Positions 1 through 37,100 of a stretch of DNA of 37,100 nt are shown piece by piece (position 1 is the stretch's first letter; every line of letters starts with the position of its first letter). The stretch is from Pseudanabaena sp. 'Roaring Creek' (GTDB lineage Bacteria > Cyanobacteriota > Cyanobacteriia > Pseudanabaenales > Pseudanabaenaceae), in assembly GCF_001402795.1 (NCBI RefSeq), contig NZ_LIRE01000662.1, positions 1 through 37,100 of the forward strand. The letters run 5' to 3'. The translations under genes and the position numbers were made by a program. Below the pieces are notes generated by a model that was not told the origin of the DNA, ran no database searches, and saw only the letters and a program-made list of their open reading frames with translations.

Positions 1-117
1 TATAGCAGTAGCCAGTTATGTTAGGACAAAAACAAAACCCAGAAGAGTGTTGCGGCGCGAAGCGCCGCAACACTCTTCTGGATTTTATGTCTTAACTTAT
101 ATGGCTATAGCTATAGA
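1..117. repeat. palindromic element with ~35-bp imperfect terminal inverted repeats
   Basis: The centre is a perfect 20-bp stem (39-58 paired with 62-81) with a GAA triloop. The outer flanks (1-40 and the reverse complement of 82-117) resemble each other: both start TATAGC and contain a TTAGGACA/TTAAGACA block. The layout is that of a MITE-like element. Related flanks occur near 4490-4560 and 17510-17615. No coding capacity is seen. Confidence 0.75.
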
Positions 118-128
118 AGACAAAAGAC

Positions 129-186
129 AAACCCTGTAAGGTTTGGAGATTCCCAAAATAGTAATGCCATTTTGGGAATTCGTATA
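129..186. repeat. half copy of the two-hairpin ATACCAATTC element
   Basis: A short stem (AAACCCTGTAAGGTTT, 129-144) is followed by a hairpin whose arms ATTCCCAAAAT and ATTTTGGGAAT flank TAGTAATGCC. The order matches the right-hand part of the fuller elements at 22957-23061 and 30669-30772, so this is probably a decayed or partial copy. Confidence 0.55.
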
Positions 187-199
187 ACTGGATTATTTC

Positions 200-285
200 T
201 AAGTATTTAAGTGCAATTAAATATAAAATCCCAAAAGCTGTAGCGAACGCTGCGCATGTGCTACAGCTTTTGACTCTAGGTAAAT
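200..285. repeat. palindromic intergenic repeat
   Basis: A 12-bp perfect stem (233-244 with 260-271) surrounds GAACGCTGCGCATGT. The left flank AATTAAATATAAAATCCC is shared with the repeats at 2994-3095 and, inverted, 34916-35016, so it belongs to that sub-family. It lies downstream of the anti-sigma gene and could end that transcript. Confidence 0.6.
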
Positions 286-332
286 CGAACTTATTGTCTT
301 TTCCGCAAAGGTACAATTACAAACCTTTGCTT

Positions 333-821
333 TTATTTGGAACTCTTCGACTTAGGCAAAGGGACGAGCGGATCTTCCATTGCAATAATAATGGGTTCTT
401 CTTTTACCTGCGCAGGAGTCTTGATACTGTTTGCCACTGGACTAAATTGAGGATTAGAGTTTAAGGTAAACATCGAGCCAAATACACCGACTATTGCCGC
501 AACCGATATACCAATACCAGCTAACTTCCATTTGCGGCGTTGCGATCGCTTGTCAATTTCAGAAAAGACGCGATTAATCATTACATCTGTTTCTTTTTTC
601 ACAGATGAATGGGCGGCAACGGGGACAGGTAAATCAATTAGCAATTGTCGCAGCTTTAATTGTTGCTGATAAAGACGACGAAAATCAACATCCTCAGCCA
701 GCCATTGTTCGACTAACTGCTCTTCCGCTTCAGTTACTTCACCATCTATATATGCACTTAGTAACTCAAAGCGCTCCTCGGGAATAATCATAGAACTATT
801 AAAAATTTGGTTAGCACTCAT
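333..821 (-). CDS. membrane anti-sigma factor, partner of the SigG-type sigma factor
   Basis: The 162-residue protein has the layout of an anti-sigma factor. An N-terminal helical segment (about residues 14-60, LLSAYIDGEVTEAEEQLVEQ) resembles the sigma-binding domain of RsiW/anti-sigma families, but I see no HxxxCxxC zinc motif. A basic stretch (KRSQRRKWK) then leads into one transmembrane helix near residues 100-120, followed by a short proline- and lysine-rich tail. It lies 19 bp downstream of the sigma gene on the same strand, the usual operon layout. The inferred role is to hold the sigma factor at the membrane until a signal releases it. In Synechocystis, sigG is likewise followed by an anti-sigma gene (recalled family knowledge). 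The start is an ATG preceded by GAGGGGTG. Confidence 0.8.
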   Translation of the reverse strand: MSANQIFNSSMIIPEERFELLSAYIDGEVTEAEEQLVEQWLAEDVDFRRLYQQQLKLRQLLIDLPVPVAAHSSVKKETDVMINRVFSEIDKRSQRRKWKLAGIGISVAAIVGVFGSMFTLNSNPQFSPVANSIKTPAQVKEEPIIIAMEDPLVPLPKSKSSK

Positions 822-840
822 AACTTCAATACACCCCTCG

Positions 841-1500
841 TTACATATTAGACAGATAGGGTTGTAATTGCGCCTGTAATTTCAATCTTGCTCTAGCAAT
901 GCGTGATTTTACTGTACCAAGCGATACACCAGTTATTTCTGAAATTTCTTCATAGGATAAACCTTGGATTTCCCTGAGAACAATAGTTTCACGGAAGCTA
1001 GAAGGTAGATCTTGTATGGCTCGACGCAGTTCTTCATAAAACTCCTGCGTAGACATATTTTCAATGGGACTGGGGGCGGCACTGGGCAAGTCCCAGCTCA
1101 TTTCATCTCCATCACCAGACATAAATGGTGCATCAAGCGAAACCGAACCGCCAACCCGTTTGCGTTTGCGTAATTCGTCATAAAACAAATTAGTGGCAAT
1201 CCGACTGAGCCAACCACGAAATTTTTCTGGCTCTTGCAAACGCTTGATATTTCGATAAACGCGTAACCAAACTTCTTGAGCGAGATCGGCGCGATCTTGC
1301 CAGTCGGGAGCGAGCTTATACAAAACCTGATCGACGTAGGATTGATTACGCCGCATAAGTTCTGCAAACGCAGACCGATTAGTTTGCGCTTCTGTTTGGC
1401 ACATTTGCACCAATTCAACGATGGGGAGCTTATCAACGGACACGGGGTTGGAGGGTGCGTACACTCCGATGCTGTTTGACCAAGATAGGCTGTAGCTCAT
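841..1500 (-). CDS. sigG: ECF (group 3) RNA polymerase sigma factor, SigG type
   Basis: This is an extracytoplasmic-function sigma factor of about 219 residues, which directs RNA polymerase to stress promoters. Region 2 is visible as DWQDRADLAQEVWLRVYRNI followed by FRGWLSRIATNLFYDELRKR. Region 4 is a helix-turn-helix, FRETIVLREIQGLSYEEISE then ITGVSLGTVKSRIARARLKL. There is no region 3, as expected for ECF factors. The linker SLDAPFMSGDGDEMSWDLPS and overall length suit cyanobacterial SigG. The ATG at 1500 is chosen; a TTG one codon upstream (1503) sits at better spacing from AGGAG and may be the real start. It probably forms an operon with the anti-sigma gene, with its promoter in the gap before the next, divergent gene. 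Confidence 0.88.
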   Translation of the reverse strand: MSYSLSWSNSIGVYAPSNPVSVDKLPIVELVQMCQTEAQTNRSAFAELMRRNQSYVDQVLYKLAPDWQDRADLAQEVWLRVYRNIKRLQEPEKFRGWLSRIATNLFYDELRKRKRVGGSVSLDAPFMSGDGDEMSWDLPSAAPSPIENMSTQEFYEELRRAIQDLPSSFRETIVLREIQGLSYEEISEITGVSLGTVKSRIARARLKLQAQLQPYLSNM

Positions 1501-1788
1501 CAATTACTCGCTCCTACTGGACTTAAATCTACACTAGACTGCAATTGTCTGTGTCTTCTGTATTCAAGTGTTAGGACGAAGAATGAGAAAGTTTGTTCCT
1601 ATCAAAATAGAGCTTTGCTCGATATATAGCTTAAGCTTGCTAAGGCAAAGTTTTTAGATTTTAACTAAATTAGCTGAATATCGATACTAAAGATATTTCA
1701 AGAGGGATAATAGCAGTTAGTTTGTGTATTTTTGCTAATTCATAGATTTCCTTAGATTTTCGATCTGTTTTTTTACTTAAAGTTACTT

Positions 1789-1950
1789 ATGCAGCGATCG
1801 CAGTGGATATCAGTTTTTACGGGCATTGTCGCCGTAATTTTGGGCTTAGGGTACTTGATTCTGGTACAGGTACTAGATTGGCGTGGTGGCGAGATGTTGC
1901 CCGCTCCTGTCGATTTGTCTTCAGCTATTCAGGAGTTTTGGCAATCATAA
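1789..1950 (+). CDS. 53-residue single-pass membrane peptide
   Basis: This short frame starts ATG CAG CGA TCG and ends TAA at 1948-1950. It begins MQRSQWISVFTGIVAVILGL, giving one clear transmembrane helix (about residues 6-28), followed by VLDWRGGEMLPAP and an acidic tail. The hydrophobic helix and near-immediate start after a non-coding AT-rich leader support a real gene; the longer overlapping frame at 1803-2000 reads as noise. I recall similar small membrane proteins (helix, then LLDWRGEMLPAP) in other cyanobacteria, but function is unknown. It ends 46 bp before the Rrf2-type regulator and may be co-transcribed with it. Confidence 0.7.
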   Translation: MQRSQWISVFTGIVAVILGLGYLILVQVLDWRGGEMLPAPVDLSSAIQEFWQS

Positions 1951-1996
1951 GCAGAGAATACTCTTTGCACCTTCTCTGTTTGCAGGTTGAGAATCG

Positions 1997-2440
1997 ATGA
2001 AACTAACCAGAAAAGGTCATTACAGTGTGAAGGCGATGCTCGATCTGGTGGTTTGGGCAAAACGCAAGCCAGCTTCAGTTCGCGAAATTAGCGATCGCCA
2101 ATCTATTCCTGCGCCATATTTAGAAAAAATCCTGATAGCCTTACGGCAAGCTGATTTAGTCGAATCCGTACGGGGTGTTCAAGGCGGTTATAGATTAAAG
2201 CGATCGCCTAAAAATATTTCCCTAGGCGAAATTTTAACCGCCGTAGGCGAAGATACTTATCCCTTGCCTAGGCTAAAGCCACAGGAAAAACTTGCTGCCG
2301 ATTGGGTGACCTTTGCACTTTGGCAACGACTGGATCGCAAGCTAAAGGATGCTCTCTATAGCATTTGTTTAGAAGACCTGTATTACGATGCTCGCAGTTG
2401 GCAGGCATCGCAAGGACAAAGTGCGGGATTTATCATTTAA
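1997..2440 (+). CDS. Rrf2-family transcriptional regulator
   Basis: The 147-residue protein has the Rrf2 winged-helix fold. It begins KLTRKGHYSVKAMLDLV, has the recognition region AREIS-like 'VREISDRQSIPAPYLEKIL', then 'ADLVESVRGVQGGYRLKRSP' and the dimer helix start 'ISLGEILTAVGED'. IscR and NsrR hold an Fe-S cluster with three cysteines in the C-terminal half. Only one cysteine (SICLEDL) is visible here, so a classical three-Cys cluster is unlikely within one chain. It resembles the cyanobacterial Slr0846 group, linked to photosystem gene control (recalled). It probably acts as a DNA-binding dimer in the cytoplasm. The ATG follows a short leader with a weak ribosome site (TTGAGAATCG). Confidence 0.85.
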   Translation: MKLTRKGHYSVKAMLDLVVWAKRKPASVREISDRQSIPAPYLEKILIALRQADLVESVRGVQGGYRLKRSPKNISLGEILTAVGEDTYPLPRLKPQEKLAADWVTFALWQRLDRKLKDALYSICLEDLYYDARSWQASQGQSAGFII

Positions 2441-2501
2441 GTATAGCTGCGTCCCGTAGGGGCGCAACTTTACGGGTTTTGGTTTGTAAATAATTTGAAA
2501 C

Positions 2502-2591
2502 GGGCTTTGAGGAAGGGTTTGCTAAGCAAACCCTTCCTCAAAGCCCAAAAGTAAAAGCCTTGCTACGCAAGGCTTTTACTTTTGGGCTTTG
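2502..2591. terminator. two overlapping long hairpins, probable bidirectional terminator and repeat
   Basis: Arm 2502-2523 pairs perfectly with 2525-2546. Arm 2539-2563 pairs perfectly with 2567-2591 around a TAC triloop. The two stems share bases 2539-2546, so only one can be fully formed at a time. The block lies between the converging ends of the Rrf2 gene (2440) and the STAS gene (2621), where transcription from both sides must stop. The apex TTGC-TAC-GCAA matches the hairpin family found through the window. Confidence 0.7.
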
Positions 2592-2620
2592 AAATTTTGC
2601 CAGCTTAACCCAAACTGACG

Positions 2621-2944
2621 TTAACTTAAGGTGGCGTTAAATTCGTCAATGGTTGTATAGATTTTGAAAATCTTAGTCATACTTGTGAGTTCAAAAAGCA
2701 TCTGCACTTGATCGTTAGCACCGCAAATGACCATATCCCCATTACTGTTACGAATTGATTTTAACGCGGAAACCAATGCCCCCAGACCCGAACTATCCAT
2801 AAAAGTGATTTCATGAAGATCGACTAATAAGTATTGAGGTGGAGTTGGAGCCGAGGCGATATCGTTGACTTGTCGTCGAAAATCAGCCGCCGTTGTGACA
2901 TCAAGTCTTCCTGAAGGCTGCATAATTTTTACTTGATTGCTCAT
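2621..2944 (-). CDS. STAS-domain anti-sigma factor antagonist (SpoIIAA/RsbV type)
   Basis: The 107-residue protein is a stand-alone STAS domain. It has the opening strand MQPSGRLDVTTAADFRRQV, a core YLLVDLHEITFMDSSGLGAL, and a C-terminal IYTTIDEFNATLS. The serine in MDSSGLGAL is at the conserved phosphorylation site used by SpoIIAA and RsbV. In that switch a kinase phosphorylates the serine and a PP2C phosphatase reverses it, so the dephosphorylated form binds an anti-sigma factor or other target. No kinase or phosphatase gene is adjacent, so the partner is encoded elsewhere. The gene runs convergently with the Rrf2 gene and divergently from mrp. The ATG is clear; its upstream region holds a 16-bp palindrome (3112-3127) and a dispersed repeat. 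Confidence 0.88.
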   Translation of the reverse strand: MSNQVKIMQPSGRLDVTTAADFRRQVNDIASAPTPPQYLLVDLHEITFMDSSGLGALVSALKSIRNSNGDMVICGANDQVQMLFELTSMTKIFKIYTTIDEFNATLS

Positions 2945-2993
2945 AGTGTTTTTGATCTTAAAGAGCTACTGATTTTGGTAATTGCAGGGGTAT

Positions 2994-3095
2994 AAGTAAG
3001 TGGGCTTAATTAAATATAAAACCCTAAAACCTGCGGTGCACCCGCAGCATGCGCCGCAGGTTTTATATCTGGATTTTAATTCTGCTGAGGTACTT
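2994..3095. repeat. dispersed palindromic repeat, copy 1 (inverted partner at 34916-35016)
   Basis: The copy holds a CCTAAAACCTGCGG / CCGCAGGTTTT stem around TGCACCCGCAGCATGCG. Its flanks AATTAAATATAAAACCC and GGATTTTAATTCTGCTGAGG match the reverse complement of the block at 34916-35016 over about 100 bp, with differences mainly in the loop. Confidence 0.8.
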
Positions 3096-3111
3096 AGAGT
3101 AATAATTTAAC

Positions 3112-3127
3112 AACATCCTAGGATGTT
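3112..3127. promoter_or_regulatory. 16-bp perfect palindrome, possible operator
   Basis: AACATCCTAGGATGTT reads the same on both strands. It sits in the divergent region between the STAS gene (start 2944) and mrp (start 3336). Size and place suit a dimeric regulator site, but no regulator is known to me for this sequence and chance or a repeat remnant is possible. Confidence 0.3.
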
Positions 3128-3335
3128 TCCCCATAAGCATAAGTCTTTATCGATTATTTTGGCTCTTATTTAGGTTTTAATGAAATCTTGGCAAGGCAAT
3201 AGCATCTTGTGATGATAACAAATCTAAAAATGCAGTAAAAGTCATACTAGCCAATGTTTTGACTGCATTTTGTCATCCTCACAACTCTATAAAATCCTGT
3301 AAGTAAAATTTTTTATTTTTTAATCTCTAAAACCT

Positions 3336-4424
3336 ATGACCGATCTACTTGATATTCAGGCGATCCAACGAGCGCTAACCCCCATTGTCGATCCCGATCG
3401 CCAAAAAAGTATTATCGATCTGAATATGGTGCGCGATATTGCGATTAAGTCCAATGGGGTAGTTAGTTTCACCCTATTGTTGAGCGATCCCAACAGCCCC
3501 AAACGCGATCCTTTGATTCAAGCATGTAAGACAGCGATTAAGGCGATCGCTTCCGTTACCGATGTCTGGGTAAAAGTAATCGCGAATAGTCCTGCGATCG
3601 CTACCCCAGCCGCCCCAACCAATACTTTGCAGGGTATTGAAGGAGTCAAGTATGTTCTGGCAATTTCCAGCGGGAAAGGGGGGGTCGGTAAAACCTCGGT
3701 AGCGGTTAATGTGGCGGTCGCCCTAGCTGATATGGGTGCCAAGGTGGGCATTCTTGACGCAGATATCTACGGTCCAAATGTCCCCGTAATGTTGGGGATG
3801 GAAGCAGCACAGGTCAAGGTAATTAAGGCGGAAAATGGCGCGGATGTGGTGGAGCCAGCCTTTAACTATGGTGTAAAAATGATTTCGATGGCATTTTTAA
3901 TCGCTAAGGATCAGCCCGTAGTTTGGCGCGGTCCGATGCTTAATGGGGTGATTCGGCAGTTTCTCTATCAAGCTAACTGGGGCGAACTAGATTATTTAAT
4001 TGTGGATATGCCTCCTGGAACTGGGGATGCACAGTTAACGCTTACTCAATCTGTTCCCCTTGCAGGAGCCGTCATCGTGACTACTCCCCAGACTGTATCC
4101 CTTTTGGATTCTCGTAAGGGTTTGAAGATGTTTCAAAATATGGGTATTCCTGTCTTAGGGATTGTCGAGAATATGAGCTATTTCATTCCCCCCGATATGC
4201 CCGACAAACAGTACGATATTTTTGGCTCTGGCGGTGGCAAGAAGGCTTCCGATGAGCTGGGTGTAGATCTGCTCGGTTGTGTCCCCCTAGAAATTAGTCT
4301 GCGTGAAGGTGGCGATCGCGGTGTGCCTATTGTCTTAGGTCATCCAGAGTCGGCATCAGCGAAAGCTTTAAGGGAGATTGCTAAGGCGATCGCCGCTAAA
4401 ATCCAAGATAATCACTCTCTTTAG
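3336..4424 (+). CDS. mrp: Mrp/ApbC-type P-loop ATPase (Fe-S cluster carrier family)
   Basis: The 362-residue protein has an N-terminal MIP18/DUF59 domain (residues 1-90) joined to a deviant Walker A P-loop ATPase. The Walker A is GKGGVGKT at residues 113-120. ILDADIYGPNVPVMLG, the switch DMPPGTGDAQLTLTQ and VENMSYF follow in Mrp order. Family members load or carry Fe-S clusters to apo-proteins and are usually dimers in the cytoplasm. In many ApbC/Nbp35 proteins a CxxC pair follows the VENMSYF segment. Here it reads FIPPDMPDKQYDIFGSGGG with no cysteine, which is also my recollection for cyanobacterial Mrp proteins. Cluster transfer is therefore the family call, not proven for this protein. It seems to be a single-gene unit. 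Confidence 0.88.
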   Translation: MTDLLDIQAIQRALTPIVDPDRQKSIIDLNMVRDIAIKSNGVVSFTLLLSDPNSPKRDPLIQACKTAIKAIASVTDVWVKVIANSPAIATPAAPTNTLQGIEGVKYVLAISSGKGGVGKTSVAVNVAVALADMGAKVGILDADIYGPNVPVMLGMEAAQVKVIKAENGADVVEPAFNYGVKMISMAFLIAKDQPVVWRGPMLNGVIRQFLYQANWGELDYLIVDMPPGTGDAQLTLTQSVPLAGAVIVTTPQTVSLLDSRKGLKMFQNMGIPVLGIVENMSYFIPPDMPDKQYDIFGSGGGKKASDELGVDLLGCVPLEISLREGGDRGVPIVLGHPESASAKALREIAKAIAAKIQDNHSL

Positions 4425-4444
4425 GGATAAAATGCTCCTTTTTT

Positions 4445-4580
4445 GCATATAGGGGATATAGACAGAAATTTGACTTTCAGTCTATGTCGCTTATGTCCAT
4501 GCTATGGCTACAGTCACTTAATCTTGGGACAAATCAAAACCCAAGAATTGATTTGTCCCATCACATTTGGCGACACAGGG
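4445..4580. repeat. remnant repeats before the gene at 4661
   Basis: 4455-4482 holds a small hairpin (AGACAGAAATTTGACTTTCA then GTCT). It is also found inside the 235-bp direct repeats at 7420-7654 and 11002-11236. Next comes GGCTACAGTCACTTAATCTT and a TGGGACAAATCAAAACCCAA block, related to the flanks of the elements at 1-117 and 17510-17615. The open frame across this stretch has no gene-like features. Confidence 0.6.
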
Positions 4581-4660
4581 GACACTCGTTCAAACAATAT
4601 TTTTAGTAGAGTATTAAAACTATTTTTAGTACGAGTCCCTATTTCATTAGGATTAATTGC

Positions 4661-5068
4661 ATGAGTACGAGCTTTTGGAAAGTTCCTGCTTGGGAAGTTC
4701 CTATTGATAAGGCAGTTCGGGTTGATTTGTTCAGGCTAGACGGGCAAACTATTATTCCTGAAGACGGCTGGACTGAGTCTTTCTGTAATGATGTTCGAGA
4801 CCGTCGATCGTTTGATGGTAAAGAGGCACAAAATATCGTCCGATTATTTAAAGGTCTCTCTTTAGGCGAATCGGCAAGATGTCACATGCCACCTTGGGGA
4901 TTGGCATTTTACGATCGGGAAGGGCTTTTATTTACAACTACGCTTTGCTTTGAATGTTCTAACGCATACGTTTACAGTGAGTTCGGGCGCAATTTGCGTG
5001 CGTTCGATGTAACTGAGTTTCACGCGCGGGAGTTATTTGCTATCCTTCAGCGCGAATTGCCTCTCTAA
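4661..5068 (+). CDS. conserved-looking hypothetical protein, 135 residues
   Basis: I do not recognise the family. The protein is soluble, with no signal peptide or membrane helix. Notable parts are an N-terminal tryptophan-rich stretch (SFWKVPAWEVPIDKAVRVDL), a segment RCHMPPWGLAFYD, and LCFECSNAYVY with a CxxC pair. With the upstream RCH cysteine and histidine this pair could bind metal, but that is inference. The C-terminus FDVTEFHARELFAILQREL looks helical. The ATG at 4661 follows TAGGATTAATTGC, an acceptable ribosome site. It stands alone between repeat clusters, with normal codon use and clear reading-frame integrity. Confidence 0.65.
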   Translation: MSTSFWKVPAWEVPIDKAVRVDLFRLDGQTIIPEDGWTESFCNDVRDRRSFDGKEAQNIVRLFKGLSLGESARCHMPPWGLAFYDREGLLFTTTLCFECSNAYVYSEFGRNLRAFDVTEFHARELFAILQRELPL

Positions 5069-5108
5069 TTAAGCGATCGCCTATTTTGCACTTTACAGCG
5101 CTTTGCGC

Positions 5109-5200
5109 TCAAACCTAAACTAAGGGAATTTTTAAAAGCCCTGCTTCGCAACGCTTTCAAAAATTCCCTTGTGGTTCGTTTGATCGATAATTGCTGTAAT
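5109..5200. repeat. decayed copy of the long palindrome at 17664-17770
   Basis: Arms 5122-5133 and 5159-5170 (AAGGGAATTTTT and its complement) flank an apex containing CTGCTTCGCAACGC. The right shoulder GTGGTTCGTTTGATCG then ATAATTGCTGTA is nearly identical to the right arm of the palindrome at 17664-17770. The left shoulder is lost, so this is a one-sided relic. It lies just after the gene ending at 5068. Confidence 0.7.
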
Positions 5201-5330
5201 ATTACGAAAATTTACTATGAAGCGGATTATTCTTGCTAAAGATTTTCCTCTATGGTAATCAGTTAAGTGATGTGCGACTTCACCATGCACCTTTAATTCT
5301 TATTCATTGGATCGCATCTATTCTTTTGAT

Positions 5331-5476
5331 GATATGGCAATCCTAAATGGTTTGTAGAAGCGTCAGCGCTTCCACAAACCCAATAATCTACAAAAGATTT
5401 AGGACTGCGATATGACAAACATGAAATAGAGTTGCAGTGCTTTGCACCGCAACTCTATTTCATGTTTGTCATATCG
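5331..5476. repeat. two adjoining palindromic elements
   Basis: The first element (5331-5414) has ends GATATGGCAATCCTAAAT and its imperfect inverse, with an inner hairpin AGCG-TCA-GCGCT. The second (5409-5475) is a long palindrome: GATATGACAAACATGAAATA then GAGTTGC pairs with its inverse downstream, around AGTGCTTTGCACC. They share the GATATG motif. They fill the gap downstream of the FecR-domain gene and may terminate it. Confidence 0.7.
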
Positions 5477-5509
5477 TAAATATGCTATGACTATAAAATT
5501 TAAATGTAA

Positions 5510-6535
5510 TTAAAACGGTAAACTTGGGATCGGAATACTGGGAATATTTGGTGTTGGGATGTTGGGAAGTGAAATCGGGAAATTTGCGCCAGGGAATAAA
5601 CCATTAAAAACATCTCGCACCTTATCAATCCCAGGGATTTGATTGGTAAAGCCCTTAAACAACTCGCTTTGGAGTAGTTGAACGAATTCATTTTCAGTTA
5701 ACTTTTGGATTATCCCTAAAGCTCCGATCGGATCGACCTCGACCTTTTCACCAGCTTTTAAAACAATCTCAGATAGCTGAGTACCAGCATTTAGATTCGG
5801 ATCGACTTTGAGTATGGGTTTGTCATTGAGCAACTGCCCGTTTAGAGGATCGAGCGGCTGACTGTCTTGAGGATTGGTTTGGGGGAGAATTGGTCTGTTA
5901 CCGTTATTGCCAGAGGGAGCCGTTGGTGGTGCCGAAAACTGCTTAACTTTAGGAGTTACCGAAGTTCCGCTATCCGTCTCAGTTGATGCAGAATTGATCG
6001 AAGGTTTTGGATTTGTGGGTTTTGGATTTGTAGGTTTTGTGGTTGGTTTCGTTTCTGGCTCAACTTCAGGATTAGCGCTACGCTTAACGACAACTTCTCC
6101 CTCTAATACTTTGACCATCTGGTTTCCTGATGTATCGACGGTCAATAAATAAGTCGTACCGCGCACTCCCGTTGTAATCGATGAGGAACAAGCATTCACC
6201 GCCCCATTAATTAAAATCGTCCCCTGTCGCAGGCGAGCACATTGACCGATGGTTAGTACCGAATTCGCGGACAGACGCGCCACAGCCCCAGAATTAAACT
6301 TGAGTGCTGTGCGAGAATCGCCCGTGCGTACTTGTTGCTGCTGGTTGGCTATATCATTGACCGATGCACGTCTATTTTGAATAAACACTTGATTGCCATC
6401 AAGGATTTCCTGCACGGTTGCTTGGACGCTTTGAGCGGATACTGGTGCAAGTTGCGGAGTAGCTAAAGCAAATATGCATAAACCTGTAAAGAAAAGAGCA
6501 AGTCGCTTTTGAAGAGGTAGCCTAAAAATTTTCAT
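5510..6535 (-). CDS. secreted FecR-domain protein
   Basis: The protein opens with a Sec signal peptide (basic KIFRLPLQKR, then a hydrophobic core, then a cleavage site near PVSA-QS). A FecR domain follows: VQEILDGNQVFI, then VRTGDSRTALKFNSGAVARL, 'GTILINGAV', and ITTGVRGTTYLLTVD...VLEGEVVV. A low-complexity linker (KPTTKPTNPKPTNPKP) and an acidic/hydrophobic C-terminal part end in short proline repeats, NIPTPNIPSIPIPSLPF. In FecR proper this fold senses a TonB receptor, but stand-alone cyanobacterial FecR proteins are often just exported. No sigma or receptor gene is next to it. The ATG at 6535 is preferred because it starts a standard signal peptide; an upstream ATG at 6568 adds 11 residues. 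The protein on the plus strand at 12400-13338 also ends in IP-rich LPF. Confidence 0.8.
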   Translation of the reverse strand: MKIFRLPLQKRLALFFTGLCIFALATPQLAPVSAQSVQATVQEILDGNQVFIQNRRASVNDIANQQQQVRTGDSRTALKFNSGAVARLSANSVLTIGQCARLRQGTILINGAVNACSSSITTGVRGTTYLLTVDTSGNQMVKVLEGEVVVKRSANPEVEPETKPTTKPTNPKPTNPKPSINSASTETDSGTSVTPKVKQFSAPPTAPSGNNGNRPILPQTNPQDSQPLDPLNGQLLNDKPILKVDPNLNAGTQLSEIVLKAGEKVEVDPIGALGIIQKLTENEFVQLLQSELFKGFTNQIPGIDKVRDVFNGLFPGANFPISLPNIPTPNIPSIPIPSLPF

Positions 6536-6665
6536 AGAAAATTTTTGAAAAAGATTCCATATATACATATGTGATTGTTCTCTCTAATTTCGCTTGAGAC
6601 AGGGTTTAATGAATTGGAGGGTGCGTCCCAATTTCTCGATCGCTAATCGCAAAGACATTGACATT

Positions 6666-7457
6666 ATGCAAAAGGTTTCATTGACATCCATGCCGATCGC
6701 CAATAATGTAGCGATCGCTATGCAGCAAATTAGTTACCAAACTAAATTTCGCACACTTTTGACAGGTATTTCCGTAGCGATCGCACAGGGTAACAAAACC
6801 GCATTAATTGGGGCAACGGGATCGGGGAAAACCACATTTTTACGCTTGCTCAATCGTTTAATCGATCCATCGGTGGGGATGATTTTGTTAAACGGCAAAA
6901 ATATTCAAGAACTTCCCATTCAAACCCTGCGACGACTGGTTGTGCTTGTGCCGCAGGAGCCGAGCTTATTAGGGATGACGGTTCAGGAAGCGATCGCCTA
7001 TCCTTTGCAATTGCAAAATTTTACTCCGAGCGCAATTGAAGCGCGATCGCAAAAATGGATTGATAAACTGCAAATCGATCGCAAGTTGCTCAATCGCTCA
7101 GAGCTAGAGTTATCCCTCGGGCAAAGGCAATGGATCGCGATCGCCAGAGCTTTAATTATGGAGCCAGAGGTCATCTTGCTGGACGAGCCAACTTCTGCCT
7201 TAGATCGAGGTTTATCCCATTTGCTATTAGATACCTTAACCGAGCTAACTCAATTACCTCAACCTGTAACCGTAGTGATGATTAATCATCAACTTGATCT
7301 AGTGCAAACATGGTGCGATCGGCTTATTTGTCTGCATAAGGGAGAATTAGTGCAGGATGCTGAGGCGAGTCTAGTTAATTGGCAAGAGATTGATGATTTA
7401 TTAAGACGAGATACAAGTTCAGGTCAAGATGGTGAATCATCGGATGACTGGACTTAA
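6666..7457 (+). CDS. ABC transporter ATP-binding protein
   Basis: This is a compact nucleotide-binding subunit of about 263 residues. Visible motifs are Walker A GATGSGKTT, Q-loop VLVPQEPSLLG, an altered signature LSLGQRQWIAIARAL (LSLGQ in place of LSGGQ), Walker B VILLDEPTSALD and the switch histidine in INHQ. The Q-loop region (PSLLGMTVQEAIAYPLQ) recalls the FetA/STAR1-like group, in which the permease is a separate gene. No permease is adjacent, so the substrate is unknown. The ATG at 6666 is chosen by homology-like start of the domain; ATG at 6609 or TTG at 6594 would lengthen it. The last 12 codons (to 7457) are part of a 235-bp repeat copied at 11002-11236, and cassette 1 begins 197 bp after the stop. 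Confidence 0.85.
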   Translation: MQKVSLTSMPIANNVAIAMQQISYQTKFRTLLTGISVAIAQGNKTALIGATGSGKTTFLRLLNRLIDPSVGMILLNGKNIQELPIQTLRRLVVLVPQEPSLLGMTVQEAIAYPLQLQNFTPSAIEARSQKWIDKLQIDRKLLNRSELELSLGQRQWIAIARALIMEPEVILLDEPTSALDRGLSHLLLDTLTELTQLPQPVTVVMINHQLDLVQTWCDRLICLHKGELVQDAEASLVNWQEIDDLLRRDTSSGQDGESSDDWT

Positions 7458-7654
7458 TGCGTCAGGATCATTTAGTGGGGCTAACACGCCATTTTGGTAG
7501 TTATTCAGAAAGTTTCTTCATAACATAACGTATGGGGTATTTAGGCAGAAAGTTTCCGTATAACGTGACATATAGGGTGATTAGGCGGAAGTTTGACTTT
7601 CGGGCTAAATCGCCTATAGTCAGATTAGACAGAAAGTTTCTGTCTAATACATAG
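7420..7654 (+). repeat. 235-bp direct repeat, copy A (includes the 3' end of the ABC ATPase gene)
   Basis: It starts at CAGGTCAAGATGGTG in the ABC gene and ends CTAATACATAG. It is roughly 85 percent identical by eye to copy B at 11002-11236. Both encode a C-terminus GQD...DDWT with stop, and both share the same series of GCAGAAAGTTT / CATATAGGGTGATTAG blocks. Copy A ends exactly at the G that precedes the TT opening cassette 1. Confidence 0.88.
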
Positions 7655-7688
7655 TTATGTCGCAACAAAAACGAAGCAGCAATGATTT

Positions 7689-8588
7689 ATGAAAATCAAA
7701 AAAGTAACTACTATTTTTGGAATTAGTATCCTATCCATTGGAGTAGTTGCTTATCTTGGTATTTCTGCGATCGCAGGTGATAAACTTTCTACGGCAAAAA
7801 GGATATTTGACCCACAGAAAATCTCTGTTTTTAACTCTAAGCCTGAAGAAGTGAAGATAATGACATCTGATGGGAAAGAGATAGCAGGCTGGTACATTAA
7901 ATCTCAAAAATCCGATAAAGTCTTAATCTTAGTGCATGGCTTAAACTCTAGCCGCACTTTTGAGTTTGCAGGTAAGTTTTCTGAGTTTGGGGCAGAAATG
8001 AATCGTCAAGGCTTTTCTATTCTGATGATAGATTTGCGAGGACATGGACAAAGTTCAGATTCACGGCTCACCTTTGGCATCACAGAGCGTAATGATATTG
8101 TCGCTGCTGTAAACTGGCTCAAGCAAAAGGGTTTCAAACCTCAGAAAATCGGGGTCTTGGGAGTATCAATGGGTTCTGCCAGTGTCATCGGAGCAGCTGC
8201 CGATGATGCCGACATTGCCTCAATTGTCATAGATAGTTGCTACGCTGAGGTTTACCCGATTATGCAAAAACATTGGCAATCCGCTTCGGGCTTACCAGAG
8301 ATATTTTTGCCTTCTACGATGATGTTTGGTCACTTGTTCACTGGGTACGATCCCACATTGTCTAAGCCCGTGCAGGAAATCAGTAAGATTGCACCTCGTC
8401 CTGTTTTGATTATTCATAGCAAGATTGATCCCTACACTCCTGTTGAAAATGCCTACAAACTCAAAGAAGCTTATCCAAAAGCAGAATATTGGGAAACCAA
8501 CGCCAAAGAACATCCAGAGAGCTATAACACAGACCCGAAACTTTATGTAGAGAAAGTCTCAGATTTCTTTAATCGTAGCCTGAGGTAA
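7689..8588 (+). CDS. membrane-anchored alpha/beta hydrolase
   Basis: The 299-residue protein starts with a signal anchor (VTTIFGISILSIGVVAYLGI) and continues as a serine alpha/beta hydrolase of the FrsA/BAAT-like kind. The oxyanion strand is LVHGLNSS (residues 81-88) and the nucleophile elbow is GVSMG with Ser150. An acid lies in SKIDPYTP (Asp247) and a histidine in KEHPESY (His275). DLRGHGQS is also typical. The catalytic triad therefore appears complete. The substrate is unknown; such enzymes cleave esters, amides or lipids at the outer face or periplasm. It is the only gene of cassette 1, starting 34 bp after the cassette boundary. Its stop at 8588 lies 2 bp before the attC, a normal cassette layout. 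It holds the last HIP1 octamer (7769-7776) before a long gap. Confidence 0.85.
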   Translation: MKIKKVTTIFGISILSIGVVAYLGISAIAGDKLSTAKRIFDPQKISVFNSKPEEVKIMTSDGKEIAGWYIKSQKSDKVLILVHGLNSSRTFEFAGKFSEFGAEMNRQGFSILMIDLRGHGQSSDSRLTFGITERNDIVAAVNWLKQKGFKPQKIGVLGVSMGSASVIGAAADDADIASIVIDSCYAEVYPIMQKHWQSASGLPEIFLPSTMMFGHLFTGYDPTLSKPVQEISKIAPRPVLIIHSKIDPYTPVENAYKLKEAYPKAEYWETNAKEHPESYNTDPKLYVEKVSDFFNRSLR

Positions 8589-8590
8589 GA

Positions 8591-8680
8591 GCAACATAAC
8601 AAATCACTGCACCCGACTCTATGTTAGGCTATCCCTGGTATCCAAAGTCAATGAAGGCGGGTGAGTTCAAACGTTGTGCC
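8591..8680 (+). other. attC-like recombination site, cassette 1
   Basis: Left arm: ACATAAC (8594-8600), then CACTGCACCCGAC. Right arm: GGCGGGTGAG, then CGTTGTGC (8672-8679). The arms pair as CACCCG/CGGGTG with one extra G on the left. The presumed cut lies after G8673. Cassette 1 opens TTATGTCGC, which matches the complement of GCAACATAA in 8 of 9 positions. Confidence 0.85.
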
Positions 8681-8743
8681 GCTTGAGTTACTAGTAGGGC
8701 GGTTCATCAGCATTATCTGTAGGATGCGCTATCTTAGGAAATC

Positions 8744-9055
8744 ATGATTTCAAGTTTTGTGCTTATGAGTGATTGGCTGTTTAATGATCCGCCAAATGTA
8801 GCCGTTCTCACAACTCATCAGGTATTGAATGGCGAGACAATTTTGTATGTCAGTCATGATGAAGAAGATGGTGCTTGGCAATTCCATACAGGTGAGATAA
8901 TTGGTGAGTCTAATGCTAAAGTTGTGGCGCTTAAAAGAATTGTCGAACTCGATCACTCTGTAATGCAGTTAGCCGATTTACCATTAGGTTGGGTAGCGAC
9001 TAGATCAGAAGCGGGGACTATTTGGCAAAGACTCAAGTGCAACAGCCGGTTGTGA
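8744..9055 (+). CDS. hypothetical protein, first gene of cassette 2
   Basis: The 103-residue soluble protein is not one I can name. Key stretches are GETILYVSHDEEDGAWQFHT, then ALKRIVELDHSVMQLADLPL and GWVATR. These look like a small conserved domain of the immunity-protein or DUF2185-like style, but that resemblance is loose. A second ATG at 8765 (MSDWLFNDPP) could be the start. It is followed by DUF6883 and DUF4926 genes with gaps of 17 and 19 bp, so the three probably form one transcript inside one cassette. It begins 70 bp after the cassette boundary at 8674. Three-gene cassettes are uncommon; the set may act together. Confidence 0.7.
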   Translation: MISSFVLMSDWLFNDPPNVAVLTTHQVLNGETILYVSHDEEDGAWQFHTGEIIGESNAKVVALKRIVELDHSVMQLADLPLGWVATRSEAGTIWQRLKCNSRL

Positions 9056-9072
9056 CATAGTGCTGCTCCAAA

Positions 9073-9405
9073 ATGCTCATTCCAAATTCAGAGAATGCGA
9101 TTGTTGATATTCGTAAACTTCGTGACTACTGCCTTAATTCAAAACATGACGATGGCAAGCACAAAGCACGGCTTTTTTCGTCAATTCTTGGAATGACGGC
9201 TGATAATGCTGGAGAGTTACGTCAAATGCTGCTTGAGATCGTCAAAGTTCAAGAAGCCCAGTTGGGAAGACGAGATGAGTTTGGGCAACGCTACACTCTG
9301 GATTTCACAATCGAATGGCAAAATAGAAGTGCAACCCTTCGGAGTGGCTGGATCATTGAGCATGGTTCAGAAATTCCAAAATTAACGACCTGTTATCCTC
9401 TGTAA
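9073..9405 (+). CDS. DUF6883-family protein
   Basis: The 110-residue protein reads MLIPNSENAIVDIRKLRDYC, then 'DDGKHKARLFSSILGMTADN', 'RRDEFGQRYTLDFTIEWQNR' and RSGWIIEHGSEIPKLTTCYP. I recognise this as DUF6883, a small domain found alone or fused to polymorphic toxins, frequent in cyanobacteria, of unknown activity. The pattern GKHKARLF...RSGWII...P is conserved in members I recall. No signal peptide or membrane helix is present. It is the middle gene of cassette 2, next to a DUF4926 gene. I believe DUF6883 and DUF4926 are often neighbours, which suggests a two-component module such as toxin-antitoxin, but this is unproven. Confidence 0.75.
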   Translation: MLIPNSENAIVDIRKLRDYCLNSKHDDGKHKARLFSSILGMTADNAGELRQMLLEIVKVQEAQLGRRDEFGQRYTLDFTIEWQNRSATLRSGWIIEHGSEIPKLTTCYPL

Positions 9406-9424
9406 TCAGTAGAGGTAATCAAGC

Positions 9425-9673
9425 ATGATAAATAATGCAGTCAAGTTACTAGATGTTGTCGCCCTAATCGTTGACCTTCCTCAGTGCAATTTATGGCGTG
9501 GGCAGGTTGGAACAGTCGTTGAGACGCTTGCGGAGGGTGCTGCATTTGAAGTTGAATTCAGTGATCGCAATGGGCGTACCTACGAGTCTTTAGGGTTGCG
9601 TCCAGAGCAAATCATGGTTCTGCATTTTGAGCCAGTACCACCCGATACAAAAGCTGAAATGGTTACGGTATAA
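9425..9673 (+). CDS. DUF4926-family protein
   Basis: The 82-residue protein matches DUF4926, a small beta-rich domain. It has KLLDVVALIVDLPQCNLWRG, 'GQVGTVVETLAEGAAFEVEF' and a closing region RPEQIMVLHF. The GxVGTVVE...AFEVEF pattern looks like an SH3-like barrel. Function is unknown, but the domain is repeatedly found beside DUF6883 and in mobile contexts (recalled). The ATG is preceded by AGAGGTAATCAAGC, a good ribosome site. The stop TAA (9671-9673) abuts the attC site of cassette 2, which starts at 9674. Confidence 0.75.
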   Translation: MINNAVKLLDVVALIVDLPQCNLWRGQVGTVVETLAEGAAFEVEFSDRNGRTYESLGLRPEQIMVLHFEPVPPDTKAEMVTV

Positions 9674-9766
9674 GCGGCACAACAACCCCAATGCACCCGA
9701 CCGCCGAGAGGTTATCTGTTGAGCGTTCGAGGTTATCTGCGGCGGGTGATTGGGAACGTTAGCAAT
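9674..9766 (+). other. attC-like recombination site, cassette 2
   Basis: Left arm GCGGCACAAC, then CCCCAATGCACCCGACC. Right arm GGCGGGTGATTGGG, then AACGTTAGCA. CCCAAT-CACCCG pairs across, with one extra left G (CAATGCACC). The presumed cut follows G9758. The cassette opens TTGTGCCGCTT at 8674, an exact 11-base complement of AAGCGGCACAA at this left end. The inner loop holds two GAGGTTATCTG copies. Confidence 0.88.
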
Positions 9767-9820
9767 CATTCTGGCGCGGCCAGTCAGACGATATAAATAC
9801 AGATACCCTGAGGTAATAAT

Positions 9821-10973
9821 ATGATAAGTGGAAGTAACAAAGACCAGATAATTATAGTTGGTGCGGGCATTGCCGGCCTGAGTCTTGCCATTCAGCTCGC
9901 TGAGAAAAAAAATACCTTGCATAGTGCTTGAAGCCAGAGAAAGTTTTGGCGGAGTTACAAGCGGCGTAAGGATTTCCGCTAAAGGCGTTCGGGTTCTTGA
10001 GAAAATTGGCATTCACAATATTGGCGAAAACACAGAAAAGTTGGTGATGTACTTTGGCACAAAACACATAAAGTTTGACGTAAAAAATGAAAAAGATGCA
10101 AGTCCTGCAATTCTCGTAACCCGATTGGCTGTGTTTGAAAAGTTGCGTGAACGTATCAATGAGTTGGGAATAAATATCATCTACAAATATAAGTTGGACA
10201 ACGTCATTGAAAATGCTGATAACGTAGTTGCAGTTTCAAGTGACGGGAAGAAAATTCAAGGAAAATATCTAGTAGGTGCAGATGGTGTAGGCTCTAAAGT
10301 AAGAAGTTTGTTAAATGCGGGCGGTACTTCTGAAAAGCGATATGCAGGTTACTTGGGGCTTGGTTTCATTTATCCAAGCGATGAGAAAATAGAAATGTCT
10401 TTATTTAATATTCTTAATGGCAACATCGGCCTTGGTTCTATCGGAAAAATAAGCCCAGACGATACTTGCAACAATAATTTCTTGTGGGCACATATACACA
10501 TGAGTGAAGCGGAAGCAAAAGCCATAAGCGACAAAGAGGTGTTCGAGAGAATAGCCGAGCGAGCAAAAGGTTGGACGCCTCATCTGCGACAAGTTTTTCA
10601 AGAGATTAAAGCCAATCCCAAAACCATTTTGTATCATCAGCCTGTTTACAACGGCAATTTGCCAAGCAAATGGTTCAACGACAGACTGTTTTTGATAGGC
10701 GATGCGGCTCATCCTTATGGTCCTGGCGGGCAAGGTATCAGCTTAGCAATGTTAGATGCGGAAGCCTTGTGTAGTTTGTTTACGAATGAACTGACAGAAG
10801 AAAAGAAAATCAATTTTCAAATAACAAGGGCAGCTATTGCAAAAGAGAAAGGCGAAAGTTCGGAAGAAAGAAACAAACCAGAAAATCAAATTACTAGTAA
10901 TTTCGGATTATGGTGGAAAGGAGTATTTATGAAGGGTTTCCATTTGTTCAGTGGTGGAAAAATAGAATTGTAA
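9821..10973 (+). pseudogene. FAD-dependent monooxygenase, frameshifted at an A8 run
   Basis: The first frame begins at ATG 9821 after AGGTAATAAT and reads DQIIIVGAGIAGLSLAIQLA, the dinucleotide-binding GxGxxG of a PF01494 monooxygenase. It stops soon after an eight-A run (9905-9912). The other frame continues IPCIVLEARESFGGVTSGVR and later GADGVGSKVRS and RLFLIGDAAHPYGPGGQGIS, the second FAD motif. Removing one A would give a continuous protein of about 383 residues. The enzyme group (TetX, PHBH, zeaxanthin epoxidase-like) hydroxylates aromatics or other small molecules using NAD(P)H. It is the only gene of cassette 3. The frameshift may be real decay, polymerase slippage at the run, or an assembly error. 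Confidence 0.8.
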
Positions 10974-10988
10974 GTGAGCGGTAAAAAT

Positions 10989-11001
10989 CCGTTGCTAACA
11001 A
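10989..11001 (+). other. truncated attC left end, cassette 3
   Basis: TTGCTAAC here complements the first bases TTAGCAA of cassette 3 (9759-9765). This is the relation seen in cassette 2. The rest of the site is missing because copy B of the 235-bp repeat starts at 11002. Only about a dozen bases survive, so the call rests on position and complementarity. Confidence 0.5.
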
Positions 11002-11236
11002 CAGGTCAAGATGATGCATTAGAGGACGACTGGACTTAATGCGCCAAGCTTATTTAGTCGGGCTAACACGATATTTGGGTGATTATTCAGAAAGTTTCTT
11101 CATAACATAACGTATGGGGTATTTAGGCAGAAAGTTTTCGTATAATGTGACATATAGGGTGATTAGCCAGAAATTTGACTTTCAGCCTATATCCCCTATA
11201 GTCAGATTAGATAGAAATTTTCCGTCTAATACATAG
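11002..11236 (+). repeat. 235-bp direct repeat, copy B
   Basis: It matches copy A (7420-7654) from CAGGTCAAGATGATG to CTAATACATAG. It encodes an orphan ABC-protein tail GQDDALEDDWT with stop at 11037-11039. It carries the same downstream blocks, with a few changes such as AAAATTTT and CAGCCTATATCCCC. It joins the broken attC of cassette 3 to the presumed start of cassette 4. Confidence 0.88.
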
Positions 11237-11378
11237 CTAGGCGGCTTAATCTTCTGGTGGCGACAGGTGCTTGAAAGTTATCTGTATGAAGCAACGCTAT
11301 AGCTCTCTAAGGGTCTTGGCGATCACAAAATAAAGCAACATAATTAAAGTGCCGATATTGAAGCATTGTGGGTGAGTT

Positions 11379-12284
11379 GTGACAAGCCACGAAGATAGCC
11401 ATTTTGAGTCACAAACAACCTGTGACGCTCTGCTTAGCTTAATGCAAGAGCGAATTTTGGGCATTGACCGTAAAGAGGCAAAAAATACCTGTGCAATCTT
11501 TCATCGAACAGGCAATCGCTTTGTATTTCTTTACCATCGGAAAAATAGTCCAAATTTAAGAATTTACTTTCGAGCTGAACCAGATTTAGATTTTCAAGTT
11601 CCAAGTACGATCAATCTTCAAAAGCGAGCAAAGATCAATAGTACTTGGGAAAAGAACTTCCCTTTCTTTTTTGAGCTTGCACCATCTGATAATTTAGAGG
11701 AAGTTGCTGAGTTTCTCGTAAAAGAAGCTTATCCGCTTTCCCTAAAATCTACTTCAACAGTATCGGGATACGAACAGCCTGAACTTTTCGAGCAGCGTTC
11801 GTTAATTGAAGCTGAAGGATATTTTGATGCTGACAACATTGAAGATGCAAGACAACGAGTAATAACTTCGATTGTGCAGCGACAAGGACAAGCAGAATTT
11901 CGTCGTAAATTATTAGAGGTTTATAACTATCAGTGTCAAGTGACAAGATGTGATGCTGAACCAGCCCTTGAAGCAGCACATATCATTTCGTATAAAGGTG
12001 ATAGAACTAACCATGTAGCTAACGGTCTCTTACTAAGAGCAGATATACATACTCTCTTTGACTTGCACTTATTATCTATTCATCCTGAGACTTATAAAAT
12101 TGTGATTTCTTCCCAATTATCGGCTACGTCCTATGTAAAATACGAAGGTCGAACTATATCTTTGCCACAACAAAAAAACGTACGACCAGACTCGGTAGCT
12201 TTGACGAAGCATTATGAGCTATTTCGGCAAAATTCCACATCTAAAAGCCTTCAGCATCCTAACAATTCAGGTGCAGCGGATTGA
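11379..12284 (+). CDS. HNH endonuclease-domain protein
   Basis: This is a 301-residue protein. The N-terminal two-thirds is not recognised (MQERILGIDRKEAKNTCAIF, then a segment with FFFELAPSDNLEEVAEFLVK). The C-terminal third is an HNH nuclease domain of the PF13391 type: RRKLLEVYNYQCQVTRCDAE, 'PALEAAHIISYKGDRTNHVA', 'NGLLLRADIHTLFDLHLLSI'. The AAHI histidine, the N of NG and the H of DIHTLFD are the catalytic set. Stand-alone proteins of this type are often restriction-like or defence nucleases. The start is a GTG at 11379 with a weak site, so uncertain by a few codons. The gene lies in cassette 4, and its last codons overlap the left arm of the attC (12254-12344). No methyltransferase is nearby. 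Confidence 0.82.
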   Translation: MTSHEDSHFESQTTCDALLSLMQERILGIDRKEAKNTCAIFHRTGNRFVFLYHRKNSPNLRIYFRAEPDLDFQVPSTINLQKRAKINSTWEKNFPFFFELAPSDNLEEVAEFLVKEAYPLSLKSTSTVSGYEQPELFEQRSLIEAEGYFDADNIEDARQRVITSIVQRQGQAEFRRKLLEVYNYQCQVTRCDAEPALEAAHIISYKGDRTNHVANGLLLRADIHTLFDLHLLSIHPETYKIVISSQLSATSYVKYEGRTISLPQQKNVRPDSVALTKHYELFRQNSTSKSLQHPNNSGAAD

Positions 12285-12344
12285 CCGAAGCCGCTTGGAT
12301 TGGATGCAAAGATCTGGACAACCGCTGACCCGAACCGTTAGCCT
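12254..12344 (+). other. attC-like recombination site, cassette 4
   Basis: Left arm TCCTAACAATTCAGGTGCAG then CGGA; right arm CCGCTGACCC, GAACCGTTAGCC. The arms pair as TAAC..TTC.GGT.CAGCGG with an extra left G (GGTGCAG against GGTCAG). The presumed cut follows G12337. The HNH stop codon lies inside the left half. Confidence 0.85.
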
Positions 12345-12399
12345 ACTTAGATTCATGGGAAAGCTATTTAAGGGTTTGACAGATTTACCTATAAAGAAT

Positions 12400-13338
12400 A
12401 TGAAGACATTTCTGAATGTTATCGCGGGGTTTGCAGTAGTTTGCACTCATGCTGTTTTAGCTATTCCAGTTTGTGCATATCCTGTATCGCAATCTGTTTG
12501 CAGCAAGAGCGATCAGTATGCCGTGTTTGCAAAGAGGCACTTGTTTGGTGGAAACCCTGGTAAACCAGGAAGTGTTGCAGACAAGGTCGATCTACAAAGT
12601 GAACATGAACACCTTTTCTTTTGTAACAATGGCAATATAACCAACAACATTGGATACGGGACAAGAAGTGGTGCGCCTATTTCTGAAGGGTATCTGTTTA
12701 GCTATACCAGCAATCAAATTAATTCAGGTACGGAGGTTGAAGGTGGAAAAACCAAACCTTTACGCTTTGTTGTGGTTGATCAAGAAACATATGACTCCGA
12801 CATAATGAACGATGTATTAGGTGATTTGCCAAATATGCTGCCAGACAGGTGTAGGATATCAACAGATACTTATGTACTTGTCGGAAACAACTGTCAGAAT
12901 TTTGCTGACAAGCTTAGATCTGAATACTGGAAGCGTCTTAAACCAAAGATTACTGCGTTTTACTGTGAAGGGCAGAAGGATGTGGATGTTTGCAATCTCA
13001 ATTGGGAGCAATCAACCGCTTTAATTATTGAATATTCTGACAAGAGTAAAAAGTCCCTTAACTGGCAGATTAGTGGATATGTGATTGGTGCGCCAACCGA
13101 TCAGGGTAAGGTTTCATCTCCGAATGGGAAAAGCACTATAAATTCAAACTTAAAATGTATTTGTAGTGGTAACGATTGTCGTGATACAAGAAACTACACA
13201 ATGTCCGCATCAATTACTAATGAAAGAGGCTCGCAAGCATCAGCCAAACTCAAGCTTCAGTGTAGCGCGGGAGCAGGTCAAATCATTAGAGATATTTTAC
13301 CCAAAATCCCTATTCGTATTCCTGGGTTGCCATTCTAG
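12400..13338 (+). CDS. exported protein with a His/Cys motif, cassette 5
   Basis: The start chosen is ATG 12400, which opens a signal peptide (MKTFLNVIAGFAVVCTHAVL, cleavage near AIPVCA). An upstream ATG at 12355 in the same frame is possible. The mature part, about 285 residues, has QSEHEHLFFCNNGNITNNIG, then YVLVGNNCQNFADKLRSEYW. A histidine in an early strand and a cysteine in an NNCQNF helix suggest the permuted papain-like (LRAT/PPPDE/NlpC-like) layout. The activity is inferred only. Several further cysteines (CICSGNDC, LQCSAG) could form disulfides. The C-terminus is ILPKIPIRIPGLPF, like the FecR protein's. The stop codon TAG overlaps the end of a short inverted-repeat element. Confidence 0.65.
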   Translation: MKTFLNVIAGFAVVCTHAVLAIPVCAYPVSQSVCSKSDQYAVFAKRHLFGGNPGKPGSVADKVDLQSEHEHLFFCNNGNITNNIGYGTRSGAPISEGYLFSYTSNQINSGTEVEGGKTKPLRFVVVDQETYDSDIMNDVLGDLPNMLPDRCRISTDTYVLVGNNCQNFADKLRSEYWKRLKPKITAFYCEGQKDVDVCNLNWEQSTALIIEYSDKSKKSLNWQISGYVIGAPTDQGKVSSPNGKSTINSNLKCICSGNDCRDTRNYTMSASITNERGSQASAKLKLQCSAGAGQIIRDILPKIPIRIPGLPF

Positions 13339-13625
13339 TGCGATCGCCGATCTTGTAGGTTGGGCTGAGGTGACGAAATCCAACCTTGCTTTTATTCCTT
13401 ACCTTAGTTTGTTGGGTTTCACTTCGTTCAACCCAACCTACATTTTATTCCATACAAGGTGACAGACCCAAACATTGCCTTTATTTCTTCCCTTAATATT
13501 TCCTCGCTAATAAAATCTGAGTTCTCACTTCGTCAGAGAGAGCGTAGTAACTCGACAATGAGGTTATGACTTCTCATAGTTGGGTTGCGTTCCTTAACCC
13601 AACCTACAAGATCAGCGATCGCACT
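13337..13625. mobile_element. MITE-like element with 28-bp terminal inverted repeats
   Basis: Ends 13337-13364 and 13598-13625 are inverse copies (AGTGCGATCGCCGATCTTGT then AGGTTGGG) with one mismatch. The interior holds TTGGGTTTCACTTCGTTCAA then CCCAACC, and a TTGGGTTGCG...AACCCAAC hairpin, a repeat style common in cyanobacteria. It contains no gene. The left end supplies the AG of the stop codon of the gene ending at 13338. Confidence 0.8.
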
Positions 13626-13688
13626 TAATGCGGCAAAGCATAATGCTTCCTGCTAGAATGTCACAATACAGTTCAATTCAGGTGCAAT

Positions 13689-14060
13689 ATGTCCCTAATG
13701 AGCGCCCCACCCAAGTTTCAATCCGCCCTTCCCCCTTTACGTTGGGATGAAGCAGGAGGTATCCGTATAGGTTCGAGCCGAGTGACTCTAGATAGTCTAC
13801 TCGCTACATACCACAATGGTTGCACTCCTGAAGAAATCGCTATTCAATTTTCAGTTCTGAGGTTAGAAGACATATACAGTACGATTGCCTACTATCTAAA
13901 CCATCGTCAGGAAATCGACAATTATTTAGAGCAGCGCAATCAACAAGCCCAAAAACTCAGGCAACAACTTACTGAAAAGCACAACTTAGTCGATCTGAGG
14001 CATCGCTTGCTTACTCGTCAGTCACAAAAGGAATCGAGGCAAAATGCGCCTTCTATCTGA
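13689..14060 (+). CDS. DUF433-family protein, probable antitoxin
   Basis: The 123-residue protein has an N-terminal stretch GGIRIGSSRVTLDSLLATYH, then NGCTPEEIAIQFSVLRLEDI and a helix-turn-helix-like YSTIAYYLNHRQEIDNYLEQ. This is the DUF433 (VapB-like) DNA-binding fold, followed by a charged coiled C-tail. DUF433 proteins pair with DUF5615 PIN-like toxins as type II toxin-antitoxin modules. The next gene overlaps it by 17 bp and is such a toxin. The antitoxin likely binds its own promoter in the 63 bp between the MITE and the ATG. Confidence 0.82.
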   Translation: MSLMSAPPKFQSALPPLRWDEAGGIRIGSSRVTLDSLLATYHNGCTPEEIAIQFSVLRLEDIYSTIAYYLNHRQEIDNYLEQRNQQAQKLRQQLTEKHNLVDLRHRLLTRQSQKESRQNAPSI

Positions 14061-14394
14061 CGAAAATTTTAACGGGGCTATATTGCGTGGTCTGATGAGA
14101 CGTTTGCCTAAACTAGATTTAGTTCGTGTCCAAGACGTAGGGCTGATGCACACTGATGATCCAGTTATTTTGGAATGGGCTGCTAACGAGGAACGTATCT
14201 TGCTTACCCATGATGTTGCCACTATTACGATGTATGCATACGAGCGCATCAATCAAGGATTACCTATGGCTGGGGTTGTTGAAGTGATTGCGACAGCACC
14301 CATAGGTAAAATTATTGATGATTTAGAGCTATTTATTTGCTGTAGCGAACCCGAAGAATATGAAGGACAAGTTCTTTTTATCCCTTTCTCCTAA
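14044..14394 (+). CDS. DUF5615 PIN-like toxin
   Basis: The 116-residue protein begins MRLLSDENFNGAILRGLMRR, has 'VRVQDVGLMHTDDPVILEWA' and ILLTHDVATITMYAYERINQ, then a C-terminal GVVEVIATAPIGKIIDDLEL. The acidic residues DEN near the start, TDD and THD fit the Mut7-C/PIN-like RNase fold of DUF5615. Members are presumed RNases inhibited by the DUF433 partner just upstream. The overlap of 17 bp indicates translational coupling. Together with the antitoxin it could stabilise the cassette array. The stop is 6 bp before the next attC. Confidence 0.82.
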   Translation: MRLLSDENFNGAILRGLMRRLPKLDLVRVQDVGLMHTDDPVILEWAANEERILLTHDVATITMYAYERINQGLPMAGVVEVIATAPIGKIIDDLELFICCSEPEEYEGQVLFIPFS

Positions 14395-14400
14395 AGTCCA

Positions 14401-14490
14401 GAAGCCTAACACTGCGTTGGAGCCAACTTATCGAAAGCGATTTCTAAAAGCCAAAGCTTGACTATGGCGGCTCAACTAGACCGTTATGCC
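14401..14490 (+). other. attC-like recombination site, cassette 5
   Basis: Left GAAGCCTAACACTGCGTTGG then AGCC; right GGCGGCTCAACTAGACCGTT then ATGCC. The arms share TAAC, GTTG and AGCC with one extra left G (GTTGGAGCC against GTTGAGCC). The presumed cut follows G14483. The left end matches the complement of the cassette-5 opening TTAGCCTACT in 8 of 10 bases. Confidence 0.83.
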
Positions 14491-14578
14491 AATCCAAAGA
14501 GTCTGTTAAAAAAGTTGTGTGTACTCTCAGGCAAGATCGATAAATTCAATGTAAGATTTGGGTGTTAATTAGAATATT

Positions 14579-15253
14579 ATGAATAAACATCCTATCTTAT
14601 GGAAGTTTTGGCTGATATGGGTGATTGTTTCAGCAACCAGTGAATTTATCGGTGTTTCCTGTGGTTTGCTTGCTGTCGCGACCATTGCTTTCATATCAAC
14701 ACCTGGGTTGGGTAAAATGGTCAGTTCAGAAGGCTTGTTGATTAGCTCCTTGCTAGGTGGCATCATAACTGGGGCGATCATAGGAATCTTTCAAGTTTTA
14801 GTTCTAAGAAAGTACTTTTCTCATATTAAGTACTGGATTACTGGCAGCATCGCTTACAGTGCGGTCGCTATGTCAATCATCTGGCAAATGAAACCTTGGG
14901 AGGGTGCCTCAAATGTTATCTGGTTGAAAAGCCTCTCAATCGGTGTCATCGTGGGAGCTATTGTTGGTTTTGTTCAATGGCAAGCTCTATCTCCGCACTT
15001 TACGCAGGCATCTCGACGGAAACCGGTCTTATGGTTTTTGATTAGTCCAATAAGCATGATGTGTAGTTTCCCCTTACTATTCTTTGGGGATGCTGACTTT
15101 GTATTCAATTTATTTAGTCCGTTCTTTATACTAGAACCAAGAATTTTTATATATTTGGGTGGGTTTATCCTCCATGCTGCCATCACTGGACTATGTTTAG
15201 TCTGGTTATTACAGCAACGCAGTGCGATCGCCCCTCGCCCTAATCTGGGGTGA
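14579..15253 (+). CDS. polytopic membrane protein, cassette 6
   Basis: The 224-residue protein has about six transmembrane helices, in two similar halves. Each half holds a glycine-rich helix followed by a Q/W signature: GAIIGIFQVLVLRKYFSHIK then YWITGS, and GAIVGFVQWQALSPHFTQAS then RRKPVLWFLIS. This GxxxGxxQxxxLxxx(21)W repeat is seen in many cyanobacterial membrane proteins of unknown role, probably small-molecule or sensor proteins; the function is not known. It begins 95 bp after the cassette boundary and ends 130 bp before the degenerate attC. The C-terminal tail (SAIAPRPNLG) contains a HIP1 octamer. Confidence 0.7.
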   Translation: MNKHPILWKFWLIWVIVSATSEFIGVSCGLLAVATIAFISTPGLGKMVSSEGLLISSLLGGIITGAIIGIFQVLVLRKYFSHIKYWITGSIAYSAVAMSIIWQMKPWEGASNVIWLKSLSIGVIVGAIVGFVQWQALSPHFTQASRRKPVLWFLISPISMMCSFPLLFFGDADFVFNLFSPFFILEPRIFIYLGGFILHAAITGLCLVWLLQQRSAIAPRPNLG

Positions 15254-15381
15254 GGTAAGGAAACTCTCAGCACTCTTCTCCTACGTGGTACTGCGAAATG
15301 AGATCTCAGGGAAGGCTCCTACATTGAAGCAATCGCCTTGGCACATCAATGATGAAAAATCAGAAAGACGATGGCGATCGC

Positions 15382-15475
15382 CAAGTATAAAAATCCCAAT
15401 TCACACCGACTGCTAAGAGATTACGACTAGAGTTCGATGTTATTTGCAGCGGGCGATCGCGAACGTTATACCGAA
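15382..15475 (+). other. degenerate attC-like site, cassette 6
   Basis: Left arm GTATAAAAATCCCAATTCAC then ACCGACTGC; right arm GCAGCGGGCGATCGCGAACG then TTATACC. The inner loop AGAGATTACGACTAGAGTTC resembles the loop of the site at 9674-9766. The left core has lost the AAC (TATAAA), so it may be inactive. The presumed cut follows G15465. Confidence 0.6.
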
Positions 15476-15601
15476 ACCCACTAAGTTTGTTAATGTTGTC
15501 TGCTTCCAACCGATTTAAGGCAAATAACAATGGTCGGCTGCTATATTGAGTTCCGAGAGGTTATCGGCGATTCATTTCTGGATGCTTCCCGCCACAAAAA
15601 T

Positions 15602-16045
15602 TCAGAAATGGTTGGCTACGTTGATAAGTTCCGACATTTCTACAATGCGATCGGCGACATCCAAAATCCGATTATCGTGAGTGACCAGCAAAATCGTACA
15701 TCCCTGCTCCTTGGCTAGGTTTTGCATCAAGTTCACCACATCGCGCCCAGATTTACTATCCAACGCCGCAGTTGGTTCATCCGCTAACACGATCTTGGGA
15801 CGGCTCACGAGCGCACGGGCGATCGCTACTCTTTGCTTTTGTCCACCTGACAGATCGTCAGGGTAATAATCTAAGCGATTGCCAAGCCCCACATGATCGA
15901 GCATGGCAGCCGCGCGATCGCGCATTTCTTGCAGCGAAAGATGATTATGCAATTCCAGTCCCATCTTCACGTTTTGCAAAGCCGTTAAACTATGGTGCAG
16001 GTTATGAGCTTGGAAAATATAGCCATTCTGACGACGCGCGATGGT
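15602..16045 (-). pseudogene. 5'-truncated DevA-like ABC ATPase relic
   Basis: The readable part resembles the DevA/MacB family of exporter ATPases: RRQNGYIFQAHNLHHSLTAL, 'LSGGQKQRVAIARALVSRPK', VLADEPTAALDSKSGRDVV and LLVTHDNRILDVADRIVEM. The Walker A and everything before it are missing, with a stop just upstream of the fragment (16046-16048). The C-terminus also diverges after IVEM (SELINVANHF). DevA works with DevB and DevC, which are absent. It is therefore a dead fragment on the minus strand, beside the downstream edge of the cassette array. Confidence 0.8.
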
Positions 16046-16177
16046 TTATCAAATCTATAGTTGGATTAGCGTCTAGCTGCCTCATCAATAGCTGTCATCT
16101 GGTAAACGACAGCATATTTAACCCTAGAGTTGATCGTTGTCGTCCCGCCAATTGCCGTGTCATTTAATACAATCTGA

Positions 16178-17185
16178 CTAACCAATCTGGTAGGTTTGAT
16201 TCCGTCCTAACTCTTTAGCTCGATACAAGGCGTAGTCAGCAGCCGTAAGTAGTACCGAAGGATGAGAATCAGCCATAGGTACTAAGGAAGTTACCCCCAT
16301 ACTCAAGGTCACAAATGTACTAACTGCCGAATCATCATGGGGAATCATCAAATCCACTAGCCCCTTACGAATAACTTCTGCAATTGCCATAGAACCTTCT
16401 ATGTCAGTATTTGGTAAAACGACAACAAATTCTTCGCCGCCATAACGGGCAGCTAAATCCGCTGGACGACGCACCGATTGTTTAATCACCGAAGATACTT
16501 TGCGGAGACAGTCATCGCCAGCCACATGCCCATAGGTGTCGTTGTAGTTTTTAAAGAAATCGATATCACACATGATCAAAGACAGTGGCAATTGATCCCT
16601 TGCTAACCTCTGCCATTCCTGTTCAAGGTACTCATCAAAACACCGACGATTGGCTAATTGCGTCAACCCATCTAAGTTGACCAAGCGCCCTAACTTCTCA
16701 TTAGCTTCTTGTAGCAATGTTTCCGCAATAATTCTGCTGTTAATCTCTTGCTTTAACCGCTCATTTTGTTCTTGCAACTGTCTTTGTAATCGTCGCAAGG
16801 TCAACTGATTCTCAATTCTCGCTAGCACTTCGGCAATTTGAAATGGCTTGGTAATATAGTCCACCCCACCGACAGCAAAAGCTTCAACCTTATCTAATAC
16901 TTCGTCCCGCGCACTTATGAAAATCACAGGAATATCACGGGTCAGCACGCTGGACTTCAATTGCTGACATACTTGAAACCCGTTCATATGGGGCATATTA
17001 ATATCTAGCAACACCAAATCAGGTGGATCGCTATGGATATCTGATAGTGCCATGTAACCATCCTCCACACCTCTTGCATGATATCCCTTGCGAGTTAGCA
17101 TGGTAATTAGCAAGTGTAAGTTAGGCGGCGTATCATCTACGACTAAAACGCACTCTTTTTTAGGTATGGCTTCAGGCAGTTGCAT
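16178..17185 (-). CDS. response regulator with GGDEF domain (diguanylate cyclase)
   Basis: The 335-residue protein has a receiver domain (residues about 12-130; phosphorylation Asp in LVLLDINMP, KPF lysine near the end), a coiled linker (LRRLQRQLQEQNERLKQEIN), and a GGDEF domain (about 165-335). The active-site GGEEF is present, and five residues ahead lies RPAD, the RxxD inhibitory site. It should make c-di-GMP when the receiver is phosphorylated and be inhibited by product. No histidine kinase is adjacent. The ATG is preceded by CTAGGAAAATG, a fair ribosome site. It is a single gene, with 800 bp of repeat-rich spacer upstream. Confidence 0.9.
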   Translation of the reverse strand: MQLPEAIPKKECVLVVDDTPPNLHLLITMLTRKGYHARGVEDGYMALSDIHSDPPDLVLLDINMPHMNGFQVCQQLKSSVLTRDIPVIFISARDEVLDKVEAFAVGGVDYITKPFQIAEVLARIENQLTLRRLQRQLQEQNERLKQEINSRIIAETLLQEANEKLGRLVNLDGLTQLANRRCFDEYLEQEWQRLARDQLPLSLIMCDIDFFKNYNDTYGHVAGDDCLRKVSSVIKQSVRRPADLAARYGGEEFVVVLPNTDIEGSMAIAEVIRKGLVDLMIPHDDSAVSTFVTLSMGVTSLVPMADSHPSVLLTAADYALYRAKELGRNQTYQIG

Positions 17186-17463
17186 TTTCCTAGCGTCAAG
17201 ACATCTTGAACATATTGAGTAGATTATTCACCATTATTCAACCAAAAGATAGCAGACTGTAAGCAATATCAGCCTCAATCTATAACCAAGACCGTCAAGC
17301 AAGATCGCCAAGATCGATATGAGGCTGTCGTACTATTTTTATTTCTGTGGGGATTAGATTGGACAAAAATTTGTATAGTCCACCCTAACCTGAAAATACC
17401 GCGATCTTTGTTGGTAAATAGTTCGGCAGGAGACACAAAACATCCAACCTAGGCGAATAGCGT

Positions 17464-17615
17464 ATGCTTATATGGCGAATACGGCAATCCTAACTTTACC
17501 GATTTACCTATTCAATAGCTACGGTCACTTGACTTAGGATAAATTAAAACCTAAGAGTGGATTGGCGTTGCTCCGCCGCCAATCCACTCTTAGGTTTTAT
17601 GTCCTAGTAATTAAA
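17464..17615. repeat. palindromic element with TIR-like flanks
   Basis: The stem pairs AAAACCTAAGAGTGGATTGG then CG (17547-17568) with its inverse 17577-17598, around TTGCTCCG. Outer parts GGATAAATTAAAACC and GTTTTATGTCC echo the elements at 1-117 and 4490-4560. Left of it is GGCAATCCTAA, a motif also found at the left end of the 5331 element. Confidence 0.65.
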
Positions 17616-17663
17616 AAACAAATTATCAAAGCCCGTTTCAAATTATCCTGAACTCACGTTACT

Positions 17664-17770
17664 TACAGAGCAATTACCGATCAAACGAACCACAAGAAAA
17701 ATTCTGAAAGCGTTGCTTCGCAACGCTTTCAGAATTTTTCTTGTGGTTCGTTTGATCGGTAATTGCTGTA
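17664..17770. repeat. 107-bp almost perfect palindrome
   Basis: The whole block folds into one stem of roughly 50 bp with a TTC triloop at 17717-17719. Its only clear asymmetry is near the outer ends (GAGCAATTACC against GGTAATTGCTG). The same right shoulder occurs in the decayed copy at 5109-5200. It sits 224 bp upstream of ccmO. Confidence 0.85.
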
Positions 17771-17882
17771 GTACCTATTTGGTGCTCTCCAAATTTTTTA
17801 GTAGGAAGAGAGTAAAATACAATGAAGATTGACAGTGAAGATAGTTCATCTGACTATCACTATATATTTTGGGGAATTCTTG

Positions 17883-17979
17883 TAATTCTCTTTTGTTAAT
17901 TCTCTTTTGTAGTCCCAGAGTATTTACCCAGAGTATTTACCCAGAGTATTTACACACCCATATTTACCCACAGTATTTA
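17883..17979 (+). repeat. tandem repeats in the ccmO leader
   Basis: TAATTCTCTTTTGT occurs twice (17883-17910). A 13-bp unit CCCAGAGTATTTA follows three times exactly (17914-17952), then two degenerate units CACACCCATATTTA and CCCACAGTATTTA. The series ends about 15 bp before ccmO. It may be a regulator-binding array or simple slippage. Confidence 0.75.
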
Positions 17980-17993
17980 ACCGTAGTTAGCTA

Positions 17994-18740
17994 ATGTCTA
18001 GTAGTGCATCTCAAAGAATCGATCTCTCAGGAAGTGCTTTGGGAATGGTCTCAACTATTAGTTTTCCTGCAATCGTGGGCACGGCTGATATGATGCTCAA
18101 ATCAGCCACAGTGCGACTAGTAGGATATGAAAAAGTCGGCAATGGCTTTTGTACGGCGATCGTGAGGGGACAGATTACGGATGTGCGTATGGCTGTGGAG
18201 GCAGGAGCCGAAACCGCTAGGGAATTTGGGCAGCTAGTGTCAACCATCGTGATCCCGCGTCCCTATCCAAATTTGGAGGCAATTTTACCCATTAGTAGCC
18301 GTCTCAGCCAGTTGACCGATGGGCGCTATAGTCGCCTCAGCAACCAAGCGATCGGGCTGTTAGAAACACGCGGATTTCCAGCGATGGTTGGCGCTGCCGA
18401 TATGATGTTGAAATCTGCTGATGTGCATCTCGCAGGCTATGAAACCATTGGGGCGGGTTTATGTACGGCGATTATTCGGGGGAATGTCGCTGATGTGGCG
18501 ATCGCGATCGAAGCAGGCATGTACGAAGCCGAGCGTATTGGTGAATTTCATACTCTCATGATCATTCCTCGTCCTCTAGACGATCTCGAAGAAACTTTGC
18601 CAACCTCAGAATATTGGATTGAAACCCCAGTACCCGTAAATATTCCGATGATTGCGCTCCAAGAGCAGGAACGAGAGCTAGTCGAATTACCCAACTTAGA
18701 AATTGCTGAAGTGGAAACCATTGCCATCGGCGATCGCTAA
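17994..18740 (+). CDS. ccmO: carboxysome shell protein with two BMC domains, CcmO
   Basis: The 248-residue protein holds two tandem BMC domains. Domain 1 spans about residues 14-95 (GMVSTISFPAIVGTADMMLK ... VIPRPYPNLEAILP). Domain 2 spans about 116-200 (GLLETRGFPAMVGAADMMLK ... IIPRPLDDLEETLP). The repeated ADMMLK and IIPRP pattern is diagnostic of the trimeric CcmO that tiles the beta-carboxysome shell with CcmK. In most beta-cyanobacteria ccmO follows ccmN or is elsewhere. Here it leads the cluster, about 520 bp ahead of ccmK2. The N-terminus SSSASQRIDLSGSAL and C-terminal tail are variable. The ATG follows CCGTAGTTAGCTA, a weak ribosome site. Confidence 0.92.
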   Translation: MSSSASQRIDLSGSALGMVSTISFPAIVGTADMMLKSATVRLVGYEKVGNGFCTAIVRGQITDVRMAVEAGAETAREFGQLVSTIVIPRPYPNLEAILPISSRLSQLTDGRYSRLSNQAIGLLETRGFPAMVGAADMMLKSADVHLAGYETIGAGLCTAIIRGNVADVAIAIEAGMYEAERIGEFHTLMIIPRPLDDLEETLPTSEYWIETPVPVNIPMIALQEQERELVELPNLEIAEVETIAIGDR

Positions 18741-19262
18741 ACCTTGACCGCAAATAGTTACCGCAAATAATTACCGACCAGATTCCTAACCGCAAATCCA
18801 GTGTGGGAATGGGAATAAGCCAAGATTATATCCATTATTTAGATTTATCATGACGGCTTATATTGTCAAATGTACCGCCACTCGTTATCGTAGATATAAA
18901 GATAGAGTTGAATATATTTATATTATTCAGTTTCTCTGATTATTCAGATTTAAAATGGCTATATCCGTAGTAATAAATACTTATCGATTATTTTGAATGA
19001 TTGATTAAGAAATTAATTGCCACAAGGAGTCACCAAACATCTGTAAATTAGCTGCGAAAAGCCAGCTACTAAAAAGTAGCGGCAAAAGTGCGCCAAGCGT
19101 CATCTCTTTTTTTATTTTGTTTTAAAAATTTGAAATTTGATGTTTCAAGCGAACCGATCGTAGCTAAGATCAATAGTTGCGCTCGTGCATCTACATCTTT
19201 TGATAGATACAACCGCGAGAACTTCAGTTTTTTAGAGATTCGTAAGGATACTGGCTTAAATT
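18741..19262. other. spacer between ccmO and ccmK2
   Basis: The start has short near-repeats of TTACCGCAAATA (18746-18797). The rest is AT-rich, with no gene-like frame and no clear palindrome other than a small GCTACTAAAAAGTAGC hairpin (19065-19080). A promoter for the ccmK-L-M-N genes is likely here, but I cannot place it. Confidence 0.5.
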
Positions 19263-19571
19263 ATGCCAATCGCTATTGGAATGATCGAGACTAGAGGCTT
19301 TCCCGCAATTGTAGAAGCGGCTGATGCTATGGTCAAAGCAGCTCGTGTCACCCTTGTGGGTTACGAGAAGATCGGCAGCGGAAGGGTAACTGTCATCATT
19401 AGAGGAGATATCTCTGAAGTGAAAGCCTCGATCGCTGCTGGTGTTGAAGGTGCCAATCGAGTTAATGGGGGCGAAGTTGTTTCGACTCACACCATTGCTC
19501 GACCACATGAGAACCTAGAGTATGTGCTACCTATTCGTTATACGCGAGAAGTAGAACAATTTGCCTTTTAA
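19263..19571 (+). CDS. ccmK2: carboxysome shell hexamer protein, CcmK2 type
   Basis: The 102-residue single BMC domain protein reads [20 protein letters not shown], then [40 protein letters not shown] and [19 protein letters not shown]. The pore loop KIGSGR is intact. The length and the ETRGFPA and ANRVNGGEV stretches match CcmK2, against the longer CcmK1 next to it. Hexamers form the main facets of the shell and allow bicarbonate and small-solute passage. It is 127 bp upstream of ccmK1. The stop codon lies in a short tandem repeat. Confidence 0.93.
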
Positions 19572-19611
19572 GTTTGCCTTTTAAGGTTGCCTTTTAAATA
19601 TGCTTTTTAAG
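19559..19611 (+). repeat. four near-copies of a 13-14 bp unit at the ccmK2 stop
   Basis: TTTGCCTTTTAAG recurs as TTTGCCTTTTAAGG, TTGCCTTTTAAATA and TGCTTTTTAAG. The first copy contains the ccmK2 stop TAA, so each later copy repeats the stop region. Replication slippage is the simple explanation. Confidence 0.7.
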
Positions 19612-19698
19612 ATTGTCTCAAAAAGACACTCGAAAAAAGGTATCAAAAGACTAAATTTTCATTAATTTCATTATTTGTTTTTTAGGAGAACATGAATT

Positions 19699-20040
19699 AT
19701 GGCGATCGCAGTTGGAATGATTGAAACCCTTGGTTTCCCTGCCGTTGTAGAAGCAGCAGATGCTATGGTCAAGGCTGCTCGCGTAACCTTGGTTGGCTAC
19801 GAAAAGATCGGTAGCGGTCGTGTGACCGTAATCGTTCGTGGCGACGTATCCGAAGTGCAAGCTTCTGTAGCCGCTGGTACTGAGTCTGTCAAACGTGTAA
19901 ACGGCGGACAAGTGCTTTCCACCCACATCATTGCTCGTCCTCACGAAAACCTCGAATACGTTCTACCTATTCGCTACACCGAAGAAGTCGAGCAATTCCG
20001 TGACAATGTTAACTCTATCCGTCCTATGAATCGTCCATAG
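19699..20040 (+). CDS. ccmK1: carboxysome shell hexamer protein, CcmK1 type
   Basis: The 113-residue single BMC domain protein is closely related to its neighbour: [32 protein letters not shown], then [20 protein letters not shown]. The extra C-terminal tail ([14 protein letters not shown]) and ETLGFPA fit CcmK1. The pore loop KIGSGR is conserved. It has a strong ribosome site (TTAGGAGAACATGAATTATG). CcmK1 and CcmK2 can form mixed hexamers and layers in the shell (known). The tandem duplication ccmK2-ccmK1 is standard for beta-carboxysome loci. Confidence 0.93.
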
Positions 20041-20160
20041 TTAGGTTTTAACTAGCGCTGCCGCTTTTTATGCTTGGGTAGCAGCATCGCTTTTGTCCAG
20101 CACTTGACTTGTTCGTATTCACACCTATTTACGTACTTATGGTTACGTACTTATAACGAT

Positions 20161-20469
20161 ATGCAAATCGCTAAAGTTTGCGGTACGGTCGTCAGTACCT
20201 ATAAGGAGTCCAATTTATCTGGAACCAAGTTTCTGCTTTTGCAGCTTGTCGATCTGCAAGGGCAGTTGCTTTCAGAATATGAAGTGGCAACTGATACAGT
20301 TGGCGCTGGCGTGGATGAATGGGTGTTATTCACCCGTGGAAGTGGAGCAAGACAGGTGCTGAACAGCGAGAATCGTCCGATTGATGCAGCAGTTATTGCG
20401 ATCATCGACACAGTGAGCCTGAGCGATCGCACTCTCTATAGCAAAAAATATAGTGAGAGAATGCAATAG
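20161..20469 (+). CDS. ccmL: carboxysome vertex protein CcmL
   Basis: The 102-residue pentamer protein (EutN/CcmL family) caps the shell vertices. It reads MQIAKVCGTVVSTYKESNLS then GTKFLLLQLVDLQGQLLSEY, GAGVDEWVLFTRGSGARQVL and RPIDAAVIAIIDTVSL. All core elements and the usual length of about 100 are present. The start is ATG 20161; an extension to 20074 would add residues not seen in the family. It follows ccmK1 by 120 bp and precedes ccmM by 271 bp. The spacer after it is AT-rich with an 11-bp TTAATAAATTA-type tandem. Confidence 0.92.
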   Translation: MQIAKVCGTVVSTYKESNLSGTKFLLLQLVDLQGQLLSEYEVATDTVGAGVDEWVLFTRGSGARQVLNSENRPIDAAVIAIIDTVSLSDRTLYSKKYSERMQ

Positions 20470-20740
20470 TGGTTTTTATTAATAAATTATTAATAAATTA
20501 TTAATAACTCATTAAAATTTACTAATAATTTATTAGCAAGTACCACCTAATATTCAGAACTAATCAGAACTAAATATTCAAAGTTAATTCAAAGTTAGAT
20601 ATTCGGCAATCAGCGCTAGTCAATAATATTTCTCCAACGTTGTTGATTAAGTTGTTATTTGGAGGAGTACTTTTAAGCTCTTATAGTCTAGGTTTTGCGA
20701 ATCGAGATATAGGCAAAAATCTTAGAAGTGCAGATTCATT

Positions 20741-22819
20741 ATGGTAGTTCGTAGCTTTGCTGCCCCACCTACACCTTGGTCTAGGAATTTGGCAGAACCC
20801 CAAATCGATCCATCCGCCTACGTCCATTCTTTTTCCAATCTAATTGGCGACGTATATATCGGCGCTAATGTTTTGATTGCTCCAGGCACCTCAATTCGTG
20901 CGGATGAGGGCAATCCTTTTCACATTGGTAATAGTACAAACGTCCAAGATGGGGTTGTTATTCATGGGCTCGAAAAGGGTCGCGTGATTGGCGATGACGG
21001 AAAAGAATATTCCGTTTGGATTGGCGATAGCACCTCAATCACGCACATGGCGTTAATTCACGGTCCCGCGTATGTTGGCAATAATTGCTTTATTGGGTTC
21101 CGCTCGACGGTATTTAATGCGCGAGTTGGAGACGGCTGTATTATTTCCTTACATGCTCTCGTCCAAGATGTAGAAATTCCTGCGGGTAGATATGTTCCCT
21201 CTGGTGCAGTGATTACAACGCAGCAACAAGCCGATCTGCTACCGAATGTACGGGAATCAGACCAAAATTTTGCGAGTCATGTTATCGGTATCAACGATTC
21301 CTTGCGACAGGGCTATCGCTGTGCTGCTGATATTGCCTGCATTACACCGATTCGCCAGCAACAGAATTCGTCACCGCCCATTAGCAACTCTGCTGTTAGC
21401 CCGCAAATTAAGAAGCAAGATTTTAATCAAACTAATCAAACCAATCAAAATTTTACAAATTCAAGTACAAACTCAAGTACATACCCAAGCACAAATACAA
21501 ACGCACAGAGGAACGAACCTATGACTGGGGATTTAGCGCAGCAAATACGACAACTCTTAGCTCAGGGATATCATGTCGCGGCGGAGTATGCCGATGAGCG
21601 TCGATTCCGCACTGGATCTTGGCAATCCTGTGCAATTCCACACTCATCTGAAGCCTCAACCGTAATTTCGGCAGTTCAAGCGGCACTGGTCGAAAATGAA
21701 GGCGAGTACGTACGTTTATTTGGTGTAGATCCCAAGGCAAAGCGTCGTCTTACCGAAACTATCATCCAACGTCCTAGCGACAAGCCTGCGGTAATCAGTA
21801 ACACCAACTCTAATGGGGCTAGCCCTAGCTACAGCGCGCCAAAAGCTTCGTCTAATGGCGCAGCTAGCAGTAGCAATGCTGATATTGCTGGTCAAGTACG
21901 CCAACTCCTTGCCCAAGGCTATCGCATTAGTACTGAGTATGCCGATGCTCGCCGTTTTCGTTCGGCTGCATGGATGACTGGTCCTGCGATCGATGCTTCA
22001 AGCGAATCCAGCGTTATTGCGGCTTTAAATAATATCTTGGCAGAGCATGAAGGTGAGTATGTACGTTTAGTAGGAGTCGATCCTAAAGCTAAGCGTCGTG
22101 TAGTCGAAACCATCATTCAACGAGCTGACGGCAATGCGGTGAGCATTGGTCAGTCCAGCGGCGGTAATGCTACGACCAGTTATAGCGCTCCTCGCAGTAG
22201 CAATGGTAATGGTGCTGCCAGTGATGTATCGACAACCGTGGGGCAGCTTTTGGCGCAAGGTCATCGGATTAGTGTCGAACATGCTGATGAGCGTCATTTT
22301 CGGACAACTTCTTGGCAAACCCTTCCTGCCATCACTGCAAATAGCCCATCGGCAGCGATCGCTGCTTTAGAGTCCTATATTGCTGAATATAGTGATGAAT
22401 ATGTGCGTCTTGTGGGTGTGGATACCAAAGCAAAACGTCGGGTGGTGGAATTGCTAGTACATCGTCCTGGCGGTCAACCCATTGCCGCAACAAGGACGGC
22501 GGTTAAGGTCAGTAACTCTAGTAATAGTTCCTACGGTGGTGGTGCTGCTGGCAAACTCAGCGCGGATATGTTGGCGCGGATTCGTCAGCTATTGTCTCAA
22601 GGCTATCGTATCGGTACAGAACATGCGGATGAGCGTCATTTCCGTACTAGTTCTTGGCATAGCTGCTCACCGATCGCAGCGGCAAATGAGTCTGAAGTAA
22701 TTCGGGCTTTAGAAGCTTGTCTGGCGGAACATGGCGATGAATACGTGCGTTTGCTCGGTATTGATACCAAGGCAAAGCGCCGCGTATTTGAAGGCATTAT
22801 CCAACGCCCTGCTAAGTAG
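20741..22819 (+). CDS. ccmM: carboxysome scaffold CcmM with four RbcS-like domains
   Basis: The 692-residue CcmM has an N-terminal gamma-carbonic anhydrase-like left-handed beta-helix (about residues 1-210). It keeps zinc-ligand-type histidines ([20 protein letters not shown]) and a cysteine pair six apart ([12 protein letters not shown]), as in redox-activated CcmM enzymes. A serine- and asparagine-rich linker follows, then four Rubisco small-subunit-like repeats starting at about residues 264, 388, 496 and 608. Each has (Q/V)RQLLAQGYR...FR...W and ends VDPKAKRR-like. The repeats bind Rubisco to form the procarboxysome. An internal ribosome site and ATG at 21507-21523 should give a short form of 432 residues with only these repeats. 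Confidence 0.95.
21507..21523 (+). promoter_or_regulatory. internal ribosome site and start for short-form CcmM
   Basis: AGAGGAACGAACCTATG gives a purine-rich site 8 bp before the in-frame ATG of codon 261, just ahead of the first RbcS-like repeat. Known CcmM proteins make a short form from such an internal start, so this position fits well. Confidence 0.75.
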
Positions 22820-22830
22820 GATTGTTTTTG

Positions 22831-22860
22831 TTTTCCAATGAGTACACACTCATTGGAAAA
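22831..22860. terminator. hairpin after ccmM
   Basis: TTTTCCAATGAGT pairs perfectly with ACTCATTGGAAAA around ACAC, 11 bp after the ccmM stop. There is no long T run after it on the plus strand, so it may be a processing or attenuation site, not a full terminator. Confidence 0.55.
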
Positions 22861-22892
22861 CCGCAATAAATGATGATTTTAGAGATGATTTT

Positions 22893-22919
22893 AGAGAGCC
22901 TCGCGAAGCGAGGTTCTCT
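22893..22919. repeat. short hairpin repeat
   Basis: AGAGAGCCTCGC and GCGAGGTTCTCT pair around GAA with one mismatch. The apex CTCGC-GAA-GCGAG matches the hairpin family elsewhere in the window, such as 39-81. Confidence 0.6.
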
Positions 22920-22956
22920 ATCCAAGCCTATATAAAATCGGGTTTGACTACAAAGC

Positions 22957-23061
22957 TATACCAATTCACAAAAGTGTTGTCACACTTTCGTGAATTAAAA
23001 ACTAAACCTAGTCAGGGTTTTCGAGTTAAGAAATGGCTACGCCATTTCTTAACTCGGTATT
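22957..23061. repeat. two-hairpin ATACCAATTC element overlapping a false ccmN start
   Basis: It starts ATACCAATTCACAAAAGTG, has a middle AAACCTAGTCAGGGTTTT and ends with GAGTTAAGAAATGGC-TAC and its inverse, then GGTAT. The order is the same as 30669-30772. The ATG at 23033 lies inside the right hairpin. Confidence 0.75.
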
Positions 23062-23107
23062 AGGTGATCTCAAGGTCATCGAATTAAAGAATTTAACAAT
23101 TAATGTA

Positions 23108-23995
23108 ATGCAATCGAACTACTTACCACCTTTAGAACCGATCGGAGATTTTCGCTCCTACGTTTGTGGGGATGTAGTAATCGATCAGAATGCAGCGATC
23201 GCCTCGGGAGTTTTGATTCAAGCTGATTTGGGAAGCCGTATTACCATTGCTGCGGGTGCATGTATTGGCATGGGGGCTGTACTTCATGCCCAAGATGGAT
23301 TATTAGAAATTGGGGCTGGGGCAAATTTGGGGGCTGGGGTGCTGGTTTATGGCAATAGCAAGATCGGAGAAGGAGCCTGCATAGGCGCATCGAGTTCCAT
23401 TGTGCGGGCGGTGATTGCCAAAGGGGCGATCGTCCCTCCTTGCTCCTTGATCAGTGGCTTAGAGCAGAGTGCGGCGGAAAAAGAAACAAGCCCTGCGATC
23501 GCCCAAGAATTGGAGATGGGCAGTAGTGCCACTTCACCTACAAATCATTCTTTCACCCACACTTATTCCTCTGCAAAACCCTTAGCTAGCCAACCTTTAG
23601 GCAATCAGTTCATGCAGGGCTCGATATTTAGAAAAGGGATTGCCCAAAATGCGGCTAACTCTATGGCTGAGGATGCCATCTCTGATAACTTTATCGAACG
23701 CTCAACCACGGAAACCTACTTGCATACTAGCGTCACCGCTACCCCTGAGAGTGTGATTGCTAATTCTATTGAACGGACAGTAACCGAGACTCAAGTTGAA
23801 ATTCCTACGGAAGCGATCGGTGAGCGATCGCTAGAAACTGTCACCTCGACCAATGAACAAATTGAGCAAATTCCTGATGAAGTAAAGCCGATGGAAGCAG
23901 ATATGTCAGCACTTGCAGTGAATTCAGCACAGGCTAAAGCCTATGCCCAATCCCAAATTAATCGCTATATCAAACGACTCTATCCCCAAAATTAA
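23108..23995 (+). CDS. ccmN: carboxysome assembly protein CcmN
   Basis: The protein of about 295 residues (from ATG 23108) has an N-terminal hexapeptide left-handed helix, for example 'YVCGDVVIDQNAAIASGVLI', 'GMGAVLHAQDGLLEIGAGAN' and GAGVLVYGNSKIGEGACIG. A long, variable, polar linker rich in E, S and T follows. The last about 25 residues (SAQAKAYAQSQINRYIKRLY then PQN) look like the amphipathic helix that serves as encapsulation peptide to bind CcmK. CcmN links CcmM to the shell. The upstream ATG at 23033 is rejected, because codons 1-10 are the stem of a repeat and the family starts near MQSNYLPPLEPIGDF. The linker is longer than in some relatives. Confidence 0.88.
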   Translation: MQSNYLPPLEPIGDFRSYVCGDVVIDQNAAIASGVLIQADLGSRITIAAGACIGMGAVLHAQDGLLEIGAGANLGAGVLVYGNSKIGEGACIGASSSIVRAVIAKGAIVPPCSLISGLEQSAAEKETSPAIAQELEMGSSATSPTNHSFTHTYSSAKPLASQPLGNQFMQGSIFRKGIAQNAANSMAEDAISDNFIERSTTETYLHTSVTATPESVIANSIERTVTETQVEIPTEAIGERSLETVTSTNEQIEQIPDEVKPMEADMSALAVNSAQAKAYAQSQINRYIKRLYPQN

Positions 23996-24000
23996 AAACG

Positions 24001-24051
24001 AAAGCCAGAGAGCGTACCGCCCGCTATGCGGGCGGTACGCTCTCTGGCTTT
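24001..24051. terminator. 24-bp perfect hairpin after ccmN
   Basis: AAAGCCAGAGAGCGTACCGC then CCGC pairs perfectly with 24028-24051 around TAT, beginning 5 bp after the ccmN stop. The position and stem suggest the end of the ccm transcript. It also belongs to the GC-NNN-GC hairpin family. Confidence 0.7.
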
Positions 24052-24100
24052 AATACCAAATCACAAAATGGCGTAGCCATTTTTAGTTCTGGTATTAAAT
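24049..24100. repeat. half copy of the two-hairpin element
   Basis: TAATACCAAATCACAAAATG then GCGTAGCCATTTT follows the ccmN terminator and ends with GGTATTA. It matches the right half of the element at 30669-30772, inverted in part. A further GCCCATAAA / TTTATGGGC hairpin lies at 24155-24200. The stretch to 24462 shows no gene. Confidence 0.6.
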
Positions 24101-24462
24101 CATCCAGATAGCTCATCCACCTAGAGCTTTGCAAGCTTTGATAAAGCCCATAAATTTAGAAGTAGCCCGAAAAGGCATCTCTCTAATTTTATGGGCTTTA
24201 TTTATGGGCTTTATGCTGTAGGGGTTAGAAATAATTGCTAAATGTGATGATAATCACTGCAAACCTGACGCTTAAATTACATTCTTATATGGCTTAGGCG
24301 ATTATCATACAGTTTAGTTATATTTCCCCTTTATGACTAAACTGGCAATTAGTCTCTAGGTAACAAGTTTATAAATAGTACTCAGCTAAAGTTCGGGAAA
24401 CAAAAAGACGTAAATTTTAGTCACTGCGCTCGTTGGGACAACATTGTTGGAGGAATATGAAG

Positions 24463-24642
24463 ATGAATAGCACATTTAGCATCAAATCTAGTATCGCCTT
24501 GCTAGTTTTGGGTGTTGCTATGCTTGCAGCCCCCAAACAACCAGCAAAATCAACGTTAGACGCGCTTATTGGTTACCAACCTGAGATCGCCGCCTCAGCC
24601 TTGGGCGCGATCGCCAGTACTATGCAATATGAAATTGTTTAG
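24463..24642 (+). CDS. 59-residue exported peptide
   Basis: The peptide MNSTFSIKSSIALLVLGVAM then LAAPKQPAKS has a clear N-terminal hydrophobic segment (signal peptide or anchor), followed by about 30 residues STLDALIGYQPEIAASALGA. I do not recognise it. A strong ribosome site GGAGGA lies 8 bp before this ATG; the ATG at 24457 is too close to it. A hairpin (24653-24700) follows the stop. Its isolation between ccmN and rnb and the strong ribosome site argue it is translated. Confidence 0.6.
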   Translation: MNSTFSIKSSIALLVLGVAMLAAPKQPAKSTLDALIGYQPEIAASALGAIASTMQYEIV

Positions 24643-24727
24643 TCCAAAATTCATCCAGTAAACGCGGTAATAATTGTCGTTTTTACTAGATGAATTTTGA
24701 AACAAACATTTACTGAACTTGCTAGAA

Positions 24728-24812
24728 AACAAACTAGACAAAAAACTAGACAAAAAACTAGAAAACAAAAAAGAGAAGCATCGTCAAGCAATACCTCTCT
24801 TTTCTGTTTTTT
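24728..24812 (+). terminator. tandem repeat and probable terminator before rnb
   Basis: A 13-bp unit close to AAACTAGACAAAA occurs about three times (24728-24765). AAAAGAGA then pairs with TCTCTTTT (24769-24803), followed by CTGTTTTTT, the form of a rho-independent terminator for the small gene upstream. Confidence 0.55.
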
Positions 24813-24884
24813 CCTACAGTGACCGATAGATAAAACGGTAGAATATTAAAGACAATTTTTGGCTTTGGTGGACAAGGGGCAATT

Positions 24885-26966
24885 TTGGAAAAAGGTACGC
24901 TAATCGAAGTGAAATTGCATGGCGATCGCCGCCTTGTCGTAATTGATCGTCCTGAAGGGAAAAAACACTTTCAAGCGATCGATGAAAATGGGAACAGCCA
25001 TACCATCCATCCCCGTGAAATAAATTACACCATCAAAGCGAATGGCGAAAGCGCCAATTTCACCTACACCCAAATTCCTTCATTTTTACAAAAGGTCGAA
25101 AAATTTCTCGATCCCAGCAGCCTAGAAGTGGCTTGGGAGATTTTGATTGAAGAAAATCAGGCAACAAATCCCACCAGCCTTGCCAACCTTTTGTTTTCTG
25201 AAGCCTCAGCGGTTACCTGTTATGCATCCTATTGCTTATTAAATAATGACAAGATTTACTTTAAGCAGAAAGGGGATCTCTACGAGCCGCGATCGAGTTC
25301 GCAAGTCTCAGAACTAAAGCATCAAGCGGAAGCTGCTGCCCAACGAGCTAAATTAATTGAAGAGTTTCAACAAAAGCTATCAACTAGGTTATCTGGCAGT
25401 GAGGTAACTTGGACTGCAAGCGATCGCAGTCGGCTGGACTGTCTGGAACGCTATGCCCTCTATGGTGATGAGGCTTCAGACAAGTCCGCCGCCCAAGAGC
25501 TATTAACCTTTGCCAAGCGCTCTAAAAACGAACAGTCCGCCTTTCAAATGCTCGTTGATTTAGGCATTTGGAACGAACATGAAAACCTTAACTTACTGCG
25601 TAGTCAAGTCCCCCTACATTTTGCCAATGAGGTGGTTGCGGCTGCCCAAGATTGTCTAACTGCGCCAATACCTGACAATATGCAGGACTTGCGGCGCGAT
25701 CTCACCCATCTCCATGTTTATACGATTGACGATATCAGCACGACGGAAATTGATGATGGACTGAGTATTGAAACGCTCAGCGATGGTGGCAAACGTATAT
25801 GGATTCACATTGCCGATCCGACTCGATGGCTCGATCCTGATAGTCCCTTAGATAAGGATGCACGCAAGCGGGGCACAAGTGTCTACTTGCCCACGGGGGT
25901 GATCCCCATGTTCCCGATCGAGTTAGCCACAGGTCCCATGAGCTTGATCGAAAATAAGGTCTGCCATGCGCTTTCGTTTGCCGTCGATCTAGATCGGGTT
26001 GGTGCGGTTGCCCATTATGAAATTGTGGCAAGTTTAGTAAAGCCAAACTATCGCCTCACCTATGAAGATGTAGAAGAAATGTTGCAACTAGGGGTAGAGG
26101 ACGATCTCGATCGCCTTGCCGACTTTGCCCGTCTCCGCAAAAAATGGCGCGTCGAGCAGGGGGCGATCGAAATTCACTTACCCGATACTACGGTCAAGGT
26201 CAATTCTCAGAGTGGCGATGGCTTGACCTTAGAACTAATGGAAGATACTTTTTCGCGACAATTGGTTGCGGAGATGATGATTCTTGCGGGGGAAGTAGCT
26301 GCAAAATTTGCCCAAGCCAATAATATTCCCATTCCCTATCGATATCAGGAACAGCCCGAATTGCCTCCTCTCGATACTTTGATGCAATTGCCATCGGGAC
26401 CTGTGCGCGAATTTGCGATCTGTCGCTGCATGACCAAAGGTTCCTTAGGTTTATATGCTTCGCGTCATTCAGGTTTGGGGCTTGATGCCTATGCTCAGGT
26501 AACTTCGCCGATTCGTCGTTACAGCGATCTGCTTGCCCATTGGCAAATCAAAGCTTTTTTGCGACAGGAATCTTTGCCCTTTACGGCGGAAATGCTCACG
26601 GCGATTTTGCAGGCGATCGATCCTGCGATTTGGGATGCTAATCAGGTTGAGAAACAATCAGTTCGTTATTGGAGCCTAGAATATCTGCGCCGCAATAAGG
26701 ATGTGGTGTGGGAAGCCCTCATGTTGGATTGGTTGCGCGAAAATGAAAAACTAGCGTTAGTGCTGATCGAAGATTTAGGTTTGAAGTTACCTATGCGAAT
26801 TAATCGTCAGATTCAAGTAGGTGATAATCTGCGCATTAAGACGGGTGAAGTCGATCCCCGCAAGGATATTATTTATTTTCAAGAGGCGCAGCAATCCACT
26901 TCCCTTTTAGAAATGGAAATGGAACGGGATAGCGATCGCCTTGAATCTGAGTACGCAACTCTCTAA
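24885..26966 (+). CDS. rnb: exoribonuclease of the RNase II/R family
   Basis: The 693-residue protein is a 3'-5' exoribonuclease. An N-terminal part (MEKGTLIEVKLHGDRRLVVI) is followed by a helical region with RNase II style 'LDPSSLEVAWEILIEENQAT'. The RNB catalytic domain spans about residues 255-580, beginning 'HVYTIDDISTTEIDDGLSIE', then 'IHIADPTRWLDPDSPLDKDA', and later 'YAQVTSPIRRYSDLLAHWQI'. The clustered aspartates in IDDISTTEIDDGL and ADPTRWLDPDSPLD bind metal. A C-terminal S1-like stretch closes it. It degrades mRNA and processes structured RNAs. The first codon is a TTG at 24885 preceded by AAGGGGCAA, and family N-termini agree with it. Only a 55-bp gap separates it from lipB. Confidence 0.9.
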   Translation: MEKGTLIEVKLHGDRRLVVIDRPEGKKHFQAIDENGNSHTIHPREINYTIKANGESANFTYTQIPSFLQKVEKFLDPSSLEVAWEILIEENQATNPTSLANLLFSEASAVTCYASYCLLNNDKIYFKQKGDLYEPRSSSQVSELKHQAEAAAQRAKLIEEFQQKLSTRLSGSEVTWTASDRSRLDCLERYALYGDEASDKSAAQELLTFAKRSKNEQSAFQMLVDLGIWNEHENLNLLRSQVPLHFANEVVAAAQDCLTAPIPDNMQDLRRDLTHLHVYTIDDISTTEIDDGLSIETLSDGGKRIWIHIADPTRWLDPDSPLDKDARKRGTSVYLPTGVIPMFPIELATGPMSLIENKVCHALSFAVDLDRVGAVAHYEIVASLVKPNYRLTYEDVEEMLQLGVEDDLDRLADFARLRKKWRVEQGAIEIHLPDTTVKVNSQSGDGLTLELMEDTFSRQLVAEMMILAGEVAAKFAQANNIPIPYRYQEQPELPPLDTLMQLPSGPVREFAICRCMTKGSLGLYASRHSGLGLDAYAQVTSPIRRYSDLLAHWQIKAFLRQESLPFTAEMLTAILQAIDPAIWDANQVEKQSVRYWSLEYLRRNKDVVWEALMLDWLRENEKLALVLIEDLGLKLPMRINRQIQVGDNLRIKTGEVDPRKDIIYFQEAQQSTSLLEMEMERDSDRLESEYATL

Positions 26967-27021
26967 ATCTCGCCAATACTTTCGTCAATAATTTCGCAAA
27001 TAAACTTCTGCATTTTCCTTA

Positions 27022-27723
27022 ATGGTCGTGGAATCTCTATTTATGCGCCGCCCCTGTCTGCTTTACCAAAGCGATCGCCCAATTCCCTATCTCACAGCAT
27101 GGCAATGGCAAAAAGAGCTAGTAGCGGAGCGCAAACAAGCAAGACGTGAGGGTAAGGATTTACCCGATGTGTTATTGCTGGTAGAACATCCTGCTGTTTA
27201 TACCCTTGGTCAAGGTTCAAGTTTGGAATTTCTCAAATTCAAGCTTGATGAACCTGATATCGAGTGTCATCGCATTGAGCGAGGTGGAGAAGTTACGCAC
27301 CATGCGATCGGGCAGTTAGTCGCCTATCCTATTTTGAATTTGGATCACCATCAACATGATTTACATTGGTACTTGAGGCAGCTTGAAGAGGTAATTATTC
27401 AAGTTCTAGCTAAATTTAATGTAACTTCAAAGCGTATTCAAGGCTTAACGGGTGTGTGGATTGATAATGCTGGTCAAGCTCAAAAGATCGCGCAAGTTGG
27501 AATTAAAGTAAGTCAATGGATTACAATGCATGGCTTTGCGCTAAATGTATGTATGGACTTAACAGGATTTAACCGCATTGTTCCCTGCGGAATCTCTGAT
27601 TGCCAAGTTTGTAATCTGAATCAATTTGTACCAGATATTGAGTTTGTAAAAGTAAAAAAGGCGATCGCGCAAACCTTCGCTGAAATATTTAATTTGGAAA
27701 TGCAATTTCAAGCGATCGTCTAA
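27022..27723 (+). CDS. lipB: octanoyltransferase LipB
   Basis: The 233-residue enzyme transfers octanoyl from ACP to lipoyl-domain lysines, starting lipoate synthesis. It shows the [20 protein letters not shown] motif (the usual form is RGG-TYHGPGQ), then the lysine in [20 protein letters not shown] and the catalytic cysteine in IVPCGISDC. Other motifs are YTLGQGSS and GLTGVWID. The TYHGPGQ change to THHAIGQ is a slight departure; the catalytic pair is kept. The start at ATG 27022 is plausible; ATG 27043 (MRRPCLLY) is the family-like alternative. It lies downstream of rnb and may be co-transcribed. Confidence 0.9.
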
Positions 27724-27757
27724 AAAGTATAATTACCAATTTCTAATCTTTGATAAA

Positions 27758-28144
27758 TTACCAGATAGTTTTGACGGGATACTGTGCGATCGCCCCACCT
27801 AATGTTATTAGCGATAAGTCTTCAACTAAACTTTGGGCAATCAATAGGCGATCAAATGGATCTTTATGGAAGTTAGGCAAACTATTAATTCTTAAAATGT
27901 GAGACATCTGGACGGGAAGGATCTCAAACTGATTAGAGGCAATACGACTGGGAATATAGATTTCTGGCGGTTCAGATAGAGAAAGTTTTCAAGTACCAAC
28001 TTTGATAATAATTTCCCAAGCGCTGACAACGCTAAAGTAAATTTCGTTATTTGGATCGCTAATGATCTCTTTGGCGTTGGCAGATATTTGTGGATCATCA
28101 GCAACCCACCAAAGAAAGGTATGGGTATCAAGTAATATTTTCAT
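27758..28144 (-). pseudogene. PIN-domain VapC-type toxin with a nonsense codon
   Basis: From ATG 28144 the frame reads MKILLDTHTFLWWVADDPQI, then EIYFSVVSAWEIIIKVGT and a TGA (27989-27991). After it the same frame runs on as KLSLSEPPEIYIPSRIASNQ, 'FHKDPFDRLLIAQSLVEDLS' and stops at 27758. That is a full PIN domain: first D in LLDTH, E in SAWE, D in KDPFDR. The TGA sits where relatives have GG-K, so a glycine codon (GGA) may have become TGA. Without it the protein would be 128 residues. The antitoxin lies 5 bp upstream and is intact. Confidence 0.85.
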
Positions 28145-28149
28145 GCCCA

Positions 28150-28386
28150 TTAGCCTAGAAAGTCAGCAAGAATTTCATCAGGTAATGGAGCATTAAAGTC
28201 GGGAGCGATAAAAATTTTGCCTTTGTCTTGTCCTGCTACGCGAGGTTGACGTTTCCTTTTGCTAGGTGTAATTGTTGCTACTGCTATGCCGTTTTCACAG
28301 ATGATGATTTCTTCGCCAAGCAGGACTTGTCCCATTAATTGAGAAAATTGTTGACTGGCTTCGGGGATGGTGACGGTAATAGTCAT
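28150..28386 (-). CDS. Phd/YefM-type antitoxin
   Basis: The 78-residue protein begins MTITVTIPEASQQFSQLMGQ then VLLGEEIIICENGIAVATIT, the Phd/YefM N-terminal dimer and DNA-binding region. The short C-tail (FIAPDFNAPLPDEILADFLG) should bind and block the toxin's active site. It precedes the broken PIN toxin by 5 bp, so it is the antitoxin of that operon. The antitoxin may persist because it still represses its promoter or protects against related toxins. The ATG is clear; there is an AT-rich divergent region before the next gene. Confidence 0.82.
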   Translation of the reverse strand: MTITVTIPEASQQFSQLMGQVLLGEEIIICENGIAVATITPSKRKRQPRVAGQDKGKIFIAPDFNAPLPDEILADFLG

Positions 28387-28499
28387 AATTTTTTGATTTT
28401 ATTAATATATTTTATGAAGAAAGGTATTGATACTTCTTAATATTAAGAGAAAAAAGTATAGTATTGTTCAATTAAGTATTTATAAGAATTTGTATATTC

Positions 28500-29903
28500 A
28501 TGAAAGAAGTTCGCATTACAGATCTTGATGAATTAGCTCTTAAGGTAAGAGATCAAATATCTCGTTCTTATATTTTAGAAGCAATAGATGCATACCGAGG
28601 AGGTGCATATCGTTCATCGATTATATCAGTGTGGATTGCAGTGAATTTTGACATCATTTCAAAGATAAGGGAATTGGCAAATCGCGGTGATAAGATGGCG
28701 CATGATTTTGTAAATACTCTAGATAAAGCTATTGAGAAAAGAGATATTAAAGAATTACAGAGGATTGAAGAAAATTTATTACATAAGGCGGAAATTGATT
28801 ATGAGTTTGTAAATAATCAAGAAAAATACGATCTTGAACAACTTAAAAATGATCGTAACCTTTGCGCTCATCCTGCTTTTATAGCTGAAGATAAGCTATT
28901 TGAACCTGAACCAGAAAGAGTGAGGATGCATATAGTCCATGCTATTAAATATTTATTACAACATCCGCCTATTCAGGGCAAGAGTGCTATTGAAAGGATT
29001 GTAAGAGATATCAAAAGTATAGGTTTTCCTGACACCTTAGAAGAAGCATCTATTTTTTTGAACGCAAGGTATTTGGATAGTTCAAAAAAGGTATTAGTTA
29101 AAAATATTGTTGTTTTACTTTTAAAGGCAATCCTGCATGGTAACTTAACAGATCTTCCATTATCGAATTATTCAAGACGAATTTTCCTAACTTTACAATC
29201 TGTTTCTAAGCGACATCCAAATATTTATGAAGAGACAATTCAATCAAACCTTTTAAAGATGATAGAAGCCTTAGATGATGAATGTCTACCGAATATCTGT
29301 CAATTGATTGCATCAGATCCTAGATGTTGGAATTGGTTAGATGAAGCTACTAAAAGTCAGCTAAAAGCCTATATTAAATTGAGTCCCAATCAAACGAATA
29401 TTCATACATCTATTTTTATGATGATTGTAATAAGCGATCTGAAGTCAATTATTATCGAAATATTTAACAAACTTCCTACATTAAAACAGGTAACTATCAT
29501 TAAGTTAATACCCCAGCCAGAGTTTGCAGAACAAGCTATTAAATTATATTCAGGAGCTAGCAGTTATAGAGGTGCTGAAAGCTTAGGTGAGTCATTAATT
29601 CTCCCTATGGTTGGCTGTTTTTGTTTAACTGATATTCAAAAAATTCTTAAAGTTGTCCAAGAAAATGATCAAATCTATGATGCTGGAGGCACACCAAAAA
29701 TTATGCTTGAGATGTATGAAAAAACTAATCAGTATCTCTCAAGTCTGAAAGAAAATTGGAAGGAACTTTTTAAAGTTCTATGGGATAAAAAATACTCATA
29801 CTGGTACGAACAAGATCCAAAATTAGACGTTTGGGATGATAGTGGCTGGGCAAGTTTAGCAAATCATCTTAAATCAGTCGGTATTAAATTACCGCCAGAG
29901 TAG
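28500..29903 (+). CDS. large orphan protein with an N-terminal HEPN-like motif
   Basis: I do not know this 467-residue protein as a named family. Its N-terminal part has SYILEAIDAYRGGAYRSSII then SVWIAVNFDIISKI, a charged coiled region (ELQRIEENLLHKAEIDYEFV), and LKNDRNLCAHPAF, where Arg119 and His124 form R-x4-H. That is the core signature of HEPN RNases and abortive-infection proteins. The remaining 330 residues are mainly helical, perhaps a repeat-like sensor or scaffold, with no catalytic motif I can name. It is AT-rich with no HIP1 octamer. It is flanked by toxin-antitoxin genes and repeats, a setting typical of defence or accessory genes. Confidence 0.65.
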   Translation: MKEVRITDLDELALKVRDQISRSYILEAIDAYRGGAYRSSIISVWIAVNFDIISKIRELANRGDKMAHDFVNTLDKAIEKRDIKELQRIEENLLHKAEIDYEFVNNQEKYDLEQLKNDRNLCAHPAFIAEDKLFEPEPERVRMHIVHAIKYLLQHPPIQGKSAIERIVRDIKSIGFPDTLEEASIFLNARYLDSSKKVLVKNIVVLLLKAILHGNLTDLPLSNYSRRIFLTLQSVSKRHPNIYEETIQSNLLKMIEALDDECLPNICQLIASDPRCWNWLDEATKSQLKAYIKLSPNQTNIHTSIFMMIVISDLKSIIIEIFNKLPTLKQVTIIKLIPQPEFAEQAIKLYSGASSYRGAESLGESLILPMVGCFCLTDIQKILKVVQENDQIYDAGGTPKIMLEMYEKTNQYLSSLKENWKELFKVLWDKKYSYWYEQDPKLDVWDDSGWASLANHLKSVGIKLPPE

Positions 29904-30052
29904 ATGGGTAGAAAGTACTGAACTGTGCGATCTTGTACTAAAACTCTGATGTTAACTTTATCGATGGTGAAGTGCTGAATACATCTCATAAGATTGCATA
30001 ACTTACCGCAAAATCTGAATTAATAACAATCTTACATACTTAGGGAAACTTT

Positions 30053-30343
30053 ATGACAGTAAGACAGCCCCGATATAGCAAAGAAGAATTCGCTAGGCGT
30101 GGCGATGAGATTTATGAAACTCAGGTGCGCCCACAGGTCGAAACGGGTAATTATGGCAAAATTGTTGCCATTGATATTGAAACAGGAGCCTTTGAAGTTG
30201 CTGATGAGATATTGACTGCAACAGGTAGCCTATTCAAACGCATTCCTGATGCTCAACCTTGGATCGTTCGCATTGGACATAGAGCTGTTCATCGGTTTGG
30301 TGCAAGGAGCCTTAAAAAAACATATGATTCATGGTGTAGTTAA
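30053..30343 (+). CDS. small cyanobacterial protein of unknown function
   Basis: The 96-residue protein reads MTVRQPRYSKEEFARRGDEI, then 'VETGNYGKIVAIDIETGAFE' and AQPWIVRIGHRAVHRFGARS. Such proteins are common in cyanobacteria just ahead of a retropepsin-like gene, as here (recalled). The N-terminal YSKEEFARRG...IYE and the IDIETG stretch are conserved features. No enzymatic motif is seen. The gene overlaps the next one by 20 bp, suggesting translational coupling, and the two may be a functional pair, possibly toxin-antitoxin-like. The ATG follows CTTAGGGAAACTTT, a good ribosome site. Confidence 0.75.
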   Translation: MTVRQPRYSKEEFARRGDEIYETQVRPQVETGNYGKIVAIDIETGAFEVADEILTATGSLFKRIPDAQPWIVRIGHRAVHRFGARSLKKTYDSWCS

Positions 30344-30710
30344 TCAAAGCTGTGAAGAAACAATTCCACTAGTCATCATCAACGAAAAGAAACAGACCAA
30401 ACTGATTGATGCTGTTATTGATACAGGCTATACAGGTTACTTAAGCTTACCAAGTGAAATTATTGAAACTTTAGACTTACCTTGGACAGGGGTTGATCGG
30501 GGGACTTTAGGTGATGGCAGTGAAGTGACCTTTGAGGTTTATGCAGCAACAATCATTTGGGATGGTCAATACCGAACTATTCCAGTCAATGAAGCAGAAA
30601 CAGATCGCTTCGTTGGGATGAGCTTACTTTATGGTTATGACTTACGAATTCGCGCTATAGAAGTCGGTAATACCAATTCCCAAAAGTGTGGCTACACTTT
30701 TGGGAATTGA
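30324..30710 (+). CDS. retropepsin-like (clan AA) aspartic protease family protein
   Basis: The 128-residue protein holds the DTG catalytic motif in DAVIDTGYTGYLSLPSEII, followed by LDLPWTGVDRGTLGDGSEVT and VGMSLLYGYDLRIRAIEVGN. This is the pepsin-like half-domain of retropepsin-type proteins that dimerise. Its substrate is unknown. The frame from ATG 30324 (MIHGVVNQ) has family-like length; a longer upstream reading would cover the previous gene. The last dozen residues (TNSQKCGYTFGN) come from the palindromic element 30669-30772, which also provides the stop. The native end was therefore probably replaced. Confidence 0.78.
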   Translation: MIHGVVNQSCEETIPLVIINEKKQTKLIDAVIDTGYTGYLSLPSEIIETLDLPWTGVDRGTLGDGSEVTFEVYAATIIWDGQYRTIPVNEAETDRFVGMSLLYGYDLRIRAIEVGNTNSQKCGYTFGN

Positions 30711-30772
30711 AAACCAAACCCAGTAAGGGTTTTAAAATCACAAAATGGCGTAGCCATTTTGTGATTTGGTAT
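30669..30772. repeat. intact two-hairpin ATACCAATTC element
   Basis: ATACCAATTCCCAAAAGTGT then GGCTACACTTTTGGG makes the first hairpin. AAACCCAGTAAGGGTTTT forms a short one. TCACAAAATGGC-GTA-GCCATTTTGTGA forms the last and ends GGTAT. It is the best copy among 129-186, 22957-23061 and 24049-24100. It runs into the 3' end of the protease gene. Confidence 0.8.
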
Positions 30773-30797
30773 AAAGTAGAAATTGAATTACCAGAAT

Positions 30798-30822
30798 AAA
30801 AAAGCGCCCCTTAGGGCGCTTC
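30798..30822 (-). terminator. rho-independent terminator of infB
   Basis: On the minus strand, GAAGCGCCC then TAA then GGGGCGC is followed by TTTTTTA, directly after the infB stop. It has a strong GC stem and T run, a classical terminator. Confidence 0.85.
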
Positions 30823-30830
30823 TTTATTTA

Positions 30831-33800
30831 TTACGAAGTAGCTAGCGTACGACGCTTGGTGACCATGCGGAAGGCTTCGATGATATCGCCTTCTTTCCAT
30901 GTGGTGAATTTAGCAAGGGAGATACCGCACTCAAATCCAGCGGCGACTTCCTTAGCGTCGTCCTTAACCCGTCGCAGCGAGTCAAGCACGGCGGCATGGA
31001 CAACCTCATTGCCACGTTTGACACGGACATTACAGTTGCGAACCAGCTTGCCATTTTGGACATAGCAGCCAGCCACAGCACCCTTACCAATTGTAAAGAT
31101 CGCTCGGACTTCAGCTTGACCGAGATACTCCTCGACCATTTCAGGATCGAGTAAGCCCTCCATCGCATCTTGGATATCTTCCAAGAGCTTATAGATGACG
31201 TTGTAATCGCGGAAGTCAACACCGAGGTCGTCAGCAGCCTGTCTTGCTCCAGGAGCCATCGTAGTGTTAAAGCCAAGCACGACCGCCGAGCTAGCTGCTG
31301 CCAAACTAATATCGTTTTCGGTGATTTCCCCAGGAGCAGAGAGGAGGATGCGGAGTTGGACTTCGCGTTGAGGTAGTTGAGCCAAGGAGCCGAGAATTGC
31401 TTCGAGGGAGCCTTGTACGTCTGCCTTGAGGATGATATTGAGTTCCTTGAGGTCGCCTTCCTTGACCTTCTCGGACAAAGTACCGAGGGTGACACGGCGG
31501 GAAGCCATTGCCTGAACCAAGCGGGCTTGGCGTTGATCCATGGTGCGTTGATCAGCGATCGCCCGAGCTTGTTTTTCGTCTAGATAGACTTCAAACTCAT
31601 CACCTGCCGCAGGGACATCGCCCAGTCCGAGGACTTCGACAGCAAAGGATGGCGAAGCTTTATCGACGCGCACGCTGCGATCGTCAACCATCGCCCTGAC
31701 CTTACCAAAGGCAGCACCAGCCACGAAGATGTCACCCACACGCAACGTACCGTTCTGGACGAGCAAGGTGGCTACAGGTCCCTTAGCCTTATCGAGGTGA
31801 GCTTCGATGACCGTGCCCTTAGCCGTACGGTTGGGGTTAGCTTGTAAGTCTTCAACTTCAGCAACCAGCAAGATCATTTCCAGTAAGGTATCAAGATTCT
31901 CACGCTTGATCGCACTGACGGGAACCATGATGGTGTCGCCACCCCATTCTTCCGCAATAAGGGAATATTCCGTTAATTCTTGACGAATGCGATCGGGCTG
32001 AGCCTCGATCTTGTCAACCTTGTTAATGGCAACAACAATAGGTACTTTCGCAGCACGAGCATGACTGATGGCTTCAATGGTCTGGGGTTGGACTCCATCA
32101 TCGGCAGCAACAACCAGTACGGCAATGTCAGTAACCTTCGTACCACGCGCACGCATGGCGGTAAAGGCTTCGTGCCCAGGGGTGTCGAGGAAGACGATCT
32201 GCTGTTTTTGACCGTTATGTTCGACATCAACGTGGTATGCACCAATATGCTGGGTAATACCACCTGCTTCTCCTTGAGCCACCTTACTCTTACGAATGGC
32301 ATCCAGCAATGTGGTTTTACCATGGTCAACGTGCCCCATGATGGTCACTACGGGAGGACGACGTTGAAGCTTATCAAGGTCGCCAACATCGATCATTTCC
32401 GTCTTGAGTGCTAGCTCTACGACTTCAGGATCATGTACCTCATAGCCCAACTCTGCCGCTACCATCTTGGCAGTACCGACATCGAGCGTCTGGTTAATAT
32501 TCGCCATGATCCCCTTCATGAATAGGGTGCGAATTACCTCGGTCTCAGAGAGTACTAAGCGCTTAGCAAGTACGGCTACGGTCATGCCCTCTTCGATCTC
32601 AACGGAAGTAGGCTTTTCAGGAATGACCTCGACTTGTTGGTGACGACGATCGCGACTAGGTGCGGATTTTCTACCCTTTTGCGTTGGCTTAATATCTGCC
32701 GCCATCGTTGGCTTCGATGGCACGGCGATCGCCTTAGGACGAGCCGCAGGACGAGCTAGGGACAGACTGATCTGCGCAAGCTCGTTAGCCGCATCAAGAT
32801 CGGCGGCATCGTCATCATCATCAGCAAAGTCACGCAGATAGCGCTTGGGCTTGTTGAGACGATTCTTTTCTTTTAGCTCAAGAAGATCTTTTTCTTCTTC
32901 TTCCTTGGACTTGCCCTTACGCTTGTTAGCTTTATTCGGTAAGGTTGGCTTTTCTAAAAGTTCAGGCAATACGGGGGCAAACCCACCTACGGTTTCAGGC
33001 TTTTTGCCAGTTTTATCGGCAATGACGGGCTTTTCGGGAGCACGCATCAAGGTGGGCATCGGTGGACGCAAATTATGGGGTGGTTCGGTAGGAGCAGTGA
33101 TCCCCCTTTCAATGAGTACCGAGTCCTTGACTAATTTAGGTCCACGGCTCTGCGGTCTGCCACCAGCAGGAGCTGCCACAGGTTGTTCGACGGGTTTATT
33201 GAGCTTTGGTCTTTCGGGCTTGTTAACCTTTGCTGTTTCTTGATTCCCCTCCGCTGAAATTGCCGCAACCCTAGTCTGTTCCGACTTACTCTGGTTGGAT
33301 TTTGCCGAAACTCGTGACTCATCGGATGGTCTGGCGGCAGGTGGCTTAGGCGCAATAATAACTTTTGGAGTGACCGCAGGCGTTTTGGGACGCTCTGGGG
33401 CAACGGGCTTGTTTAACTTAACTTGAGGTGGTGACACGCTCACTAAGGCTTGCTTGGGTACCAAAGGGCGCTCGGTCTTTTCGGTCTGCGATCGCGGCTC
33501 TACCTTAGGAGTCTCCTTTCTTGGGGTCTGTTCTTTCGCAACGACTGGTTCCTTAGGCGTTTGCTTGACTGGGTTTGCCTTTGTTGCCGCCTCTTCAACT
33601 GGAGCCTTGACTGGGATCGCCACAGAAGCAGTCTTTTCTGGGGACTTGGGAGGGATAGGAGGCGCAATTAATTCCGATCTTGGTGCCGTGGGCTGAGGTT
33701 CTTTGATCGTTTTAGGAGTTACTGGTGGGGTCAATGCTGTTTCTGATGTCAATTCAATTTTGGACGCAGTAGTGGACGCAGTAGTGGTTTCGGGCAGATC

Positions 33801-34298
33801 GACCTCTAGGACAGAGGGACGAAGCGGAGGCTTAACTAATGGAGAAGCAGAGGGCATGGGCAAGGAAGGGTTAATAACAGCAGTTTTGGCAGGAGGTTCT
33901 GAGCTAAGCTCAGGGATCGGACTAGATGAATTAAGTGGAGGTGAATTAGGTTGGGGAGTGAGAGGAGGTACAGCTCCTACATTACCAGAGACAGGCGGAG
34001 TATTCAGACGAATCGTAGGCTTGGTAACGGCAAGAATTTGCTGCTTAGCAGTACGAGCCTCAGATTCTTTGGTCTTTGCCGCAGTCACAGATTTCTTTTC
34101 AGAAGCTCTGGTATCGGCAGTCTTAGGGTGTTGTTGAGGGGCTTTGATGCGTACCAATTCCGCCTCTGATTCTGTAATTGTACTACTATGACTTTTAACA
34201 ACTATATTTAACTGCTCGCATACTGCGATTACATCTTTGGTGTCGAGGTCTAACTCTCGTGAGAGTTCATATAGTCGAACTCGATTGCTTATACTCAT
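30831..34298 (-). CDS. infB: translation initiation factor IF-2
   Basis: The 1155-residue IF-2 positions initiator tRNA on the ribosome. The N-terminal IF2_N segment is [21 protein letters not shown] long proline-, lysine- and alanine-rich, low-complexity linker of about 500 residues follows, as in other cyanobacteria. The GTPase domain has [19 protein letters not shown], '[20 protein letters not shown]' and [13 protein letters not shown]. Domains II-IV include [17 protein letters not shown] and the C-terminal [20 protein letters not shown]. All G motifs are present. Transcription ends at the hairpin immediately after the stop. The start is ATG 34298 with GGCAGAGTAAGC upstream. Many antisense frames over the linker are artefacts of its composition. 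Confidence 0.96.
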
Positions 34299-34915
34299 TG
34301 CTTACTCTGCCCTGCGTAACTGTTGTACACGATGAAATTGAATTTACATAGAAGTTGCTTCCTATCTTTTGCTAGGTTGAATTACATTGACTGAATTACA
34401 TTGACCATAGTTAATCTTAGAAGCGCCTAGCTATCCCTGCGGCACAGGCTAGCCCGAATAGTTTTCAAGTCAGTTTCAATTTTTAGATGAAACTACTATA
34501 GCTATTATTACTCATACAACCTAGTAATATGAGAAGTTAGATAACTTAGCTCATAGAATTTGGCAAAATCTCATTCAGTTTACTAGCTCTTGTACATTAA
34601 CCCTAAACACAATTTTTGAGAAGAGATTTTTTGGAATATAGCTCTTTATGTCGATATTAAGCTCAAATCCAGACAATGTAATACTTTGCTTGGTAATACG
34701 TTGCTTGGTCTCACCTAAAGATTTAAGGTACTGTACTAATGGTCTGAGTAAGCTTTTAGGGTTTTTTAGGGTTTCTAGTTGGCTAACTTAATTGTCCTCA
34801 CCTTTGATAGTTGTTTACATTAATTTACTTTAAGGTAGGATCGGGTTATCTCTCATGTTTTGTCGCTCTAAGGTTTTGACTCGCTTTCCCAATTATTTTG
34901 ATACTTAGTTTTGAT
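34299..34915. other. spacer between divergent infB and lepA
   Basis: About 600 bp with no gene-like frame. A short direct repeat (AATACTTTGCTTGG and AATACGTTGCTTGG, 34680-34708) is the only feature I noted before the dispersed repeat. Promoters for both divergent genes should lie here, but I cannot place them. Confidence 0.4.
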
Positions 34916-35016
34916 GAGTACCTCAGCATAATTAAAATCCAGAGCTAAAACCTGCGGCGAACGCGCAGTGTGAGCCGCAGGTTTTAGGGTTTCATATTTA
35001 ATTAAGCCCATTTACT
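34916..35016. repeat. dispersed palindromic repeat, inverted partner of 2994-3095
   Basis: GAGTACCTCAGCATAATTAA then AATCC leads into AAAACCTGCGGCG, and GCCGCAGGTTTTAGGGTTTC ends the stem. The reverse complement matches 2994-3095 with few changes. It lies 39 bp before lepA. A TTTTGATATTTAG direct repeat follows at 35021-35055. Confidence 0.8.
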
Positions 35017-35055
35017 TATTTAGTTTTGATATTTTGATATTTAGTTTTGATATTT

Positions 35056-36867
<1,812 letters not shown>

Positions 36868-36910
36868 CCAATAAGCTGCCTAGTCAGCTTATTTGGTCAT
36901 ATATTTGCAA

Positions 36911-36971
36911 AATTAAAGCCCAAAAGAGGTTTGCCGCGCGGAGCGCGGCAAACCTCTTTTGGGCTTTAATT
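36911..36971. terminator. long palindrome after lepA, probable terminator
   Basis: AATTAAAGCCCAAAAGAGGT then TTGCCGCGC pairs with its inverse, with GGA at the tip. It lies between the convergent lepA and the DUF1993-like gene, so it can serve both. The apex GCGC-GGA-GCGC fits the hairpin family. Confidence 0.7.
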
Positions 36972-36980
36972 CCCAGCTAC

Positions 36981-37100
36981 TTACCGACGTGCGCCCAAGA
37001 AATCGAGTTTGCCCAGTTCCACCCCACAATGTCTGAGAATATCGTAGGCAGTCGTTACGTGGAAATAGACATTGGGCAAAATGAAGAACAATAAATAGGC
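36981..37100 (-). CDS. DUF1993-family protein, C-terminal part only
   Basis: The visible 39 residues, cut by the window edge, end FHVTTAYDILRHCGVELGKL then DFLGARR, with stop TAA at 36981. The pattern YFHVTTAYDILRH-GV-LGK-DFLG is typical of DUF1993, a family of small alpha-helical proteins of unknown role. The N-terminus and length are outside the window. It runs convergently to lepA, separated by the palindrome at 36911-36971. Confidence 0.75.
   Translation of the reverse strand, partial: AYLLFFILPNVYFHVTTAYDILRHCGVELGKLDFLGARR

Follow-up and report, generated by a model that had tools for sequence, protein, structure and literature searches.

A divergent second attI site with a host gene tail inside an integrase-less cassette array of Pseudanabaena: a layout that looks like head-to-tail array fusion

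Results

Cassettes and a direct repeat behind an ABC transporter gene

The window, i.e. the whole stretch of DNA that was analysed (37,100 nucleotides, positions 1 to 37,100 of contig NZ_LIRE01000662.1 from Pseudanabaena sp. 'Roaring Creek'), contains a host gene for an ABC-transporter ATPase (6594..7457; PF00005, E 3e-29), followed by cassettes 1 to 6; all features given below lie on the forward strand. Cassettes 1-3 are bracketed by two copies of a direct repeat. Self-BLAST aligned copy A (7420-7654) to copy B (11002-11236) with 88.1% identity over 235 bp (E 1.6e-83), which is far above chance, so that the repeat proposed in an earlier, sequence-only reading of this DNA is real. A repeat search returned 7420-7657 and 11002-11239 (88% identity, spacing 3582 bp). 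The bases past the final G are alike in the two copies (TTA and CTA), these being cassette sequence outside the 235-bp shared unit. Mismatches between the copies are unevenly spread, and an exact run of 55 bp starts at 7501. Elsewhere in the genome we found only weaker matches to the noncoding part of the repeat, on contig C288.

The same reading had placed the end of a gene within each copy, and this holds: according to the repeat search and the sequence, copy A includes the last 12 codons and the stop codon of the ABC ATPase ORF (7420..7457), and copy B starts with an orphan tail of such a gene, GQDDALEDDWT plus stop (11002..11039). Both copies also stop at the G preceding a cassette, as had been described for copy A, namely G7654, after which cassette 1 starts with TTATGTCGC, and G11236, after which cassette 4 starts with CTAGGCGGC.

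In integrons, the R'' box of an attC is complemented by the first bases of the same cassette. Cassette 1 (7655..8673) encodes an alpha/beta hydrolase, and the R'' of its attC (ACATAAC at 8594) complements the cassette start over 7 nt. Cassette 2 (8674..9758) contains Imm33-like (below the cut-off), DUF6883 and DUF4926 ORFs and, at 9672, an R'' that matches the cassette start over 12 nt. Cassette 3 (9759..11001) encodes a frameshifted FAD-binding monooxygenase, and its attC is cut 2–3 nt past R'' (TTGCTAAC, 10992-10999); this R'' is considered genuine because of its 8-nt complement to the start of the same cassette. The rest of the attC is missing after R'', and no attC-like fold follows. Among cassettes 1-3, each start pairs best with the end of the same cassette, and these three are shown to be genuine integron units. 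Cassette 4 (11237..12337) encodes an HNH_2 nuclease, and its attC (12256-12344) forms the best stem (z -3.5), the best-folding stems being those of cassettes 4 and 2. Cassette 5 (12338..14483) is composite, with an uncharacterised ORF, a repeat element and a DUF433/DUF5615 pair (attC at about 14402-14490), and cassette 6 (14484..15465) contains a membrane-protein ORF (attC at about 15384-15472). The start-to-R'' complement test failed for cassettes 5 and 6, so that their limits are less certain, and as integron units they are weakly supported. Copies of the attC sequences from cassettes 1, 2 and 5 occur throughout the family, in most relatives. A truncated cassette start follows cassette 6, after which host sequence is found again (15466..15635, a lolD-like ATPase remnant). 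No transposase gene was seen within the bracketed part.

Copies A and B contain attI sites

The repeat had been read as a possible attI-like target duplicated together with its flank. This suggestion stood, with the correction that the target is in fact attI, since the same sequence adjoins true integron integrase (intI) genes in congeners. When positions 7541-7657 were searched against 26 genomes of the genus, related sequence was found in 24 of them, and the best matches outside the own genome adjoin intI genes, in G007 (97% identity; attI 3533689-3533805, intI 3533942-3534883), G023 (97%; attI 11986-12102, intI 10908-11849) and G006 (94%). The intI genes of G007 and G023 score 462-476 bits with TIGR02249. 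We then define attI-A as the approximately 183 bp up to the crossover G7654 (7472..7654) and attI-B as the corresponding mosaic site up to the crossover G11236 (11054..11236), where CT follows instead of TT.

From loci in the genus we gathered 44 copies of the attI core. A full-length or near-full intI is present at 10 of these and intI fragments at 7 more, while the remaining copies have no intI in the flank examined. The distance from the crossover to the intI start is 248-250 bp in nearly all of the 10 (210 bp in G013; in G008 intI is interrupted). The crossover G is invariant (44/44), TT comes next in 43/44, and the sequence beyond is varied; nearly all copies end with TACATAG, and attI-B is the sole copy with G^CT (^, crossover). 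An empty site was put together from the left flank and the right flank, G followed by TTAGACCGAAGC, of Pseudanabaena biceps PCC 7429 (G001) and Phormidium tenue FACHB-1050 (G018), with the R half taken from relatives. In the resulting simple site, GTCTAA-TACATA-G^TTAGAC, the crossover is flanked by an inverted pair of integrase boxes, L and R, and two such boxes are also the layout of attI1. Judged by the intI adjacency in congeners and by the invariant G, followed by TT and then by varied sequence, copies A and B contain real integron attI sites and not merely attI-like sequences.

The own locus and genome lack intI, whereas the same sequence adjoins intI at the 10 congeneric loci. No integron integrase above the family cut-off was found in the own genome (best 35 bits versus 265); it has only distant tyrosine recombinases, and of the two loci inspected, one is a XerC-like ORF and the other a short integrase ORF. 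With at least two attC sites and no intI nearby, the locus is a CALIN.

The host site in related genomes

The ABC ATPase gene has a close orthologue in 24 of 25 congeners and is conserved at the site within the genus. The attI site lies directly behind it, and related species carry different cassettes after attI: in both P. biceps PCC 7429 and P. tenue FACHB-1050, the ABC gene is followed by a single attI, shorter in its left part, and by other cassettes. In G023 the ABC gene is followed directly by the lolD-like gene, with no attI there. None of the 25 congeners has two attI sites at the ABC gene, nor does any of them have both copies lying together without cassettes, the arrangement that would have spoken for a tandem duplication older than the cassettes. 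The right flank (the lolD-like region) is about 90% identical in all pairs, and the direction of transfer cannot be read from it.

Copy B is a divergent allele

To place copy B, we compared both copies with the corresponding sequences of relatives. Over the gene tail, which is only 51 bp long, A and B differ at 10 positions, whereas A differs from G001 at 6 and from G018 at 5, and B from G001 at 5 and from G018 at 6. The final 74 bp of B match the attI of G013, G014 and G022 at 96% and A at 86.5%; the corresponding part of A matches G018 and G023 at 97%. Copy B is thus a mosaic of two attI types. The two copies have in common the gene-tail/attI junction, the exact 55-bp run and some private variants. 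Contrary to what a plain tandem duplication predicts, they are not each other's nearest relatives throughout: the tail and the right half are nearer to other species, the middle 55 bp being the exception. On its left side, copy B is joined to cassette 3 2-3 bases past the R'' of its attC, with a 1-2 bp overlap at the join.

These comparisons show copy B to be a divergent allele of the gene-tail/attI junction that is also found in A. Given the divergence of the tail and right half, together with the 55-bp run and the shared junction, the sequences indicate that B has long been separate from A and that some recombination took place in the middle part. That A was copied recently is disfavoured, and an origin of B from a different strain is favoured over an old duplication with conversion. 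In parts, A and B resemble one another more than they resemble other species; this partial closeness (shared junction, 55-bp run, private variants) fits an old duplication with later conversion.

A second double-attI locus

A similar arrangement was found at a cinA locus in another genome (G020, contig C155), where attI with host flank is followed by two cassettes and then by a divergent attI with the same host flank. The two copies align over 448 bp of host flank and attI with 81% identity. The flank is host DNA, being present with the upstream cinA-like gene in G011, G015, G019 and G013, and its two copies in G020 are 87.8% identical to each other versus 90.7-93.5% to G011, G015 and G019. 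The second copy starts 3 bases past the R'' (GGGATATAAC) of the preceding cassette, and the second attI lacks three bases beside the crossover. Both double arrays thus include host flank, bracket several cassettes, show more divergence between their copies than to other species, and are joined at R''. Under uniform placement, the probability that both joins fall within 5 nt of R'' is about 3e-5. No further duplication of attI plus flank was found at the 44 attI loci beyond the own locus and G020; the remaining matches at these loci were either dispersed repeats or short repeats that flank whole integrons and derive from the tail of a different host gene.

Discussion

Probable fusion of two arrays and its alternatives

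Since the cinA locus of G020 shows the same layout and a junction 3 bases past R'', the arrangement appears to reflect a recurrent head-to-tail fusion of arrays and to be a variant of the delta-attI type that carries host flank, rather than a plain tandem duplication. We consider it probable that two arrays from the same chromosomal site in different cyanobacterial lineages were fused head to tail, and that the integrase gene of this chromosomal integron has since been lost from the genome, leaving a CALIN that kept its attI. A fusion of two related insertions from different strains had been among the readings offered from the sequence, and it fits both the tail divergence (10 of 51 positions between A and B versus 5-6) and the second locus. 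In such a fusion, the R'' end of the cassette 3 attC would have recombined with upstream DNA, at a distance of about 235 bp from the second crossover, a step similar to that proposed for delta-attI-type cassettes. Insertion of the unit at attI-A would have been due to integrase acting at G^TT, or else to homologous recombination in the shared stretch, and integration of a circle by homology, also considered in the sequence-only reading, may have been a sub-step. Loss of the integrase would be a later step. The double-attI state would have been kept because no integrase is left and the crossover of attI-B is damaged (G^CT versus G^TT). As attI-B is unique in having G^CT, and as three bases beside the crossover are missing from the second attI of G020, both double arrays may have been frozen by damage at the second attI, with two cases to judge from.

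For the left junction we infer a route by integrase action, attC hairpin breakage or illegitimate recombination. It is tentatively suggested that the R'' end of attC and host DNA upstream of attI can both serve as substrates of an integron integrase, so that attI and flank travel in a multi-cassette unit; if true, this would be a recurrent route for stacking same-site arrays of different strains, each with its own attI and promoter. No clear core site was seen in the gene tail. An integrase cut would be expected in R'', a few bases off the observed join, and the cut at R'' can be located only approximately.

The strongest competitor, which we nevertheless regard as rather unlikely, is homology-facilitated illegitimate recombination after uptake of DNA, a version of the array fusion without integrase. 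The incoming DNA would have consisted of attI-B, cassettes 4-6 and the right flank, recombining by homology on the right side and joining cassette 3 without homology on the left. Such an event accounts for the divergent allele, for a left junction with 1-2 bp of homology and for the absence of integrase, but it leaves unexplained that both junctions lie 2-3 nt past R'', and the right flank has no clear foreign signal. A plain duplication in cis appears less probable still. It would have doubled attI and cassettes 1-3 by an illegitimate join between the cassette 3 attC and the gene tail, after which the integrase removed the second cassette set and the copies drifted. The gene-tail/attI junction and the 55-bp identical run common to A and B agree with this course of events, and the left junction then needs one event; however, the tails of A and B diverge more from each other than either does from two other species, as is also the case in G020, and the last 74 bp of B are more like the attI of other species (96%) than like A (86.5%).

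An assembly artefact, by which the arrays of two strains or a chromosome and an excised circle were merged by the assembler, is quite improbable, even though this is a draft assembly of 770 contigs, the exact 55-bp run could confuse a short-read graph, and the second genome, G020, is likewise a draft and apparently a MAG. The overlap at the junction of cassette 3 and copy B is only 1-2 bp, which is not expected from k-mer assembly, the copies are 12% different, and the same type of junction occurs in two assemblies. Hardly credible is the idea that A and B are ordinary host DNA used as non-classical, attG-like insertion targets. The own genome lacks intI and insertion at G^TT beside host genes resembles the use of attG, but the sequence corresponds to the intI-adjacent site at ten loci, and varied DNA follows the G in the 44 copies.

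Relation to known systems

Complex class 1 integrons contain a duplicated 3'-conserved segment that brackets acquired genes, with involvement of ISCR1 and the 3' end. The present locus is alike in that a duplicated flank brackets genes, whereas here it is the attI end that is duplicated. CALINs likewise have several attC sites and cassettes without intI, but here a recognisable attI has been kept, and there are two of them. Sedentary chromosomal integrons with decaying intI, as in Xanthomonas, are similar in having arrays at conserved host sites and an intI that is lost or truncated in many strains (PMC12444791); in Pseudanabaena, however, many loci throughout the genus carry attI, frequently with no intI, and the site can occur twice.

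Some cassettes of class 1 and class 2 integrons are of the delta-attI type, with a part of attI in place of their attC from R'' onward; in one case 244 bp of attI2 replaces attC at R'', and for the short form it has been proposed that the L box of attI crossed over with R'', while the formation of delta-attI is listed as unknown (PMC12901181). As in attC(aadA1)-aadB-delta-attI2-238 (PMC12901181), the attC of cassette 3 is replaced from R'' (10992-10999) by a long attI piece ending at the crossover G, i.e. copy B (11002 to 11236). Since this piece is 88% identical to attI-A and includes host gene sequence, whereas a plain member would match a known attI exactly and contain no such sequence, we regard it as a variant working like delta-attI and not as a plain member. 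It also differs in that a three-cassette unit precedes it, that the carried host gene tail and attI are 12% diverged from the resident site, and that it lies in an integrase-less cyanobacterial genome, with the same layout at two loci of the genus.

Natural double-attI arrays should be rare, because they would be expected to collapse if an integrase is present, attI1-aadB-attI1 being excised at 100% (PMC12901181). In the literature searched, neither integrons of Pseudanabaena nor tandem attI sites in chromosomal integrons were described. Two double arrays in one genus, with host flank and a join just past R'', provide material for testing how delta-attI forms, and they illustrate how cassette sets of different strains at one hotspot can be added and not exchanged. 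The attI copies with and without intI across the genus constitute a record of integrase loss. Each attI of the present locus carries a promoter-like pair, TTGACT-16-TATAGT, as judged by consensus match (7593..7620 in attI-A, a candidate cassette promoter; 11175..11202 in attI-B), and attI-B may therefore supply cassettes 4-6 with a promoter of their own.

attI copies, apparent integrase loss and bracketed integrons

The Pseudanabaena genomes carry several loci each of attI, the integron gene-capture site (44 attI copies). The integrase gene intI is absent at most of these loci, and fragments of it lie at the original distance at some; repeated integrase loss seems to be recorded in the genus. 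Whole integrons were found to lie between direct repeats, each a copy of the tail of a host gene. The bracketing repeat measures 152 bp around attI 170883 on G012:C60, and on G004:C11, G005:C1, G018:C2 (Phormidium tenue FACHB-1050) and G020:C109 it is a common host gene tail of 50-60 bp. With these repeats, the whole integrons appear as if they had been inserted at gene ends.

The attI region itself (-6 to -114) forms an inverted repeat that is long but imperfect, with 70-80% complementarity, as at 7541-7648 in the window, and a perfect 23-bp palindrome, TTAGACAGAAAGTTTCTGTCTAA, lies within attI-A (7472-7654).

A unit between attI sites

In the window's own genome (contig C288, locus L048, 4622-5546, minus strand), a full attI and a 30-bp mini-attI (TTAGATAGAAAATTTCTGTCTAATTCATAG) flank an ankyrin-repeat gene, and the same arrangement occurs on G001:C265 of P. 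biceps PCC 7429. No recognisable attC was found in this unit between the two sites in either genome. It looks like a short cassette of the delta-attI type, in which a piece of attI replaces attC, common to the two species.

Other features of the window

Within 9821-9920, the monooxygenase of cassette 3 is frameshifted at a run of eight A, its N-terminus, MISGSNKDQIIIVGAGIAGLSLAIQLAEKK, lying in another frame. To the right of the cassette arrays, 15602-16173 is a remnant of the lolD-like ABC ATPase; about 4 kb that P. biceps PCC 7429 has between this gene and a diguanylate cyclase gene are absent from the window. At 17669-17767 lies a MITE-like element, an inverted repeat of 48 bp whose arms match perfectly around a 3-bp loop; a degenerate one at 5093-5199 is related to it.

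Follow-up and report, generated by a model that had tools for sequence, protein, structure and literature searches.

By definition, an integron gene cassette extends from the first T of one R' box to the G of the next, and the attC site that properly belongs to it is the one seen in the excised circle (PMC2674596). In most cassettes, self-pairing within this site is not limited to the 7-nt R boxes but covers 9-11 consecutive nucleotides (PMC2727003), lengths of 57-141 are quoted for attC sites, and in most of them the extra base of the L'' arm is a G on the bottom strand (PMC3053210). Integrons and attC sites are already known in cyanobacteria (PMC2426708, PMC8352920, PMC9668308), and clusters of at least two attC sites less than 4 kb apart and devoid of intI have been defined as CALINs (PMC9668308). 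A further variant, the delta-attI-type cassette, has been reported in class 1 and class 2 (clinical) integrons (PMC12901181); in such cassettes an attI-containing segment replaces the attC after its R'' box (Partridge 2009 as cited in PMC12901181; PMC12901181). The present analysis concerns a stretch of 37,100 nucleotides (hereafter "the window") from a contig of Pseudanabaena sp. 'Roaring Creek', which carries an array of six cassettes.

The array is an integrase-less remnant of an integron, decayed and with a doubled attI. Its second cassette is read here, with a probability of roughly 0.95, as a standard cassette of a Pseudanabaena chromosomal integron, in which intI was deleted and an attI copy was gained, and in which the pairing of 11-12 nt between the two ends of the cassette is a footprint of its boundaries. 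This pairing in itself reflects a known and ordinary mechanism, since both extended pairing and cyanobacterial integrons are in the literature; its surroundings, namely the loss of intI and the doubling of attI, are of greater interest.

Complementarity between cassette starts and R'' boxes

The cassettes and the elements discussed in this section, all on the + strand, are the following:

7655-8673, +: cassette 1, alpha/beta hydrolase (7689-8588), with attC1 at 8594-8679 (Pfam, attC covariance model)
8673-8684, +: G/TTGTGCCGCTT, crossover G with the opening 11 bases of cassette 2, forming R' of the circle; complementary to 9672-9683 at every base
8674-9758, +: cassette 2, 1085 bp, from G/TT to G/TT, with three small ORFs: 8744-9055, weakly Imm33-like (below the Pfam cut-off); 9073-9405, DUF6883; 9425-9673, DUF4926 (Pfam, attC covariance model)
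9672-9683, +: AAGCG followed by GCACAAC (9677-9683), the R'' box of attC2 with its extension on the 5' side, complementary to the start of cassette 2
9677-9764, +: attC2, R'' GCACAAC to R' GTTAGCA, 75 bits with R1, bottom-strand hairpin
9759-10999, +: cassette 3, FAD monooxygenase (Pfam)
11237-12337, +: cassette 4, HNH endonuclease (11379-12284), with attC4 at 12257-12343 (Pfam, attC covariance model)
12338-14483, +: cassette 5, ORF of unknown function (12214-13338 as listed) and a DUF433/DUF5615 pair, with attC5 at 14404-14489 (Pfam, attC covariance model)
14484-15465, +: cassette 6, ORF 14579-15253 without a Pfam family, with a decayed attC6 at 15385-15471 (34.5 bits)

An earlier note on this DNA had proposed that the opening of cassette 2 is an exact complement, over 11 bases, of the end of its own attC. 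The match is indeed exact, TTGTGCCGCTT at 8674-8684 being the reverse complement of AAGCGGCACAA, although the latter lies at 9672-9682 and not, as had been given, at 9673-9683, one base off. With the conserved G8673/C9683 added, the run comprises 12 contiguous bases. Both boundaries of the cassette fall at G/TT (G8673/TTGTGC and G9758/TTAGCA), and both core sites (GTTGTGC, GTTAGCA) depart from strict GTTRRRY at one base; the R'' box GCACAAC is likewise one base off RYYYAAC, a change that is matched in the cassette's own start, GTTGTGC.

Could two intergenic stretches have come to form such an inverted repeat by chance? Inverted pairs of 11-mers within 1.2 kb are not rare by themselves, with approximately 15 expected per window under a Markov model and 67 seen (overlaps counted), and thus it is the position of the match that must carry the claim. 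One end of the run falls precisely on the G/TT crossover, and the other on the final base of the R'' box in the attC that follows. GTT-anchored boundary pairs of the same geometry, drawn at random from the same window outside the array (38,105 trials), yielded runs of at least 7 in 0.37% and of at least 8 in 0.034% of cases. The earlier note had accepted that its claim would fall if random gene boundaries showed such complementarity as often; not one of these matched boundaries reached 10. Together with the excess of own over swapped pairs described below, this comparison already refutes the chance reading, to which we assign a very low probability.

The relation is not confined to cassette 2. 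Among 40 distinct cassettes bounded by means of attC sites, from 11 loci of Pseudanabaena relatives and the window, the start of a cassette pairs with its own R'' over a mean run of 6.7, compared with 4.1 when starts and boxes are swapped between cassettes (permutation p about 5e-5), and beyond the R box 2.25 against 1.62 of six positions match (p about 5e-5), both differences exceeding all 20,000 permutations in a set whose members are not all evolutionarily independent. The starts of two loci (L051 and L055) were placed by attI alignment and are displaced by one base, so that the own score comes out slightly too low. Runs of at least 10 were found in 8 of the 40 cassettes, and the maximum of 12 is common to cassette 2 and to one cassette of the relative G047; complementarity between own start and R'' is therefore a general property, which cassette 2 illustrates well without standing out. 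Within the window, contiguous runs counted from the G amount to 7 in cassette 1 and 8 in cassette 3, so that the earlier description of the relation as holding approximately for cassettes 1, 3, 4 and 5 is a fair one, strongest in the first two. The array does not follow the rule throughout, with cassettes 4, 5 and 6 fitting less well (runs of 1, 5 and 0): cassette 5 matches 5 of the 6 box bases, cassette 4 matches 4 of 6, its first T reading C, and the site of cassette 6 is decayed.

attC sites and their folding in the excised circle

A scan of the window combining a regular expression with folding revealed four consecutive strong attC-like sites, all on the + strand (8594-8679, 9677-9764, 12257-12343 and 14404-14489), as well as weaker matches scattered elsewhere. 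A covariance model built from attC sites of the genus scores attC2 at 75 bits and attC1, attC4 and attC5 within 64-85 bits, scores that are not independent because the seed included these four sites, which the scan had found without the model. The same model yields the decayed fifth site (15385-15471, 34.5 bits) and six more attC sites in the organism's own genome, five of them at E < 0.01. attC2 is 88 long, inside the quoted range, and forms an imperfect inverted repeat with L'' and L' arms and an extra base that folds on the bottom strand. It shares with canonical cassettes, such as those of class 1 integrons and the Vibrio cholerae VCR, the G/TT boundaries, an R'' complementary to the cassette start, a pairing of approximately 11 nt and a bottom-strand hairpin. 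A difference lies in the extra base of L'': of the 45 attC sites of the window and its relatives in which it could be called, 39 have G on the top strand and C on the bottom, the opposite of the usual arrangement (PMC3053210).

The integron integrase cuts between the G and the TT of the GTTRRRY core, so that, in the integrated state, a cassette carries the final bases of its own attC at its front. Excision would then join ...G to TTGTGCCGCTT..., and in the bottom-strand attC hairpin restored in this way the first bases of the cassette are expected to pair with R'' and with the bases just 5' of it. On this reading, the run of 11-12 nt is a footprint of the cassette's boundaries and of past mobility. 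When the bottom strand of attC2 was folded, the circularised form reached -30.6 kcal/mol and the integrated form -15.8, which bears out the fold test suggested in the earlier note; 300 random GTT starts placed on the same attC gave -17.4 kcal/mol (sd 1.7), and 0 of 300 folded as well as the cassette's own start. For the remaining cassettes, random starts folded as well as the own start in 1 of 300 cases for cassette 1, 8 for cassette 5, 25 for cassette 4 and all 300 for cassette 6, whose decayed attC has no circular fold advantage. The reading of the cassette 2 boundaries as those of an integron cassette is thus supported by the attC covariance model, the own-versus-swapped comparison, the random-boundary comparison and the folding results. 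These sequence features suggest that the cassettes were in the past excised and integrated by IntI.

A sequence resembling attC2 is present on a Chondrocystis plasmid (92.7% over 82 bp; query 1088-1168 of window positions 8594-9764), and similar sites occur on plasmids of Kovacikia, Scytonema and Nostoc, as expected of a mobile site family. The DUF6883-DUF4926 pair (9073-9673) has homologues of about 74% identity in seven relatives, and there is one on a Stanieria plasmid; no attC was found near the homologues of the seven relatives in the stretches fetched, and consequently they supply no orthologue of the cassette in which covariation of start and R'' could be tested.

Several other features of the window were recorded. 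The reading frame of the cassette 3 monooxygenase shifts at a run of eight A (9895-9935, near 9905), indicating either a pseudogene or a sequencing error. Between the two gene modules of cassette 5 lies a MITE-like 34-bp inverted repeat (91%; 13337-13370 and 13592-13625), while a perfect 48-bp palindrome with a 3-nt loop is located at 17669-17767, and a similar but less perfect one lies at a distance of 12.5 kb (5093-5201). Searches of the window against Rfam (at gathering thresholds) and for tRNAs returned no matches.

Loss of intI and doubling of attI

Three further features, again on the + strand, define the left side of the array and its internal duplication:

7420-7472, repeated at 11002-11054, +: 3' end of the ABC-ATPase gene (6594-7457) and intI-deletion junction; in the relative G046 (locus L070) intI lies between both parts
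7470-7654, +: attI copy a, ending GTCTAATACATAG/TT, homologous to the intI-proximal attI of relatives
11052-11236, +: attI copy b, internal to the array and downstream of cassette 3

Cassettes 1-3 are flanked by a 238-bp direct repeat (7420-7657 and 11002-11239, 88% identical). In many Pseudanabaena genomes, a sequence matching the right 185 bp of this repeat separates a divergent intI from the first cassette, and the matches end ...TAATACATAG/TT or nearly so; as the same sequence adjoins intact intI genes in relatives, this part of the repeat is attI. For the same reason the repeat, despite its palindromes, was rejected as a MITE or transposon end. A broader proposal would take the repeats for the termini of some other element that relies on hairpins (IS200/IS605-like, or a MITE), and the units between them for something other than integron cassettes; the strong palindromes of the attI region (TTAGACAGAAAGTTTCTGTCTAA) and its multiple copies in the genus would fit it. 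However, many attI copies adjoin integron integrase genes that score above the TIGR02249 cut-off, TTRRRY-like cassette starts follow nearly all the attI copies listed, and the attC sites match the R''-L''-L'-R' architecture, all of which makes such an element very improbable.

The array occupies the conserved Pseudanabaena integron locus beside the ABC-ATPase gene. In G046 the ABC gene is followed by intI on the opposite strand and then by attI and the cassettes, whereas in the window the 3' end of the ABC gene runs straight into attI, intI being cleanly deleted relative to G046; the relatives G011 and G014 display a different, larger deletion at the same place. An attI site is thus present beside the first cassette (7470-7654), as in a complete integron, and the intI gene is missing. 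No integron integrase was detected in the organism's own genome, a 770-contig draft in which intI could lie in a gap, the best TIGR02249 match being 35.3 bits against a cut-off of 265. Two ORFs of the window considered as intI were rejected: 16178-17185, a response-regulator/GGDEF protein, and 5510-6568, which has no Pfam match. The array would at present be immobile unless an integrase were supplied in trans. With five attC sites within 7 kb and no intI in the assembly, it also falls under the definition of a CALIN, but its two attI copies still allow it to be traced back to an integron with a deleted integrase, so that it is more than a bare cluster.

Cassette 3 keeps only the R'' of its attC (TGCTAAC, 10993-10999), the second attI copy standing in place of the rest; a full attC ending at 11034 or 11236 was considered and rejected, the remainder being attI. 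The repeat segment follows this R'' directly (11002-11239), which is the arrangement of delta-attI-type cassettes, with the difference that it is found here on a cyanobacterial chromosome and that the segment spans the intI deletion into the neighbouring ABC gene. The route reconstructed here would involve the deletion of intI between the 3' end of the ABC-ATPase gene and attI, and then the gain of a second copy of the ABC 3' end and attI, replacing most of the attC of cassette 3. Since both copies carry the same deletion junction, copy b came from a locus already without intI. This last point bears upon the mechanism of the gain. Instead of homologous or illegitimate recombination after the loss of intI, the second copy could be a delta-attI-type end made by integrase-mediated off-site recombination, with the integrase provided in trans or acting before the junction spread. 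The retention of cassette 3's own R'' with the attI-bearing segment directly after it, as in the class 1 and 2 cases (PMC12901181), speaks for this possibility, as do delta-attI-like ends at other loci (L143 and L022/L154). Against it, copy b bears the deletion junction of copy a and the ABC 3' end and so points to a source locus without intI in cis, and we regard off-site recombination as possible though rather unlikely.

Orphan attI sites in the genus

In a sample of relatives, which is not a census, about 20 attI copies showed no intI match in the upstream sequence retrieved, 1.5-2 kb in length (L126, L129-L133, L136, L137, L139-L145 and L151-L155), and nearly all of them are followed by a cassette-like TTRRRY start. 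Other arrays also present unusual arrangements. An ankyrin-repeat cassette closed by a 34-bp tail of attI in place of an attC occurs in two different genomes (L022:4600-5560, on contig C288 of the organism's own genome, and L154), and a similar end, R'' followed by attI, is found twice at L143, 3111 bp apart. At L063 (G047:C1:3515000-3534950, - strand), an ORF-less cassette of approximately 217 bp, starting TTATGCCTAACCGA, is present in about 16 copies in one array, some in tandem beside attI and others scattered among coding cassettes.

It is conceivable, although we consider it improbable, that the orphan attI sites of Pseudanabaena are working landing platforms served in trans, the integron being spread over several loci, and that the duplicated attI of the window is one step in this direction. 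If so, the integrase for such platforms would come from elsewhere in the cell or the population. For the identification of cassettes, the complementarity between start and R'' provides a practical boundary marker, and own-versus-swapped scoring finds units without annotation. The locus itself records the decay of a chromosomal integron, in which intI was lost cleanly, attI was kept and doubled, and the attC sites are eroding, and the occurrence of orphan attI sites across the genus makes the use of cassettes in trans a testable question.
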